A stretch of 64,000 nt of DNA, from positions 1 to 64,000 of the forward strand of contig VFJJ01000111.1 of the NCBI GenBank assembly GCA_009886115.1, given 5' to 3'. This DNA comes from Actinomycetota bacterium (GTDB taxonomy: Bacteria; Actinomycetota; Acidimicrobiia; IMCC26256; VFJJ01). Under the pieces are notes generated by a model. The model had not been told where the DNA came from, searched no databases, and saw only the letters and a list, made by a program, of their open reading frames with translations. Made by a program: the position numbers and the translations under genes. Positions within the stretch are counted from its first letter, which is position 1. Each line of letters opens with the position of its first letter. Shown here in pieces: positions 1-64,000 of the stretch.

Positions 1-164
1 CCGATCTGGCCGACCGCCTCGACGTGTCGCGCCAGACGGTCAACGCCGTCGAGACCGGCCGCTACGACCCCAGCCTCCCCCTTGCCTTCAAGATCGCCGC
101 CGTCTTCGATCAGCCCATCGAGTCGTTGTTCTTCCCGACAGACGACGCAGACCCCCTGGCATAG
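1..164 (+). CDS. XRE-family HTH transcriptional regulator, C-terminal part (5' truncated by window)
   Basis: Frame from base 3 reads DLADRLDVSRQTVNAVETGRYDPSLPLAFKIAAVFDQPIESLFFPTDDADPLA*, a typical short HTH_3 regulator ending. Confidence 0.85.
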   Translation, partial: DLADRLDVSRQTVNAVETGRYDPSLPLAFKIAAVFDQPIESLFFPTDDADPLA

Positions 165-255
165 TCCGCTCGGACGTCGTCATACCACGACGGAACCACC
201 CGACAGAAGGACCCACCATGTTCGAGTACCAGGTTTCTCAGGTCGCCGACGGGGC

Positions 256-1014
256 TCAGGTGCTCTGGCGGGCCAGCCAGCCGATGAGCGTGGCGACGGC
301 TCGGGGATCGTGCCGCAGGCGGGGACCACCGGCCTGGACGATGCGCAGCTCGGCATGACCCGCCGCGGCGGCGGCGTACGCCCGGGCGTCGACGATGGGG
401 ACGACCTCGTCGTCGCTGCCGTGCACGATCAGCAACGACCGCGGGGCCAGGCGCGTGGCTGCCGCCAGCGGGTCGAGCGAGGCGATGGCGGCCGCCCAGG
501 CCACCGGATCGGGGGGGAAGGCCGGATCGCGGATGATGCCGATGTTGCGAGCGTGCACGAGGAAGGCCGCGGCATCGCCGACCCAGTGACGCAGCGTCGC
601 CGGCGAGCCCAGGATCGCCACGCCCCTGATGCGCTCGTCGTCGGCCGAGTGCACGACCGCCAGCGCCCCGCCCGTGCTGGCCCCGGCCATCCACACCCCC
701 GACACGTCGTCGCGGGCGGCGAGCATGTCGACGGCCGCGGCCACGTCGGCCCGCCAGCCGTCGATCGAGAAGTTGCCGCCCGAGACGCCCGTCCCCCGGA
801 AGTTGAACGTGAGCACGGCCCAGCCGGTCTCCCTCGTGAGACGCAGGCCCAGCTCCGGGTAGGTGATGCCGGCCGTGGCGGCCCCACGGGGCCCGCTCGG
901 AAACCCGTGGCACAGCACCAGCCCGGGCACCCGGGCGATTCCGGCCGGCCGGCTCAGGTGCGCATCGAGGCTGACGCCGTGGCTGTCGAGGGTGAACGCC
1001 AGGGTCTCGGTCAC
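256..1014 (-). CDS. alpha/beta hydrolase
   Basis: Part of ORF 256..1575; from GTG at 1014: VTETLAFTLDSHGVSL..LCHGFPSG..NFRGTGVSGG..GASTGG..VHGSDDEVVP; nucleophile elbow GASTGG and late Asp/His. Confidence 0.8.
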   Translation of the reverse strand: MTETLAFTLDSHGVSLDAHLSRPAGIARVPGLVLCHGFPSGPRGAATAGITYPELGLRLTRETGWAVLTFNFRGTGVSGGNFSIDGWRADVAAAVDMLAARDDVSGVWMAGASTGGALAVVHSADDERIRGVAILGSPATLRHWVGDAAAFLVHARNIGIIRDPAFPPDPVAWAAAIASLDPLAAATRLAPRSLLIVHGSDDEVVPIVDARAYAAAAAGHAELRIVQAGGPRLRHDPRAVATLIGWLARQST

Positions 1015-1125
1015 TCGGTCACTCGGTCTCCGGGTCGGACGCCGGGATGCTCGGCGCGAAGGGCCCATGTCTCGGGGTCGCCGCGACCGTGCCGCGGGCC
1101 GAGGCGAGGACGTATCCTGCCGCCC

Positions 1126-1596
1126 GTGACCGACCCCGACGCAACCGACACCGAGATCACGGCCGTGCTGGCCCTGTGGCCGTCCGTGATCCACGCCCTC
1201 CAGGCCGGCGAGCAGGTGGCCGTCGTGCTCCCCGAACCGCCGCTCGAGCGGCGCTTCCGGCTCGTGGCCGATGCCGGCGCTGAACGGGCCGAGCTCCTCA
1301 AGGCCCCGTATCGGCGATGGGCCGGCGACCTCGACGTGACCCCGGGCTGGGCCGGCGTCGTCGGCTGGGCGACGATCGACGCCGCCGTGAGCGCCGAACC
1401 GCTCGCCGAGGCCTGCATCTGGCTCGCACCCTTCGTGGTCTCGACCGTCGGTGCAGCGGCCACCGTCGTCGGGCTCCGGGTCGATGCCCCCGACGGCCGT
1501 CCTGTGCTCTCCGACGTGGCCTTCGAGGCTCGACTCAAGAGCCTGATCGGCAAGCTCCCCGAGGGCAGCTGGCACCCCATCGACGACCAGGAGTGA
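1126..1596 (+). CDS. hypothetical protein
   Basis: ORF from GTG 1126, VTDPDATDTEITAVLALWPSVIHAL..HPIDDQE*; coding-like composition, no family recognised. Confidence 0.55.
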   Translation: MTDPDATDTEITAVLALWPSVIHALQAGEQVAVVLPEPPLERRFRLVADAGAERAELLKAPYRRWAGDLDVTPGWAGVVGWATIDAAVSAEPLAEACIWLAPFVVSTVGAAATVVGLRVDAPDGRPVLSDVAFEARLKSLIGKLPEGSWHPIDDQE

Positions 1597-1635
1597 GTTG
1601 AGCCCCCTCTGGGGCGCTCAACTCACTCCTGGTCG
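1584..1635. terminator. Perfect 19-bp inverted repeat overlapping the stop codon
   Basis: cgaccaggagtgagttgag (1584-1602) and ctcaactcactcctggtcg (1617-1635), with an inner cccc/gggg pairing. Confidence 0.75.
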
Positions 1636-1679
1636 AGCTGGGTCGGGCTGGGGTCGAGCTGGGGTCGGGCTGGGGTCGG
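1632..1679. repeat. 11-bp tandem repeat, about 4 copies (tcgRgctgggg)
   Basis: gtcgagctgggtcgggctggggtcgagctggggtcgggctgggg read directly. Confidence 0.8.
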
Positions 1680-1686
1680 AACGCGG

Positions 1687-1717
1687 AAGACCCCCAGGTA
1701 TCGGACCTGGGGGTCTT
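1687..1717 (-). terminator. 13-bp perfect stem, 5-nt loop terminator
   Basis: aagacccccaggt (1687-1699) / acctgggggtctt (1705-1717). Confidence 0.8.
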
Positions 1718-1840
1718 CTCGAGAATCTTCAGCTGATGAGGATCGTCGAGCCGTTTGGGGTGAGAGGCGGGACCAGCTCCTCCCCGGATCGACAACGGCG
1801 CAGCGGTGAAACTCCGCCAGGCGGTCCAGCTGTACCCGAC

Positions 1841-1885
1841 CTAGTGGCCGTGCACCTCCAGGGTCCCGAGACGTTGATCATGCAT
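1841..1885 (-). CDS. Candidate 14-aa peptide MHDQRLGTLEVHGH behind a near-perfect Shine-Dalgarno
   Basis: Minus strand AGAAAGGAGGTGGTCCGACG-ATG-CATGATCAACGT..CACTAG; the upstream sequence matches the complement of the typical actinobacterial 16S 3' tail at 15/16 bases. A second ATG (1881) opens an overlapping 50-aa ORF (1729..1881). Confidence 0.4.
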   Translation of the reverse strand: MHDQRLGTLEVHGH

Positions 1886-1977
1886 CGTCGGACCACCTCC
1901 TTTCTCTGGTGCGTGTTTTCTAGCACGGCAACGCAGCGACGGGAAGGGGCTTTTTCGGGACGGGCTGAGCGTGCACC

Positions 1978-2439
1978 TCATTCGTGCGAGTCGGGCGGCT
2001 GGGGGAGATCGTCGGGATTGGCCGGCCCACCGACGGCACCGATCTCGCGCAGGTACGCGAGCTGCGCTTCGACGACGGAGTGCACCTGCTCGGGCGTGAA
2101 GGGCTCGGGGCGGCGGGCCGTGCGTTCGAGGATGAACTCGACGGTCTCGGTCCCTCCGACGACGACCGCCGCGGGAGGCGTGGGCGAGGAGCCGTTGGTC
2201 GAGGAACCCCGACGGGCGAAGTACTCGACCTGGAGCTCGATGATGGTGCGCACGTCCTCGTAGGAGAGCTGGGCCGTGACGGCCGAAGGGAGCCGTCGAG
2301 CGACCCAGGCGACGGCGTCATCGATGTCGAAGACCGCTGGAGGAGGAGCGACCGTCCACCGCCGTTGTTCACGCACCAGGACCACCGCGGCCACCGCCAG
2401 CACCAGCGCCAGGACGAGCACCACGATGATCACAGCCAC
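1978..2439 (-). CDS. Membrane-anchored hypothetical protein (one N-terminal TM helix)
   Basis: MAVIIVVLVLALVLAVAAVVLVREQRRW... plausible single-TM protein. Confidence 0.65.
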   Translation of the reverse strand: MAVIIVVLVLALVLAVAAVVLVREQRRWTVAPPPAVFDIDDAVAWVARRLPSAVTAQLSYEDVRTIIELQVEYFARRGSSTNGSSPTPPAAVVVGGTETVEFILERTARRPEPFTPEQVHSVVEAQLAYLREIGAVGGPANPDDLPQPPDSHE

Positions 2440-2502
2440 GGGAGGCGCTGGCCTCGACGGGTCGGGTGCTCGGGTGGCCGTGGCCTCGGATGCGCCGCCG
2501 GC

Positions 2503-3633
2503 TCAGATGCCGATGCGCTGGGCGAGCAGCTCGCGGTGGTACGTGGCGTCACCGAGGTAGGTCTCGGACGACTTGGCCCGCTTGAAGTACAGGTGCGCGT
2601 CGTGCTCCCAGGTGAAGCCGATGCCGCCGTGGATCTGGATGTTCTCGGCGGCGGCGTGGAAGTAGGCGTCGGAGACATAGGCCTTGGCCAGACAGGCGAC
2701 GGTCGGCATCTCGTCGTTGTCCTCGGCCGCGGCCCACGCCGCGTAGTACGCCGCCGACTTCGACGACTCGACCTCGAGCAGCATGTCGGCGCACTTGTGC
2801 TTGATCGCCTGGAACGAGCCGATCGGGCGGCCGAACTGCACCCGCACCTTGGCGTACTCCACCGACATGTCGAGCACCTTCTGGGCCCCGCCGACCATCT
2901 CGTTGGCCAGGCAGATCGCCGCCTGGTCGAGCGTCTTGGAGAGGGCCGCCCATCCGGAGCCGGCTTCGCCGAGAAGCTGGGCCGAGACGCCCGCGAAATC
3001 GAGCTGGGCGAGCTTGCGGGTCTGGTCCATCGTCTGCAGCGCAGTACGGGTGAGGCCGGGGGCGTCACCGGCGACGGTGAAGAACGACAGACCGTCGGTA
3101 CCGGTCGTGCCCGCCTGGCGGGCCACCACCACGAGCAGGTCGGCGGTGTGCCCGTCGATCACGTAGGTCTTGGTGCCGGTGAGCGTGACGACGTCGCCCG
3201 AGCCCGTGTACTCCATGGCGATGCCCGTGGCGTCCCACTTGCCCGCGGGCTCGGTGAAGGCCAGCGTGGCGATCTGCTCACCGCCGGCGATGGCAGGCAG
3301 GAGGGCCTGCTTTTGCGCTTCGGTCCCGGCGTTGAGGATGGCGTTGGCGCCGAGACAGACCGTCGAGAAGTACGGCGAGCACACGAGCACCCGTCCCATC
3401 TCCTCGAGGACGATACCGAGCTCGACGAACGTGAAGCCCTGGCCGCCGTAAGCCTCGGGGATGTGCAATCCCTGCAGGCCCATCTCCTGGCCCATCTGGC
3501 GCCACACCGCGGTGTCATAGCCGTCGGTCGTGTCCATGAGGCGCCGGACCTCGGCGGAGGGTGACTTCTCCTCCATGAACTTCCGCACGGTCTCGCGCAG
3601 TGCATCCTGCTCCTCGCTGAACGCGAAATTCAC
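2503..3633 (-). CDS. acyl-CoA dehydrogenase
   Basis: VNFAFSEEQDALRETVRKFMEE..PEAYGGQGF..LEEMGRVL..QFGRPIGSFQAIKHKCADM..QIHGGIGFTWEHDAHLYFKRAK; signature ACAD motifs. Confidence 0.93.
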   Translation of the reverse strand: MNFAFSEEQDALRETVRKFMEEKSPSAEVRRLMDTTDGYDTAVWRQMGQEMGLQGLHIPEAYGGQGFTFVELGIVLEEMGRVLVCSPYFSTVCLGANAILNAGTEAQKQALLPAIAGGEQIATLAFTEPAGKWDATGIAMEYTGSGDVVTLTGTKTYVIDGHTADLLVVVARQAGTTGTDGLSFFTVAGDAPGLTRTALQTMDQTRKLAQLDFAGVSAQLLGEAGSGWAALSKTLDQAAICLANEMVGGAQKVLDMSVEYAKVRVQFGRPIGSFQAIKHKCADMLLEVESSKSAAYYAAWAAAEDNDEMPTVACLAKAYVSDAYFHAAAENIQIHGGIGFTWEHDAHLYFKRAKSSETYLGDATYHRELLAQRIGI

Positions 3634-3763
3634 GGTTGTCCCTCCAGGGCACGGGCCGGGCGACGCAGCCGTCGGCATCCGAGCGGCACCGTAGCCCAGT
3701 CGTCGGGCTCGGAACATGTCCGGCGGGGCGGCCACCCGACGTTCGGCTCGGTAGCCTCGGGGC

Positions 3764-4387
3764 ATGAGCATCCTCGCCAATCGCCCGCCCCACTACGAGA
3801 CGGCCGACGTGCGCATCGACAAGCTCGACGTCGGCGGCTTCGAGAACAATGCCTACGTCGTGCGCTGCAAGGGAACGGGCGTCGGGGCGATCGTCGACGC
3901 AGCCAACGAGCACGAGCTGCTGCTCGAAGTGTGCCGCAGCGCCGGTGTCCGTCGAGTCCTCACCACCCACGGCCACTGGGACCACGTGCAGGCGGTGGTG
4001 CCGCTGCGAGATGCCGGCATCGACATCGCGATCGGTGCTGCCGACACCTTCTTGCTCGACACCTACGACACCACGATCGACGACGACGAGGTGATCACCG
4101 TGGGTCGGCTCCGGTTGCGCAGCATCCACAACCCGGGCCACACGCCGGGATCGACGAGCTTCCTGCTCGAGGGGCATCCGATCGTGTTCACCGGCGACAC
4201 GTTGTTCCCCGGAGGGCCGGGCACGACCCGGTTCGAGTACGGCGACTTCCCGCTCATCATCGAGTCGATCGACCGGCGCCTGTTCACCTTGCCCGAAGAG
4301 ACGCTCGTCATGCCCGGGCACGGGCTCGACACCACCATCGGCACCGAGCGCCCGCACGTCCAGGAGTGGGTCGATCGGGGCTGGTGA
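3764..4387 (+). CDS. MBL-fold metallo-hydrolase (glyoxalase II-like)
   Basis: THGHWDH motif, NPGHTPGSTSF, FTGDTLFPGGPGTTRF, PGHG. Confidence 0.93.
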   Translation: MSILANRPPHYETADVRIDKLDVGGFENNAYVVRCKGTGVGAIVDAANEHELLLEVCRSAGVRRVLTTHGHWDHVQAVVPLRDAGIDIAIGAADTFLLDTYDTTIDDDEVITVGRLRLRSIHNPGHTPGSTSFLLEGHPIVFTGDTLFPGGPGTTRFEYGDFPLIIESIDRRLFTLPEETLVMPGHGLDTTIGTERPHVQEWVDRGW

Positions 4388-4414
4388 GCCAGCCCGACGA
4401 TCCCTCGAACGCAC

Positions 4415-5233
4415 GTGGACGACACCCCCGCTTCCTTCGGCTCCGTGGCCCCGGACGGGCCCGAACCCGGTTGGTACAACGACCCGGCCGACCCGGCGCG
4501 CCTGCGGTGGTGGGACGGCCGCGCCTGGACCGGCGCCACCGCCGTTCGCGATCACGCGCCGTACGGCCCGTACGGTTCGCACGGTCAGCTCGGTTCGCGT
4601 GGCACGTACGGTCCGTTCGGCACCCGTTCGGCTCCGGAACGCAGCAGCGTCGAGGGCATGCGGTTGCTGGCCCGGCGAGCGCGCCTGGCCCTCGCCGTGG
4701 CGCCGGTGGGGTTCGCCGTGCAGTTCGCCGCGAGCGCGTCGCAGTTTCGCCGGATCGCCGACTCCTGGAACGACCTCGACACGCTCGACGCGTCGAGCTC
4801 GAGCACCGCCGCGTCGGCGGCGTCGCAGCTCGCCGGCGCGGTGATGATCGGCGTCTACGTCGTGTTCCTCATGTGGTTCTTCAACGCTGCCACGGGAGCG
4901 CAGGCGTTGCACATCCCGTCACGGCGCTCACCGGGATGGGCGATCGGCGGCTGGTTCATCCCGATCGTCAACTTGTGGTTTCCGTACCAATCGGCGAAAG
5001 GGCTGCTCCCACCGGGCGACCCGGGCCTGACCCTCGTCAAGCGTTGGTGGGCCTGGTGGATCGCCACCCAGATCATGGGCTTCGTCGTCATCGGCACCGC
5101 GTTCGGACCCCGCTGGCTCGTCGCCGTGGGAACCACCGTCGCGGTGGGCGTGGCGACCGTCGCCGCCTGGGCGGCCCGAGCGATGATCGACAGCGTGGTC
5201 GACGCCCACGCCCGCCTCGCCCGCGGCACCTGA
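4415..5233 (+). CDS. DUF2510/DUF4328 membrane protein
   Basis: PGWYNDPADPARLRWWDGRAWTG (DUF2510) then TM region with WAIGGWFIPIVNLWFPYQ (DUF4328). Confidence 0.85.
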   Translation: MDDTPASFGSVAPDGPEPGWYNDPADPARLRWWDGRAWTGATAVRDHAPYGPYGSHGQLGSRGTYGPFGTRSAPERSSVEGMRLLARRARLALAVAPVGFAVQFAASASQFRRIADSWNDLDTLDASSSSTAASAASQLAGAVMIGVYVVFLMWFFNAATGAQALHIPSRRSPGWAIGGWFIPIVNLWFPYQSAKGLLPPGDPGLTLVKRWWAWWIATQIMGFVVIGTAFGPRWLVAVGTTVAVGVATVAAWAARAMIDSVVDAHARLARGT

Positions 5234-5258
5234 CCCGCCCGCACCCCCCACCTCCCCG

Positions 5259-5305
5259 AAATGTGCGCGGAAATGCTCATGGGGTGAGCGTTTCCGCGCA
5301 CATTT
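5259..5305. repeat. Dispersed REP-like palindrome, copy 1
   Basis: aaatgtgcgcggaaatgctcatggggtgagcgtttccgcgcacattt; near-identical second copy at 40268-40314. Confidence 0.9.
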
Positions 5306-6563
5306 GGGAGTGTCGGGGGGGCATCCCGAAGGTCATGAGCAGCGCGACGGCCTGGATGGCCGCTCCCGAGAGCGCCGTCGTCGTGTACGAGCCCGTGCGG
5401 TCGACGAGCCAGCCCGCCGCTGGGGGGCCGAGCAACGAGCCCACGGCCGAAGCGGTCCCGAGGAGCCCCGCCGCCGAGGCCATGCGCTCGGCACCGAAGT
5501 AGTCGCCGGCCACCGCTGGGAACAGCGTGGGGATCGAGCCGGCCGAGAACGCGAACACTGCGGCGAAGACCGCGAGCGGGCCCAGGGACTCGACCAGGGG
5601 CCACACCGCCAGGGTCAGGCCCATGAGCCCCAAGCTCAAGCGGTACATGGTGAACGCGCCGAAGCGATCGGCCGCGGTCCCCAGGCTGATCCGCCCGGCG
5701 ATCGACGCTGCACCCATCAGCGACACCAGGGCGGCGGCGTTCCCCGTGCTGATGTCGTGCTCCTTGGCATACGGGACGATGAACAGGAACGGGATGAAGT
5801 ACGGGGCCGCTGCGAAGAACGCCGTGCGGTACAGGACCCGAAAGGCCTTGTCGCGCCAGGGCGACGTCTCGTGCGAGCGTCGAGCCGTCGCGCGGCCAGC
5901 GCCGAGCATGAGCGCACCGATCACCAGGAGCGCGAAGTGCGACACGGCGAGGATCTGCAACGAGCCCCTCCAGCCGTGGCCGTCGACGAGGCGTTGCACG
6001 ATGGGCCCGCCCGCGAGGCTGGCGACGCCCGAGCCGGCGGTCGCGAACCCGATCGCCATACCCCGCTTGGCTGTGAAGCGCCTCGACACCACCGAGAGGG
6101 CCGGGAGGATCACGCAGCCCTGAGCGCAGCCCACGATGACCCCGAAGCTCAGGTACAGGTGCGCCATGGTGTCGGCCTGAGCCGAAATGACGAATCCGCC
6201 GGCGAGCAGCACCGCGCCGACCAGCACCACCGGCCGGGCACCGAAGCGCTCCGAGAGACGCCCGGTGATCGCCTGCGAACCCATGAAGAACCCGATGGCG
6301 ATCGACGAGATCCAGGCCACGGCGCCCGTGCCCACGGCGAACTCGGTCTTGATGGGGTTGAACAGCACGGTGAACGTGTACACGGTGCCGAAGACCGGGA
6401 GGTGCACGAGGAACGCGCCCAGGACCACGACCCAGGCCCGTCGCTCGTCTCGTCGAGCGCCAGAGGCGGTGGACGCCACCTCGGACGGGACTTCGGCGGA
6501 GGCGGCCTCTCCGGCTGCGGCGGCAACGATGGAGGTGGCCGCAGCCCGGGAGCGGGATCTCAC
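5277..6563 (-). CDS. MFS transporter (monocarboxylate/OFA-like)
   Basis: Multiple TM helices; RAWVVVLGAFLVHLPVFGTVYTFTVLFNPIKTEF..GVIVGCAQGC; C-terminus encoded inside the palindrome. Confidence 0.87.
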   Translation of the reverse strand: MRSRSRAAATSIVAAAAGEAASAEVPSEVASTASGARRDERRAWVVVLGAFLVHLPVFGTVYTFTVLFNPIKTEFAVGTGAVAWISSIAIGFFMGSQAITGRLSERFGARPVVLVGAVLLAGGFVISAQADTMAHLYLSFGVIVGCAQGCVILPALSVVSRRFTAKRGMAIGFATAGSGVASLAGGPIVQRLVDGHGWRGSLQILAVSHFALLVIGALMLGAGRATARRSHETSPWRDKAFRVLYRTAFFAAAPYFIPFLFIVPYAKEHDISTGNAAALVSLMGAASIAGRISLGTAADRFGAFTMYRLSLGLMGLTLAVWPLVESLGPLAVFAAVFAFSAGSIPTLFPAVAGDYFGAERMASAAGLLGTASAVGSLLGPPAAGWLVDRTGSYTTTALSGAAIQAVALLMTFGMPPRHSQMCAETLTP

Positions 6564-6570
6564 GCGGTGT

Positions 6571-7782
6571 TCACAGCGCCTGGTAGATCGCCTCGACCAG
6601 GCCGACGGTCCGAGGGTCGCCGTTCGCGCCGGGCTGACCGTCGTCGCCGGGAGCCGGGGCCGCAACGTTGCTCATGCGGTTCATGACATACCCGAAACCC
6701 AGCCCGGCCTCGGGATCTGCGAAGCCGAGCGAGCCGCCCGCTCCGGGATGGCCGAACGAACGGGGCCCGCAGCCCGGCGCCAGCATCGGCGGAAGCGTGA
6801 AGCCGAGGCCGTAGCACGAGTCGAAGATCGTGAGCACCCTGTCGGGGCCCGCCGCTTCGACCGTCGACGCTGCAGCCACCGTGGCCGCGCTCAGCAGGCG
6901 CGGGGTTCCGTCGGCGAGCGGGCCGACGCAGGCGGCGTAGAGCCGGGCCAAGGATCGGGCGTCGCCGGCCCCGGTGGACGAGGGCAGCTCGAGCCTCCGA
7001 TACTCCGGCTCGTTCCAGCGCTCGTCGTAGGTCTCCATGCCCTTGGGGGAGTTGATGACCCGGTGCATCAGCGTTCCCGGACCCATGAGCTGCGCGAGCA
7101 TCGGGAGCAGCTCGGCCGGGGGCGGATCGGGTGGGACGAGCGTCGCGCTGCGATGGTGCTCGGCATCGGGGAGGCCGATCCAGTACGAGAGCCCGAGCGG
7201 TCCGGCGATCTCCTCGGCGAAGAACCGGGCGGGACGGCGGCCGCTCACCCGTCTCACGAGCTCCCCGGTCAACCAGCCATAGGTCCGCATGTGGTAACCG
7301 TGGGCGCTGCCGGGCTCCCAGATCGGCCGTTGCCCAGCCAGACGCTCGACGATCGGGTCCCACGCCTGCATCTCGGCGAGACCGAGCTCGCCGTCGGAGT
7401 CGTCGACGTACGGAAGCCCGCAGCGGTGCGATAGTACGAAGCGGACGGGGATGTCGGCCTTGCCGTTGGCCGCGAACTCGGGCCAGTACCGCGCCACGGG
7501 CGCATCGGGGTCGAGCAGGCCCCGCTCGATGAGGAGGTTGGCGCAGATGGCGGTGACGCCCTTGGTCGACGAGAACGTCGTGACGATGGTGTCGTCGCGC
7601 CAAGGATCGCCCGAGCGCCGGTCGCGCACGCCGCCCCAGAGGTCGATCACGGGGCGCCCGTCGAGGACGAGGCACACCGCAGCGCCGACATCGCCATGGG
7701 CCGCGAAGTTCTCGACGAACGCCTCGCGCACCGCGCTGAACCGGCTGTCACACGTTCCGTCGACGTTCACACCGATGGCCAC
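6571..7782 (-). CDS. serine hydrolase, beta-lactamase/esterase EstB-like
   Basis: STKG (SxxK) nucleophile, HRCGLPY, HGYHMRTYGWLTGELVRRVSG, FGHPGAGGSLGFADPEAGLGFGYVMNRM. Confidence 0.92.
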   Translation of the reverse strand: MAIGVNVDGTCDSRFSAVREAFVENFAAHGDVGAAVCLVLDGRPVIDLWGGVRDRRSGDPWRDDTIVTTFSSTKGVTAICANLLIERGLLDPDAPVARYWPEFAANGKADIPVRFVLSHRCGLPYVDDSDGELGLAEMQAWDPIVERLAGQRPIWEPGSAHGYHMRTYGWLTGELVRRVSGRRPARFFAEEIAGPLGLSYWIGLPDAEHHRSATLVPPDPPPAELLPMLAQLMGPGTLMHRVINSPKGMETYDERWNEPEYRRLELPSSTGAGDARSLARLYAACVGPLADGTPRLLSAATVAAASTVEAAGPDRVLTIFDSCYGLGFTLPPMLAPGCGPRSFGHPGAGGSLGFADPEAGLGFGYVMNRMSNVAAPAPGDDGQPGANGDPRTVGLVEAIYQAL

Positions 7783-7814
7783 GTCCCGAGTCTGACCCCT
7801 CGGTGCCAGCCCCG

Positions 7815-9989
7815 CTACACCGGCGGATGTTCGACGGGCGCGGCGGCGCCGCCCTCGCGCTCGACCGTGGCCCGTCGAGGCTCGACCACGATCTCCAGGC
7901 TTTCGGGGCATTCGAGGATGCGCAGGTCGCGACCGTCGACCTCGATGGTCACGTGCCCGTCGAGCAGGGGGACGTGCGCCACCCGTACGGTGCCGATCCA
8001 GTCGGGGACGGCCGGGGCCAGGTGCAGCCGGGCGTTGCGGATGTCGGGCTCGAACCGCAACAGCGTGCGCAGGAGCAGGAGGGGCGCGGCGGCGGCCCAG
8101 GCCCGCGGCGAGCACGAGGCCGGGTAGGCGACGGGGAACGACATCTCGGAACGTGAGAAGCCGGCGTGCAGCTCGGGCATGCGATTGCCGAAGTGGGCAG
8201 CAGCCGCGAGCATCCCCGCGACGAGCGTGTGGGCTTCCTCGACGAAGCCGTAGCGCATGAGCCCGGCTGCGGCGATGGCACTGTCGTGGGGCCAGACCCC
8301 ACCCAGGTGGGCGCTCACCGGGTTGTAGCCGTGCACCGACTGCGCCAGGGTCCGAACGCCCCATCCGCCGAAGAGCTCCGGACCCAGCAGAGCCCGGGCG
8401 ACGGCCGGGGCCTTGTCGACGTCGACGATGCCGGTCCAGAGGCAGTGGCCCATGTTCGACGCCAACCCGTCGACGGGCCGCTTGTCGCCGTCGAGGGCCA
8501 TGGCGAAGTACCCGCGCTCGGGAAGCCAGAAGTCGGCGTTGAACGCTTCCTTGAGCGCCAGCCCCTGCTTGCGCAGCCGTTCGGCCAAGGCCCCGTCACC
8601 CGCTTCGGTGGCGCAGTGGGCCCGGGCCACGAGCGCTCCGTAGGTGTAGGCCTGAACCTCGCACAGGGCGATCGGGCCCCGGGCGATCTCGCCGTTCGCG
8701 AACCGGATGGCGCTGGGCGTGTCCTTCCAGCCCTGGTGCAGCGCGCCCCGGTCGGTTGCGCGCTGGTACTCGACGTAGCCGTCGTTGTCGCGATCACCGA
8801 ACTCGTCGATCCACCGCAGGGCCTTGTCGGCCGCGGGGAGCAGACCGTCGACGTCGAACCGGCGGGTCCCCCAGCGCGCCAGCTCGCCCAGCACCATCAC
8901 GAACAGCGGTGTGGAGTCGGCTGCGGCGTACGAGACCCGTCCTCCGGCGAGAGAGAGACCCGCGGTCTCGCCGAATCGGGTCTGGGCGAGGATCCGGCCG
9001 GGCTCCTCCTCGGTGAGCAGGTTCACCTCCCGCCCCTGGAAGCGGGCGAGCGTCTGCAGCGTGCCCAGCGCAAGGTCGGGATCGAACATCATCGTCATCC
9101 ACGACGTGAGCAGTGCATCGCGGGCCGAGAGGTGCATGAACCAGGGCGCGCCGGCGGCGAGCACGGCTCGCTCGGGGTACTCGGGGTCGACGATCCGGAG
9201 CGCGGCCAGGTCGACGGCCGACTGCTCGATCAGCGCCTGGAAGGTGTCGTGGCCCACAGACACCGCGGGGAGACGCCGCCTCCATTCCTCGAGCCGGGCT
9301 CGCGGCGTGGCCAGGTCGACGGGCTGGCCGCACCGGTACCGGGGCTCGATCGGCTCGCCGTCGATCACCGGGGTCACCTGGATGCACAGCGACCACTCGC
9401 CCCGTGCCGGGACGATCACCTCCCACGACGCGATGCGGCCGTCGAAACGGGGGGCCACGGAGAAGTCGATCCACACCTCGCGGCTGTGCGCGCCGCGCCG
9501 GAACTGGAACGCCATCCGTGCGTGGTCGGCGCGGAACGTGACCGCGGCCGCGCGGGCCGGGTCGACCCGGAGGTCGCGGGCGTCGAAGACCGGAGCGAAG
9601 TCGGCGTCGACCTCGAGCTCGACGTGGCTGAACGCGGGCTCCTCGCCGTAGTTGCGCAGCACCAGGTCGTCGCGCATGCCCCGTCCGACATGGCGCTCGC
9701 GCTGCACGACGACGTGAGCGTCGGGCGGGGGTGAGCCCGAGCCGACCATCGACGCCTGGTCGCGCAGCACGAACGTCGCGCTGAACGGATCCTCGCCGTG
9801 GACGGCCAGCGCCTCGGGGGCATGGCCGTTCACACCGAGCATCAGGTGCGACAGGAACCGGGTGTCGCGGAAGTAGAGACCCTCCGGCGAGTTGGCGTGC
9901 ATGTCGCCGCTGCGTGTGGAGATGGCGAACGCCGATCCCTCGACGAGCGTCACACGGCGGGCGGCTTCGAGGATCGGCGATTCCGGCAC
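7815..9989 (-). CDS. amylo-alpha-1,6-glucosidase / glycogen debranching-like protein
   Basis: From VPESPILEAARRVTLVEGSAFAIST..DMHANSPEGLYFRDTRFLSHLML..QGWKDTPSAIRFANGEIARGPIALCEVQAY..GVWPHDSAIAAAGL. The ORF extending to 11672 is artefactual beyond 9989. Confidence 0.92.
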   Translation of the reverse strand: MPESPILEAARRVTLVEGSAFAISTRSGDMHANSPEGLYFRDTRFLSHLMLGVNGHAPEALAVHGEDPFSATFVLRDQASMVGSGSPPPDAHVVVQRERHVGRGMRDDLVLRNYGEEPAFSHVELEVDADFAPVFDARDLRVDPARAAAVTFRADHARMAFQFRRGAHSREVWIDFSVAPRFDGRIASWEVIVPARGEWSLCIQVTPVIDGEPIEPRYRCGQPVDLATPRARLEEWRRRLPAVSVGHDTFQALIEQSAVDLAALRIVDPEYPERAVLAAGAPWFMHLSARDALLTSWMTMMFDPDLALGTLQTLARFQGREVNLLTEEEPGRILAQTRFGETAGLSLAGGRVSYAAADSTPLFVMVLGELARWGTRRFDVDGLLPAADKALRWIDEFGDRDNDGYVEYQRATDRGALHQGWKDTPSAIRFANGEIARGPIALCEVQAYTYGALVARAHCATEAGDGALAERLRKQGLALKEAFNADFWLPERGYFAMALDGDKRPVDGLASNMGHCLWTGIVDVDKAPAVARALLGPELFGGWGVRTLAQSVHGYNPVSAHLGGVWPHDSAIAAAGLMRYGFVEEAHTLVAGMLAAAAHFGNRMPELHAGFSRSEMSFPVAYPASCSPRAWAAAAPLLLLRTLLRFEPDIRNARLHLAPAVPDWIGTVRVAHVPLLDGHVTIEVDGRDLRILECPESLEIVVEPRRATVEREGGAAAPVEHPPV

Positions 9990-10008
9990 GCCTCGAACGC
10001 TAACGGGT

Positions 10009-10034
10009 GCGGGACCCGCGCATGGTCGCGACCC
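10009..10034. repeat. Dispersed 26-bp repeat, copy A
   Basis: gcgggacccgcgcatggtcgcgaccc, identical to 23084-23109; contains hairpin gcgggacccgc and palindrome ggtcgcgacc. Confidence 0.85.
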
Positions 10035-10093
10035 GATGGTGGCGGGGAGGCCCGGCCGATACGGTGCGGCTCTGGTCGGAACGCTCACCCGGG

Positions 10094-10138
10094 CAACGAG
10101 CAACGAGCAACGGGGGATGGGGATGGGGATGGGGATGG
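10094..10138. repeat. Compound microsatellite (caacgag)n + (ggggat)4
   Basis: caacgagcaacgagcaacgggggatggggatggggatggggatgg, just upstream of hyuA. Confidence 0.85.
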
Positions 10139-10145
10139 CACCAGG

Positions 10146-12308
10146 GTGAACGCAGGCAACGGGGTGCCCCGACCGCGATCGGGCATCGGCGAGACACTGC
10201 ATCTCGGCGTCGACGTCGGTGGGACGTTCACCGATGTCGTCGTCGTCGACGTGGCGGCCGCGGCGGGACCTCTCGATGCCGTGCGGGGCAAGGTCCCCTC
10301 GACGCCCCGTGATCCGGCCGAGGGGGTCGTGGCCGCGTGTCGTCTGGCCGCCGAGACGATGGGGCTCGAGCTCCGCGGGCTCCTGGGGCGGCTGCGCCGG
10401 TTCGGGCTGGGCACGACGGTCGTCACCAACGTGCTCGCCACGCACACCGGACGCCGCCTCGGCCTCATCACCACCCGGGGCTTCGAGGACCTCGTGCCCC
10501 TCGCCCGGGGCAACCGGGTCAGCGTCGACGGATGGCTGGAGCCGCCGCCGGCGCTGGTGGAGCGCACGGCCATCATCGGCCTCGACGAGCGCACCGACCG
10601 GTCGGGACGAGTGTTGCGTCCGGTCGACGTCGACGACGCCCGGGCCGCGGCCGAGCGCCTGCTGTCGGGCAGCGGCGTCCAGGCTCTCGTGGTCTCGCTG
10701 CTGTGGTCGTTCCGCAACCCCGCCAACGAGATCGCCGTCCGAGACATCCTGGCCAAGGAGTTTCCCGACGTTCGGGTGGTCATCGGCTCCGAGGTGGCGC
10801 CGGTCATCCGGGAGTACGAGCGAACCCAGTTCGCGCTCCTCAACGCGTACTGCGGAGGCGCACTCGACTGGCTCGGTCCGCTCACAGAGAACCTCGCCGC
10901 GAACGGGCTGCGCGCCCCGCTGATGCTCACCCATTCCTCCGGTGGTGCGACGACCGTCGACGGGGCCCGTGCGGTCCCCATCGGGCTGGCCATGTCGGGC
11001 CCGGCCGCCGGAGCAGCTGCGGCGACCGCCCTCGTCAGGGCCCGGGGCGACCTCGACGTCGTCGCCTGCGATCTCGGCGGGACCTCGCTCGACGTGGCGC
11101 TCATCTCCGATGGCGAGGTGCTGCGCCGCACCCGGGGAAACGTCGTCGGCCACTGGACGTCGCTGTCGATGGTCGACGTCGACTCCGTCGGCTCGGGAGG
11201 AGGCTCGGTCGCCTACGCCGACGCGCTGGGTGCGATCAGGGTCGGGCCGCGCTCCGCGGGAGCCGATCCCGGCCCGGCGTGTTACGACCGTGGAGGGTCG
11301 GAGCCGACCCTCACCGACGCGTTGGTCACCCTCGGCTACATCCGCCCCGATCGCTTCCTCGATGGACGGATGCCGTTGCGAGCCGATCTCGCCGAGACCG
11401 CCTGCCGAACGCTCGGCGAGGCCGTGGGGCTCGACCCGTGGGAGACCGCCTGGGGGATCCGGGAGGTCGCGCTGGCGACCATGGCCCGCGCCGTCCGAGC
11501 CCGGATCGCTAGTCGGGGCTTGGTGGCATCGGATCTGACGTTGCTCGCGTACGGGGGCGGCGGCGGGCTCTTCGCCGCCGGTATCGCCGGCGAGGTGGGG
11601 ATCCGCCGGGTCGTGGTCCCGCTGCTGGCGTCGGTGTTCTCGGCGTACGGCGCGGCGACGGCTCCGCTGCATCGCGAGCGGTCCCAGTCGCTGGCGCTAC
11701 GCCTGCCTGCCGGCCCCGAGGAGCTGACCCCGACCGTGGCCGCCTTGCGCGACGCGGTCGGTGCCGACCTCGATGCCGACGGGGTCGCGCCGGGAGACCG
11801 CACGATCCGCCTCGAGGCCGACATCCGCTTCGAACGTCAAGGGGCGGAGCTCACGATCCCCATCCCGGGCGCGACCACGGTTCCGCCCGACGCCGCGCCG
11901 CTCGTGATCGACACCGACGATCTCATCGAGCGCTTCCGGGCCGAGTACGGACGCCGCTTCGGCGAGGGGGCACTGGCCACGGGGGTCATCGTCGAGCTGA
12001 TGACCCTCCGGGCCATCGGGACCACGATCCGAGACGAGGCCCCGGCCGTCGAACCACGCACCACCGCCGCTGCGTCCTCGCCCACGACCGAATCTCCGGC
12101 ACCCATCGGCATCCGAGCGATCCGGCTCGACCGGACCGGCCCTCCCGCGCCCGTACCCGAGCTGCGCACCGCCGACCTGGCGCCCGGGATGGCCGTCGCC
12201 GGTCCGACGGTGATCGACGCAGGCGACACGACGGTCTGGATTCCACCCGACGCCACGGCGTCCGTCGACCGCACCGGCTCCCTCGTGATCGAGCTGGGAG
12301 CTTCATGA
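10146..12308 (+). CDS. hyuA: hydantoinase/oxoprolinase subunit A family protein
   Basis: LGVDVGGTFTDVVVVD; GLGTTVVTNVL; RGFEDLVPLARGNR; HSSGGATTVDGARAVPIGLAMSGPAAGAAAA; DLGGTSLDVALI. Confidence 0.93.
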   Translation: MNAGNGVPRPRSGIGETLHLGVDVGGTFTDVVVVDVAAAAGPLDAVRGKVPSTPRDPAEGVVAACRLAAETMGLELRGLLGRLRRFGLGTTVVTNVLATHTGRRLGLITTRGFEDLVPLARGNRVSVDGWLEPPPALVERTAIIGLDERTDRSGRVLRPVDVDDARAAAERLLSGSGVQALVVSLLWSFRNPANEIAVRDILAKEFPDVRVVIGSEVAPVIREYERTQFALLNAYCGGALDWLGPLTENLAANGLRAPLMLTHSSGGATTVDGARAVPIGLAMSGPAAGAAAATALVRARGDLDVVACDLGGTSLDVALISDGEVLRRTRGNVVGHWTSLSMVDVDSVGSGGGSVAYADALGAIRVGPRSAGADPGPACYDRGGSEPTLTDALVTLGYIRPDRFLDGRMPLRADLAETACRTLGEAVGLDPWETAWGIREVALATMARAVRARIASRGLVASDLTLLAYGGGGGLFAAGIAGEVGIRRVVVPLLASVFSAYGAATAPLHRERSQSLALRLPAGPEELTPTVAALRDAVGADLDADGVAPGDRTIRLEADIRFERQGAELTIPIPGATTVPPDAAPLVIDTDDLIERFRAEYGRRFGEGALATGVIVELMTLRAIGTTIRDEAPAVEPRTTAAASSPTTESPAPIGIRAIRLDRTGPPAPVPELRTADLAPGMAVAGPTVIDAGDTTVWIPPDATASVDRTGSLVIELGAS

Positions 12309-12420
12309 TCCCCCGCCGTGCGTTCACGGGTGCTCGGTCGGCCCGCCCGCGCGAGCCGACCCGACCGCGACGAGCGGCGGGCGCGGCGGGCTTCGCAGTC
12401 ACAACCAGGAGTTGTCAGCC

Positions 12421-14583
12421 ATGACCGATCGAGCCGACCCGATCCTCCTCGAGGTCATGCGCAGCCGGCTCCAGGCCGTGGTCGACGAGGGGGCGCTGGC
12501 CATCGAGCGGACGGCCGTCAGCCCGATCGTCGCCGAGGGCAAGGACTTCTCGACCAACATCCTCGACCCCGCCGCCGGGGTGCTCGTCGGCGGCGGCAAG
12601 GTCGAGTTCAAGTGGGCGGTGGCCCGCAACATCGTGCTGGCCACGATGTCGCGATACGGCGCCACGATCGCCCCCGGCGACGTCTTCGCCGGCAACGACC
12701 CGCATTGCGGCGGCGGGAACCATCCCCAGGACATCGAGGTGTGCCGACCCGTCTTCGTCGACGGCGAGCTCGTCGGCTGGATCGCCGCGTCGGCTCACCT
12801 CATCGACGTCGGCGGGATGCTGTTCGGCTCGTGGGCTCCCGATGCGACCGAGTGCTTCCAGGAGGCGGTGCGCCTCCCGCCGGTACGGCTCTTCGCCGGC
12901 GGGGTCGAGCAGCGTGACATCTGGGACCTGTTCCTCAACAACGTGCGGCTCCCCCGGCTCGTCGAGATGGACGTCCGGGGCCTGGTCGCCGGCTGCCACG
13001 TGTCGGCCGCCAAGCTCGAGGCGCTCGTCCGCTCGATGGGCCGCGACGAGTTCGTGGCGACGGCGGCGGCCATGTGCGACAACACCGAGCGGGTGCTCCG
13101 CAGCCGCATCGCCGCGCTGGCCGACGGGCACTATCACGTCGACGGCTGGGCCGAGTGGGGTCCCGAGCAGTATCTGCTCCCGTGCTCGTTGACGGTCGCC
13201 GGCGACGAGCTGCGATTCGACTTCACCGGCGCGCCGCCGCAGGTGCCGCACTTCATCAACTCCAAGCACTACATCATCTCGGGCCAGATCGTCTCCGACG
13301 TCCGCAACCTCATCGGTCAGGATCTTCCGTACTGCGATGGCTTGTTCCGTCCGATCGAGGTGATCTGCCCGCGGGGGACGATCGTCGACTCCACTCCCCC
13401 GGCACCGATCGCCTCGGCCCATCTCGACGTGGCCATGAACTGCACGGCACTGGCCACCCAGTGCATCCAGCTCGCGCTCGCCGCGAGCGACGACCCGGCG
13501 TTGCCGAGGCTGCTGTCGGGCCCGTCCGGCCAGGCGGCCTTGGCGAACCACTCGTGGTCGTACCGGACCGAGCACGGGGGGATCGACGGCTTCGTGCTCA
13601 GCGAGGCGTTTCAGCCGGGCTCGTCGGCTGGCGTCGACCACGACGGCACCGACCTGTTCGCCAACATCGTCGGCACGCAGAGCGTCCTCGATTTCGTCGA
13701 CATCGAGATCATCGAAGCCTGGTATCCCTTGGAGATCCTCGAGAAGCGGGCCGACCCCGGAACCCACGGCGCCGGCGAGTTCCGCTCGGGCTCGGGATGC
13801 CGCATGTCGTACCGGGTCCAGGACGGCTACCAGCTCGGCGGGGCCATGTTCGGGATGCGCGAGGTGATCCCGATCGGCGGCCTGGCCGGCGGGTACCCCG
13901 GGGCCCCGACCGAGTTCTCCATCCATCGTCGCGACGGCTCGACCGACGTCCTCTCCGCGCACGCCAGCGGCGCGACGCTCGAACCCGGAGAGGTCTTCGA
14001 GTTCCGAGCCGGCTCGGGCGGCGGCTGGGGCGACCCGTTGCATCGCCGCCCCGACCTGGTCGCTCGCGACGTGACCGTCAGCCGCATCACCGCCACCGAG
14101 GCGGCGTCGGTGTACGGCGTCGTCGTTGACGGCGGCCGCTCCACCAACGGTGACGGTGCCAGCGGCCGTCGCGGTGAGGGAGCCGTCGAGGTCGACGAGG
14201 CCGCCACGGTCGCGCTCCGGAACGTGATTCGACGGGAGCGCCTGGATCGTGCCGTACCCCCCGTGCGGATCCCAGCGCGTGCAGAATCGGCGACGGCCAC
14301 CGGCACCGTGCCGGCACCCCTGTATCACGGGGTCGTCCAGCAGGGGCGGCATGCGATCTCGCTGTCGTCGGGCGCCGTGCTCGCCACCGCCCCCGACCAC
14401 TGGACCGACGGCTGCGCGGTGCTCGAGGAGCCACGGTCGTCGGCGAGCGGCATCCCCTGGCTCCAACGGGTCTACCTCGACCCGGTCGATGCCACCGTGC
14501 TCTTCGTCGAAGCGGTCCCTGTCGAGCGCCCCCGGTCGTTCACGACCCTCCCGACCCGCTGGACCGACGCGGCGCCCCGGTGA
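12421..14583 (+). CDS. hyuB: hydantoinase B/oxoprolinase family protein (with C-terminal extension)
   Basis: DPILLEVMRSRLQAVVDEGALAIERTAVSPIVAEGKDFST..GNDPHCGGGNHPQDI..GGWGDPLHR. Confidence 0.92.
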   Translation: MTDRADPILLEVMRSRLQAVVDEGALAIERTAVSPIVAEGKDFSTNILDPAAGVLVGGGKVEFKWAVARNIVLATMSRYGATIAPGDVFAGNDPHCGGGNHPQDIEVCRPVFVDGELVGWIAASAHLIDVGGMLFGSWAPDATECFQEAVRLPPVRLFAGGVEQRDIWDLFLNNVRLPRLVEMDVRGLVAGCHVSAAKLEALVRSMGRDEFVATAAAMCDNTERVLRSRIAALADGHYHVDGWAEWGPEQYLLPCSLTVAGDELRFDFTGAPPQVPHFINSKHYIISGQIVSDVRNLIGQDLPYCDGLFRPIEVICPRGTIVDSTPPAPIASAHLDVAMNCTALATQCIQLALAASDDPALPRLLSGPSGQAALANHSWSYRTEHGGIDGFVLSEAFQPGSSAGVDHDGTDLFANIVGTQSVLDFVDIEIIEAWYPLEILEKRADPGTHGAGEFRSGSGCRMSYRVQDGYQLGGAMFGMREVIPIGGLAGGYPGAPTEFSIHRRDGSTDVLSAHASGATLEPGEVFEFRAGSGGGWGDPLHRRPDLVARDVTVSRITATEAASVYGVVVDGGRSTNGDGASGRRGEGAVEVDEAATVALRNVIRRERLDRAVPPVRIPARAESATATGTVPAPLYHGVVQQGRHAISLSSGAVLATAPDHWTDGCAVLEEPRSSASGIPWLQRVYLDPVDATVLFVEAVPVERPRSFTTLPTRWTDAAPR

Positions 14584-14610
14584 ACGCTGCCCGCGGCGCT
14601 CTGCGCGATC

Positions 14611-14652
14611 AGCGACCAGCGACCAGCGACCAGCGACCAGCGACCAGCGACC
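14611..14652. repeat. (agcgacc)6 heptanucleotide tandem repeat
   Basis: Six exact contiguous copies, ending 6 nt before the ATG at 14659. Confidence 0.93.
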
Positions 14653-14658
14653 AATCAC

Positions 14659-15294
14659 ATGACCGTCGATCTCGACGAGCTCGCCGAACGAACCGTGACC
14701 ACCACCCACGCTCGTCCACCGACGATGGACTGGGTGCGGACTCGGGCCCGCCAGCGTCGTCGCCGCCATCTCGTCTGGCTCACCGTTGCCGTCACCCCGG
14801 TGCTGGTGCTGGCCGGGCTCGGCAGCTGGCTCACCCTCCACGACAACCCAGCCTCGGAGATCATCACCGTTGGAGATCCCGAAGGAGCTGGCGACTCGCT
14901 CGTGCCGACGACCAACCCGGTCGACGACTCGGTCAGCGAGCCAGTGACCGTGAGCTCAGCCACCATCGAGGCTTCAGCGCCCCAGCCGAGCGACCCCCCT
15001 GGCGAGCAGCCGACGGTAACTGCCCCTGGTTTCCCGCTGCAACGCCCTGGAGTGGGCATGTCTTGCCCGACCGCCGATGGCGACGGCCTCAGCACCTCCT
15101 CGGTCACCGTCGCCGCCGGCGGAACGCAGGTCCTGTTTGCAATCGTGCTCGGAGCTGACGTCAGCGCCACGAGACAGACGATCGAGCTCGACGCCGGTGG
15201 GCTGCGGATCAGCGGCTGGTCCGGGACAGCGCTCGTCGACCCCGTGACGCTGGAGCTCGTCGAGGTGACCGAGATCCCCCCTGGGGAGGCGTGA
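14659..15294 (+). CDS. hypothetical single-TM secreted/membrane protein
   Basis: MTVDLDELAERTVTTTHARPPTMDWVRTRARQRRRRHLVWLTVAVTPVLVLAGLGSW..., cytoplasmic N-terminus plus TM. Confidence 0.65.
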   Translation: MTVDLDELAERTVTTTHARPPTMDWVRTRARQRRRRHLVWLTVAVTPVLVLAGLGSWLTLHDNPASEIITVGDPEGAGDSLVPTTNPVDDSVSEPVTVSSATIEASAPQPSDPPGEQPTVTAPGFPLQRPGVGMSCPTADGDGLSTSSVTVAAGGTQVLFAIVLGADVSATRQTIELDAGGLRISGWSGTALVDPVTLELVEVTEIPPGEA

Positions 15295-15430
15295 TCCGAG
15301 ACGTCATGGACTCTCCGCCTGGTCCACACGGTCCACCTGTCCACCCGGTCCCCCCGGATCCTGTGCATCTCCAGCGTGATCCGATCGTCTTCCTTCGCAC
15401 GAACGGAGCACGGCTGGTACGTTCGCTCGG

Positions 15431-15883
15431 ATGACGGATGCCGAGTTCCTCGGAGCGGCAATCGAGCAGGCACGGATGGGACTCGCCGAGGGCGGGATCC
15501 CGATCGGCGCGGCTCTCGTGGTCGACGGGCAGGTCATCGGCGCCGGCCGCAACCGTCGGGTGCAGGACGGCAGCTCGATACACCACGGCGAGACCAACGC
15601 GCTCGAGCTCGCCGGTCGCCAGCCGGCCTCGGTCTACGCACGAGCGACGATGTACACGACCTTGTCGCCGTGCCACATGTGCGCCGGCGCCGTCTTGCTG
15701 TACGGCATCCCGCGGGTGGTCGTCGGCGAGAACCGCTCGTTCATGGGAGCCGAGGATCTTCTCCGCAGCCACGGCGTCGAGGTGCTCGTGCTCGACGAGC
15801 CGGAGTGCGTTCAGATGATGGAGGACTTCATGGCCGCCAACCCGTCGCTGTGGAACGAGGACATCGGACAACCCGATGCCTGA
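15431..15883 (+). CDS. cytosine deaminase, eukaryote-like Fcy1 type (CDA fold, Zn)
   Basis: EGGIPIGAALVVDGQVIGAGRNRRVQDGSSIHHGETNALE..TTLSPCHMCAGAVLLYGIPRVVVGENRSF; HxE and PCxxC Zn motifs; overall pattern of yeast cytosine deaminase incl. terminal W.EDIG. Confidence 0.87.
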   Translation: MTDAEFLGAAIEQARMGLAEGGIPIGAALVVDGQVIGAGRNRRVQDGSSIHHGETNALELAGRQPASVYARATMYTTLSPCHMCAGAVLLYGIPRVVVGENRSFMGAEDLLRSHGVEVLVLDEPECVQMMEDFMAANPSLWNEDIGQPDA

Positions 15884-15934
15884 GACCGGTCGTTCCACGT
15901 CACGCGGTGTTCACATCGACGTGATCCGCACGTC

Positions 15935-16975
15935 ATGAGCCCGACGGACGCTCGCGCCGTGGCCGCAGGATTGACCAACACCCATCCGGCCTTGCGATCG
16001 TTCTGGCATCCGGTCGCTCTCGAATCCGACGTCCCAGACGGCGCACCACTCGCCGTGCGGTTGTTGGGAGAGCGGTGGATGCTCGCGCGTCTCGGCTCCG
16101 AGCTCGTTGCGATGCGCGACCGTTGCCCACACCGGATGGCGCCGATCAGCGCCGGGAAGATCGTCGACGACACGATCGAATGCCCCTACCACGGATATCG
16201 ATTCGGCGCCGACGGCCGGGCGGTGCTCATCCCGGCGCTCGATTCCGCGGTGCCGATCCCGCCCAAGGCCTGCGTCGACACCGCGCACGTGACCACCCGC
16301 TTCGGAATGGTGTGGGTGTGCCTGGCCGACGTGCCGCTCGACGGGCTGCTCGACGACGCCGGCTACGTCGATCCGATCAACGACCTCTTCGTAGCCGGCC
16401 CGTACACGACCCGTGTGAGTGCCGGCACCCTCACCGACAACTTCCTCGACGCGGCCCACTTCCCGTTCCTCCACGCGGGCACCTTCGGAGCCAGTGACGA
16501 CGGCAAGCCCGTGCTCGTCGTCGAACGCCATGGTTGGCGCGTCTCCCAGACCGGCATGCAGAAGGTCGACGGCGCCCACCTCGAGGCCGCGGCGGCGACG
16601 AACGGCGTGTACACGGTCGCAGCGCCGTTCGTCGTCGAGCTTCGGCTCGACCGCCCGGGCGCTTCCGACTTCATCTGGTCGTTCGTCTGCCCCGCCGACG
16701 ACGACACCTCGGTGTGGTGGATGGTGCACGCCTACCCCCTGGGAGGCGACGCCGAGCAGATCGCGGGTGCGTGCGCGCTGCAGATCCAGGTGGGGGAGGA
16801 GGACCTCTGGCTCCTCGAGCAGATCGAGGACCCCACGTTGCCGCTCGACGTCCGCTCCGAGGTGCACACCAAGGCCGACGCGGGTTGTCTCGAATACCGC
16901 CGGATGATGATCGACCTCGCAGCGACATGGCCGGGCTCGACCCCGCCGGTCGCACGGATCCCGTGGGGGAGCTGA
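15935..16975 (+). CDS. Rieske non-heme iron oxygenase, oxygenase subunit
   Basis: RCPHRMAPISAGKIVDDTIECPYHGYRFG Rieske CxH/CxxH; DNFLDAAHFPFLH mononuclear Fe motif. Confidence 0.93.
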   Translation: MSPTDARAVAAGLTNTHPALRSFWHPVALESDVPDGAPLAVRLLGERWMLARLGSELVAMRDRCPHRMAPISAGKIVDDTIECPYHGYRFGADGRAVLIPALDSAVPIPPKACVDTAHVTTRFGMVWVCLADVPLDGLLDDAGYVDPINDLFVAGPYTTRVSAGTLTDNFLDAAHFPFLHAGTFGASDDGKPVLVVERHGWRVSQTGMQKVDGAHLEAAAATNGVYTVAAPFVVELRLDRPGASDFIWSFVCPADDDTSVWWMVHAYPLGGDAEQIAGACALQIQVGEEDLWLLEQIEDPTLPLDVRSEVHTKADAGCLEYRRMMIDLAATWPGSTPPVARIPWGS

Positions 16976-17958
16976 TGGCGACCATCCCGCTCATCGATCT
17001 CGCTCGCTGGTTCGACGGGACGCCCGCCGAGCGGCTGGCCCTTGCCGCAGATGTCGACGCCCACCTCCAACGGCTCGGGTTTCTCATCGTCGTCAACCAC
17101 CGACTGCCGCGGGCGGTGATCGACGAATGCCGCGATCAGGCACGGCAGTTCTTCCACCAGCCGGCCGAGGTGAAGGCCGAGGTGGCGATGGTCGCGGACG
17201 CGTACCGCGGCTGGATCGGCTCGGGGCTGGAGTCGAACGCCGCGACCTACGGCGTGCAGACCGCTCCCGATCTGAAGGAAGGGTACGCGTACGGGCCGAT
17301 CGAGGTGCCCGACGAGGCCGTCGTGTCGGCGAGCGGGTCCGACCCGTACGCGTTCCCACCCAACGTGTGGCCGGCCACGCCGCCCGGCTTCCAGGCCGCC
17401 GCCGAGAACTGGTTCCGCGCGGCCTGGGCCCTCAACGACGAGCTGCTCGACATCCTGAGCCTCGCGCTCGGCCTGCCCGAGCGGCATCTGCGCGGGTTGA
17501 GCTCCGAAGGGACCTCGCAGGTGTCGATCAACTGGTACGGGCCGCGTGGCGACGTCGAACCGCTTCCCGACCAGTACCGCGTCGGACCGCACACCGACTT
17601 CGGCATGCTCACCGTGCTCGACCGCGAGCCCGGCCTCGGTGGGTTGCAGGTGCTCGACGAGAACGACGTGTGGATCGACGCGCCGGTGGTTGCCGACGGT
17701 CTGACCATCAACACCGGTGACCTCATCCGACAGTGGAGCAACGACCGCTGGTGCTCGAACGAGCATCGGGTGCTTCCCCCGCCGGCCGAGGATCCGCGGG
17801 AGGAGCTCATCAGCTTGGTGTTCTTCGGCGAGCCCGATTGCGATGCCGTGGTCGAGGCGTTCCCGTCGTGTGTCTCGGCCGACAACCCGGCGAAGTACCC
17901 ACCGGTGCGCTCCCGCGACTACATCATCGCGAAGATGAACGCCCTCGCGGTCGGCTGA
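16975..17958 (+). CDS. isopenicillin N synthase-like / 2OG-Fe(II) oxygenase
   Basis: MATIPLIDLARWFDG..GFLIVVNH..HTDFGMLTVLDRE..GDLIRQWSNDRWCSNEHRV; TGATG overlap with the preceding gene. Confidence 0.93.
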   Translation: MATIPLIDLARWFDGTPAERLALAADVDAHLQRLGFLIVVNHRLPRAVIDECRDQARQFFHQPAEVKAEVAMVADAYRGWIGSGLESNAATYGVQTAPDLKEGYAYGPIEVPDEAVVSASGSDPYAFPPNVWPATPPGFQAAAENWFRAAWALNDELLDILSLALGLPERHLRGLSSEGTSQVSINWYGPRGDVEPLPDQYRVGPHTDFGMLTVLDREPGLGGLQVLDENDVWIDAPVVADGLTINTGDLIRQWSNDRWCSNEHRVLPPPAEDPREELISLVFFGEPDCDAVVEAFPSCVSADNPAKYPPVRSRDYIIAKMNALAVG

Positions 17959-17967
17959 AGACGGCCG

Positions 17968-18087
17968 ATGATCGACCCCGTCGTCTTGCGCTCGATGCCG
18001 AAGGTGCAGCTGCACTGCCACCTCGAAGGCTCGCTGCGGGCACCCACCCGATCACCCGAACCCACCATCCGAAATGGAGCACGATGA
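17968..18087 (+). pseudogene. add: Truncated adenosine deaminase (N-terminal stub)
   Basis: MIDPVVLRSMPKVQLHCHLEGSLRAPTRSPEPTIRNGAR*; PKxxLHxHLEGSLR is the ADA N-terminal metal-binding signature, then a stop; overlaps the next gene by ATGA. Confidence 0.7.
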
Positions 18088-19292
18088 GGACCCACATGCA
18101 CGCCACCGGAACGAAGCACTCCCGTCGTCGGTCACGCTCGGCGAAGCTCGCTGCCCTGCTCGTCGGTGTCGCGCTCGTCGCCGCCGCGTGTGGCGACGAC
18201 GATGCGGCGACGACCACCGACGACAGCGCTGCGGCCGAACAGAACGCGACGACCACCGTCGAGGCGAGCTCGCCGGCCGCGGCCGGTGACTTCAGCGACC
18301 TCAAGGTCGTGATGATCCTCGACGGGTCGATCGACGATGGTGGCTGGAACACCGCCCACAAGTTGGGCGGCGACGCGATCTCGGCGGCGTTCCCCGGCTC
18401 AACCGTCGAGTACGTCGTCGAGATCGCCCCGGGCCAGACCGCCACGAACGCCTTCGAGGACGCCGTGGCCGCCGACGCCGACGTCGTGATCGGCACGACC
18501 TTCTACCAGGACGACATGATGGATGTGGCCGCGGCCAACCCGGCCGTCACGTTCCTCACCTGGGCCGGTTTCGAGACGGCGCCGAACGTCGGCCACTTCG
18601 ACGGCGCTTCCGAAGACGGTCGGTATCTCGACGGCATGGTCGCCGGCAGCCTCACGGAGTCGAACGTGATCGGTTACGCGGCGGGTTTCCCGTACAACGA
18701 GGTGAACCGGGCGGTCAACGCGTTCACGCTCGGGGCCAAGGCGGTCAACCCCGACGTCGAGGTGCAACTCGTCTTCCTCAACACGTGGTTCGATCCGGCC
18801 GTCGAGCAGCAGGCGGCCGAGGCGCTCGTGAACGCCGGCGCGGACGTGCTCGCCCACGAGGTCGGGGCCCAGGTGTACGCCACGGTCGCGGCCCAGGCCG
18901 GCGGCTATGTGATCGGCTATACCAACGACTGGTCGCAGATCGAGCCCGAGGCGTGGGCATCGTCGTTCCTCTACAACTGGGGCCCGTACTACGTGAGCCA
19001 GGTGCAGGCCGTCGTCGACGGCACGTGGGAGCCGGCGATCACGTTCGGCGGCTTGAAAGACGGCTTCATCAGCTTCGCTCCGTACGGTCCGGCGGTGACG
19101 CCCGAGATCCTCGCGCTGGTCGAAGCCAAGAAGCAGGAGATCGCCGACGGCACGTTCGACATGTTCGCCGGTCCGATCACCTCCAACGCCGGCGTCGTCG
19201 TGGTCGCCGAGGGCGCCACGATCCCGTTCGAGACCCGCACCGAATGCTGCCAGTGGCTCGTCGACGGAGTTGTCGGCGAGATCCCCGGTTGA
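18084..19292 (+). CDS. BMP-family ABC transporter substrate-binding lipoprotein
   Basis: Lipobox LVAAAC; DLKVVMILDGSIDDGGWNTAHKLGGDAI; BMP/PnrA-like throughout. Confidence 0.93.
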   Translation: MRTHMHATGTKHSRRRSRSAKLAALLVGVALVAAACGDDDAATTTDDSAAAEQNATTTVEASSPAAAGDFSDLKVVMILDGSIDDGGWNTAHKLGGDAISAAFPGSTVEYVVEIAPGQTATNAFEDAVAADADVVIGTTFYQDDMMDVAAANPAVTFLTWAGFETAPNVGHFDGASEDGRYLDGMVAGSLTESNVIGYAAGFPYNEVNRAVNAFTLGAKAVNPDVEVQLVFLNTWFDPAVEQQAAEALVNAGADVLAHEVGAQVYATVAAQAGGYVIGYTNDWSQIEPEAWASSFLYNWGPYYVSQVQAVVDGTWEPAITFGGLKDGFISFAPYGPAVTPEILALVEAKKQEIADGTFDMFAGPITSNAGVVVVAEGATIPFETRTECCQWLVDGVVGEIPG

Positions 19293-19295
19293 TCC

Positions 19296-20912
19296 ATGGA
19301 CGCCACGGGCGTCAAGGGGGATGACACCCGAGCGGTCTCGCTTCAGGTCAGGGATCTCAGCAAGTCGTTCTACGGCGTGGCCGCCGTAGACGAGGTCAGC
19401 TTCGACCTCGTCTCCGGCGAGATCCACGGCTTGCTCGGCGAGAACGGGGCCGGTAAGTCGACACTGTGCTCGATGCTGGCCGGGCTCTACCGGCCCGATT
19501 CGGGACGGATGCTGCTCGACGGGCAGACGGTGCACCTGCGCTCGCCCGAAGACGCGGCCACGCTGGGAATCGGCATGGTGTACCAGCACTTCCGGCTGGT
19601 CGAGCGTTTCACGGTCGCCGAGAACATCGTGCTCGGCCGCGGCATCGGGGTGGGACGCCAGGCGCGGCGCGACGTCGAGCGGCGCGTCCACGAGCTGGGC
19701 GAGGAGTACGGACTCGCCGTCGATGCGTCGAGAGCGGTCTGGCAGCTCTCGGTCGGTGAGCGCCAACGCGTCGAGATCCTCAAGCAGCTGTTCCGCGGCG
19801 CCAGGGTTCTGATCCTCGACGAGCCGACCGCGGTGTTGGCACCGCACGAATCTGATCGCCTGTTCGAGGCGGTACGGCGGATGGCCGACGCCGGGCACGC
19901 GGTGGTGCTCGTTTCGCACAAGATGCAGGAGATCCTCGGCCACACCGACCGGGTGACCGTCCTGCGGCGCGGGCGCAACGTCGGGTCGGGCGAGACCGCA
20001 GCGCAGACCCATGCGGCGCTGGCGGCGATGATGTTCGGAAGTGAGCTCGCCGGTGTGGGTTCAGACGTGGAGCACTCCTCGCGTTCACCCGGCCCGACCG
20101 TGTTGAAGGTGAGCGATCTCCGTGTCACCGGCGACCACGGACGCGCTGCAGTAGACGGAGTGTCGTTCGAGGTTCGCCGGTTCCAGATCGTGGGCGTCGC
20201 TGGCGTCGCTGGCAACGGCCAGCGCGAGCTCCACGAGGCGCTCGCCGGGTTGCGTTCGGGGGTGACCGGATCGATCGAGATCGACGGCCATGACCTGTCT
20301 GGCGCCGGCCCCAAAGCACGCCACCGGGCCGGGTTGGCGTACGTACCGGAGGACCGGCTCGGCACCGGCCTCGCTGCAGGGTTGACGATCGAGCACAACA
20401 TGGTGCTCCGATCGTTCGACAGGGCTCCGCACTCCGCGGCCGGCCGGTTGAAGGCCCGCGCCATCCGCGAAACCTCCGGGCGGCTGGTACAGGAGTTCGA
20501 CGTGCGAGGCGCGCGCGATGGGATGCCTGTGAGCTTCATGTCGGGTGGCAACCTGCAAAAGGCGATCCTGGCACGCGAGCTGACCGAGGACCACGAGGTG
20601 CTCGTGGCCGCCTCGCCGACGCGGGGCCTCGACATGTCAGCCGCGGAGACCGTCCGTGGGCACGTGCGGCGTGAGCGGAGTACCGGCCGCGGCGTGCTCC
20701 TGTTCTCCGAGGACCTTGCCGAGGTGCTCGAGCTCTCGGACGTGGTGCTCGTGATGTTCAAGGGTCTCATCGTGGGCCGCTTCGAGCGCGACGACGTCGA
20801 TGTCGAGCACGTCGGCCTCCTGATGACCGGCGCTTCGGTGACCGGCGACGAGGTTCACCGGGGACACGAGGACAACCAGTCAGGTATCAGGCATCGGAAG
20901 GTGAGCCTGTGA
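19296..20912 (+). CDS. nucleoside/sugar ABC transporter ATP-binding protein (two ABC domains)
   Basis: GLLGENGAGKSTLCSML, LSVGERQRVEILKQL, second half YVPEDRLGTGL, MSGGNLQKAILARELTEDHEVLVAASPTRGLD. Confidence 0.95.
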   Translation: MDATGVKGDDTRAVSLQVRDLSKSFYGVAAVDEVSFDLVSGEIHGLLGENGAGKSTLCSMLAGLYRPDSGRMLLDGQTVHLRSPEDAATLGIGMVYQHFRLVERFTVAENIVLGRGIGVGRQARRDVERRVHELGEEYGLAVDASRAVWQLSVGERQRVEILKQLFRGARVLILDEPTAVLAPHESDRLFEAVRRMADAGHAVVLVSHKMQEILGHTDRVTVLRRGRNVGSGETAAQTHAALAAMMFGSELAGVGSDVEHSSRSPGPTVLKVSDLRVTGDHGRAAVDGVSFEVRRFQIVGVAGVAGNGQRELHEALAGLRSGVTGSIEIDGHDLSGAGPKARHRAGLAYVPEDRLGTGLAAGLTIEHNMVLRSFDRAPHSAAGRLKARAIRETSGRLVQEFDVRGARDGMPVSFMSGGNLQKAILARELTEDHEVLVAASPTRGLDMSAAETVRGHVRRERSTGRGVLLFSEDLAEVLELSDVVLVMFKGLIVGRFERDDVDVEHVGLLMTGASVTGDEVHRGHEDNQSGIRHRKVSL

Positions 20913-22078
20913 TCGGCAGGGTCATCGTCACTCCGAGAGCCAAGCCGTCGCCCCTCGTGCGCGCCGGCGTTCCGCTGCTCTCATTGCTCGTCGCCCTGGC
21001 ATCCGGAGCAGTGATCCTCGTGCTCACCGGCGCCGACCCGATCGAGGTCTACCGGACGATGTTCGACGCCAGCCTCAACGGCACCGCACCGATCGAGCGC
21101 ACCCTCACCTACGCGACGCCGTTGATCCTCACCGGCCTTGCCGCCGCGATCGCCTTCCGCATGCGGGTGTACAACATCGGCGCCGAAGGGCAGTTGTTCA
21201 TCGGAGCGATCGCAGCGAGCGGGCTGGCGCTGAAGCTGCCGAGCACCACGCCGAAGTTCGTCATGGTCGCGGTGATGCTGCTCGGTGGAGCGGTGGCCGG
21301 TGCGCTCTGGGCCGGGTTCGCAGCCCTTCCGAAGGCGTTCTTCGGTACCGACGAGATCGTCACCACGCTGATGCTGAACTTCGTGGCGCTGGCGTTCATG
21401 AACTACCTGATCTTCGGGTCGTACTCCTTTTGGCGTGACCCGAGCCGCCCGGTTCCGCAGGGCAATGCGATCCCCGACTCGGCGGTGTTGCCGACGATCT
21501 CCGGGCGGTTGCACGTCGGCTTCCTCATCGCGGTCGCTCTGGCCGTGTCGGTGTGGCTCCTCGTACGGGGCACGACGTTCGGGTTCCGGCTTCGAACCAT
21601 CGGCGACTCGCCACGGGCCGCCCGCTACGCCGGGATCGGCGTGCCGGTGGCAACCATCGCGGTGTTCGCGATCTCGGGCGCGCTCGCCGGCGTCGCAGGC
21701 GCCATCGAGGTCTCCGGCGTCACGAATCGTCTCGACCCCAAGGCGCTCGCGATCGAGCTCGGATACACCGGAATCGTGATCGCGACCGTCGCCAGGATGC
21801 ACCCCCTCGGCGTGTTGCCTGTCGCCGTGCTGCTCGCCGCCGTGGCGACGTCGGGCAGCAGCATGCAAGCGATCGGCGTGCAGTCGGAGGTCGTGGTACT
21901 GCTCCAGGGCCTGATCTTCTTGTCGGTGACCGCGGGCGAGTTCTTCGTCACCAATCGTCTCGGTCTCCGCCCGGTGCCTCGGGGCGGACCGTCGGAGCCG
22001 GTTGAGGCTCTCGCCGACGCGGGCGACGTTCCTGATGCTGCCGATTCCCTGCGGGCCTCGGTAGGAGGTGCGTTGTGA
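20909..22078 (+). CDS. ABC transporter permease (BMP nucleoside type)
   Basis: PLILTGLAAAIAFRMRVYNIGAEGQLFIGAI; overlaps neighbouring genes by 4 nt. Confidence 0.95.
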   Translation: MIGRVIVTPRAKPSPLVRAGVPLLSLLVALASGAVILVLTGADPIEVYRTMFDASLNGTAPIERTLTYATPLILTGLAAAIAFRMRVYNIGAEGQLFIGAIAASGLALKLPSTTPKFVMVAVMLLGGAVAGALWAGFAALPKAFFGTDEIVTTLMLNFVALAFMNYLIFGSYSFWRDPSRPVPQGNAIPDSAVLPTISGRLHVGFLIAVALAVSVWLLVRGTTFGFRLRTIGDSPRAARYAGIGVPVATIAVFAISGALAGVAGAIEVSGVTNRLDPKALAIELGYTGIVIATVARMHPLGVLPVAVLLAAVATSGSSMQAIGVQSEVVVLLQGLIFLSVTAGEFFVTNRLGLRPVPRGGPSEPVEALADAGDVPDAADSLRASVGGAL

Positions 22079-23022
22079 ACGACTCCGTGCTGGTGCTGTC
22101 GATCGCGAGCGCGGTGGTGGCGGGCACGCCGATCCTGTTGGCCGCGCTCGGCGAGATCATCACCGAACGAGCTGGCGTGATGAACCTCGGCGTCGAAGGG
22201 ATGATGCTCGTCGGTGCCGTGGCGGCGTTCTGGTGCGGGACGCACACCGGGAGCCTCCCGCTCGCGCTGATCGTCGGCGGGCTGGCCGCGGCGGCCCTCT
22301 CGCTCGTGCATGCCGTGCTTGCGATCACCCTGCGGGTCAACCAGACCGTGTCGGGCCTGTCTCTCGTGATCGTGGGGAGCGGGCTGTCGGCGTTCCTTGG
22401 CAATCAAGGCGATTCGCCGCTCCTCGAGGCCCCCAACGGCGTCGATGTCGGCCCACTGTTCCCCGAGGCTTTCGCCGACATACCGATCGCTGGCCCGATC
22501 GTGTTCGGCCACGACGTCGTCGTCTATCTCACACTGATTCTCGTCGGGCTGACCGGCTGGGTGCTCTACCGCACCTCGGCCGGGCTCTCGCTCCGAGCGG
22601 TCGGCGAGGATCCCGCCGCAGCCGACGCGGCCGGCTTGGGCGTGGTGCGCATCCGCTACCTGGCCACGGTGATCGGCGGGTTCGGCGCAGGATTGGGCGG
22701 CGCCTACCTCGTCCTCGCGGTGCTCGGCACCTGGCAGACGGGCATGACCGCCGGAGCTGGATGGATCGCCGTGGCGCTCGTCATCCTCGCCGGTTGGCGC
22801 CCGTGGCTCGCGTTGATCGGCGCGTATGCCTTCGGCGCCCTCCGGGGCTTGGGCTTCACGCTTCAGATAGCCCGCGTCGACATCCCGAGCGACTTCCTGG
22901 CGATGATCCCCTTCGTCGCGGCGTACCTCGTCGTCGTGCTCGTGAGCGCCAGCCCCGCCAGGTCCCGGCGAGTCGCGGCGCCCGCCGCATTGGGAGAGCC
23001 CTACAACCGCGAGCACCGCTAG
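22075..23022 (+). CDS. ABC transporter permease (BMP nucleoside type)
   Basis: GTPILLAALGEIITERAGVMNLGVEGMMLVGAVAAF. Confidence 0.95.
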   Translation: MNDSVLVLSIASAVVAGTPILLAALGEIITERAGVMNLGVEGMMLVGAVAAFWCGTHTGSLPLALIVGGLAAAALSLVHAVLAITLRVNQTVSGLSLVIVGSGLSAFLGNQGDSPLLEAPNGVDVGPLFPEAFADIPIAGPIVFGHDVVVYLTLILVGLTGWVLYRTSAGLSLRAVGEDPAAADAAGLGVVRIRYLATVIGGFGAGLGGAYLVLAVLGTWQTGMTAGAGWIAVALVILAGWRPWLALIGAYAFGALRGLGFTLQIARVDIPSDFLAMIPFVAAYLVVVLVSASPARSRRVAAPAALGEPYNREHR

Positions 23023-23083
23023 ATCCCACTCGATCCGCGTGGCCGGAGCTCACGTCACCAACCACGAGCGCCTTCGCACGGGC

Positions 23084-23109
23084 GCGGGACCCGCGCATGG
23101 TCGCGACCC
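23084..23109. repeat. Dispersed 26-bp repeat, copy B
   Basis: Exact match to 10009-10034. Confidence 0.85.
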
Positions 23110-23117
23110 TGACCATG

Positions 23118-23144
23118 ATTTCCCCTACGGGCATAGTGGTATTT
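23118..23144. promoter_or_regulatory. Candidate SUF operator upstream of sufC1
   Basis: atttcccctacgggcatagtggtattt; closely matches the reverse complement of 39591-39616 upstream of sufB. Confidence 0.6.
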
Positions 23145-23170
23145 GTCGAGGATCGATCTAGACTCCGATC

Positions 23171-23964
<794 letters not shown>

Positions 23965-23968
<4 letters not shown>

Positions 23969-25209
23969 CCCCCGTTCCTGCGCACGCCGATCTCACGCAC
24001 CTGAAGGCCGACTTCCCGATCCTCGACCGCATCTCGCACAGCAAGCGGCTGGTGTACCTCGACTCGGCGGCCACGGCCCAGAAGCCGACCGCGGTGATCG
24101 AGGCCATGAACCGGTACTACCGCGAATACAACGCCAGCGTGCATCGCGGCGTCTACGAGATGGCCGAGGAGGCCACGGCGGCGATGGAAGGGGCCCGGGC
24201 CCGCATCGCGCGATTCATCGGTGCCGCCGAGGCCCGGGAATGCATCTTCACCCGCAACGCCACCGAGGCCGTCAACCTGGTCGCCCACGCCTGGGGACGG
24301 TCGACGCTGAGCGCTGGCGACGCCGTGGTGCTCACGCAGATGGAGCACCACGCCAACATCGTGCCGTGGCACATGCTGGCCGCCGAGCGGGGCATCGAGA
24401 TCCGCTGGATCCCCGTGTCGTCAGAGGGTGTGCTCGACATCTCGGGCCTCGACCGATTGCTCGACGGCGCCCGGCTGCTCGGCGTCACGGCCATGTCGAA
24501 CGTGCTCGGCACGATCGTCGACGTGCGCCCGCTGGCCGACGCCGCCCACGCCGCCGGCGCGCTCGTGCTCGTCGACGGTGCCCAGTCGGTCCCCCACCTC
24601 CCCACCGACGTGCAGGCCATGGGCGCCGACTTCTTCGTCTTCTCGGGCCACAAGATGCTCGGCCCCACCGGTATCGGCGTCCTGTGGGCACGCGCCGAGC
24701 TGCTCGAGGCCATGCCGCCCTTCCTCGGCGGCGGCTCGATGATCACCGACGTACGTCTCGACGGGTTCACGCCCATGGAGATCCCCTGGAAGTTCGAGGC
24801 CGGCACGCCCGCCATCGCCGAGGCCATCGGGCTCGGCGCTGCCGTCGAGTACCTCGAGGCCGTGGGGATGGAGTCGGTACGAGCGCACGAGGTGGCACTC
24901 ACCCGGTACGCCCTCGCGATGCTCGCCGATCGCTTCGGTGACCGTCTCGAGATCTTCGGACCCACCGACGCCCTGGCCCGCGGCAGCGTGCTGAGCTTCC
25001 AGCTCGGCGGCATCCACGCCCACGACATCTCTCAGGTCCTCGACCAGGAAGGTGTCTGCGTGCGGGCCGGGCACCATTGTGCCAAGCCCCTCATGCGCAT
25101 CCTCGGCGTGCCGGCCACGGCTCGAGCGTCGTTCTACGTGTACAACGATGAGGCCGACGTCGACGCGCTCGCCGACGCCCTCGAGGCCGCCGAGAAGTTC
25201 TTCGGCTGA
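23965..25209 (+). CDS. sufS: cysteine desulfurase SufS
   Basis: LVYLDSAATAQKP..YNASVHRGVYEMAEEAT..TRNATEAVNLVA..FSGHKMLGPTGIGVLW..RAGHHCAKPLM. Confidence 0.96.
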
Positions 25210-25261
25210 CGACCGTCCCGTCCCGTCACCGGAGCCACAGCCCTTCACCGGAGCCACAGCC

Positions 25262-25741
25262 ATGAGCGGACTCGAAGACCTGTACCGAGAGATCATCCTC
25301 GACCACTACCGCGCCCCCCGCAACCGGGGTGAGCTGCCGGTTCCCCCGGCCCACAAGACCGAGGGCTTCAACCCGCTCTGTGGCGACGAGGTCGTGCTGT
25401 ACGTCGAGCTCGACGACGACGGCGCCGTGCGCGACATCCGCACTGCGGGGCACGGCTGTTCGATCAGCCAGGCCTCGACCTCGATGATGAGCGCCGCGGT
25501 CAAGGGCAAGAGCCGCGCCGAGGTCGACACGACGATCAGGGCGTTCAAAGCCCTGATGTCGATCCACGAGGCCCGGCTGGTCCCCGAGGGATCCTCCGGC
25601 GACAGCGACACCGATGAGGGCTCAGCAGCCGAGGTGAACCTCGGCGATCTCGAAGCGCTGCAGGGCGTGGTCAAGTTCCCGGTGCGCATCAAGTGCGCCA
25701 CCCTGGCCTGGAACACGTTGCAGCAGGCTCTCGCTCCGTAG
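25262..25741 (+). CDS. sufU: Fe-S assembly scaffold/sulfur-transfer protein SufU
   Basis: LEDLYREIILDHYRAPRNRGEL..LCGDEV..GHGCSISQASTSMM..FPVRIKCATLAWNTL. Confidence 0.94.
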   Translation: MSGLEDLYREIILDHYRAPRNRGELPVPPAHKTEGFNPLCGDEVVLYVELDDDGAVRDIRTAGHGCSISQASTSMMSAAVKGKSRAEVDTTIRAFKALMSIHEARLVPEGSSGDSDTDEGSAAEVNLGDLEALQGVVKFPVRIKCATLAWNTLQQALAP

Positions 25742-25779
25742 CCCCTGCGTTCTCCCGGGCCGGCGGGCCCTGCTCCTGG

Positions 25780-27489
25780 TCACGTGGGGGCGACGAGGCT
25801 CAGGTACGACTCGAAGTCGATCGCGGGACGGGCGGCGCTCCAGAGGAAGCCCTGGGCCTGCTCGAGACCGTGGTGCACCAAGCGCTCACGTTGGCTCTCG
25901 CGCTCGACGCCCTCGGCCACGACGCGGAGATCCAGCGATCGGGCCAGGGCGATGATACCGACGACGATGGCCTCGGCGACATGGTCGCGGTCGATGGCGC
26001 TCACGAAGGCCCGGTCGATCTTGACGGCATCGATGGGGAGCTCGCGGAGGTACCCCAGCGACGAGTACCCGACACCGAAATCGTCGACAGCGATGTGCAC
26101 GCCGAGCTCTCGGAGCCGCGTCGCGACCCCCAGGCAGGCCTCGATGCCGGGCATCAGGGCCGTCTCGGTGATCTCCAGGCACACCGCCGATCCGTCGACC
26201 TGCTCGCGCTCGAGCGCCTCGCGCGTCAACTCGACGAGCTGCGGATCGCTCAGGTCCCGGGCCGAGATGTTCACATGGAGCACGAAACCGGGCCCGACCA
26301 CTCCACGCCGAAACCACTCACCGAGCTGGCGGATCGACTCGACGAGGACCCAGGTGGTGATGACCGACGTCGCTCCCGCCTGTTCGGCCAGGGGCACGAA
26401 CGTCGCCGGCCCCAGCAGGCCCAGCTCGGGATGTTGCCAGCGCACCAACGCCTCGGCCCCTTCGACGGTCTGCCGATCGAGGTCGATGACGGGTTGATAG
26501 TGCAGGACCAGCTCGTCGGCCATCACCGCCGAACGGAGCTCGTTGCGGAGGCGGGACTGCTCGACGACCTCGATGCGCACGGTGTCGTCGAAGAGCTGCG
26601 CAGCGCCCTCGCCACGCAGCCGGGCGCGCTGGCCGGCCGCCGACGCTTCGCGCAGCATCGTCTCAGCCGACTGCGGCCCGCCGACATGCCAGACGACGCC
26701 TGCGTGGGCCGTGAACGCGAGGTTGCGGCCGGCGACGGGGTAGGGCTCGTCGAGGACCTGGAGGAGGCGCTGGGCCGCCTCGAGCGCATCGTGCGGGGTG
26801 AGCGTGGCGTGCACCAGAGCCACGAACGACGCCCCCGCGAGCCGCGCGACGACCCCGCGGCTCCCATGGAACTGGGCCAGGCGCTGCGCCGCCTGGGCCA
26901 ACACCGCGTCGCCGGCGTCATGCCCGACGAGCTCGTTCACCGACCGGAAGTCGTCGATGGCGACGACCACGACCGCGAAGGGGGAGCCGGCCACCGTGGA
27001 GGCGTCGATCGCAATCTCGAGCTCGCGCCGGAAGGCCGTCCGGGTGGCGACACCCGTCGCCGTGTCGAGCTCGCTGCGACTCCGGGGCCCCTGCACCAAC
27101 GAGGTCAGGTCGGTGATCTCGACCACCATGGCCCGGTGCAACTCGCTGGGCCTCACGGTCATGAGGGCCGGGACCGTTTCAGCCACCGCATCGACCAGGC
27201 GCCCGTAGACACGCTGGATCCGACCCGTCGAGTGCACCCGGTTGAGGGTCCGGAGGATGGGCGCGATGTCCTCAGGGTGCACGATCGAGGTGAAGCGACT
27301 GGTGGCGGCGCCGGGGGCCCGGCCTACGAGCGTCACCAACGCCTCGTTGACGGCGAGGCACCAGGCGTCAGCGCTCACGAGCGCGGCCGGTAGCGCAGAG
27401 GCCAGCACCTCCCGAGCCCCGCTGCGTCCCGGCACGTCCCCTGATTCCCGCCCACCGCCGAAGCGGCCAGCGACCCGATCCTTGAGCAC
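25780..27489 (-). CDS. PAS/degenerate GGDEF-EAL protein (candidate c-di-GMP phosphodiesterase)
   Basis: EAL domain with EALVRW, ITETALM, DDFGVGYSSLGYLRELPIDAVKIDRAF; GGDEF site is RLAGASFVALV. Confidence 0.92.
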   Translation of the reverse strand: MLKDRVAGRFGGGRESGDVPGRSGAREVLASALPAALVSADAWCLAVNEALVTLVGRAPGAATSRFTSIVHPEDIAPILRTLNRVHSTGRIQRVYGRLVDAVAETVPALMTVRPSELHRAMVVEITDLTSLVQGPRSRSELDTATGVATRTAFRRELEIAIDASTVAGSPFAVVVVAIDDFRSVNELVGHDAGDAVLAQAAQRLAQFHGSRGVVARLAGASFVALVHATLTPHDALEAAQRLLQVLDEPYPVAGRNLAFTAHAGVVWHVGGPQSAETMLREASAAGQRARLRGEGAAQLFDDTVRIEVVEQSRLRNELRSAVMADELVLHYQPVIDLDRQTVEGAEALVRWQHPELGLLGPATFVPLAEQAGATSVITTWVLVESIRQLGEWFRRGVVGPGFVLHVNISARDLSDPQLVELTREALEREQVDGSAVCLEITETALMPGIEACLGVATRLRELGVHIAVDDFGVGYSSLGYLRELPIDAVKIDRAFVSAIDRDHVAEAIVVGIIALARSLDLRVVAEGVERESQRERLVHHGLEQAQGFLWSAARPAIDFESYLSLVAPT

Positions 27490-27688
27490 CCGTTCCCACC
27501 CCGTAGCGCGAGCCCCGACAACGACATCATCCCGGTGCCGACGACCGGCGGATAGAGGAGTTTACGGGTTTCTTGAGGCTTGAATTCCCTCTGCCCGATT
27601 TGTCCCCCAGAGGGCTGCCTCACCGGGTCGAGAGCCTCGGGCCCGGGCCGACCGGGACACCCATCGGCTCCATCGGCCCCATCGGTTC

Positions 27689-28339
27689 CTAGGCGGCGTC
27701 GACGATCGCCAGCACCGACTCCAAGAACGTGACCAGGACCTGGCGCACCGAGGCCCGGTCGCGGGCATCGACGAGCAGCAGCCGGTCCCGGTCGGCCAAG
27801 CCGAGCTGCTCGTGTGCGTGACGGCGGTCGCGGTCGGCGTCGGTCCACTTGTTGAGCGCGATCACGTGCGGTGCCGGACCGAGGCTGCGGAAGTACTCGA
27901 GGATCCGAGCCGCAGACCCGAAGCCCTCGGTCGTGGAGGCGTCGACCAGCAGGATGAACCCCAGCATCCCGCGGCTGGCGATCTCCCACATGTAGTCGAA
28001 GCGCTCCTGACCGGGGGTGCCGAACAGGTACAGCAACACGTCGTCGTCGACGGCGATGCGCCCGAAGTCGATCCCCACGGTGGTCGTTCGCTTGGGTCTG
28101 GTGGTCTCGCCCGAGATCTCGGCATCGGTGTCGACCGGCCTCACGGTCGAGATCGTCTGCACGAAGGTGGTCTTGCCCGCACCGACCGGGCCGGCCACGA
28201 CGACCTTGTGCGACTGGAGGGGCTGCGGCTCGAACGAGGGACGACGGGTTCGCTCGACCATGCCGGCCCGAGCCAGCTCGCGTACCCGTCGGACCGACGC
28301 CGCTCCACCACCCAGGGACACCGGACGGGGCGCCATCAC
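27689..28339 (-). CDS. CvnD/MglA-like small GTPase
   Basis: GPVGAGKTTFVQTIS (P-loop), TTVGIDFG, LFGTPGQERFDYMW, ALNKWTDAD. Confidence 0.9.
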   Translation of the reverse strand: MMAPRPVSLGGGAASVRRVRELARAGMVERTRRPSFEPQPLQSHKVVVAGPVGAGKTTFVQTISTVRPVDTDAEISGETTRPKRTTTVGIDFGRIAVDDDVLLYLFGTPGQERFDYMWEIASRGMLGFILLVDASTTEGFGSAARILEYFRSLGPAPHVIALNKWTDADRDRRHAHEQLGLADRDRLLLVDARDRASVRQVLVTFLESVLAIVDAA

Positions 28340-28704
28340 TGCAACAGCTCGGCGAGGGTCTCGGACACGACCTGGGCCTCGAGGAAGACCAGTCCGAGGT
28401 TGGCGTGGACCGTGGTCGCCACGGCCAGCGTGGCCCCGACACCCGCCAGGTCGTAGACCGCGAGGCAGCCGGCATCCCCGCGGATGACCGTCTCCAGGAC
28501 CGGCCCGACGCCCACCGTGCTGGCCACGCGATGGCTCAGGCCGGCGACGGTGGCCGCCAGCGCCGCCATCCTCGGCACCTCGACATCGGGCAGGGCGGCG
28601 ACGATGGGCAACCCGTCACTCGCGGCCAGGACGGCTCCGTGGGCGTCGCCGGTGGCCTCGATGAACTCGTGGATCGCGTCCTCGAGCTCGGATTGGCGAC
28701 TCAC
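28336..28704 (-). CDS. roadblock/LC7 domain protein
   Basis: DAHGAVLAASDGLPIVAALP..RMAALAATVAGLSHRVA; ATGA overlap with the GTPase. Confidence 0.85.
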   Translation of the reverse strand: MSRQSELEDAIHEFIEATGDAHGAVLAASDGLPIVAALPDVEVPRMAALAATVAGLSHRVASTVGVGPVLETVIRGDAGCLAVYDLAGVGATLAVATTVHANLGLVFLEAQVVSETLAELLQ

Positions 28705-28749
28705 GTGCCGGCCATCCGAAGCGTCTCAGCGGTCGGGCAACTCGCCATC

Positions 28750-30675
28750 TCACAGGTCCTTGACGGCCGAGAGCATGCGCAGCAGGACGTTGCGGTCGAT
28801 CCTGGGCAGATCGTCGTTGCGCCCACGACGGCTCGGAGCGGCGTCGGACGACGAGCCCACCGATGCCAGCGACGCTCGCCTCGGCAGATCTGCGGCGGTG
28901 CGCTCGTAGTGCTCGTCACCGAGGGCGTCATCGAGGTCCTCGTACAGGTGGGCGTAGCGATCGGTGTAGCTCGACGGTCGCAACGCCGGCACGTTCGACA
29001 CGCCGCGTCGGTCGTCGCTCGGCCCCTGTTGGGCGATCGGCGCGCGCTCCCACTGGCTCCCCAGACGATCCGAGAGGCCCTCGCGCCGCGCCGAGAGGCT
29101 GTCTCGCCGCGGAAGCACCGGCGGCTCCTCGGCGAAGACCGGCCCGGCCGAGGGCTCGGACAGCGGAACAGGAGCGACGGGGCCCCCCGGAACGGCACCG
29201 TCGTGACGGGCGTCGTCCGAGCCCTCGGCAGTCTCGTCGAAGCTCGCCCACCGATCCGACCACGAGCTCGCCGCGCGTGGCGCAATCGCGGGATCGTCGC
29301 CGCCCACCTCGTGCGACGATGCGATCGGGACCGTCTCGACACCCTCGTCGTCGGCGAACGAGGCCGACCCCCGGTGGTCGATTCCCTCGTCGTCGCCCGG
29401 CAGCTGGCCGTCAGCGAATCGGCCGTCGTTGCGCTGGGCGTCGGGGACGACGTTCGTCGCTTCCCATCGCGCGAGCCACAACGCTCCGATCGGATCTCCG
29501 ACATGCTCCCGGGGACCGTCGAAACCGCTGTTCACAGTGGGCTGCATCGACCCGTGACCGTCGCCACCGGGGTCGGCGATGAAGACCGGCGCCGGGGGGG
29601 TGGGAACCTCGGCCGAGGGTGTCGGGTTGGCCGTCGCCTCCGAGCCGGCGAACGACGGCTCCCGGGGAAGCTTGAGCAAGGCCGCACCCGGCGATCGACT
29701 CTGCGAATCCGATGCGGGCGACGCGGCGCTGCCGAGCTCGGTGTCGGCGAGCGCGTCGTGAAGGGCCTGGGCGATGGCATCGGCCGCCCGAGGCTCGGCC
29801 TCGAGCAGATCCGGCTCGAACACGGCGGGCTCGGCGCCGACAACCGCAGCGGAGACCGCAGCGGAAGCCACCTCGGCCACAACCGGCTCGGGGGCCGGTG
29901 CGAGCGGTTCGCTCGGCGACTCCGCGAGGGGCTCCAGCGGATGGGCAAGCGTCGTGAGCGCCCGGGGCGCTGCATCGACGAACTCGACGAACTCGACGAA
30001 CTCGACCAGGCCGCGCTCGACGAGCTCGCGAAGCGCCTGTGACGTCTCGAACTCCCCGCGCCCGATGGACGCCGCGATCTCCCTCGGGTCATGCGCGCCG
30101 TCGACCGCCGCGATGACCTGCCAGAGCCCGGAGGTGATGGTGATCTCGGTCAGGGCGCCCGGAAGGTGACGTACGAGCCGAGCCACACGCCCGTCGAGGG
30201 GAACGACGGCCCGGAGCGCCTGCCATTCGGCGACCCGGCCGAGGGCCGTCACGAACAGCGGCTCGACCGCGAGGGCGGCGATCCGGCCGACAGCGGGTTG
30301 GCCGTCGGGAACGAACTCGAACTCGCCGCTCTTCCAGAGCAGGATCTGATGCAGCGTGTCGGCGACCCGTTCCTCGATGAACGACACGAGGCGCTCGCGC
30401 TCGATCGCACCGCGCTCGACGAGAGCCTCGCCCCACGACTCGCTCGTCGTGACCGCGTCGGCGAGCGCGTCGGCGTCGACGAGGCCCGCGCGAACCAACG
30501 CCTGGGTCGACTCGTCGGGATCGACCGCCGCATAGGTGACCGCACCGGCGTCGCACCACACGACCGCGTCTTCACCCGGCCCGCTGATCCGGAGCGCGCC
30601 ACTCTTCGAAGAGAACGTCAGCAACTGCAGGATGTCCTGCAGGGTGAAGCTCTCGAGACTGCCTCGCAAGCTCAT
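28750..30675 (-). CDS. DUF4388 (PATAN-like) domain protein with long low-complexity C-terminus
   Basis: MSLRGSLESFTLQDILQLLTFSSKSGALRISG... N-terminal DUF4388 signature. Confidence 0.85.
   Translation of the reverse strand: MSLRGSLESFTLQDILQLLTFSSKSGALRISGPGEDAVVWCDAGAVTYAAVDPDESTQALVRAGLVDADALADAVTTSESWGEALVERGAIERERLVSFIEERVADTLHQILLWKSGEFEFVPDGQPAVGRIAALAVEPLFVTALGRVAEWQALRAVVPLDGRVARLVRHLPGALTEITITSGLWQVIAAVDGAHDPREIAASIGRGEFETSQALRELVERGLVEFVEFVEFVDAAPRALTTLAHPLEPLAESPSEPLAPAPEPVVAEVASAAVSAAVVGAEPAVFEPDLLEAEPRAADAIAQALHDALADTELGSAASPASDSQSRSPGAALLKLPREPSFAGSEATANPTPSAEVPTPPAPVFIADPGGDGHGSMQPTVNSGFDGPREHVGDPIGALWLARWEATNVVPDAQRNDGRFADGQLPGDDEGIDHRGSASFADDEGVETVPIASSHEVGGDDPAIAPRAASSWSDRWASFDETAEGSDDARHDGAVPGGPVAPVPLSEPSAGPVFAEEPPVLPRRDSLSARREGLSDRLGSQWERAPIAQQGPSDDRRGVSNVPALRPSSYTDRYAHLYEDLDDALGDEHYERTAADLPRRASLASVGSSSDAAPSRRGRNDDLPRIDRNVLLRMLSAVKDL
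29975..30006. repeat. 9-bp in-frame coding repeat (EFV)n
   Basis: tcgacgaactcgacgaactcgacgaactcgac; encodes VEFVEFVEFVD. Confidence 0.8.
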
Positions 30676-30742
30676 CGAGCGTCCCTCCTCGATCGTGATC
30701 GGCCCATCGCCACTACCCCAGCCCTGTTCATCGCTGCCTCCC

Positions 30743-31516
30743 TCAACCGCTCCCGCATTCCTGGACCAGCCGGGCGAATCGCTGTGCCGCCCGCCGGCAT
30801 TCGAGATGAATCAGCCCCAGATTCCGGCACGAACGAGCGGCGACGGCCAAGACGGTCTGGCTGCCCGCTTCGTACACCACGAAACACCCGTCGCCGCAGC
30901 GCACGAGGGTCTCCCGATACACACCGAGGCCGGTCGACTCGACGGCCCGGGCGCTCAAGCTGGCAACGCTCGCCGTCATCGCCGAGATGCGCTCCACGTT
31001 CGCGTCGGACAGGGTCGCCGCCATCGGGAGCCCGTCACGAGTCGCCAGGAGCGCGCCGACGATGTCGGGAACAGATGCCGAGAGCTCCCCGAGATGGCGT
31101 TCGAGGCGGACTCTGGTCGCAGCGACAGTCGGATCCTTGTCGAGCTCCCGAGCCCAGGTCGGGGACTCGGACCCCAGCCACAGGTCGTCCACTGCGAAGG
31201 GTCTCCGCGTTCCAGACGAGCGCGCCCCGGCAGCCGTCGTCTCGAAGCGATCGTCGACGCGAACGGCTGGCGGAAGCGGGGGCAGCGGAGGGAGCGGGGT
31301 GAGCAGCTGCTCGAGCCTCCGGACGCCGGGCGCATCGTCGGTCGGGGCGGTCACCGAGGCTCCGAACAGCGAGGGTTCGAGCACCGAGCCGGCGAACGCC
31401 GAGTCGGTCTCAGCAGGCGACGACCGCCGCCGCCCGAACCGGGGTCGGCGCGTCGACGCTGGCGCGGGGGCAGTTCGGCTCCCATGGGGTCCGAAGGTGT
31501 TCGATGCGCTGCTCAT
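30743..31516 (-). CDS. roadblock/LC7 domain protein (second paralogue, extended N-terminus)
   Basis: DIVGALLATRDGLPMAATLSDANVERISAMTASVASLSARAVESTGLG. Confidence 0.85.
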   Translation of the reverse strand: MSSASNTFGPHGSRTAPAPASTRRPRFGRRRSSPAETDSAFAGSVLEPSLFGASVTAPTDDAPGVRRLEQLLTPLPPLPPLPPAVRVDDRFETTAAGARSSGTRRPFAVDDLWLGSESPTWARELDKDPTVAATRVRLERHLGELSASVPDIVGALLATRDGLPMAATLSDANVERISAMTASVASLSARAVESTGLGVYRETLVRCGDGCFVVYEAGSQTVLAVAARSCRNLGLIHLECRRAAQRFARLVQECGSG

Positions 31517-31699
31517 CGCTGCCTCATCGGCTGCCAGTTCTCATCGACGCCAGCGGCGGCGCCGTCCTCGCGCCCCGGCCGGATGGTCTGGGCCCCGAAA
31601 CCTCATCGGCGCGCTCCCAGAGGCCACTTGAGGGGAGCGGGTACCGCGATCGGGACGAAGGGTGCCACGACGACCTCAACCTGTGTACGCTCAGACGAC

Positions 31700-32752
31700 A
31701 TGTCGCACTTTTGCCACATCAACATCACGCGCCCCACCGCCATCACCGCCGTGGCGGTGATGCTCCTGGCCCCGATCCCGGTGCTGGCCAGCGTCGACGG
31801 CTCGGCGGGGGCATCAGGCCCGGCGGTCGTCGGGTTCGCCGCTGACACCACGCCGAGCCACCGCGCTGTCGATGACGGTTCGACGGGCGGCGAGGGTCGC
31901 GTCCTCGACGAAGCCGATGTCGCTCCGGTCCCTCCGATGCTGGCCGAGCTGGGCGCCGCTTTCGCGCTCGGCTTCTCGTTCTCGAGCCCCACGCCCGCCG
32001 CCGTCCCGCTCGACCTCCAGATGCGGCTCAGCTATCCGGGACACGAGCTCGCACCCGGGATGAGCGAGCCGGCCGTGTCGATGCTCCAGCGCCGCCTGGC
32101 TGAGCTCGACTTCGACCCTGGCGCCATCGACGGCCTGTTCAGCGAGCCGACGACCTTCGCGGTCACCTCGTTCCAGAAGTTCACCGGTCGAGCCGTCACC
32201 GGGGTCGTCGACGAGGAGACGTGGCTGGCCCTGGCCGATCCGCTCGGCGTGGCCCCGATGGTCACCGGTGCCGCCGACACCCGGATCGAGGTCGATCTCG
32301 ATCGCCAGGTGCTCGTCGTGTGGCGTGAAGACCGGGTGGCGCTCATCACCCGGATCACCAGCGGCAGCTCTGCCACACCCACGCCCCCCGGATCGTTCAC
32401 CGTGACACGGCGCATCACCGGTTGGCGGGTCAGTCGGCTCGGCCGCTTGTACAACCCGCTGTACTTCAACGACGGGATCGCCTTCCACGGGTATCTGTCG
32501 TTGCCCACCCATCCGGCATCGCACGGTTGCGTGCGCCTGCCGATGTACATCGCCGAGTACTTCCCGTCGCTCGTCGAGAACGGCGCCGAGGTCTACGTGG
32601 TCGACCGCGAGCATCCCGGAGTCGCCCGGGTGCCGAAGCCGGAGCCCGTGCCGGTGCCGTCGGTGCCGTCGGTGCCGTCGGTGCCGTCGGAGCCGTCGGA
32701 GCCGTCGGTCGAGGAGGCCGTTCCCCTCTCAGGGACGATTGCGGGCGCGTAG
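31700..32752 (+). CDS. L,D-transpeptidase with peptidoglycan-binding domain
   Basis: PG-binding ML..RLAELDFDPGAIDGLFSEPTTFAVTSFQK; YkuD motif HGYLSLPTHPASHGCVRLP. Confidence 0.93.
   Translation: MSHFCHINITRPTAITAVAVMLLAPIPVLASVDGSAGASGPAVVGFAADTTPSHRAVDDGSTGGEGRVLDEADVAPVPPMLAELGAAFALGFSFSSPTPAAVPLDLQMRLSYPGHELAPGMSEPAVSMLQRRLAELDFDPGAIDGLFSEPTTFAVTSFQKFTGRAVTGVVDEETWLALADPLGVAPMVTGAADTRIEVDLDRQVLVVWREDRVALITRITSGSSATPTPPGSFTVTRRITGWRVSRLGRLYNPLYFNDGIAFHGYLSLPTHPASHGCVRLPMYIAEYFPSLVENGAEVYVVDREHPGVARVPKPEPVPVPSVPSVPSVPSEPSEPSVEEAVPLSGTIAGA
32651..32708. repeat. 9-bp in-frame coding repeat (gtgccgtcg)n
   Basis: Encodes PVPSVPSVPSVPSEPSEPS at the L,D-transpeptidase C-terminus. Confidence 0.9.
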
Positions 32753-33577
32753 CTCCGCCGCCCGGGCGATCACCTCGCGAACGATCAGTGCCACGAAGAA
32801 CTGAGCGACGGCGATCCCTGAGATGGTCGCCGAGGCGGCCGTCCCCGCGTGGTAGCTGACGAGCAGGCCGACGTAGACGGCGAGGATCCCGACGCCGACG
32901 GCGGTGCCCATGATCGCCGGGAGGCGCCGGGCGACCAAGGTGGCCGTGGCCGGGGGGGCCACGATCAGGCCCAGCACCAGCATGGTCCCCACGGCCTGGA
33001 ACGACGCCACCACGACCAGCGCGATGAGGCCGAGCATCACGAGGTGGGCCAGGGTGGGCCGCATCCCGAGCGTCCGGGCCTTGGCTTCGTTGAACGACAG
33101 GACGAGAAACGGCCGGTAGAGCACGACCACGAGCGCGATCGTGACGGCCGCGGTCACCGCCAGCGTCCGCACGTCGCCGGTGTCGACGGCGAGGATGTCG
33201 CCGAACAAGAACGCCGTGAGGTCGCCGGTGTAGCTGCGCGAGCGCGAGATGATGATCACGCCGAGCGCGAGCATCCCGACGAACAGCAGGCCGATCGCCG
33301 TGTCGTCGCTCACCCGGCTCCGGGTGTGCACGAGGTTCACCCCGGCGACCATCACGATGGCGCCGAGCGCCGCACCCAGGCTGAGGTCGAAGCCCCACAG
33401 GAAGGCCAACGCCACCCCGGGCAGGACGCCGTGGGCAAGAGCGTCTCCCATGAAGCTCAGCCCTCGCACCACCACCCACGTGCCGACCAGCGCCGAGGCC
33501 GCCACCGTGAGCAGGCCCGCCAGGAGGGCCCGCTGCATGAACTCCAGCTGGAACGGATCGAGCAGGTTCGAGCTCAT
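32729..33577 (-). CDS. metal (Zn/Mn) ABC transporter permease
   Basis: FMQRALLAGLLTVAASALVGTWVVVRGLSFMGDALAHGVLPGVALAF, ABC-3 family. Confidence 0.95.
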   Translation of the reverse strand: MSSNLLDPFQLEFMQRALLAGLLTVAASALVGTWVVVRGLSFMGDALAHGVLPGVALAFLWGFDLSLGAALGAIVMVAGVNLVHTRSRVSDDTAIGLLFVGMLALGVIIISRSRSYTGDLTAFLFGDILAVDTGDVRTLAVTAAVTIALVVVLYRPFLVLSFNEAKARTLGMRPTLAHLVMLGLIALVVVASFQAVGTMLVLGLIVAPPATATLVARRLPAIMGTAVGVGILAVYVGLLVSYHAGTAASATISGIAVAQFFVALIVREVIARAAELRARNRP

Positions 33578-34545
33578 GGTCGTGTGAGCGCCGCGACGAT
33601 CAGCTCGGCGTTGGCGCGTACGAGCCCCAGGTACGTCGCCGCGCTCGACGGTGGCTCACCCAGCGCGTCCGAGTACAGCTCGACGATCTCGACGTCCCGG
33701 CCGACCTCGTCGGCGACCGTCGCGGCCAGTTCCGTCGAGCCCAGGCTCTCGCCGAAGATCGCCCGCACGCCCCGGTCTTCGATGACCTCGACCAGATCGG
33801 CGAGCGACCCGGCGTTGGCCGAGGCGAGCGTCGAGCCCCCGGGGATCACCACGCCCACGATCTCGAAGCCGTAGCGCTGGGCCAGAGCGCCGAACGCCGC
33901 GTGCGTCGTGACGAGCAGCCGCTCGGCGCTCGGGATCGACGCATACAGCGCGCTCACCTCGCGATGCACCGTGTCGAGCTCCGCGGAGTACGCCTGGGCC
34001 CGGGCTCGGTACCCGTCGGCTCGGTCGGGGTCGATGACGGCCAGCTTGTCGGCGATCGTCGTCACCGCCTGGTGCATCAGCAGCGGGTCCTGCCAGAAGT
34101 GCGGGTCGCCGACCCCGTCGATCGAGACCAGCCCGGTGAGCGCGTCGCCGGCGAGCACCACCTCCGTGCCCTCGCTCTCGAGCTGGCCGATGACGTCGTC
34201 GAGGCTCTCCTCCAAGCCCAGGCCGTTGGCGATCACGAGGTCGGCGCCACGCAGGCGCTCGCCCTCGGACGCCGAGAGCTGGAAGTCGTGGGGATCGACA
34301 CCGGCCGGGATCAAGATCTCCACCCGGCCGGCGTCTCCGACGATGTTTGCGGTCACGTCCCCGAGGATCGACGTGGTCGCCACGATCACCGGCGCGGGCC
34401 CGACGGCGCCGGAGCTGTCCTGGGTGCCTTGGTCACCCGGGGCGCCCTGATCGTCGCCGGCGCAGCCGACGACGAGGGTCACGGCCACCAGGCAGAGGGC
34501 GAATCCGGCCCGGACCGTCATACGCGGCACCCTCGTCGACGTCAT
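33574..34545 (-). CDS. metal (Zn/Mn) ABC transporter substrate-binding lipoprotein
   Basis: LVVGCAGDD lipobox; PVIVATTSILGDVTANIVGD..IPAGVDPHDFQLSASE..GDPHFWQDPLLM. Confidence 0.94.
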   Translation of the reverse strand: MTSTRVPRMTVRAGFALCLVAVTLVVGCAGDDQGAPGDQGTQDSSGAVGPAPVIVATTSILGDVTANIVGDAGRVEILIPAGVDPHDFQLSASEGERLRGADLVIANGLGLEESLDDVIGQLESEGTEVVLAGDALTGLVSIDGVGDPHFWQDPLLMHQAVTTIADKLAVIDPDRADGYRARAQAYSAELDTVHREVSALYASIPSAERLLVTTHAAFGALAQRYGFEIVGVVIPGGSTLASANAGSLADLVEVIEDRGVRAIFGESLGSTELAATVADEVGRDVEIVELYSDALGEPPSSAATYLGLVRANAELIVAALTRP

Positions 34546-34565
34546 TCGAACCCCTGCCTTCCCAA

Positions 34566-34600
34566 GAATGAGAATCAATCTCGAAATGAATCGTATTCCC
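34566..34600. promoter_or_regulatory. Candidate Zur/MntR-type operator in the divergent Zn/Mn transporter promoter
   Basis: gaatgagaatcaatctcgaaatgaatcgtattccc; AT-rich imperfect palindrome gagaatcaatctc between divergent metal-transport genes. Confidence 0.5.
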
Positions 34601-34638
34601 TTCGTCGTCCTGAGACAACCCTGGGCCAAGATGGGTGC

Positions 34639-35463
34639 ATGGCAACGCAGGCGGCCGTCGAGGCCACCACGGTCACCTTGAACTACGGCTCATCCACCGC
34701 GTTGGCCTGCTCCGACTTCACCATCCCCGAGGGGCGGGTGACGGCCATCATCGGCCCCAACGGCTCGGGCAAGTCGACGATGCTCAACGCCATCGCCGGT
34801 CTCATGGAGCCGACGAGCGGACGCCTCGTGCTCTGGGGCTCGCCCCCGGCCGGGCAGCGAGCGCGGATCGCCTACGTGTTGCAATCGACGAAGGTCAACG
34901 AGCTCATGCCGGTGACGGTGAAAGAGATCGTGATGATGGGCCGGTACGCCCAGCGGGGCTGGCTCTCGCGCCTCACTCGCGACGATCGGGTCGTCGTGGC
35001 CGAAGCCATGGCCCGCCTGGAGATCGAGGATCTGGCAGCTCGGCATCTCAACGAGCTCTCCGGGGGGCAGCGGCAGCGGGTCTTCGTGGCCCAGGGCCTT
35101 GCCCAACAGGCCGATCTCCTCCTCCTCGACGAGCCCGTGACCGGCCTCGATGTCGTCTCGCACGGCCGGATCCTCGACATCGTTCGCGAGGAGGCGCACC
35201 AGCGCGGGGTCACCGTCGTGATGACCACGCACGATCTGGGTGAGGCGGCCGCGGCCGACCATCTCCTCCTGCTCTCGGGTCGGGTCGTCGCGTCCGGCTC
35301 GGCCGAGCACGTGATCACCCCCGCGCATCTCAGCGAGGCCTACGGTGCCCGACTCGTGCGCTTGAGCGACGGCAGCCTGCTGCTCGACGACGCCTCCCAC
35401 CACCACGCGCCCTCGGCGTCGACGTCGCACCTCACCGGCCACGACCACACCCACGAGCACTGA
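34639..35463 (+). CDS. metal (Zn/Mn) ABC transporter ATP-binding protein with His-rich tail
   Basis: GPNGSGKSTMLNAIAG, LSGGQRQRVFVAQGLAQQADLLLLDEPVTGLD; ends HHHAPSASTSHLTGHDHTHEH. Confidence 0.94.
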   Translation: MATQAAVEATTVTLNYGSSTALACSDFTIPEGRVTAIIGPNGSGKSTMLNAIAGLMEPTSGRLVLWGSPPAGQRARIAYVLQSTKVNELMPVTVKEIVMMGRYAQRGWLSRLTRDDRVVVAEAMARLEIEDLAARHLNELSGGQRQRVFVAQGLAQQADLLLLDEPVTGLDVVSHGRILDIVREEAHQRGVTVVMTTHDLGEAAAADHLLLLSGRVVASGSAEHVITPAHLSEAYGARLVRLSDGSLLLDDASHHHAPSASTSHLTGHDHTHEH

Positions 35464-35517
35464 CCCCCGGCCGGGGCTCACTCGCCCCGCGTCCGCCATG
35501 GGTTCGTCGCGGCCGAG

Positions 35518-36351
35518 TCAGAAGCCGGGGTCGGCGAAGGGGTCGGGAGGGGCGACGAAGGCTTGGGTCGACGAGAGGCCGTGGCGACGGGCGATCTGCT
35601 CGTAGCCGGTCTGCTCGAGCTCAGCGGCGAGCTCGGGTCCACCCGACTCGACGATCTGGCCGGCGATGAAGACGTGCACCCGGTCGGGGCGCAGCTCGAA
35701 GAGCAAGCGGTTGTAGTGCGTGATCACCAGCACGCCCAAGGGCTCGCGGCCCGCGGCGGCCCCGGCGTCGCCCGGGTGCGTGAGCGATTCCACCCGCTGG
35801 GAGACCTGGCGCAGCGCGTCGACGTCGAGACCGGAATCGAGCTCGTCGAGGATGGCGATCTTGGGTGCCAGCACCGCCAGCTGGATGGTCTCGAGACGCT
35901 TCTTCTCGCCGCCCGACAGGCCGACGTTGAGCGGGCGATCGAGCAGGGCCGTCGCCAGCCCCAGCCGATCGGCTTCGAGCCGGACCACCTCAGCGATGCC
36001 GGCTCCCGAGCCCGTCGCGCGGCGACCGGTCGCGGCGAGTGCCTCCGACAGGAACTCCACGAACCCGATGCCCGGGATCTCGACCGGGTACTGGAGCCCG
36101 ACGAAGAGCCCGGCTGCGGCGCGCTCGTGCGTGGGCAGGGCGAGCAGGTCGGTGCCGTCGAGCGTGACGGTGCCGGCGGTGACCGTGTAGCCGGGGCGAC
36201 CCATCAGCACGTGCTGGAGCGTCGACTTCCCCGAACCGTTGGGGCCCATGATCGCCTCGACGCGTCCCGACGCGACCTCGAGGTCGACGCCCTTCAGGAT
36301 CGGGTGACCGTCGACCTCGGCGTGGAGGCCCTCGATCTTCAACAGGCTCAT
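35518..36351 (-). CDS. sufC: SufC paralogue 2
   Basis: IMGPNGSGKSTLQHVLMGRPGYTVTAGTV; LQYPVEIPGI; LSGGEKKRLETIQLAVLAPKIAILDELDSGLDVDALRQVS. Confidence 0.92.
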   Translation of the reverse strand: MSLLKIEGLHAEVDGHPILKGVDLEVASGRVEAIMGPNGSGKSTLQHVLMGRPGYTVTAGTVTLDGTDLLALPTHERAAAGLFVGLQYPVEIPGIGFVEFLSEALAATGRRATGSGAGIAEVVRLEADRLGLATALLDRPLNVGLSGGEKKRLETIQLAVLAPKIAILDELDSGLDVDALRQVSQRVESLTHPGDAGAAAGREPLGVLVITHYNRLLFELRPDRVHVFIAGQIVESGGPELAAELEQTGYEQIARRHGLSSTQAFVAPPDPFADPGF

Positions 36352-36740
36352 GGGGCCGCCTCCTCGGTGTCGAGATCGACCACCACGGTGTCACCGTCGA
36401 GGCGCACCCGGTAGACGGGCACCGCCGTCGTGGCCGGCAGGGTCTGCGGCTCCCCGCTCAGCAACGAGAACGTGGAACCGTGCTTGGGGCATTCGATCTC
36501 GCATTCGTCCTCCCACACCGCGCCCTCCGACAGCGAGTAGTCGGCGTGCGAGCACTCGTCGCCGATGGCGTGCCAGTCATCGCCGATGTGCACGATGCAG
36601 ATGCGGTGACGACGCCCGGCGCCGTCGACCACGTCGAAGCGCCGGGCCGAACCGGCAGCCACCTCGCCCGTCGAGCACACCGCGAACGACGATGCCGATG
36701 GCGATGGCGATGCCGATGAGGATGGCGATGGCGCGGCCAT
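36348..36740 (-). CDS. Rieske 2Fe-2S ferredoxin-like protein (in suf operon)
   Basis: GDECSHADYSLSEGAVWEDECEIECPKHGSTFSL (CxH / CxxH); overlaps sufC2 and sufD. Confidence 0.9.
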   Translation of the reverse strand: MAAPSPSSSASPSPSASSFAVCSTGEVAAGSARRFDVVDGAGRRHRICIVHIGDDWHAIGDECSHADYSLSEGAVWEDECEIECPKHGSTFSLLSGEPQTLPATTAVPVYRVRLDGDTVVVDLDTEEAAP

Positions 36741-38038
36741 CAGGCCCTCCCCCCGAACTTGGCCGTGACGGCCGTCCGCAGAGGCTCGGCCAGCGACGCG
36801 AGGGGGAGCCGGGCCAGCACGTCCTCGAAGAACCCGAACACGATCAGCCGCTCGGCGTCGGCCGGGGCGATCCCCCGCGACTGGAGGTAGTAGAGCTGAT
36901 CCTCGTCGATGGGGCCGATCGCCGAGGCGTGCGAGCACTTCACGTCGTTGGCCTCGATCACCAGGTTCGGGATCGATTCCGCGCCACAGGGGGGCGGCGC
37001 CAACACCAGGTTGCGGTTGGTCTGGTTGGCCCGGGCCTTCTTGGCGTTCACGCGCATGTGGACGATCCCCGAGTACACCGACTTGGCCTGCTCGTCGACG
37101 GCGCCCTTGAACAGGAGATCGCTCGAGGTGTATGGCGCCTGATGGTCTTGCAGGGTGCGGAAGTCGAGCGTCTGGCTGCCGGTCCCGAAGTACACGGCGA
37201 GCAGATCGCTCGAAGCGCCCTGGCCGACGAGCACCGACTCCGAGCGCAACCGGGCGTAGTCGCCGCCGAGGGCCACGGCCGACGAGCGCAACGTCGCGTC
37301 ACGGCCGATCGTCGATCGCTGCAGGGCCACCTGCCAGGTACCGGGGCCGTGGGCCTGGAGCGCGACGTGGCTGAGCATCGCCCCGTCGCCGATCACGAAC
37401 TCGGTCACGGCGTCGGCGAGATGCACGATGCCGCTGGGCGATGCGTGGTACTCGGCGACCGTCGCCTGAGCCCGCTCGCCGAGGATCACGAGGGTGCGGG
37501 GGAACGACACCAGGCCGTCGCCCTCGCACCAGTGCGCCACCACGATGGGGCGCTCGACGACCACGCCCGCCGGCACGTGCACGTACGCCGCACCCGAGAG
37601 GAACCCGTCGTTGAGCTCGGTGAACCAGTCGGCCGACGATGATGCGGCAGTCCCGAGGCTCTCGCGCACGGGTCCGTCGGCCACCTCGAGGACGTCTCCC
37701 ACTGCGACACCCCGGGCAACGAGCTCGTCGTCGAGCTCGAGGTGCACCACCCGACCGTTGCGGACGACGATGAGGCCGGCCCGGTCGGGGATCGCCGCCG
37801 CTACCGCGGCCGCCGCGGGTGGGATGCCGGCCTCGCCGATGCCGTCGATCCACGCCGGCGTGAACCGGTCGAGGGCGAGCGACTCGATCCGGGAGTAGCG
37901 CCAGATCTCCTCGGACGAGGTGGGGGCCGTACCCGCGGCGAACCGCTCGACCGCGGCGATCCGACGCTCGGCGAGCCATGCCGGACCGTCGAGCCGGCGC
38001 GCCACGTCGGCGCCGAACGACAAGGTGGTGGTGCTCAT
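36740..38038 (-). CDS. sufD: Fe-S cluster assembly protein SufD
   Basis: TLVILGERAQATVAEYH..ALGGDYARLRSESVLVGQGASSDLLAVYFG..KCSHASAIGPIDEDQLYYLQSRGI. Confidence 0.94.
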   Translation of the reverse strand: MSTTTLSFGADVARRLDGPAWLAERRIAAVERFAAGTAPTSSEEIWRYSRIESLALDRFTPAWIDGIGEAGIPPAAAAVAAAIPDRAGLIVVRNGRVVHLELDDELVARGVAVGDVLEVADGPVRESLGTAASSSADWFTELNDGFLSGAAYVHVPAGVVVERPIVVAHWCEGDGLVSFPRTLVILGERAQATVAEYHASPSGIVHLADAVTEFVIGDGAMLSHVALQAHGPGTWQVALQRSTIGRDATLRSSAVALGGDYARLRSESVLVGQGASSDLLAVYFGTGSQTLDFRTLQDHQAPYTSSDLLFKGAVDEQAKSVYSGIVHMRVNAKKARANQTNRNLVLAPPPCGAESIPNLVIEANDVKCSHASAIGPIDEDQLYYLQSRGIAPADAERLIVFGFFEDVLARLPLASLAEPLRTAVTAKFGGRA

Positions 38039-38095
38039 GTTCCCCTCAGTGTGCGCGTGCTGCGACGGCGGAGACCCGACCGGCAGATGCCTTGA

Positions 38096-38131
38096 GCCGA
38101 CGGTGTCGTATCAGCCGACGGTGTCGTATCA
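38096..38131. repeat. 18-bp tandem duplication (2 copies)
   Basis: gccgacggtgtcgtatca x2, at the 3' end of sufB. Confidence 0.85.
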
Positions 38132-39526
38132 GCCGACAGAGCCTTCCATCTCCAGCTCGATCAACCGCGACAGCTCCACGGCGTACTCCATGGGCAGCGT
38201 CTTGGTGACCGGCTCGATGAACCCGTTGACGATCATGGCGACGGCCGCCTGCTCCGACAGCCCTCGACTCATCAGGTAGAAGAGCTGATCCTCGCCCACC
38301 TTCGACACCGAGGCCTCGTGCCCGACGTTGGCGTCGTGCTCGTTGATCTCCATGTAGGGGTACGTGTCGGACCGGCTGTGGTCGTCGAGGATGAGCGCGT
38401 CGCAGGTGACGCGGCTCTTGGCGTGGTGGGCGCCGGGCTCGACCCGGACGAGCCCGCGGTAGGTGGTGCGGCCGCCATCCTTGCTGATCGACTTGGAGTT
38501 GATGAGCGAGGTCGTCTCGGGGGCGGCGTGCACCATCTTGGCCCCGGCGTCCTGGTGCATCCCGGCGCCGGCGTAGGCGATCGAGAGCACCTCGCCGTGA
38601 GCCTTGGGTCCCATGAGCCACACGGCCGGGTACTTCATGGTGAGCTTGGAGCCGATGTTGCCGTCGATCCACTCGACGGTGGCCTCGGCGTCGGCTCGGG
38701 CCCGCTTGGTGACCAGGTTGTACACGTTCGGCGACCAGTTCTGGATGGTCGTGTAGCGGATGCGAGATCCTGGCAATGCCACCAGCTCGACGACCGCTGA
38801 ATGCAAGGCATCGGTCGTCCAGACCGGAGCCGAGCACCCTTCCACGTAGTGCACCGACGAGCCCTCGTCAGCGATGATGAGCGTCCGTTCGAACTGGCCG
38901 GCGTTCTCGGAGTTGATCCGGAAATATGCCTGCAATGGCATGTCGACGTGCACGCCCGGGGGCACATAGATGAACGACCCCCCCGACCACACGGCCGAGT
39001 TGAGGGCGGCGAACTTGTTGTCTCCAGGCGGGATGAGCGTACCCATGTACTTCTGCACGAGCTCCGGATGGTCGCGCACCGCGGAATCCATATCGGTGAA
39101 AAGAATCCCGAGACTCTCGAGATCTTCACGATTCCGGTGGTACACCACTTCGCTTTCGTACTGTGCAGTGACACCGGCGAGGAACTTGCGTTCTGCTTCG
39201 GGGATCCCGAGCTTCTCGTAGGTGTTCTTCACGTTGTCTGGGAGCATGTCCCAGTTGTTGACCTGGCCGTCGGTGGGCTTGATGTAGTAGTAGATGTCCT
39301 GGAAGTCGATGTCGGGCATGTTCTGCGCGAACCACGACAGCATGGGCTTGCGCTCGAAGGTCTTGAGCGACCGGAGCCGGAACTTCAGCATCCAGTCGGG
39401 CTCGCCCTTCATCTCCGACATCTCGCGCACGACCGCTTCGGAGAGCCCCTTCTTGGGCTTGAAGACGTAATTCTCCTCGTCGTGCCAACCGAGCTGGTAG
39501 CGGCCGAGGTCGATCGCCTGGGTCAT
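38129..39526 (-). CDS. sufB: Fe-S cluster assembly protein SufB
   Basis: [84 protein letters not shown]-type ending. Confidence 0.96.
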
Positions 39527-39553
39527 GACGATGCTCCTGTGCTGGCGGACGGG

Positions 39554-39616
39554 ATTTCCACTACGCAGATAGTAACAACTCCATCGGCCGATTCCCACTA
39601 CGCCGGTAGGGGAAAT
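39554..39616. promoter_or_regulatory. Two tandem SUF operator-like palindromes upstream of sufB
   Basis: atttccactacgcagatagtaa (39554-39575) and attcccactacgccggtaggggaaat (39591-39616). Confidence 0.6.
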
Positions 39617-39708
39617 CCCGGAGCCCCCGAGAACGGACATGCCGGCTCTCGGCCCGCCCACCTGCGGGTATCCACCAACACCGCCGGCGACCGGCGTACT
39701 CTGCCGAC

Positions 39709-40296
39709 ATGCTCACCGAGAGGCGGCGACGGGTGCTCGAGGCCGTATCGCCTCGGCGCGGCGTCGCCCGCCGCCACGAGGCTCCGCCCTGGCACGAGCT
39801 CGTCGCCCCGCCCGACGCTGCTCCGCGCCGGCCCGGCCAACCGCTCGATGTCAAGCTGATCGGTCCGCCGTCAGACCCGTCCGACCGGTCCCGCCGGGCG
39901 AGCGGTCTCATCAGCGTGTATCGAGCCGAGGGCCACGAGGGTGCGACGGCCGCGGTCAGCGACTCGTTGCCCCGATTGGCGCCGACACCCGAGATACCGA
40001 AGCCGCTCCCGGCGAGCGTCCGGAACCTCGAGCGCTCCGTGGTGGCGTTGGGGATGCGCACCGAGGCCCTGGCCGTCAGCCTCGACCGGCTCGACGGTTA
40101 CCTCTCGAAGCTGCTCACCGACGTGATGGAAACCCGGAATCGACTGCGGGCCACCGCCACCTCGGCCGTGGTGAGCGAAGCCGAGCACCGCCTCCGCCGC
40201 CTCCACGGCCAGCTCCAGCGGGTCGACAACCATCTGCGCACCACGGATCTCGCCGACCCACACTCCGAAATGTGCGCGGAAATACTCACTGGGTGA
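39709..40296 (+). CDS. hypothetical protein
   Basis: [32 protein letters not shown]..; C-terminus EMCAEILTG* lies in a dispersed palindrome. Confidence 0.6.
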
Positions 40297-40314
40297 GCGA
40301 TTCCGCGCACATTT
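40268..40314. repeat. Dispersed REP-like palindrome, copy 2
   Basis: aaatgtgcgcggaaatactcactgggtgagcgattccgcgcacattt. Confidence 0.9.
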
Positions 40315-40333
40315 GGGGTGGGGTCGCAGTCTC

Positions 40334-43300
40334 CTAGGCGCTGATCGTCGACGACGCCGTGGGCTGCGAGCTCGTGGTGGCTCCGCTGGTCGTGGTCGTT
40401 GCACCAGAGCGTGTGGTCGTGCTCGCCGAGCGCGTCGACGACGTGGCCGTCGACGACGTGGCCGATGTGCTCGTGGTGGCTCCGCTGGTCGTCGATGGCG
40501 TCGACGATGCCCCGCCGGAGCGGTTGAGCGCGTCGTTGACGTACGTCCTGGCGAGCTCGATCTGCTGCTGGTACGTGCCGAGATCGCCACCATCGAGTGC
40601 CGTCTGGGCAGCAGCGAAGGCGCCGTCGGCCAAGCGCAACAGCTCCTCCACGGTCTCGTCGCCCGTCGTGACCGGAGGCGGCGGCGGTGAACCGGGCGTC
40701 GGCGGGGGTGCGGGAGGACCGGGCGGCGCCGGGGCGGGCGGCGTCCCGTCAACCACAGGCACGTCGCACGTCTCGATCGAGGCGAACTCGGGGAAGCTCT
40801 TGAGCGCCTCGCACAGCGACGACTTCATCACTGCCCCGTCCTTGTAGAACACGGCAACGAATCGAAGGCCGGGGAACTGGGTCTGGCCTTCCGCCTTGAG
40901 GTACACGGGCCGGATGTACAGGATCGAATTCCCGACCGGCACGAGCTGGAGGTTACCCAACTCGACCGAGGAGCCGTTCCCTGCTTGGTTGAGCAAGGTC
41001 AACGTCTCGGAGATCGCTTCGGTGGTCAGGATCTCGTTGCTGGCCTGGGCGGGGCCGAAAACGCGCGGCGTCGCTGGCATCGTATAGGCGCTGATCTCGC
41101 CGTAGCGCTCAGGATCGGAGCGCGCCACCAAGAACGAGACCAGGTTCTGGATACCCCCGTCCTGAGAGACAGGAACAAGCGGCTGCATGATCACATACTG
41201 CTCATCCGGCTCCCCCGGGAGGCGCGTCAGCAGGTAGTACGGGTCCATCCGGTCGGCGGTATTGCTCTCGATCGAGATCGCCTGGCCACCGGCCGTCACC
41301 TCGGTCAGGGGAACGACCCCGCCACCTCCAACACTCCCGCGGAGCGGACCGGTGTCGGGGTCCTGCGCAATAGACCACTGGTCGGAACGGTTGTAGAAGC
41401 CTGCCGGGTCGGTGACGTGGTACGAGGCGAAGATCCCCGACTGCACGCGGAACAGGTCCTCAGGATAACGGAGGTGCTCATTGAGCCCGGCCGGCATCGA
41501 CTCCGGAGAGGTGAACAGGTCGGGGAAGGCATCACGCCAGGCCCGAATCACGGGGTCGCTCTCGTCTACCAAGTAGAACCGCATCGAGCCGTCGTACGAG
41601 TCGACGGTGATCTTCACCGAGTTGCGAACGTAGTTGAACCGTTGGCTGAGCCCGCTGCCGCTCGGCAATCCTCCTGGCACGACAGCCTGGGCGTACGGAT
41701 AGCTCTCAGTGGTCGTATAAGCATCGAGGACCCACACCACCCGGCCGCTCTCGATGATGACGGGGTAGGGGTCGGCGTCGAGCTCGAGGAAGGGTGCCAG
41801 ATCGCGTACCCGGTCGCGGATGTCTCGCTTGATGAGGATACGCGATTCGTCATCGAGGTCGCCCGACAGGAACAATCGGGCATCGAGGAACCGCAAAGCG
41901 AACGCTGTCCGCCGGAAGATGCTCGAGAGCTCGATCCCTCCGCTCCCGGCGTAAGCCGCGGACCCCGTGGCGGTGTCGAGCCCAGGGTCGAACTCGGGGA
42001 GCGCGGTGTTGACCACCGCGTAGTCGTCGAGACGTTCGCCGTAGTACAGGCCCTTCTGATCGAGGGTGATCTCCGGGACCGAGCTGGTCGGAGGCAGATC
42101 CTTGACGAGGAACTCCGGGAGACCACCGTCAGTGACTGCGTTCGCCGGGGCCAGCGCCACGCCTTGACCGTGCGTGTAGACGAGGTGCCTGTTGACCCAC
42201 GACTGGCTCGGAAGCCGATCGAGGTTGATCTCACGCGCAGCGAGGACGGTCTGGGTCAGCTTGCCGTTGATGACGTATCGGTCGACGTCGAGCTGGGAGA
42301 ACCGGTAGAACGCCTTGACCTGCTGGAGGTTCTGCCAGGTGGCGCCCACGAACTCGGGGTCCCAGAGGCGAGCGTTCTGAAGCGTGACGGAGTTCTCGTC
42401 GATGTCTGACGCGGTGAGATCGGCCGAGTAAGGGAACGGTTGCACGTCGATGTCGGCGATGTCGTACGCCGCGCGCGTCGCGTCGATGTTGTAGGCGATG
42501 TACTCGGCCTCACGAGCCTGTTCGCTGGGCTCGACCTTGAAGCGTTGGTAGAGCTGGGGGTAGACGGTGCCGACGGCCAACGAGACGAAGGCCCACAGGC
42601 CGACCGCGATCACGGGTAGAGCGAAGCCGCGCAGGCGGATGTTGACCAGGAACAAGATCACCGCGGCGATCGATATGACGATCAGCAGGCGCAGCGCCGG
42701 GAGCTGCGCGTTCACGTCGGTGGCGGTGGCCCCGTGCACCGCGCCCCGCGTCGAGGTGGTGAGGGCGAAGCGCTCCAGGTAGTACCCCCAGGCCCGCACC
42801 AGCGCGACGAGGGCGAGCAGCACCGACAGATGCACCTTCACCTGGGGGCTGACCCGTTGGAAGGGGCCCTGCACCCGGATGCCGCCGTTCAGGTAGTGAG
42901 CGACGGCCGTCACGATGAGGATGATGATCAGCGACGCGAAGGTCCAGTCGAACACGACCCGATAGAACGGCAGCTTGAAGACGTAGAAGCCGATGTCGCG
43001 GCCGAACTGCGGGTCGTTGACGCCGAAGTCGCCGCCGTGGCGAAAGAGCAGCCACTTCTCCCAGTGCCCGGTGACGCCCACGCCGGCGATGATCGCGAAC
43101 AGCGCCGACAGACCCAGCCGGAGCCGCCCGGCGTACGGTCCGATGAAGCGCCGGTACCGCTCGGTCACGTCTTCCTGGGCGGTGGGGAGGAACCTCGGTG
43201 CGATCCGATCGGCGATCACGAGGTTGCCGAACAACACAACGAAGAACGCGATCATGAAGATCGCAGCGGGAACGAGTCGGGCCTCGATCGACTGCCGCCA

Positions 43301-43468
43301 CACCGAGGTGAGCCCGACCTCGTCGAACCAGAGATAGTCGGTCCAGAAGCCGGCGATGCCCCGCAAGCTCAACAGCAGCACGATCAGGACGACGACGGCG
43401 ACGACGATCGCCACCCGCGACCTGGTGAAGCGCGGCTGACCCCGTTCGCGTGAGCTCGGTACCCTCAT
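40334..43468 (-). CDS. UPF0182 family multi-spanning membrane protein
   Basis: FWTDYLWFDEVGLTSVW..RYRRFIGPYAGRLRLGLS..YNIDATRAAYDI..VYTHGQGVALAPANAV; Thr/Ser-rich tail. Confidence 0.95.
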   Translation of the reverse strand: MRVPSSRERGQPRFTRSRVAIVVAVVVLIVLLLSLRGIAGFWTDYLWFDEVGLTSVWRQSIEARLVPAAIFMIAFFVVLFGNLVIADRIAPRFLPTAQEDVTERYRRFIGPYAGRLRLGLSALFAIIAGVGVTGHWEKWLLFRHGGDFGVNDPQFGRDIGFYVFKLPFYRVVFDWTFASLIIILIVTAVAHYLNGGIRVQGPFQRVSPQVKVHLSVLLALVALVRAWGYYLERFALTTSTRGAVHGATATDVNAQLPALRLLIVISIAAVILFLVNIRLRGFALPVIAVGLWAFVSLAVGTVYPQLYQRFKVEPSEQAREAEYIAYNIDATRAAYDIADIDVQPFPYSADLTASDIDENSVTLQNARLWDPEFVGATWQNLQQVKAFYRFSQLDVDRYVINGKLTQTVLAAREINLDRLPSQSWVNRHLVYTHGQGVALAPANAVTDGGLPEFLVKDLPPTSSVPEITLDQKGLYYGERLDDYAVVNTALPEFDPGLDTATGSAAYAGSGGIELSSIFRRTAFALRFLDARLFLSGDLDDESRILIKRDIRDRVRDLAPFLELDADPYPVIIESGRVVWVLDAYTTTESYPYAQAVVPGGLPSGSGLSQRFNYVRNSVKITVDSYDGSMRFYLVDESDPVIRAWRDAFPDLFTSPESMPAGLNEHLRYPEDLFRVQSGIFASYHVTDPAGFYNRSDQWSIAQDPDTGPLRGSVGGGGVVPLTEVTAGGQAISIESNTADRMDPYYLLTRLPGEPDEQYVIMQPLVPVSQDGGIQNLVSFLVARSDPERYGEISAYTMPATPRVFGPAQASNEILTTEAISETLTLLNQAGNGSSVELGNLQLVPVGNSILYIRPVYLKAEGQTQFPGLRFVAVFYKDGAVMKSSLCEALKSFPEFASIETCDVPVVDGTPPAPAPPGPPAPPPTPGSPPPPPVTTGDETVEELLRLADGAFAAAQTALDGGDLGTYQQQIELARTYVNDALNRSGGASSTPSTTSGATTSTSATSSTATSSTRSASTTTRSGATTTTSGATTSSQPTASSTISA

Positions 43469-43541
43469 CGAGCACCCATCGTAGAGCGCGATCGGGCGCG
43501 ATCCCGAGGCGGCGTCGGAGCGGCCCCCATCACCGCGACGA

Positions 43542-45794
43542 TCACGTCATCGACGCGCGACGGGATCCCACCCTGCGGGACACCTCGTCCGAGGAGCTCG
43601 CCGACCGGGCACCGACCACGAAGCACCGACATCCGGGGTGTGCCGGCGGAAAGGCCTGCCCGGTCGGGAACGGGCATCCCTTGGCGGTGGGCTCGAGCGC
43701 GTTGTCCTCGGCATCGGGGCAGGCGGCCGTCGGATCGACGACCCAGCGCAGCGCGGCGCCCTCGGGGACGGCGTCGTAGCCGCCACGGGCCCATGCGGCG
43801 ACGACCACATCGCGAGACGCGGCGTCGACGCGCTGGGTCTTGAGCTCCCGGTAGTGCGCGCCCAGCCGCTCGCCCACCTGCGACCAGTCGCCGGTGGTGG
43901 GCGCCAGCGCATCCGCGAGGCGCTCACGCAGCGGCAGCACCAGCTCGGACGCGAACGCTGCGGTGAGCTCTCGAGCGACGGCATGGGCATCGACGATCTG
44001 CGAGGCTTCCCCCCCGACCGTGGCGACCCCGGCGCTGTAGGCGTCCTGCACGATGTCGAGGGCCGCCGCCTGGAAGATCCCGAGATGGCGATCGAGCTCG
44101 GGAAGCAGCGTCAGCGCCGGACCGTGCTTCGACCGCCGCAACGCGTGCAACAACTCGTTCTGCTCATCCTGCAGCGAGCGCTTCACCCGCCGAACGAGCC
44201 CGATCACGAGCGGCTCGAGCGCCTCATCGCGCCGGGCCACGAGGACGGCGTCGAACGCGACGTCGACCGTGGTCGGACCGGCGTCGACCGGTGCCTCGGC
44301 GTCCAGGTCGATGGTCACCTCGACCGCCCCGTCGACCGACTGGGGAGCACTGCCGGCGGGCACCGGGGTCTGGTGGCCATCGGAGCTGGTCTGGACCCTG
44401 CTCTCGCGCAACCGCGAGAACAACACGTCGACGGGGTCGGGGATGGTCTCGACCTCGGAGTCGGCAGCCGCCTCGGCTGGCGGCGGCCCACCGGCGTCGA
44501 CCTCGACCTCGACCTCGACGTCGACCTCGACGTCGACCTCGACACCATCGTCCTGTCCCTCGAGCGACGCCGCGTCTTCCAGGGCCACCGCTTGCAGGGC
44601 CACCGCTTCCTGGGCCGTCGGCTCACTCGCCTGCGCGCCCACCTCGACGGACGCCACCTCGACCGGCGTCGGCGCCGCGACCTCGGGCTCGACCCCCGGG
44701 GCTGCTGCGAGCAGCGCCACGAGCGGGGCCAAGGGCTCGGGCTCGACCCCGGCGGCGAGCGCTGCGGCCCGGAGCTGGCCGTCGAAGGCCCTGGTGGGCG
44801 TCGGAGGATCGTCGGCCGCGACCACGGCGATCGGCTGCGTGTCCTCCAGGCCGACGGAACGGACCGGCGTTGTGGGGATCGGGGCCACGTGTCCCATCGC
44901 TGACGAACGGGAGTCGCCGGTGAGTGCCTCTGTCGCCTCGTCGAGGGTCAGCCGGACGATGCGGTAGGCATCGAGCAGCCGATCGCGTCCGGCTCGGAGC
45001 TCGTCGATACGGGCCGTGGCCGCGGCCTTGCGGCGAGCCAGGTCGGTGAGCATCCGCTCCCGGACGGCCTGCGCCTCGACGACCATCTCGCGGCCGGTCG
45101 TTCGAGCGCTCTCGATCTCCAGGACCGACCGCCGCTCGGCTTCGGCCATGAGCTCGCTCGTCCTGAGCTCGGCATCGGTGCGCACCCGTTCGGCGTGGTC
45201 GTCGGCGTCTCGTCGTTCTCGCCGCGCGTACTGGTCGGCCTCGTCCACGATCGCCTGGGCGCGGGCATCGGCCTCGGCGACGGTGTGCTCGAAGGTCGCC
45301 TCGGCCTCGGCCTTCAGGCCCGTGGCGCTCCGTTCGGCCTCGTCACGGATCTCGGCGGCGGCCCCCTCGGCCTGCGCGGTCTTGCGCTCGAGCACGGTGC
45401 GAGCGTCTTCGCGCAGACGCCGAGCCTCGTCCTGCGCCTCACGGACCAGCGCGCTGGCCCGCTCCTCGGCATTGCGCCTGATGTCGTCGGCGGCTTCCTG
45501 CGCCGCACGGAGCACCCGGGTGGTCTCGTCCCCGAGAGCCTGGAGGAGCTGCTCACCCGAGAGGGCAACCCGACCCGCGGCACCCCCGCCTTCGAGCGCA
45601 GCGATCTGGTCCCGGAGCTGGGGCTCGAGCCGTCGAGCCGCCACCAGCTCGGCTCCGACGACCCGGAGCCAATCGCGCACTTCCTGCTCGTCGAGTCCCT
45701 TGCGCGCCGTCGAGAACGAACGGCCGACGATGTCGTCGACCGAGATCTGCCCGGGCGACATCCCGTCTCGGTCAAGCCGGATGTTGGCAGGCAT
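43542..45794 (-). CDS. DivIVA-like coiled-coil protein with a C-terminal Cys/His motif domain
   Basis: ISVDDIVGRSFSTARKGLDEQEVRDWLRVVGAEL (DivIVA-like), long coiled coil, C-terminal LRWVVDPTAACPDAEDNALEPTAKGCPFPTGQAFPPAHPGCRCFVV. Confidence 0.8.
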   Translation of the reverse strand: MPANIRLDRDGMSPGQISVDDIVGRSFSTARKGLDEQEVRDWLRVVGAELVAARRLEPQLRDQIAALEGGGAAGRVALSGEQLLQALGDETTRVLRAAQEAADDIRRNAEERASALVREAQDEARRLREDARTVLERKTAQAEGAAAEIRDEAERSATGLKAEAEATFEHTVAEADARAQAIVDEADQYARRERRDADDHAERVRTDAELRTSELMAEAERRSVLEIESARTTGREMVVEAQAVRERMLTDLARRKAAATARIDELRAGRDRLLDAYRIVRLTLDEATEALTGDSRSSAMGHVAPIPTTPVRSVGLEDTQPIAVVAADDPPTPTRAFDGQLRAAALAAGVEPEPLAPLVALLAAAPGVEPEVAAPTPVEVASVEVGAQASEPTAQEAVALQAVALEDAASLEGQDDGVEVDVEVDVEVEVEVDAGGPPPAEAAADSEVETIPDPVDVLFSRLRESRVQTSSDGHQTPVPAGSAPQSVDGAVEVTIDLDAEAPVDAGPTTVDVAFDAVLVARRDEALEPLVIGLVRRVKRSLQDEQNELLHALRRSKHGPALTLLPELDRHLGIFQAAALDIVQDAYSAGVATVGGEASQIVDAHAVARELTAAFASELVLPLRERLADALAPTTGDWSQVGERLGAHYRELKTQRVDAASRDVVVAAWARGGYDAVPEGAALRWVVDPTAACPDAEDNALEPTAKGCPFPTGQAFPPAHPGCRCFVVGARSASSSDEVSRRVGSRRASMT
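44494..44543. repeat. 6/12-bp in-frame coding repeat (VEVD)n
   Basis: Encodes VEVDVEVDVEVEVEVD inside the DivIVA-like protein. Confidence 0.85.
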
Positions 45795-45956
45795 GGCGAT
45801 TCCCCTTGCGGAGTGTGCCGCGGCACGTGCCCCAGCAGGGGCGCGCGTCCGCGGAACCGAGTTCGGTCCCCATCCTCCGCCTTGGCCCAGACTCATGGTA
45901 CGACGATCGACCGGGGGAATGGCGGACACTTCGCCGATCTCGGCGTCAGCCCGTCA

Positions 45957-47231
45957 TCACCCCCTGAGGATGCCTGCGCACAACTCCTCGGCCTCGGTCA
46001 GCGATGGTAGGCCCGTCGTGTCACCGCCGACGCTCCGGATGACCTCGATCGCTTCGGGAAGGGTGGCCACACCGTAGACGGGCATGTCGCCGGCCTGCTT
46101 CTCGGCCTCGGCCACCTCGCCGAGCGGGACGAGCATGGCGACGGCGCCGGCGCGTCGGGCGGCGACGGCCTTCTGCTTGACGCCGCCAACGTCCTGGATC
46201 TCGCAGTTGATGCCGATGGCCCCGGTGACAGCCACCGTCTGGCCACCGGTGAGCTCGCCCTCGGTGAGCTCGTCGATGAGGCCCAGCGTGAACGCCAAAC
46301 CCGCCGACGGGCCCCCCACCCTGCCGGTGTCGATCGAGATCGTGTACGGAACGTCGATGTCGAAGTCGCGGGTCTGCGGGGCGATCCCGATGATGGCCCG
46401 CCTGACGCCGGTCTCCTCGTCCACGACCTCCCGCAAGGCCACCGACTCGGTGAGCGTCTCGGGCTCGTCCGCATCGGCAATGAAGCGCTCGAACGTGATG
46501 TCCACGACGTCGCCGGGCTGGCGGCCGGCCAGGATCGGCCCGATGTCGGAGTCGATGGCGACGGGCTGCCCGTCGATAGCCACAATCGTGTCCCCCAATG
46601 CCAGCACGGTTGCCGACGGCGCCTCGGGATCGAGATCGACGATGGTCACCCCCGTTCCCTTGAAGCCGAATTCGCGCCCGAGGTACGCCAAGGCCACGAC
46701 CTCGGCCTTGAGCTTCGAGTCGTCGATCTGGAGACGCCCCTGCTCGCGGATCTCCCGGCGCGACTGCCCCCCGGTGAAGCGCTCTTCGGGGACGATGTCG
46801 ACGGTGTCGTCGAGCTTGGCCCGGAGCCACTGGATGCGCCGGAGCCGATCGCTCGAGATCGAGACCGTCAGGTACAAGAATTCGCCCTGGGGCTCGAACG
46901 ACGGCGTCCCTTCGATCGACAGGTGAGGGTTGACCGGCTCGGCCCGGCGGGGCGACACGGCCACGTACTTCGTGGGCAACAGCGCCAGGATCACCAACGC
47001 CAACACCATGGCGACGCCGCTGATCGCCATCACCCGACGCCGGAGATTCCGACGGCGCTCGGCCGGGCTCGGCGTGGGGGCGAAGGCGGGGAACGGCCAC
47101 GGGGACGCGGCTCCGGCCGCTCCGCGGCCGTTCGCACTGTCGTCGATCGTGTCGGTACCGACGGTGTCGCTGGCCGTACCCGTGTTCGACCCGTCGTGGG
47201 CCGCGCCGGTCTCACTCGCGATCTCGGTCAT
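45957..47231 (-). CDS. PDZ / Lon-type (S16) membrane protease, YlbL-like
   Basis: PDZ VLALGDTIVAIDGQPV; DTGRVGGPSAGLAFTLGLIDELTEGELTGGQTVAVTGAI (S16 Ser) and GVKQKAVAARRAGA (Lys). Confidence 0.93.
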   Translation of the reverse strand: MTEIASETGAAHDGSNTGTASDTVGTDTIDDSANGRGAAGAASPWPFPAFAPTPSPAERRRNLRRRVMAISGVAMVLALVILALLPTKYVAVSPRRAEPVNPHLSIEGTPSFEPQGEFLYLTVSISSDRLRRIQWLRAKLDDTVDIVPEERFTGGQSRREIREQGRLQIDDSKLKAEVVALAYLGREFGFKGTGVTIVDLDPEAPSATVLALGDTIVAIDGQPVAIDSDIGPILAGRQPGDVVDITFERFIADADEPETLTESVALREVVDEETGVRRAIIGIAPQTRDFDIDVPYTISIDTGRVGGPSAGLAFTLGLIDELTEGELTGGQTVAVTGAIGINCEIQDVGGVKQKAVAARRAGAVAMLVPLGEVAEAEKQAGDMPVYGVATLPEAIEVIRSVGGDTTGLPSLTEAEELCAGILRG

Positions 47232-47294
47232 CGCTCGCAGTCTCCCAGATCGCCACGAGGCCCCCGGACGCGGGGCGGCAGGTATCGTCCCGTT

Positions 47295-47537
47295 GTGGCC
47301 CGAAGGATCAGGCAGGAGACGACCCGGCGGTACGCCACGGTCGGCAGTTGGCGTGGATGGGGCGGATGGCGCTTCAACCGACGCATGCCCCGGCTCCACC
47401 TCCTCCCCTGGCCCATCGCGCTCACGCTCCTCGTGGTGCTCACCATCGTCCTGGGGCGCATTCTCGGCAGCGTGGCCATCGAGGTGTTCCGGTACATCGG
47501 CGACTTCGCATCGAAGGCCCTGTCGGGATCGAGATGA
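47295..47537 (+). CDS. small single-TM protein
   Basis: VARRIRQETTRRYATVGSWRGW..LLPWPIALTLLVVLTIVLGRIL; 4-nt overlap with the next gene. Confidence 0.6.
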   Translation: MARRIRQETTRRYATVGSWRGWGGWRFNRRMPRLHLLPWPIALTLLVVLTIVLGRILGSVAIEVFRYIGDFASKALSGSR

Positions 47538-48271
47538 CCGCGCCCGAGCGCCACCGCGCCATCGACCGGGCCGCCACGATCGCGGCCCTCGGCCACGCCG
47601 GCGCCCAGACCCCAGGTGCCAGCCCCATCGACGACCCGGCCGACAGATCCGCCGACGCCGAGTTGGCGCGGGCGCTCACCGACGACCCCGACGAGCGGGT
47701 CCGGGCCGTCGCCCTCGGAGCGCTCGTGCGCCGGGACGGGAACCGCCAGGGCACGGCGCCCCGACCGGCGACGACGGAGCTGTGGATGCATGCGATCGCC
47801 GACTCGTCGGCCCGGGTGCGCCGCATCGCAGCCGAGGTGGTTCCGGCTGGAGGGTTCCCGGCAGCTCCCCTGCTCGCGCTCCTCGACGATCCCGATGCCC
47901 TGGTGGCCGAGGCGGCCGCCTTCGCCCTCGGTGAGCTCGGCGACGACGCCGTCGAAGCTGGAGCCGTCGGGGCCCTGGCACAGGTGGCTGCTGCGCCTGG
48001 GCACCCCGATCCGCTGGTGCGCGAGGCGGCGATCGCTGCGCTGGGTTCGCTCGGCCATCCTGACGGTCTCGACGCCATCCTGGCGGGGTGTCGCGACCGC
48101 CCAGCGGTCCGGCGCCGCGCGGTGCTGGCGTTGGCGCCGTTCGAGGGCAGCGCAGTCGACGAGGCCATCGAGCGGGCTTCCGTCGACAAGGACTGGCAGG
48201 TCAGGCAGGTGGCAGCCGACCTTCGCGGGGCGACGGGCGGCGGTTCTCGGGCGGAACCACCTGGCGGTTGA
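47534..48271 (+). CDS. HEAT-repeat protein
   Basis: DPDERVRAVALGALVRRD, DPDALVAEAAAFALGELGDD, HPDPLVREAAIAALGSLGHPDGL repeats. Confidence 0.85.
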   Translation: MTAPERHRAIDRAATIAALGHAGAQTPGASPIDDPADRSADAELARALTDDPDERVRAVALGALVRRDGNRQGTAPRPATTELWMHAIADSSARVRRIAAEVVPAGGFPAAPLLALLDDPDALVAEAAAFALGELGDDAVEAGAVGALAQVAAAPGHPDPLVREAAIAALGSLGHPDGLDAILAGCRDRPAVRRRAVLALAPFEGSAVDEAIERASVDKDWQVRQVAADLRGATGGGSRAEPPGG

Positions 48272-48281
48272 GCCGAGGTCG

Positions 48282-49319
48282 TCAGCCCGACGAACGTCCA
48301 CCCGAGCCGTGCCGGGGGGGCTGGCTCCCCATGAACATCGACCGCAGCGTGTCGAACGATTCGAGGCACCGGCCCGCGCCGCGCACCACGGTCTCGAGCG
48401 GCGATGCGACGTAGTGGACCGGGAGGTTGGTGTCGCGGGCGATCCGTTCGTCGATGCCCCGGAGCATGGCCCCGCCGCCGACGAGGTTGACGCCGTGGAA
48501 GATGAGGTCTTGCGCCAACTCCGGCGGGGCTTGGGCGAGGCACCGGACCACGGCGTCGCACATGGCGTTGACCGGCTCCTGGATGGCCTCGCGGACCTCG
48601 TCGGGGCGGAGCACGATCGTCTTCGGGAGACCGCTCGTGAGGTCGCGCCCTCGCACCTCGGCCCGATAGTCGTCGGCCACCGGATAGGCCGAGCCGATCG
48701 CCAGCTTCACGTCCTCAGCCGTGCGCTCACCGATCGCGACCCCGTGTTGGCGACGGACCCAGGTCTGGATGGCGGCGTCGATGTCGAACGAACCGACCCG
48801 CACGGCCTCCAGCGCGACGACCCCGCCCAACGAGATGACAGCCACCTCGGTGGTGCCCCCGCCGATGTCGACCACCATGTTCCCGATCGGCTCGTGGATC
48901 GGCAGCTCAGCCCCGATGGCCGCGGCCATCGGTTGCTCGATGAGATAGGTGGCGGCTGCGCCCGCGCTGCGCGCGGCCTCGAGGACGGCGCGCTGCTCGA
49001 CAGCGGTGATCGCCGACGGGACGCAGATGAGGATCCGGGCCCGGTTGAGCCGGCTCACGTTGGCCCGCTGCAACAGCAGCCGGATCATGCGCTGGGTGAT
49101 GTTGTAGTCGGTGATCGCGCCCTTGCGCAGAGGACGCACGGCCACGATGTAGCCCGGCGTGCGCCCGATCATCTGCCAGGCCTCGTGGCCCATCGCCAGC
49201 ACTTCCTGCGAACGGCTGTTGAGCGCAATGACCGTGGGCTCGTTGAGGATGATGCCCTCACCGCGCGCGTAGATCAGGGTGTTCGCGGTACCGAGGTCAA
49301 TCGCCAGATCACGGGGCAT
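48282..49319 (-). CDS. mreB: rod shape-determining protein MreB/Mbl
   Basis: RDLAIDLGTANTLIYARGEGIILNEPTVIAL..GGGTTEVAVISLGG..LVGGGAMLRGIDERIA. Confidence 0.95.
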   Translation of the reverse strand: MPRDLAIDLGTANTLIYARGEGIILNEPTVIALNSRSQEVLAMGHEAWQMIGRTPGYIVAVRPLRKGAITDYNITQRMIRLLLQRANVSRLNRARILICVPSAITAVEQRAVLEAARSAGAAATYLIEQPMAAAIGAELPIHEPIGNMVVDIGGGTTEVAVISLGGVVALEAVRVGSFDIDAAIQTWVRRQHGVAIGERTAEDVKLAIGSAYPVADDYRAEVRGRDLTSGLPKTIVLRPDEVREAIQEPVNAMCDAVVRCLAQAPPELAQDLIFHGVNLVGGGAMLRGIDERIARDTNLPVHYVASPLETVVRGAGRCLESFDTLRSMFMGSQPPRHGSGGRSSG

Positions 49320-49366
49320 CGGCGCTCAGGCTAGGCCCGGGGAGCGAACACACAGCGACCTGGCGG

Positions 49367-49897
49367 TCATGGCACCAACGGAGAGGGCACGGGAGCGACA
49401 GGCCGCGCGTCGACACCCCAGTCGGAACCCCCGGCCCAATGCTCGCGCTTCCAGATGGGCACGGTGTCCTTCAGCGTGTCGATGCAGAAGCGGGCCGCGT
49501 CGAACGCCGGACCCCGGTGCGCCGTCGAGACGACCACGGCCACAGCGACGTCACTCAGGTCGAGGGGGCCGACGCGGTGCAACAGCGCCAGACGCTCGAT
49601 CGACGGCCACAGCAGCCTCGCTTGGCGTGCGATCGCCCGCATGCGCTCGACCGCCGCGCTCTCGTACGACTCGTAGGTGAGACCCGTCACGTCGGTGCGC
49701 CCGTCGGCATGGTCACGCACCACGCCGAGGAAGTTGACCACCGCGCCGCTGCCCGTCGTGGTGACCCAGGCGATCGCGTCTTCGACCGGCAGGGGGTCGG
49801 CGGTCAGCGCAACCCAGTCGAAGCCTTCGAGCGGTGCCCTGAGCGCGGCGCGCCCATCACTGCCCTCCGATCGATGGCCTGCCGACATGCTGGTCAT
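49367..49897 (-). CDS. moaE: molybdopterin synthase catalytic subunit MoaE
   Basis: GAVVNFLGVVRDHADGR..GLTYESYESAAVERM..LLHRVGPLDLSDVAVAVVVSTAHRGPAFDAARFCIDTLKDTVPIWKREHW. Confidence 0.95.
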   Translation of the reverse strand: MTSMSAGHRSEGSDGRAALRAPLEGFDWVALTADPLPVEDAIAWVTTTGSGAVVNFLGVVRDHADGRTDVTGLTYESYESAAVERMRAIARQARLLWPSIERLALLHRVGPLDLSDVAVAVVVSTAHRGPAFDAARFCIDTLKDTVPIWKREHWAGGSDWGVDARPVAPVPSPLVP

Positions 49898-50081
49898 GGG
49901 TCCGAGAATACGTCGCGCAGCCGGGCGCGGCGATGCCATCGGCAGATTCCGACATCTCCACCGAGCCGCGAACACCAGACGCGAACGCGTCGGTACACTC
50001 GCCGGTCGAGCCCGTCGGTACGGATTGGGCCGGCTGCGAACGACGAGACCAGGGCCGAGATGCCGGTGACGAACCCTGACC

Positions 50082-51431
50082 ATGGGTGAAGACGACGAGA
50101 GCTTCCGGCCTCCTCCCACGCCGGCCGAACGCACGTGGATCCATCCATCAGAGCTCCATGCGCTCGGAGGCGCCACCGCGGGCGAGCCCCGCGCCGGGAC
50201 GGATGCGCGACAGACCTGGGCTCCGTCGTTCCTGGTACCGACGCACCAGCGCTTCTCGGGACTGAGTCGGATCACGATCCAGGTCCGGTCGGCGTCGCGA
50301 GCCGCCACCATCCCGGTCCTGGCGGGAGTCGTCGGTGCCGCGGTCGCGCTGGGCGCGGCCGCCGGCCTCGGTGCCTTCGACCGCCGCAGTGCGACTCCCG
50401 TCGTCGGCGCAGCCGACACCGCCGCCCCTTCCGCACCGGGCTCGCTCGACATCGCGGGCTCGGCGTCGTTCGCGACGGCGCCCGACGTCGCCCAGCTCGT
50501 GGCCGACGCGGCGCCGGCCGTCCTCCGGGTCGAGGTGCCCACACTCGACGGCGGTCGGGTCGGCTCCGGGGTCACGATCGATGATCACGGGACCGTGCTC
50601 ACCAGCCACGACCTCGTCGCCGGGACGACCCAGGTCGAGGTCGTCGACTCACTCGGAAGGGTCCACGTCGCCCGGGTCGTCGGTTCCGACCCCGACAGCG
50701 GTCTCGCCGTACTCCACGTCGACGCCGACGACCTCGTCCCCGCCCGTCTCGCCGATCACGGGCCCGAGCAGGTGGGGAGCACAGCCATCGTCGTGGGCGC
50801 GCCGACCGGGCTCGAGTCGGCCGCGACGGTCGCCGTCGGGGTCATCTCGGGGTTGGGCAAGGTCGTGCCCCTCGCCGACGATCGCTGGCTCTACGGCATG
50901 GTGCAGGTCGACACCAGGGTTCCCCTCACCGCCACCGGAGGAGCGGTGCTCGACCTGCATGGCGCGGTCGTGGCCGTGAGCGTGGGTCCGCCCACCGGCG
51001 CCGCTGCGACCCTGCTGGGTATCGACCCCAACACCGGCGGGCTCGCTGTGCCCATCGACGTCGCCCGGGCGGTGGCGGCCCAGATCCATGCTCAGGGCTC
51101 GGTACGGTACGCCTGGCTGGGGATCGCGGGCGGAGATCTCGACTCCGCAACCTCGCTCCGGCTCGGGGTCGGCGGGGGCGCGGTCGTCACCCGTGTCGAG
51201 GCCGACGGTCCGGCAGACGCGGCCGGGGTCGTCGAAGGCGACGTCATCACGGCCGTCGACGGCATGGCCATCTCGGGCATGGTGGTTCTCATGACCGAGG
51301 TTCGCGCCTCGCCCGTGGGCTCCACCGTCGACCTCACCATCGTGCGCTCCAACCCGTCCAACGCCGCTCCGGGCCAGCTACCAGCCGTGGTCAAGCTCCC
51401 GGTGCTGCTCGTGGCCCGCCCGGAGTCGTGA
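50082..51431 (+). CDS. HtrA/trypsin-like + PDZ membrane protein, catalytic triad apparently lost
   Basis: GSGVTIDDHGTVLTSHDLVAG.., VQVDTRVPLTATGGAVLDLHG.., C-terminal PDZ. Confidence 0.88.
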   Translation: MGEDDESFRPPPTPAERTWIHPSELHALGGATAGEPRAGTDARQTWAPSFLVPTHQRFSGLSRITIQVRSASRAATIPVLAGVVGAAVALGAAAGLGAFDRRSATPVVGAADTAAPSAPGSLDIAGSASFATAPDVAQLVADAAPAVLRVEVPTLDGGRVGSGVTIDDHGTVLTSHDLVAGTTQVEVVDSLGRVHVARVVGSDPDSGLAVLHVDADDLVPARLADHGPEQVGSTAIVVGAPTGLESAATVAVGVISGLGKVVPLADDRWLYGMVQVDTRVPLTATGGAVLDLHGAVVAVSVGPPTGAAATLLGIDPNTGGLAVPIDVARAVAAQIHAQGSVRYAWLGIAGGDLDSATSLRLGVGGGAVVTRVEADGPADAAGVVEGDVITAVDGMAISGMVVLMTEVRASPVGSTVDLTIVRSNPSNAAPGQLPAVVKLPVLLVARPES

Positions 51432-52491
51432 GCGACGACACCTCCGCCGCCCGGAGCGTGAGCCGCCGGCCTCGACCCGCTCGACGACCGAGGCCGGCGA
51501 GCGCCACGGCGGCCACCACACCAGCCACGACGACGGGGCGACGGTGGCTCGGGCGGGGCCCGGCCGTTTCGAGGCACGCCCGCAGCGCCGATTCGTTGTC
51601 GTGTTGGGGCGACCACCCGGTGGCCCGCAGGCGGTCGGTGGCAACCACGCAGGCGCTGGCGAGGAACGGGGTCATCCCCGGCGGGACGCTCGACGCTCCC
51701 ATCGCCCACATCCGCGTCAGGACCCGCCGCGCCACGTCGGGGCGCAGCGCGACGCGCCGAGTTGGCTCACCCACCACGGCGCGCACGGCCTCGGCGCTCA
51801 GCCACCCGTCGGCAGCCACGTTGTAGGTCCCCGGGAGGTTGCGATCGACCGCGTGGGCGATGGCCGCGGCCGCATCCTCGACGTGGAGGAACTGCACCGG
51901 CGGCGGCGAGCTCACCCCGATCGGGGCCCGTCCCAGAGCATGGGCCGCCACCACGGGCGAGGTCGAGTGGCCGAGAACGAAGGCCAGTCGCAAGACGGTG
52001 CCCACCCGGTCGAGACCTTCGAGGCGCCACTCGCGGAGCTGGCGTTCGTTCTCGGCCTTGTGCACTCCCAGGGCGAAGCCGGGATTCGGACGCAGCGAGG
52101 CGTCCTCGGTGAGCGGGACGGGGTTGTCGGCCCAGGCCCCGTAGACGGCCACGCTCGACGTGAGCACCACCGTGCGCACTCCGGCCGCGGCTGCCGCGTC
52201 GAGGAGGCGACGGGTGCCGTCGAGGTTCACCCGGGCCAGGACCGCGTCGTCGAGGTCGGGATCGAACAGGCCCGCCAGATGCACCAGGACCTCGACACCT
52301 TCCAGGAGCTCGGCCAGGTCGGTCGTGACCACGTCGACGCAGCGGAAGTCGAGCCACCGGGGTCGGAACCGGGGCTCGCCGGTGTCGATGCCGACCACGC
52401 GCGCCGTGCGGCCGTCAGCCTCCAGGTGCCGGAGGTAGGCCTGCCCGATGGTTCCCGAGACCCCGCTGATCGCAATCGTCGACACCCCCAT
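51391..52491 (-). CDS. NAD-dependent epimerase/dehydratase (extended SDR)
   Basis: IAISGVSGTIGQAYLRHL..LVHLAGLFDPD..VVLTSSVAVYGA. Confidence 0.92.
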   Translation of the reverse strand: MGVSTIAISGVSGTIGQAYLRHLEADGRTARVVGIDTGEPRFRPRWLDFRCVDVVTTDLAELLEGVEVLVHLAGLFDPDLDDAVLARVNLDGTRRLLDAAAAAGVRTVVLTSSVAVYGAWADNPVPLTEDASLRPNPGFALGVHKAENERQLREWRLEGLDRVGTVLRLAFVLGHSTSPVVAAHALGRAPIGVSSPPPVQFLHVEDAAAAIAHAVDRNLPGTYNVAADGWLSAEAVRAVVGEPTRRVALRPDVARRVLTRMWAMGASSVPPGMTPFLASACVVATDRLRATGWSPQHDNESALRACLETAGPRPSHRRPVVVAGVVAAVALAGLGRRAGRGRRLTLRAAEVSSLTTPGGPRAAPGA

Positions 52492-52502
52492 ACACTGACC
52501 GA

Positions 52503-53993
52503 GTGGACGACCGCGCTCAAGACTCGGGAGACGACGACGATCCCCGACCGACATGGCCGTTCCCCTTCGGCTTCGGCATGTTCGACCCCGCCACCTTCGA
52601 CCCCGCCACCTTCGACCCCGCCACCTTCGACCCGGCCACCTTCGACTGGTCGAAGCTCGATCTCTCGGGCCTCGACCTGTCGACGCTCGACCTGTCCAAC
52701 TTCGATCTCTCGCAGTTGGGGCTCTCAGGCGTCGACGTCGCCGCGATGCTGCGCCAGCTCAGCTCCGAGGGTCCGGTGAACTGGGGCATGGCCCGCCAGG
52801 TCGCGGCGATGATCTCCACCGAGGACCCCACGGCCGACGGACCGCTCGCCATGTTCCTCGTGCCCCCCGCAGCCCAGGGGGTGTCGACGCCGACCCCGAC
52901 GCCCCCCCGCCCCATCTCCAGCGCCGAGATCTCCGAGTTCGCCGACCTGGTTCGAGCGGCCGAGGTGCTCGTCGGTCAGGCGATCGACCTGACCGGCCCG
53001 GCGAACCAGGCCCAGCTGGTCACGCGGGCCCAGTGGGCCGACCAGATCCTCGACGGACTGCATCCCGTGGTCGAGGGCCTGGCCCAGCTCCTCCAGGCCG
53101 GCGGATCGCCGGTTGACGATCCGTCCCGGCTCGAGCAGCACCTCGCCGATTCGGCGGCAGGCCCCGCCGACGACCTCGATCCGCTCTCGTTGATCAGCGG
53201 CCTGATGCCGGTCCTCGTCCCGATGCTCGTCGGGGTCCAAGCCGGCTTCATGGCCGGGCACCTGGCCCGGATCGCCCTCACACGACACGACCTGCCCCTG
53301 CCCCTCGCGGGCCAGCCGATGGTGCTCCTCGTGGCCGAGAACGTGGACGACTTCGAGCGGGCCTGGTCACTCGACCGACGCGACTTCCGGTTCGCGCTGG
53401 CGCTGCACGAGATCTCGCACGCCTACCTTCGGGCGATCCCCTGGCTCCATGAGCGCATCGTCGAGCTCGCCGTCGAGTACGTCACGGGATATCGAATCGA
53501 CCCGGAGATCCTCGAGGGCCGCTTGGGCACGATCGACCCGGCCGACCCCGCCACCTTCGAGCATGTGCTCGGCGATCCCGGCGCGCTCCTCGGCGCGATG
53601 CACACGCCCGCCCAGGAAGAGACCCGGCGCCGCCTCCAGACCCTGGTCTCGGTCCTCGAAGGTGTCGCCGACCACGTCGTCGAGACCGTCGGCACGCCGA
53701 TGATCCCGACCCTGGGCATCATTCAGGAGGCCCGACGGCGCCACCGGGTCGTCCAGGGCGAGGCCGAACGGTTCATCGCCAAGCTCCTCGGCATGGAGAT
53801 GCGCCGTGAGCACTACGACCGGGGCCGGGCGTTCTGCGCGGGGGTCGTGGAGCGGGGCGGAACGGCTGCGTTGACGCGCGTCTGGGAACGACCCGAGCAC
53901 CTCCCGACGCCCAACGAGCTCGAGGCCCCCGGGCTGTGGCTGGCCCGGCTCGAGATCATGGACCAGGATGATCGCGACGGGACCGGTCCCTGA
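52503..53993 (+). CDS. DUF2342-type zinc-dependent metalloprotease-like protein
   Basis: FALALHEISHAYLRAIPWLHERIVELAVEYV (HExxH); N-terminal FDPAT and xLDLS repeats. Confidence 0.85.
   Translation: MDDRAQDSGDDDDPRPTWPFPFGFGMFDPATFDPATFDPATFDPATFDWSKLDLSGLDLSTLDLSNFDLSQLGLSGVDVAAMLRQLSSEGPVNWGMARQVAAMISTEDPTADGPLAMFLVPPAAQGVSTPTPTPPRPISSAEISEFADLVRAAEVLVGQAIDLTGPANQAQLVTRAQWADQILDGLHPVVEGLAQLLQAGGSPVDDPSRLEQHLADSAAGPADDLDPLSLISGLMPVLVPMLVGVQAGFMAGHLARIALTRHDLPLPLAGQPMVLLVAENVDDFERAWSLDRRDFRFALALHEISHAYLRAIPWLHERIVELAVEYVTGYRIDPEILEGRLGTIDPADPATFEHVLGDPGALLGAMHTPAQEETRRRLQTLVSVLEGVADHVVETVGTPMIPTLGIIQEARRRHRVVQGEAERFIAKLLGMEMRREHYDRGRAFCAGVVERGGTAALTRVWERPEHLPTPNELEAPGLWLARLEIMDQDDRDGTGP
52581..52640 (+). 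repeat. 15-bp x4 in-frame coding tandem repeat (FDPAT)4
   Basis: ttcgaccccgccacc x3 + ttcgacccggccacc. Confidence 0.95.
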
Positions 53994-55395
53994 TCGGGGC
54001 CGACACCCCACGCGGTCGGCGACGGCGACGGTCACCCGCGGCCCCCTGAGTCCGACGGACACGCTGGACATTCTGACCACCTTGGACGCCCTGGACGCCT
54101 TGGAGACCCTGGAGACCCAGACCATCCTGGTCGCGCTGGTCACGGCCGAGGAGGGCTCGACGGCGACCCGGGGCTCGCTTGTCGAGTGAGACCCGGCGGG
54201 TCGGATCGTCAGAGCCACTCGCCTGGTTGGCCGTAGCCCGGGTTCCACCGATGTACGAGAGGCCACCGAAACCCAGCCCCAGGGTCAAGAGCAAGAACCC
54301 CGTCCGCCCCCCGAAGTTGCCGACCACCGCGCCGAGGCCACCGAGCACCCAGACCAGCTGGAACCGGGTCTCGAAGCGGGCGAAGGCCCGACCGCGGGCC
54401 GCGTCGTGAGCATCGCGTTGAATCAGGCTGTCGAAGGCCAGCTTGCCCGCCGAGGCCCCGAGCGCCACGGCGAACGCGACGGCCAGGGTGGCCAGGCGCC
54501 CGAAGCCCCGGGCTGAGAACAGGCAGACCACGGCTGGCAGCAGCAGCGAGCCGACGAGGATCGACTCCTCGCGGATCCGCCGGCGCAGCCCCGGCGCCAC
54601 CATGGCGCCCACGAAACCCCCGAGACCCGAGAACCCGAGCACCAGCCCGAAGAACCACGCCGGCTCGCCCGCGGCCTTGAGCGAGAACGCCAGCAGGAAC
54701 GTGAGGAACCCGATGGCTCCGCGAAGGACCCCCATGCCCGACACGGCCAGACGAACGCTCGCGGTCTGGAGCTCCGCCCGCTCGAGGTCGGTCTCGTCGG
54801 GCGCCACCGAGCGGGCCCGGTCGAGCTGGAGCGCCGCCACCGCACCCACGAGGAAGACCACCGCGCCCAGGCGCAGCACCCAGGCTGCGCCCACGAGCTT
54901 CAGGACCAATGCCGCCGGCAGGAGCCCGAGCGTCCCTCCGAGCACGCCGATCAGGGCCAGACGGGCATTGGCCTTGACCAGATCGTCAGGGCCGTCCACG
55001 ACCGACGGGACCAGCGCGCTCTTGGTGATCGAGTACGACTTCTGCATCACCAGCGCCCCGAAGGCCAGCGGGAACAGGAAGACGCTGTCGACCTGCCCGG
55101 CCATCAGGATGCACATCAGTGCCCTTCCGAGGAAGGTGCCGAAGACCATGGCCTTGCGTCCGCCTCGCGAGCGATCGAGGAACGGCCCGATGATCGGAGC
55201 GATGACGGCGAAGGGCGCCATCGTGAACAGCAGGTACAAGATCGTGCGTCCACGGGCCGCGTCGACCGAGGCCGTGAAGAACAGCGATCCGGCCAGGGCC
55301 GCGGTGATGAACGCGTCGCCGGCCGCGGAGACGGCATGGGTGGCCGCCATCCGAGCGAACGGCGTCGTCTGCTGCGGTATCCCCTGGCGGCTCAT
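53956..55395 (-). CDS. MFS transporter
   Basis: AATHAVSAAGDAFITAALAGSLFF..PIIGPFLDRSRGGRKAMV; 12-TM pattern; Gly-Gln repeat tail. Confidence 0.88.
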   Translation of the reverse strand: MSRQGIPQQTTPFARMAATHAVSAAGDAFITAALAGSLFFTASVDAARGRTILYLLFTMAPFAVIAPIIGPFLDRSRGGRKAMVFGTFLGRALMCILMAGQVDSVFLFPLAFGALVMQKSYSITKSALVPSVVDGPDDLVKANARLALIGVLGGTLGLLPAALVLKLVGAAWVLRLGAVVFLVGAVAALQLDRARSVAPDETDLERAELQTASVRLAVSGMGVLRGAIGFLTFLLAFSLKAAGEPAWFFGLVLGFSGLGGFVGAMVAPGLRRRIREESILVGSLLLPAVVCLFSARGFGRLATLAVAFAVALGASAGKLAFDSLIQRDAHDAARGRAFARFETRFQLVWVLGGLGAVVGNFGGRTGFLLLTLGLGFGGLSYIGGTRATANQASGSDDPTRRVSLDKRAPGRRRALLGRDQRDQDGLGLQGLQGVQGVQGGQNVQRVRRTQGAAGDRRRRRPRGVSAPIRDRSRRDHPGP

Positions 55396-55565
55396 GTATC
55401 CCTGTCTTCGCTCGCCTGGTCTTCGCTCGCCTGCTGCTCGGCCGGGGGCCGTCCTGACGCGAGCGGCCCCATGCTAGGTGCCATCGGGACACGACGAGCG
55501 AGGTCCGTAGACTGCGCGATGCCCTGGCCGACGACCAGGCCCACAACGACCGAGGAGCACATCCC

Positions 55566-56030
55566 ATGGCAGTTGCAGTAGGCGACACGGCACCCGACTT
55601 CGAGTTGCCGGCCACGACCGGCGACAAGATCACGCTCTCGAGCTACCGCGGCTCGAGCAACGTCGCCCTGGTCTTTTACCCCTTCACCTTCACCGGCGTG
55701 TGTGCCGGCGAGCTCTGCGAGCTCCGCGACGACCTCGCCCGCTACGAGGCAGCCGGCGTACAGGTGCTGGCGATCTCGTGCGACACGAAGTTCGCCCAGG
55801 CCCTGTGGGCCAAGGATCAGGGCTACACCTTCCCCGTGCTCTCCGACTTCTGGCCCCACGGCGAAGTCGCCCGCGCCTACGGCGTGTTCAACGACACGGT
55901 CGGCTGCGCCATGCGGGGCACGTTCATCATCGACAAGGCCGGCGTCGTCGTCGACGCTTTCCAGACCGACACGCTGGGACAAGCCCGCGAGAAGGCCCTC
56001 TACGACTCGGCGCTGGCCAAGCTGGCCTGA
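55566..56030 (+). CDS. peroxiredoxin, AhpE-like
   Basis: GDTAPDFELPATTGDKITLSSYRG..YPFTFTGVCAGELCELRDDL (peroxidatic Cys). Confidence 0.94.
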   Translation: MAVAVGDTAPDFELPATTGDKITLSSYRGSSNVALVFYPFTFTGVCAGELCELRDDLARYEAAGVQVLAISCDTKFAQALWAKDQGYTFPVLSDFWPHGEVARAYGVFNDTVGCAMRGTFIIDKAGVVVDAFQTDTLGQAREKALYDSALAKLA

Positions 56031-56128
56031 GCACCGGTCGTTCCATCTGTACCCGTCGGACCACGGGAGCCGCCGCGCTGCCGATCAGGCAGCCCGGCGC
56101 CCCGTGCGTCTCCGATTCAGTCTCCGAT

Positions 56129-56392
56129 TCAGTCTCCGGGACCGTCGCCCATGTCCCAGTCGAGGACGAGCAGCTCGCGCTCGGCATCGCGCGCGACCCG
56201 TTCCTTGTTCCGTCGGAACTGGGGATCGTGCGGCGGGAGGAGCTGCAGCCTGGCGTCGACCCGCACGCGGAACTCGTCGACCACCGACGAATCACCGAGC
56301 ACCCTGATCACTTCCCAGTGCGGCGCGACCGGCCCCAGGTAGACGATCTTCACGTGCCCTCGCGGCGGCTGGTCATCGAACAGCACGGTCAT
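56129..56392 (-). CDS. hypothetical protein
   Basis: MTVLFDDQPPRGHVKIVYLGPVAPHWEVIRVLGDSSVVDEFRVRVDARLQLLPPHDPQFRRNKERV.. Confidence 0.65.
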   Translation of the reverse strand: MTVLFDDQPPRGHVKIVYLGPVAPHWEVIRVLGDSSVVDEFRVRVDARLQLLPPHDPQFRRNKERVARDAERELLVLDWDMGDGPGD

Positions 56393-56696
56393 GGAGGTCC
56401 TCTCGACAGGCGGCGGCGAACAGCCGGCCTCTGAGCCTATCGAGAGCACCGTCGACGACCCCGGCCCACCTCTGGTCTCGATCAAAGTCACGCTGCGCGC
56501 GAACATCACGACTCTGCGTCAACAGCTCGCCATTCTTTACCCTGAGGCTACGGCTCGTTGACCTCCACGAAACCCGGAGCACCAGAGAATGCGGGAACGG
56601 CGGGGCCCTTTGGAACGTTTCATCCATGAGGGTGTGCATCTCCCACCACCCCGCGATCGAAGATCGTCGGGGCTTCAGGCGAACCGGAGTGACCAC

Positions 56697-56969
56697 GTGG
56701 ACCGTATCGACGTCGTTGACCAACCGACCACCGACTACGACTGGATGCAAGCCGCGACGTGCCGGGGACGGTCGCCGTCGGAGTTCTTCCCGTCTGACGG
56801 GGTCGGCGTCGAGCGGGCCCGCCGCATGTGTGCCGATTGCCCGGTGCGGCCCGAGTGCCTCGAGTACGCCTTGTCCCACCGCATCGATCACGGCGTCTGG
56901 GGCGGATGCTCCGAGCGCGAGCGCCGACGGATCCTCCGTCGCCGCCGTGCCCAGCTCCAACCCGCCTGA
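56697..56969 (+). CDS. WhiB-family transcriptional regulator
   Basis: C..FFPSDGVGVERARRMCADCPVRPECLEYALSHRIDHGVWGGCSERERRRILRRRR; 4 Cys and G[VI]WGG. Confidence 0.94.
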   Translation: MDRIDVVDQPTTDYDWMQAATCRGRSPSEFFPSDGVGVERARRMCADCPVRPECLEYALSHRIDHGVWGGCSERERRRILRRRRAQLQPA

Positions 56970-57111
56970 TCCCGAGTCACCCCAGCTGATCAGGGGCCCG
57001 CGCTGGCAACCCGAGTCCACCCTGGCTGATCCGGGGCCCGCGCTTTCGTGGTGTGACCGCCCGCACCCGATGGGCCCGGTGGGGAGAACCTCGACCCGAT
57101 CTGGTCGATGC

Positions 57112-57702
57112 TCAGTTCAAGACGTCGTTGATGGCGTCGGCGAGCTCCTGGAGCCATTCCGGGTCGGAGCCCAGGCCCGGGATCGTCGTGCTCGTCACGT
57201 CGACAACAACGGTGCCGTCGCCCACGTTGACGTCCTCGCCCGCGCTGTCGCCCTCGGCGGGGGCACGTGTCGCGGTGATGCCAGCGATGACCGCCGCTCG
57301 CGACGCGGTCGTCCCCGAGCCCGGCGTGGCCGGAGCGCCCCCGCCACGGGTGCCTGCGATACCCGCTGCGAGGATCACCACCGATGCAGCCACCGACGCC
57401 CAGCGCAGGCGGGCCGGGGAGGCGACGGCCGCTCGATCCTGAGCAGTCGGCGACGACGACGGGCGATCGGAGGCCACGTCGTCGACGACCCGGAGCCAGA
57501 ACGCCGGGGTCCCGCTGCGCATCGGGAGCGTCCGCACCCGCTGACGGACCCGGGCCAACTCGTCGAGCTCGGATCGGCACTCGGCGTGGTCCGCGAGATG
57601 GGCTTCGAGAGCCTGCGCCTCGGTCTCGTCGAGCTCGCCATCGAGCAAGGCGCTGATGAGCTCGTCCCACGGACAGGGTGTGCTGGTCGTCTGGTCGATC
57701 AT
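57112..57702 (-). CDS. anti-sigma factor (ZAS-like zinc-finger variant)
   Basis: ISALLDGELDETEAQALEAHLADHAECRSELDELARVRQRV; TM later; 4-nt overlap with the sigma factor. Confidence 0.85.
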   Translation of the reverse strand: MIDQTTSTPCPWDELISALLDGELDETEAQALEAHLADHAECRSELDELARVRQRVRTLPMRSGTPAFWLRVVDDVASDRPSSSPTAQDRAAVASPARLRWASVAASVVILAAGIAGTRGGGAPATPGSGTTASRAAVIAGITATRAPAEGDSAGEDVNVGDGTVVVDVTSTTIPGLGSDPEWLQELADAINDVLN

Positions 57703-58217
57703 CTCGGCATCCCTGTGAGAGCAGCCCGCAGGATCTTGCGGCCACGATGGATGCGCGATCGCACGGTGCCGACGGGTATCCCGAGCGCGATGGCGATGTC
57801 CTCGTACGAGAGACCGGCCACGTCGCACAGCACCACGGCGGTGCGGAACTCGTCGGGCAGCCCGGCCACGGCCAACTCCAGATCGCGAGGGAGCATGGTG
57901 GAGGCCTCGTCGGCCGCTGGTGCCGGCGTCATCACGCGATCGGGGTCGTCGGGGAGGAACCCGACAGGCCGTCGACGGCGACGACGCACGTCATCGAGGA
58001 ACACGTTGGTGCAAATACGGGCCAGCCACGCCTCGAAGTTCCCCGGCTGGTAACCCGCGAGTCCTCTGCGGACCCGCAGAAGGGTGTCTTGCACGAGATC
58101 CTGCGCATCGTCGTCGTTCCCCGTCAGTCGGTACGCCACGGTGTACAGGAAGCGCCCGTGCGTACGGGCCACGTCCTCCCAGGTGGGGATGGCGTCGGTC
58201 ACTGGTGGCAACGACAT
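57699..58217 (-). CDS. ECF-family RNA polymerase sigma factor
   Basis: LYTVAYRLTGNDDDAQDLVQDTLLRVRRGL..ARICTNVFLDDVRRRRRRP..LPDEFRTAVVLCDVAGLSYEDIAIALGIPVGTVRSRIHRGRK. Confidence 0.95.
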   Translation of the reverse strand: MSLPPVTDAIPTWEDVARTHGRFLYTVAYRLTGNDDDAQDLVQDTLLRVRRGLAGYQPGNFEAWLARICTNVFLDDVRRRRRRPVGFLPDDPDRVMTPAPAADEASTMLPRDLELAVAGLPDEFRTAVVLCDVAGLSYEDIAIALGIPVGTVRSRIHRGRKILRAALTGMPR

Positions 58218-58298
58218 CTCGGCGACGATCGGTTCCCGGTGGGCGAGGCGAATCTCTCGGACGGTCGGCGGGGGTCGTTCAGCCCCCACCAGTGACCG

Positions 58299-58514
58299 TC
58301 ACGACTTGGCGTCGTCCTTGGAGTCCTTGGAGTCCTTCTTCTCCTTGGAGTCCTTGGCATCCTCGTCGGCCTTGGCGCCCTCGCTCAGGCCCGACTTGAA
58401 CTCCTTCTGGGCCTGGCCCAGCGATCGGGCGAGCTTGGGCAGCTTCGCGCTACCGAACAGGAGCAGGACGACCGCCAGGATGATGAGCAGCTCGGGAGCA
58501 CCGAGACCAGCCAT
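58299..58514 (-). CDS. tatA: twin-arginine translocase subunit TatA
   Basis: MAGLGAPELLIILAVVLLLFGSAKLPKLARSLGQAQKEFKSGL; Lys/Asp/Ser repeat tail. Confidence 0.95.
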   Translation of the reverse strand: MAGLGAPELLIILAVVLLLFGSAKLPKLARSLGQAQKEFKSGLSEGAKADEDAKDSKEKKDSKDSKDDAKS

Positions 58515-58603
58515 GAGGGTCCCTTTCGAAGACGATGGGATCAGCGTAGTGCCGGCCCGACCCACTCTCTCATCGGCCAGCTGAAGCGAGAGTGAAGGAC
58601 CGG

Positions 58604-59611
58604 TCAGCTTCCGATGCGCCTGCGGGCCTCGGCCAGCGGCTCAAGATCGTCGAGCGCCGTGACCGAGAAGGGGACCGGCCCAGGGCAGGCGATCAGCGTC
58701 GACACGCCCAGGGCCTCCCACTGCACGAGCTGCTCGGCCACCTCCTCGACCGTGCCCACGAGCCGTCCGCCGCCGCGCCAGTCGTCGACCGAGAGCCCGT
58801 CGAGCATTCCGTTGGGCGCCGTGGCCTGCATGCGGCGCCACCGCGCCTCGAGATCGGCCCGGTCCTCCCCGACCACGGTGTAGAGCCCCAGGGTCAACGT
58901 GACCGTCGCCGGGTCGCGCTCAACGGCATCGCACGCTCGGTGCAGTACATCGAGCCGACCCCGATAGGCCTCCGGGGTCCAGGCCCAGACCGTGTTCCAA
59001 CCGTCGGCGACCTCGGCGACGAGGCGCAGGAGCCGATCGCCCTTGCCACCGACGTGGATGGGTGGGCCCGGCGCTTGCGTGGGCCCCGGCAGCAGGCGGG
59101 CACCGTCGAGACGGTGGTAGCGGCCGTCGGCGCTCACCGGATGCCCGTCGGACGCGAAGAGCGCATGGAGGATCTCGACCGCCTCTCGCAGCCGGGCCAG
59201 CCGGACCCCGGGCGGCGGCATCTCCATCCCGATGGCCCGGTACTCGGGCTCGTGGTACCCGGCGCCCATGCCGACCTCGAGCCGTCCTCCGCTCAGACGG
59301 TCGATCGTGGCCAAGGCCCCGGCCAACACGCCGATCGGCCGGAGGGCCTCGCAGATGACGAGCGTCCCGAGACGCGGTCCGGTCAGCTCGCGAGCCAACG
59401 CACCGAGGGCGGTGAGCACCTCGAAGGGCGTGTACTCAGCGGCCCCCCCGCCGTATTTCTCGATGTCCCAGATCAGGTGGTCGGACAGCCACAGCGATCC
59501 GTAGCCGAGCTCCGCGGCCCGGCGAGCGTGCGCGACGACGGTCTCCCAGCGCAAGGGGTCGTCGCCGGGAACCGAGAATCCGTACTGCGGCAGGGCCAGC
59601 CCGAGCTCCAT
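58604..59611 (-). CDS. LLM-class (F420-dependent-like) oxidoreductase
   Basis: ELGLALPQYG..WETVVAHARRAAELGYGSLWLSDHL..RLEVGMGAGYHEPEY..IHVGGKGDRLLRLVAE. Confidence 0.92.
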   Translation of the reverse strand: MELGLALPQYGFSVPGDDPLRWETVVAHARRAAELGYGSLWLSDHLIWDIEKYGGGAAEYTPFEVLTALGALARELTGPRLGTLVICEALRPIGVLAGALATIDRLSGGRLEVGMGAGYHEPEYRAIGMEMPPPGVRLARLREAVEILHALFASDGHPVSADGRYHRLDGARLLPGPTQAPGPPIHVGGKGDRLLRLVAEVADGWNTVWAWTPEAYRGRLDVLHRACDAVERDPATVTLTLGLYTVVGEDRADLEARWRRMQATAPNGMLDGLSVDDWRGGGRLVGTVEEVAEQLVQWEALGVSTLIACPGPVPFSVTALDDLEPLAEARRRIGS

Positions 59612-59629
59612 GCGGCCAGACTACGAGGC

Positions 59630-60625
59630 GTGCTCGAATGCGTCGCCAACATCTCCGAAGGGCGCGACCCGATCGTGCTCGACGCCCTCGGCGCCGCCGT
59701 CGCCGATGTGCTGCTCGACGTGCACACCGACGTCGATCACCATCGCTCGGTGTTCACGATGGCCGGCGCCGACGCGGAGATCGTCGAAGCGGCCATGGCG
59801 CTGTGCCTGCGGGCGCTCGAGCTGATCGACCTGCGCGCGCACGCCGGTGTGCATCCACGCCTCGGCGCCGTCGACGTGGTCCCGTTCGTGGCGCTCGAGA
59901 ACGACGGGCGTCCTGCTCGTTCGCCCCACGCCCAGGAACGGGCGATCGCCGCGGCTCGCCGATTCTGCGAACGAATCGGCGCGGAAGCGGGAATTCCGGC
60001 GTTCCTCTACGACCTGGCCGACCCGCTCGGCCGCAGCCTGCCCAGCATTCGCCGCGACGCATTCACCACGACCACCAGGACCACCACGACGAGCACGACC
60101 ACCACGACCAGCACGGCCCGCGAGCCCGACGCCGGCCCGTCCCGGCCCCATCCCACCTTCGGCGCCGTGGCCGTCGGAGCCCGCCCGCCGCTCGTGGCCG
60201 TCAACTGCGTGCTCGCCGGCTCACTCGCCGCCGATGCAGCCGCTGGTGCCGCCACCGGGGCCGGACCGCTCGACATCGCCCGCGCGATCGCCCGCGCGCT
60301 TCGTGAGCGCGACGGTGGGCTCCCGGGCGTGCGGGCCCTGGGCGTGGCGCTGGCGTCACTCGACCGGGCCCAGGTGTCGATGAACCTGGTCGATCTCGAC
60401 GCCACGGGATTGGAGGCCGCCTACGCCGCCGTGGAGTCACGCGCCCGGGCGCTCGGCACCTCGGTGGAGGACGTGGAGCTCGTGGGCCTGGTCCCCCGCG
60501 AGGCCTGGTTGGCCACGACGCTCGCATTCAGGGCCCGCTGGTTTCCGAGCGCCGAACCGACGATCGAAGCCGCCGTCGCATCGCAACTGTCAGCGTGGAG
60601 GGCCGGATACGGCCCGTCACGCTGA
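59630..60625 (+). CDS. glutamate formimidoyltransferase-like protein
   Basis: VLECVANISEGRDPIVLDAL..DVHTDVDHHRSVFTMAG..HAGVHPRLGAVDVVPFV..RPPLVAVNCVLA. Confidence 0.9.
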   Translation: MLECVANISEGRDPIVLDALGAAVADVLLDVHTDVDHHRSVFTMAGADAEIVEAAMALCLRALELIDLRAHAGVHPRLGAVDVVPFVALENDGRPARSPHAQERAIAAARRFCERIGAEAGIPAFLYDLADPLGRSLPSIRRDAFTTTTRTTTTSTTTTTSTAREPDAGPSRPHPTFGAVAVGARPPLVAVNCVLAGSLAADAAAGAATGAGPLDIARAIARALRERDGGLPGVRALGVALASLDRAQVSMNLVDLDATGLEAAYAAVESRARALGTSVEDVELVGLVPREAWLATTLAFRARWFPSAEPTIEAAVASQLSAWRAGYGPSR

Positions 60626-60632
60626 CAGTTGC
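60583..60632. terminator. 15-bp perfect inverted repeat overlapping the stop codon
   Basis: gcaactgtcagcgtg (60583-60597) / cacgctgacagttgc (60618-60632). Confidence 0.75.
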
Positions 60633-60644
60633 GGAAGGATGGCC

Positions 60645-60920
60645 TCAGGCGGAGACGGCGCGTCCGGCGAGAGCCCGCTGACGGCGGATCCGGCGGCGCT
60701 CGCGCTCGGACAGCCCACCCCAGATCCCGAACTTCTCACCGTTGACGAGCGCGTACTCGAGGCAGTGGTCGCGAACCTCGCAGCCGGCGCACACGGCCTT
60801 GGCCTCTCGGGTCGACGCGCCGCGCTCGGGGAAGAAGAAGTCGGGGTCGACGCCGAGGCAGTTGGCGCGGGACTGCCACGTGCGACCGTTCGTATCGAGC
60901 TCGAAGATGAAGGGTTGCAT
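60645..60920 (-). CDS. WhiB-family transcriptional regulator (WhiB2-like)
   Basis: WQSRANCLGVDPDFFFPERGASTREAKAVCAGCEVRDHCLEYALVNGEKFGIWGGLSERERRRIRRQR. Confidence 0.95.
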   Translation of the reverse strand: MQPFIFELDTNGRTWQSRANCLGVDPDFFFPERGASTREAKAVCAGCEVRDHCLEYALVNGEKFGIWGGLSERERRRIRRQRALAGRAVSA

Positions 60921-61096
60921 CGGCTGCTCCGAGTTCTGCCCGAGCCCCGAGGTCGACTCGGGGCAGCTGGCAGGGGTGGAATTCCTCCAGTGGAATTCCA
61001 TTCGTGTGATTTAACACGAAGTCAAGCACCGAGTGCAAGGCGAAACTTCAGCCACGATGCTCACACCTGCACCAGCCGTTGCCAGGACGACCGCGC

Positions 61097-63106
61097 TCAG
61101 GCGCTGCGGGCCCGTCTGGTCCGGTGCTCGACGAAGTCGACGAGCACGTACTCACCGAGGTTCTCGGGGTTGGTGAAGAACGCCCGTCCGCTGTTGATCC
61201 GCGTCATGCGCTCGACGAACGACCGCAGGTAGTTGTTGGGATCGAGCATGAAGACGTTGATGCGGATGTCCTCGCGCGTGCAGCGCAGGACTTCCTTCAA
61301 CGTCTCCTCGATGGTGCGCGGCTCGGGCGGGTAGTTGAAGTACGGCTGGCCGTTCTCGAGGTGGGCGGTGGGCTCGCCGTCGGTGATCATGATGATCTGC
61401 TTGGTGCCGTGCTGGTGCGAGAGCATCTTGCGCCCGAGCATGAGGGCGTGCTGCATGTTGGTGCCGTAGCCGTAGTCCCACGAGACCTCAGGCAGCTTCA
61501 CCGGGTCGAACTCGCGAGCGAGGATCGAGAAGCCGACCATCCCGAGGTAGTCGCGGGGGTACTGGCTCGTGATGAGCGAGTGCAGCGCCATGGCGACCTT
61601 CTTGGCCGGCAGGAAGTTGTCGCGCATGGGCATCGACATCGACAGGTCGAGCAGGAGGACGGTGGCCGCACGCGTGAGGTTCTCGGTCTGGTCGATCTCG
61701 AAGTCGTCAGGCGTGAGCCGGACCGGCGTACCCCGAACCCCTTCACCGGCTTGGCGGCGCAGGGCGTTGCGGATCGTCTGCTCGACGTTGAGCCGGAAGG
61801 GATCGCCGAACTCGTAGGCCTTGGTCTCGTACGAGCGCTCGTGCCCCACGCCATTGCGCTCGAGCTCGTGACGGCCGAGCCGGTCCTTGGTGAGGTTCTT
61901 GAACAGATCGCCGAGCGCCTTGCGGCCGATCTTGCGCAGCGCCCGCGGCGTGAGCTCGTAGCGACCCTCCTTCTGGTCGATGAGCCCCGCCTCCTCCATC
62001 ATCTTGGCCAGCTGGCGCAAGCGATCGAGGGAGTTGGCGGCGTCGTCGCCGAGGAGCTCGCGGGCCCGGTCGATGTCGACCTCGGCCAGCGCCTGGGGCT
62101 GGGTGGCCTGGCGCATCATCTGCTCGAGCGCGTCGAGATCGCCGAGGTTGTCGAGCAGGCCAGGCATCTGGGCCATCGACAACGGGTCGTCGCCCTGGAA
62201 GTTCATGCGCTTGTTCCACGGCATGTCGGGGAACGCCTGCTGCAGGTTGCGGCTCAGCTCGTCCATCTGCCACTGGAGGTCCATGTCCTCGAGCAGGGAG
62301 TTGGCGAGCTCCTGGAGCTGCCTGCGCTGCTCGGGTGACATCGACGCCATGAGCTGCTGCATGGCGGCCATCGACCGGGCCATGCTCTCGAGGAGCTCGT
62401 CGAGCGTCTGCGGGTTGTCGGGGAAGAAGTCGCCGTACTTGTCCATGAACTCGGCGAAGTTCGGCTCCTGGCCCTGGGCGCGCTGCTCGAGCATCGAGTT
62501 GAGGTCGGCGAGCATGTCCTTCATGCGCTGCATCTGCTCGGGCGACATGTTCGACAGACTTTCCTGCATCTGGTTGAACGTGCTCTGCAGGAGCTGCTCG
62601 CGCAGCTTCTGCATCATCTCCTCGAAGCGCTGACGGGCCGCGTCGTCCATCCAGTCGTACTGCTGGAGGTCCTTGACCTTGCCGGCGAGGTCGGGAGGGA
62701 GCTGGTCGAGCTGCTCGCGGCGTTGCTGGGCCAGCTGGTCGATGATGTCCTGGCGTCGTTGGTCGCCGCTGTCTCGGGCCTCCTGCTCGCGCCGCTCGAT
62801 CCCTTGGCGTTCCTGGTCGACGATCTCGTCGAGGCTCTCGGCGATCTCTTGGTAGACGCCGCCGAGGTCGTAGCGGTCGAGCTGCTCCTGGCGGCGCTGC
62901 TTGAGCCGCTCCATGAGCTCGCGCATGCCCATGACCCGCTCGTCGTTCTGATCGCGAAACCCTTGCTGCATCAGGCGCCGCAGCGCGGCGTGGAGGTCGC
63001 CGTGCTCGACGAGATCGTCGGCCATCTGGTCGAGCACGGTGTCGGCGTCGAGGTCGAAGCCCGTCTGCGAGCCGTCCCAGCGGGAGTAGCGATATCCACG
63101 CACCAT
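61097..63106 (-). CDS. VWA domain-containing protein (CoxE/Mg-chelatase-like)
   Basis: Gln/Glu-rich N-terminal helices, then AATVLLLDLSMSMPMRDNFLPAKKVAMALHSLI..MITDGEPTAH MIDAS-type region. Confidence 0.9.
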   Translation of the reverse strand: MVRGYRYSRWDGSQTGFDLDADTVLDQMADDLVEHGDLHAALRRLMQQGFRDQNDERVMGMRELMERLKQRRQEQLDRYDLGGVYQEIAESLDEIVDQERQGIERREQEARDSGDQRRQDIIDQLAQQRREQLDQLPPDLAGKVKDLQQYDWMDDAARQRFEEMMQKLREQLLQSTFNQMQESLSNMSPEQMQRMKDMLADLNSMLEQRAQGQEPNFAEFMDKYGDFFPDNPQTLDELLESMARSMAAMQQLMASMSPEQRRQLQELANSLLEDMDLQWQMDELSRNLQQAFPDMPWNKRMNFQGDDPLSMAQMPGLLDNLGDLDALEQMMRQATQPQALAEVDIDRARELLGDDAANSLDRLRQLAKMMEEAGLIDQKEGRYELTPRALRKIGRKALGDLFKNLTKDRLGRHELERNGVGHERSYETKAYEFGDPFRLNVEQTIRNALRRQAGEGVRGTPVRLTPDDFEIDQTENLTRAATVLLLDLSMSMPMRDNFLPAKKVAMALHSLITSQYPRDYLGMVGFSILAREFDPVKLPEVSWDYGYGTNMQHALMLGRKMLSHQHGTKQIIMITDGEPTAHLENGQPYFNYPPEPRTIEETLKEVLRCTREDIRINVFMLDPNNYLRSFVERMTRINSGRAFFTNPENLGEYVLVDFVEHRTRRARSA

Positions 63107-63195
63107 CCCACGACTGTACCGGTCCTCGCCGCTCGGCTCCGGGCGAGGACGAAGCCTCGCAGGGATATGAGCCCGGCGGGGGGTACGGTCACCCG

Positions 63196-64000
63196 ATGGG
63201 CCTGCCGAGCGATGTCATCTGGGGTGTCGGTGCGTCGTCGGTCGGGATCGAAGGAGCGCACCCGGCCGCCGACTGGTGGCGCTGGGAACGCGACGGACGG
63301 GCGCCTCCCTCGGGCGAGGGCGCCGGGCTCGCCGTCGACTTCGACGCCGACTTCCGCATGCTCGCCGCGCACGGCTTCACCGCCGTGCGGCTGGTGCTCG
63401 AATGGGCCCGACTCGAGCCCGAAGGCGGACGACACGACGCCGAGGCCGTCGAGCGGTACCGGACGATGATCGAGGTGGCCCGCAGCCACGGCCTCCAGGT
63501 GTGGCTGGGCCTGCACCACTACTCGACCCCGGGCTGGTTCGTGGAGGCCGGATCGTGGGCCGACGACGGCATCAGAGGGCGAGCCTGGCCGCGCCACGTG
63601 GGCTTCTGCGCCGAGGCGTTCGGAGACCTCGCCGCGGGCTGGTTCCCCATCTTCGAACCCGCCGGCTACGCGGCGGCCGCGCATCTCCACGGAGCCCTCC
63701 CGCCGGGTCGAAACGACCCCGAACGCTTCGCCCGAACGGTACGGGGACTGCACCTCGCGGCCCGCGACGCCTACCTGGAGCTGCGCGGCGGGCCCCCGGT
63801 GGTGAGCGCCCACGACCTCCAGCTCGTCAGGGCCGGCGACGATTCCCCCGAGGCCCGGAACCGGGCCCGCACCATCGAACGCATCCAATGGCACAGCTGG
63901 ATCGGCGCGTTGCGCGACGGCGTGCTCGCCGTTCCCGGGCTGGGCGAGGTCGAGGTCGCCTCGCTGGCCGGCGCATGCGACATCGTGGGATTCACCTTCC
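63196..64000 (+). CDS. glycoside hydrolase family 1-like protein (3' truncated by window)
   Basis: VIWGVGASSVGIEGAHPAADWWRWE..GFTAVRLVLEWARLEPEGGRHDAEAVERYRTMIEVARSHGLQVWLGLHHYSTPGWF. Confidence 0.85.
   Translation, partial: MGLPSDVIWGVGASSVGIEGAHPAADWWRWERDGRAPPSGEGAGLAVDFDADFRMLAAHGFTAVRLVLEWARLEPEGGRHDAEAVERYRTMIEVARSHGLQVWLGLHHYSTPGWFVEAGSWADDGIRGRAWPRHVGFCAEAFGDLAAGWFPIFEPAGYAAAAHLHGALPPGRNDPERFARTVRGLHLAARDAYLELRGGPPVVSAHDLQLVRAGDDSPEARNRARTIERIQWHSWIGALRDGVLAVPGLGEVEVASLAGACDIVGFTF

Follow-up and report, generated by a model that had tools for sequence, protein, structure and literature searches.

Type IV pili are retractable surface fibres, and pilB is the gene for the pilus ATPase. 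Actinobacterial conservons, which we take to be sets of a CvnA kinase, a CvnB roadblock protein, a CvnC protein with DUF742 and a CvnD GTPase of Group 2, combine adjacent genes for a roadblock protein and an MglA-family GTPase, as does the locus described here. In Myxococcus, MglA with its effectors SgmX/SopA acts on and recruits PilB (PMC11580455), and RomR binds MglC, a roadblock protein, through its C-terminal helix (PMC12719032). PilB1 of Synechocystis is a binding target of PATAN regulators (PMC9090330), and PilB of Xanthomonas is a target of FimX, which consists of PAS, degenerate GGDEF and EAL parts (PMC8389850). Some MglA Group 5 GTPases are encoded near PATAN genes, according to the accessible text of a 2014 survey (Wuichet & Sogaard-Andersen 2014, PMC4316618; Makarova 2006 cited there).

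The window (i.e. the whole stretch of 64,000 nucleotides analysed) contained five co-directional minus-strand genes for a roadblock protein, a DUF4388/PATAN protein, a second roadblock protein, a small GTPase and a degenerate-GGDEF–EAL protein. As shown in Table 1, all five genes listed in the preliminary description were recovered at their positions and on that strand, with Pfam matches above the cut-offs (23 bits for Robl_LC7, 25 bits for DUF4388 and 21.6 bits for Ras); its DUF4388 (PATAN-like) call stood at 82.5 bits against the cut-off of 25. From roadblock A through DUF4388 and roadblock C to the GTPase the intergenic gaps were 67, 45 and -4 bp. The roadblock C/GTPase junction read ...CAGTGATGGCG, in which the TGA stop of roadblock C overlapped a GTG start of the GTPase by 4 bases (GTGA) or an ATG start by one base (TGATG), and the ATGA coupling described earlier was to be corrected accordingly. 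The GTPase and EAL genes were separated by 199 bp (27490–27688). Scanning of this gap for promoters and terminators was empty, its RNA fold was no better than that of shuffles (z=0.79), and a riboswitch/known-RNA search near the EAL gene gave no family above chance. With this gap of 199 bp, against 67, 45 and -4 bp for the other genes, the EAL gene may or may not belong to the operon.

Table 1. Coordinates and predicted products of the five genes in the window
Feature	Position	Strand	Properties
Roadblock/LC7 protein A	30743..31516	-	257 aa; roadblock domain residues 144-226; low-complexity N-terminal extension; Robl_LC7 51.9 bits
DUF4388/PATAN protein	28750..30675	-	641 aa; DUF4388 82.5 bits
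Roadblock/LC7 protein C, second MglB-type protein	28336..28704	-	122 aa; Robl_LC7 40.7 bits
Small Ras-like GTPase, MglA family	27689..28339	-	Ras 27.2 bits, ATP_bind_1 59.9 bits; P-loop GPVGAGKTT, G3 FGTPGQ, G4 NKWT
Degenerate-GGDEF–EAL protein, weak PAS-like N-terminus	25780..27489	-	569 aa; GGDEF 98 bits, EAL 225 bits

The locus had been called conservon-like, with its kinase and DUF742 gene missing and DUF4388 in place of the kinase. HMMs for the conservon kinase and DUF742 indeed found no match anywhere in the window. Elsewhere in the order, conservons carried both genes. The source genome (5.4 Mb in 224 contigs, the sole genome of its family in the comparison set) carried four roadblock genes, two in the module and two in DUF742-containing conservons on contigs C168 and C148; the kinase was visible in the C148 conservon, and the C168 conservon ended near the contig edge. 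In a tree of 46 GTPases, all 25 conservon GTPases formed a single clade (100/99) that excluded the window GTPase, and forcing the window GTPase into this clade cost 15 log units (AU p=0.039). The G1–G2 insert and the NxFD motif of CvnD were absent from the window GTPase, and both window roadblocks lay outside the CvnB clade (99/98). With two DUF742 conservons elsewhere in the genome, the GTPase and roadblocks outside the CvnD and CvnB clades and the CvnD signatures absent, the conservon reading failed: judged from its sequences, the locus is not a stripped-down Streptomyces-type conservon. A conservon from which the kinase and DUF742 had disappeared and which had acquired DUF4388 and, as its output, a c-di-GMP phosphodiesterase, with the GTPase controlling c-di-GMP turnover, would account for the CvnB/CvnD-like adjacency of roadblock and GTPase, for a PDE-type gene next on the same strand and for the response regulator-GGDEF gene seen near one Chloroflexi module, but the clade placements, the coexisting conservons, the 199-bp gap and the lack of an EAL gene at any related locus examined made this highly improbable.

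In the same tree the window GTPase was sister to four GTPases from f21, a different family within the class (99/95), and grouped with all PATAN-linked GTPases at moderate support (88/78). Its G3 (LFGTPGQERF) and its G2 (TTTV, without the Group 1 arginine) agreed with the Group 5 motifs. Its G4, NKWTD, kept the lysine of the Group 5 consensus [NT]KxD with the Asp one position late; G4 varied in close relatives (NKTT, NKTG, NRAT) and was NKQD in Chloroflexi. The Asp-Gly pair of Group 2–5 MglB proteins was present in both window roadblocks (TRDGLP and ASDGLP). Thus, from motifs and neighbours rather than from a tree with Group 5 references, the window GTPase best fits MglA Group 5, with which, as that group appears in the accessible text of the survey (PMC4316618), it shares G3 GTPGQ, the G2 Thr for the Group 1 arginine, the G4 lysine, a roadblock partner and a PATAN neighbour, and from which it differs by two roadblocks and by G4 NKWT. 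The GTPase/GAP-type switch of the preliminary description is supported by these GTPase and roadblock genes, with GAP activity as a prediction.

Of 58 genomes from the order, 34 had DUF4388, and the locus there ran alaS-ruvX-mltG-aroE-DUF4388-pilB-pilB2-pilC-pilin. The gene immediately upstream of DUF4388 was aroE in 29 of 31 order loci, and the one immediately downstream, with the same orientation, was pilB in 27 of the 30 with pilB visible; the three exceptions belonged to one genus with DUF4388 inverted. Two families outside the order had aroE-roadblock-DUF4388-GTPase-X-pilB (L130, L131), X being a protein of 395–423 aa with no Pfam match (L131:8789-10060, L130:6856-8043). In f21, which had the closest GTPases, the order was aroE-roadblock-DUF4388-pilB and a separate contig carried the GTPase (L166–L169; the L169 contig ended inside DUF4388), and the f21 GTPase closest to that of the window stood alone, away from this locus (L126–L129). 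One Chloroflexi locus (L115) had prepilin peptidase-DUF4388-GTPase. Gene-neighbourhood conservation, proposed earlier as a check on all five genes, held for the roadblock-DUF4388(-GTPase) unit, which was seen in other families beside pil genes, and did not hold for an EAL gene, which adjoined none of the related units examined. DUF4388 had not replaced a kinase, since this unit is a separate one beside type IV pilus genes in relatives. The pilus link of the PATAN–roadblock–MglA module is the new element of this analysis: PATAN neighbours of Group 5 were known before, and the accessible text of the 2014 survey (PMC4316618) leaves their target unnamed and reports no pilus synteny, whereas in the relatives of the window the PATAN unit is tied to pilB, which supplies a candidate target.

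In a further family, a locus (L112, G316:C168) carried DUF4388-GTPase-roadblock-DUF4388-like in a row, another way of arranging these components.

The DUF4388 protein was present in single copy in the source genome. It comprised a PATAN domain with a helical insertion of about 46 residues and a winged-helix-like part (residues 1–230), a linker (about 245–625) and a C-terminal helix (628–640); in the AlphaFold model 1–230 was of high confidence and 245–625 mostly disordered. An insertion of 45–53 residues was common to the window protein and the roadblock/GTPase-linked DUF4388 proteins, and the order's forms were without it. In the tree the window protein joined the roadblock-/GTPase-linked forms of other families (99/95), apart from the forms found in its own order. 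The insertion was rejected as a strict marker for partnership with a GTPase, since the Chloroflexaceae copies are GTPase-linked and yet without it.

The C-terminal tail carried a motif, which was DRNVLLRMLSAVKDL in the window, DRGALLRMFSALRD in the order, DKSLVLRLIAGVKNL and NKALIMRLIHGVREL in other families and KRGIILKIIDRIRGL in Chloroflexi. A strict tail pattern, written after seeing the sequences, so that the counts describe the pattern and do not test it, matched 27 of 43 DUF4388 tails (of the rest, three were cut by contig ends and about ten were visible variants), 27 of all 5,977 ORF tails in the set, taken to be these same DUF4388 proteins, and 0 of 8,600 shuffled tails. The tail was kept in genomes where the search, which covered GTPases only, detected none at the threshold used; PilB, or a different component of the pilus, would then be a more probable partner of the tail than the GTPase.

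DUF4388 as a c-di-GMP receptor was rejected, the sole MshE-type match scoring 16.1 bits, far below the cut-off of 38. A PDB sequence search with DUF4388 returned nothing significant. Literature searches found nothing for DUF4388 with roadblock, and nothing relevant among the matches listed for PATAN with roadblock. In a fold search with the PATAN model, the top matches were all subunits of GATOR1/KICSTOR/SEA, which are eukaryotic GTPase-regulating complexes; they were not significant (E at least 8.5e-3 with the full model and 3e-2 with the domain only) and superposed poorly, and are a lead only.

From the synteny of DUF4388 with pilB in relatives, the groupings of DUF4388 and of the GTPase (99/95 each), the conserved tail helix and the precedents elsewhere, the module was read as a pilus-machine switch. 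As the best explanation, which we consider fairly probable, roadblock-DUF4388-roadblock-GTPase would be an MglA-type (Group 5-like) switch that specifically serves a type IV pilus-type machine, with DUF4388 bridging to a PilB-type ATPase. The roadblock proteins, as GAP or scaffold in the manner of MglB and MglC in Myxococcus, would govern the cycling of the GTPase between its GTP and GDP states, and DUF4388/PATAN would be the adaptor passing the GTP state of the switch to the pilus ATPase. Its PATAN domain and C-terminal helix, held apart on the long flexible linker, could bridge the switch to the PilB-type assembly ATPase and thereby determine the site or the timing of filament extension. The version of the module in this lineage is set apart from the aroE-pil locus, includes a second roadblock and retains the GTPase in the operon, and the downstream EAL enzyme would probably be an independent or recently recruited neighbour. 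Gene content, subfamily placement, relatives' synteny and the tail are direct observations; from them we infer the physical interactions and the direction of control.

Each step of this mechanism has a precedent in other bacteria, and for the DUF4388 family would apply by analogy. The Myxococcus MglA/MglB/MglC/RomR module likewise has an MglA-type GTPase, two roadblocks and an adaptor that combines a disordered linker with a C-terminal helix, and its output is type IV pili, the output proposed here; its GTPase, however, is of Group 1 (arginine finger, TVPGQ), and its adaptor carries a receiver domain where DUF4388 has PATAN. The PATAN response regulators of Synechocystis (PixE and others) share the PATAN domain and the type IV pilus ATPase as target (proposed here), but carry a CheY-like receiver, whereas in the window PATAN leads into the disordered linker and terminal helix, and genes for a GTPase and for roadblock proteins lie next to it. 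What looked like a conservon lacking its kinase thus becomes a testable pilus regulator, in which the conserved terminal helix of DUF4388 supplies a specific contact to mutate, and, if the reading is true, control of type IV pili of the MglA and PATAN types extends to a conservon-bearing, probably actinobacterial lineage.

Pilus genes were not detected elsewhere in the window. In the source genome the module was not adjacent to pil genes, the nearest pilB being on another contig (C200), and aroE (C155) was followed by an unrelated gene in the opposite direction and no pil genes. The module has moved in the source genome, away from the aroE-pil locus. C200 encoded pilB-pilC-pilin, and PilT-like ATPases were also encoded in the genome. 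The C200 PilB, the only MshEN-type PilB, was an outgroup to all syntenic PilBs; a foreign origin of C200 was not supported (its tetranucleotide usage correlated at 0.979 with that of the window, and its GC was 0.68 vs 0.70). We therefore infer the client machine from relatives, the module being away from the pil locus and the C200 PilB divergent, which is the main weakness of the argument. Besides the distance from pil genes, the pilus-switch reading has against it that the window roadblocks were placed separately from the roadblocks encoded at the pilus loci of f21/f23/f25 (roadblock tree, weak support) and that the f21 GTPase was unlinked from the pilus locus. Repurposing in this lineage, by which a module descended from a pilus regulator would now control something else, would fit the unlinked position, the aroE without pil genes, the divergent remaining PilB and the extra roadblock; it seems rather improbable, as DUF4388 retains the C-terminal tail of pilB-linked DUF4388 proteins and genes for PilB, PilC, pilin and PilT-like ATPases remain in the genome.

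In the EAL protein, previously described as PAS-dGGDEF-EAL, the degenerate GGDEF (signature AGASF) and EAL domains were confirmed, and the PAS match was sub-threshold (PAS_4 E=0.0098, 16.5 bits vs 23.1). The EAL catalytic residue set was kept and aligned with active phosphodiesterases, and the protein looks catalytically competent. About 14 EAL proteins were encoded in the source genome, so that the adjacency is weak evidence, and the EAL gene is probably not part of the conserved module. The claim that the locus feeds c-di-GMP turnover came down to a single adjacency across 199 bp, and the c-di-GMP link of the module is putative. A FimX-like role is attractive by analogy: the EAL protein could be a true partner at this locus and, together with the PATAN-GTPase switch, set or sense c-di-GMP for the pilus ATPase. 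FimX (Pseudomonas, Xanthomonas) has the same order of PAS-like, degenerate GGDEF and EAL parts and a PilB target, and the MshEN domain of the C200 PilB carries RIG/RLG-type repeats, by which c-di-GMP sensing is possible for this protein (inspected relatives were without the arginine). The window protein, however, keeps its catalytic residues, has no Pfam match to a REC domain and is tied to a pilus-related module by neighbourhood only, in an adjacency that is not conserved; a partnership of this kind is unlikely. More broadly, DUF4388/PATAN proteins might be general pilus adaptors docking by the C-terminal helix on the assembly ATPase, with the MglA-roadblock switch repeatedly plugged in or lost, and switch, adaptor and c-di-GMP phosphodiesterase might here form one relocated cassette tuning a c-di-GMP-sensing PilB at a distance, a speculative extension that we regard as unlikely.

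Two further observations concerned the surroundings of such genes. In family f13 of the order, a DUF4388-like gene preceded the kinase of an otherwise ordinary conservon (L040:4137-9297, L049:8946-14238; G027, G028), with a DUF4388 match at or below the Pfam cut-off, and PATAN-like and conservon genes do meet there. In the window, the module stretch was flanked by two SUF iron-sulphur sets (23171-25741 and 35518-39661), one on the plus strand with a SufC-like ABC ATPase and SufS- and SufU-like genes (names read from sequence) and one on the minus strand with a second SufC-like ATPase (from sequence) and two SufB/D genes (from Pfam), giving two sufC-like copies.
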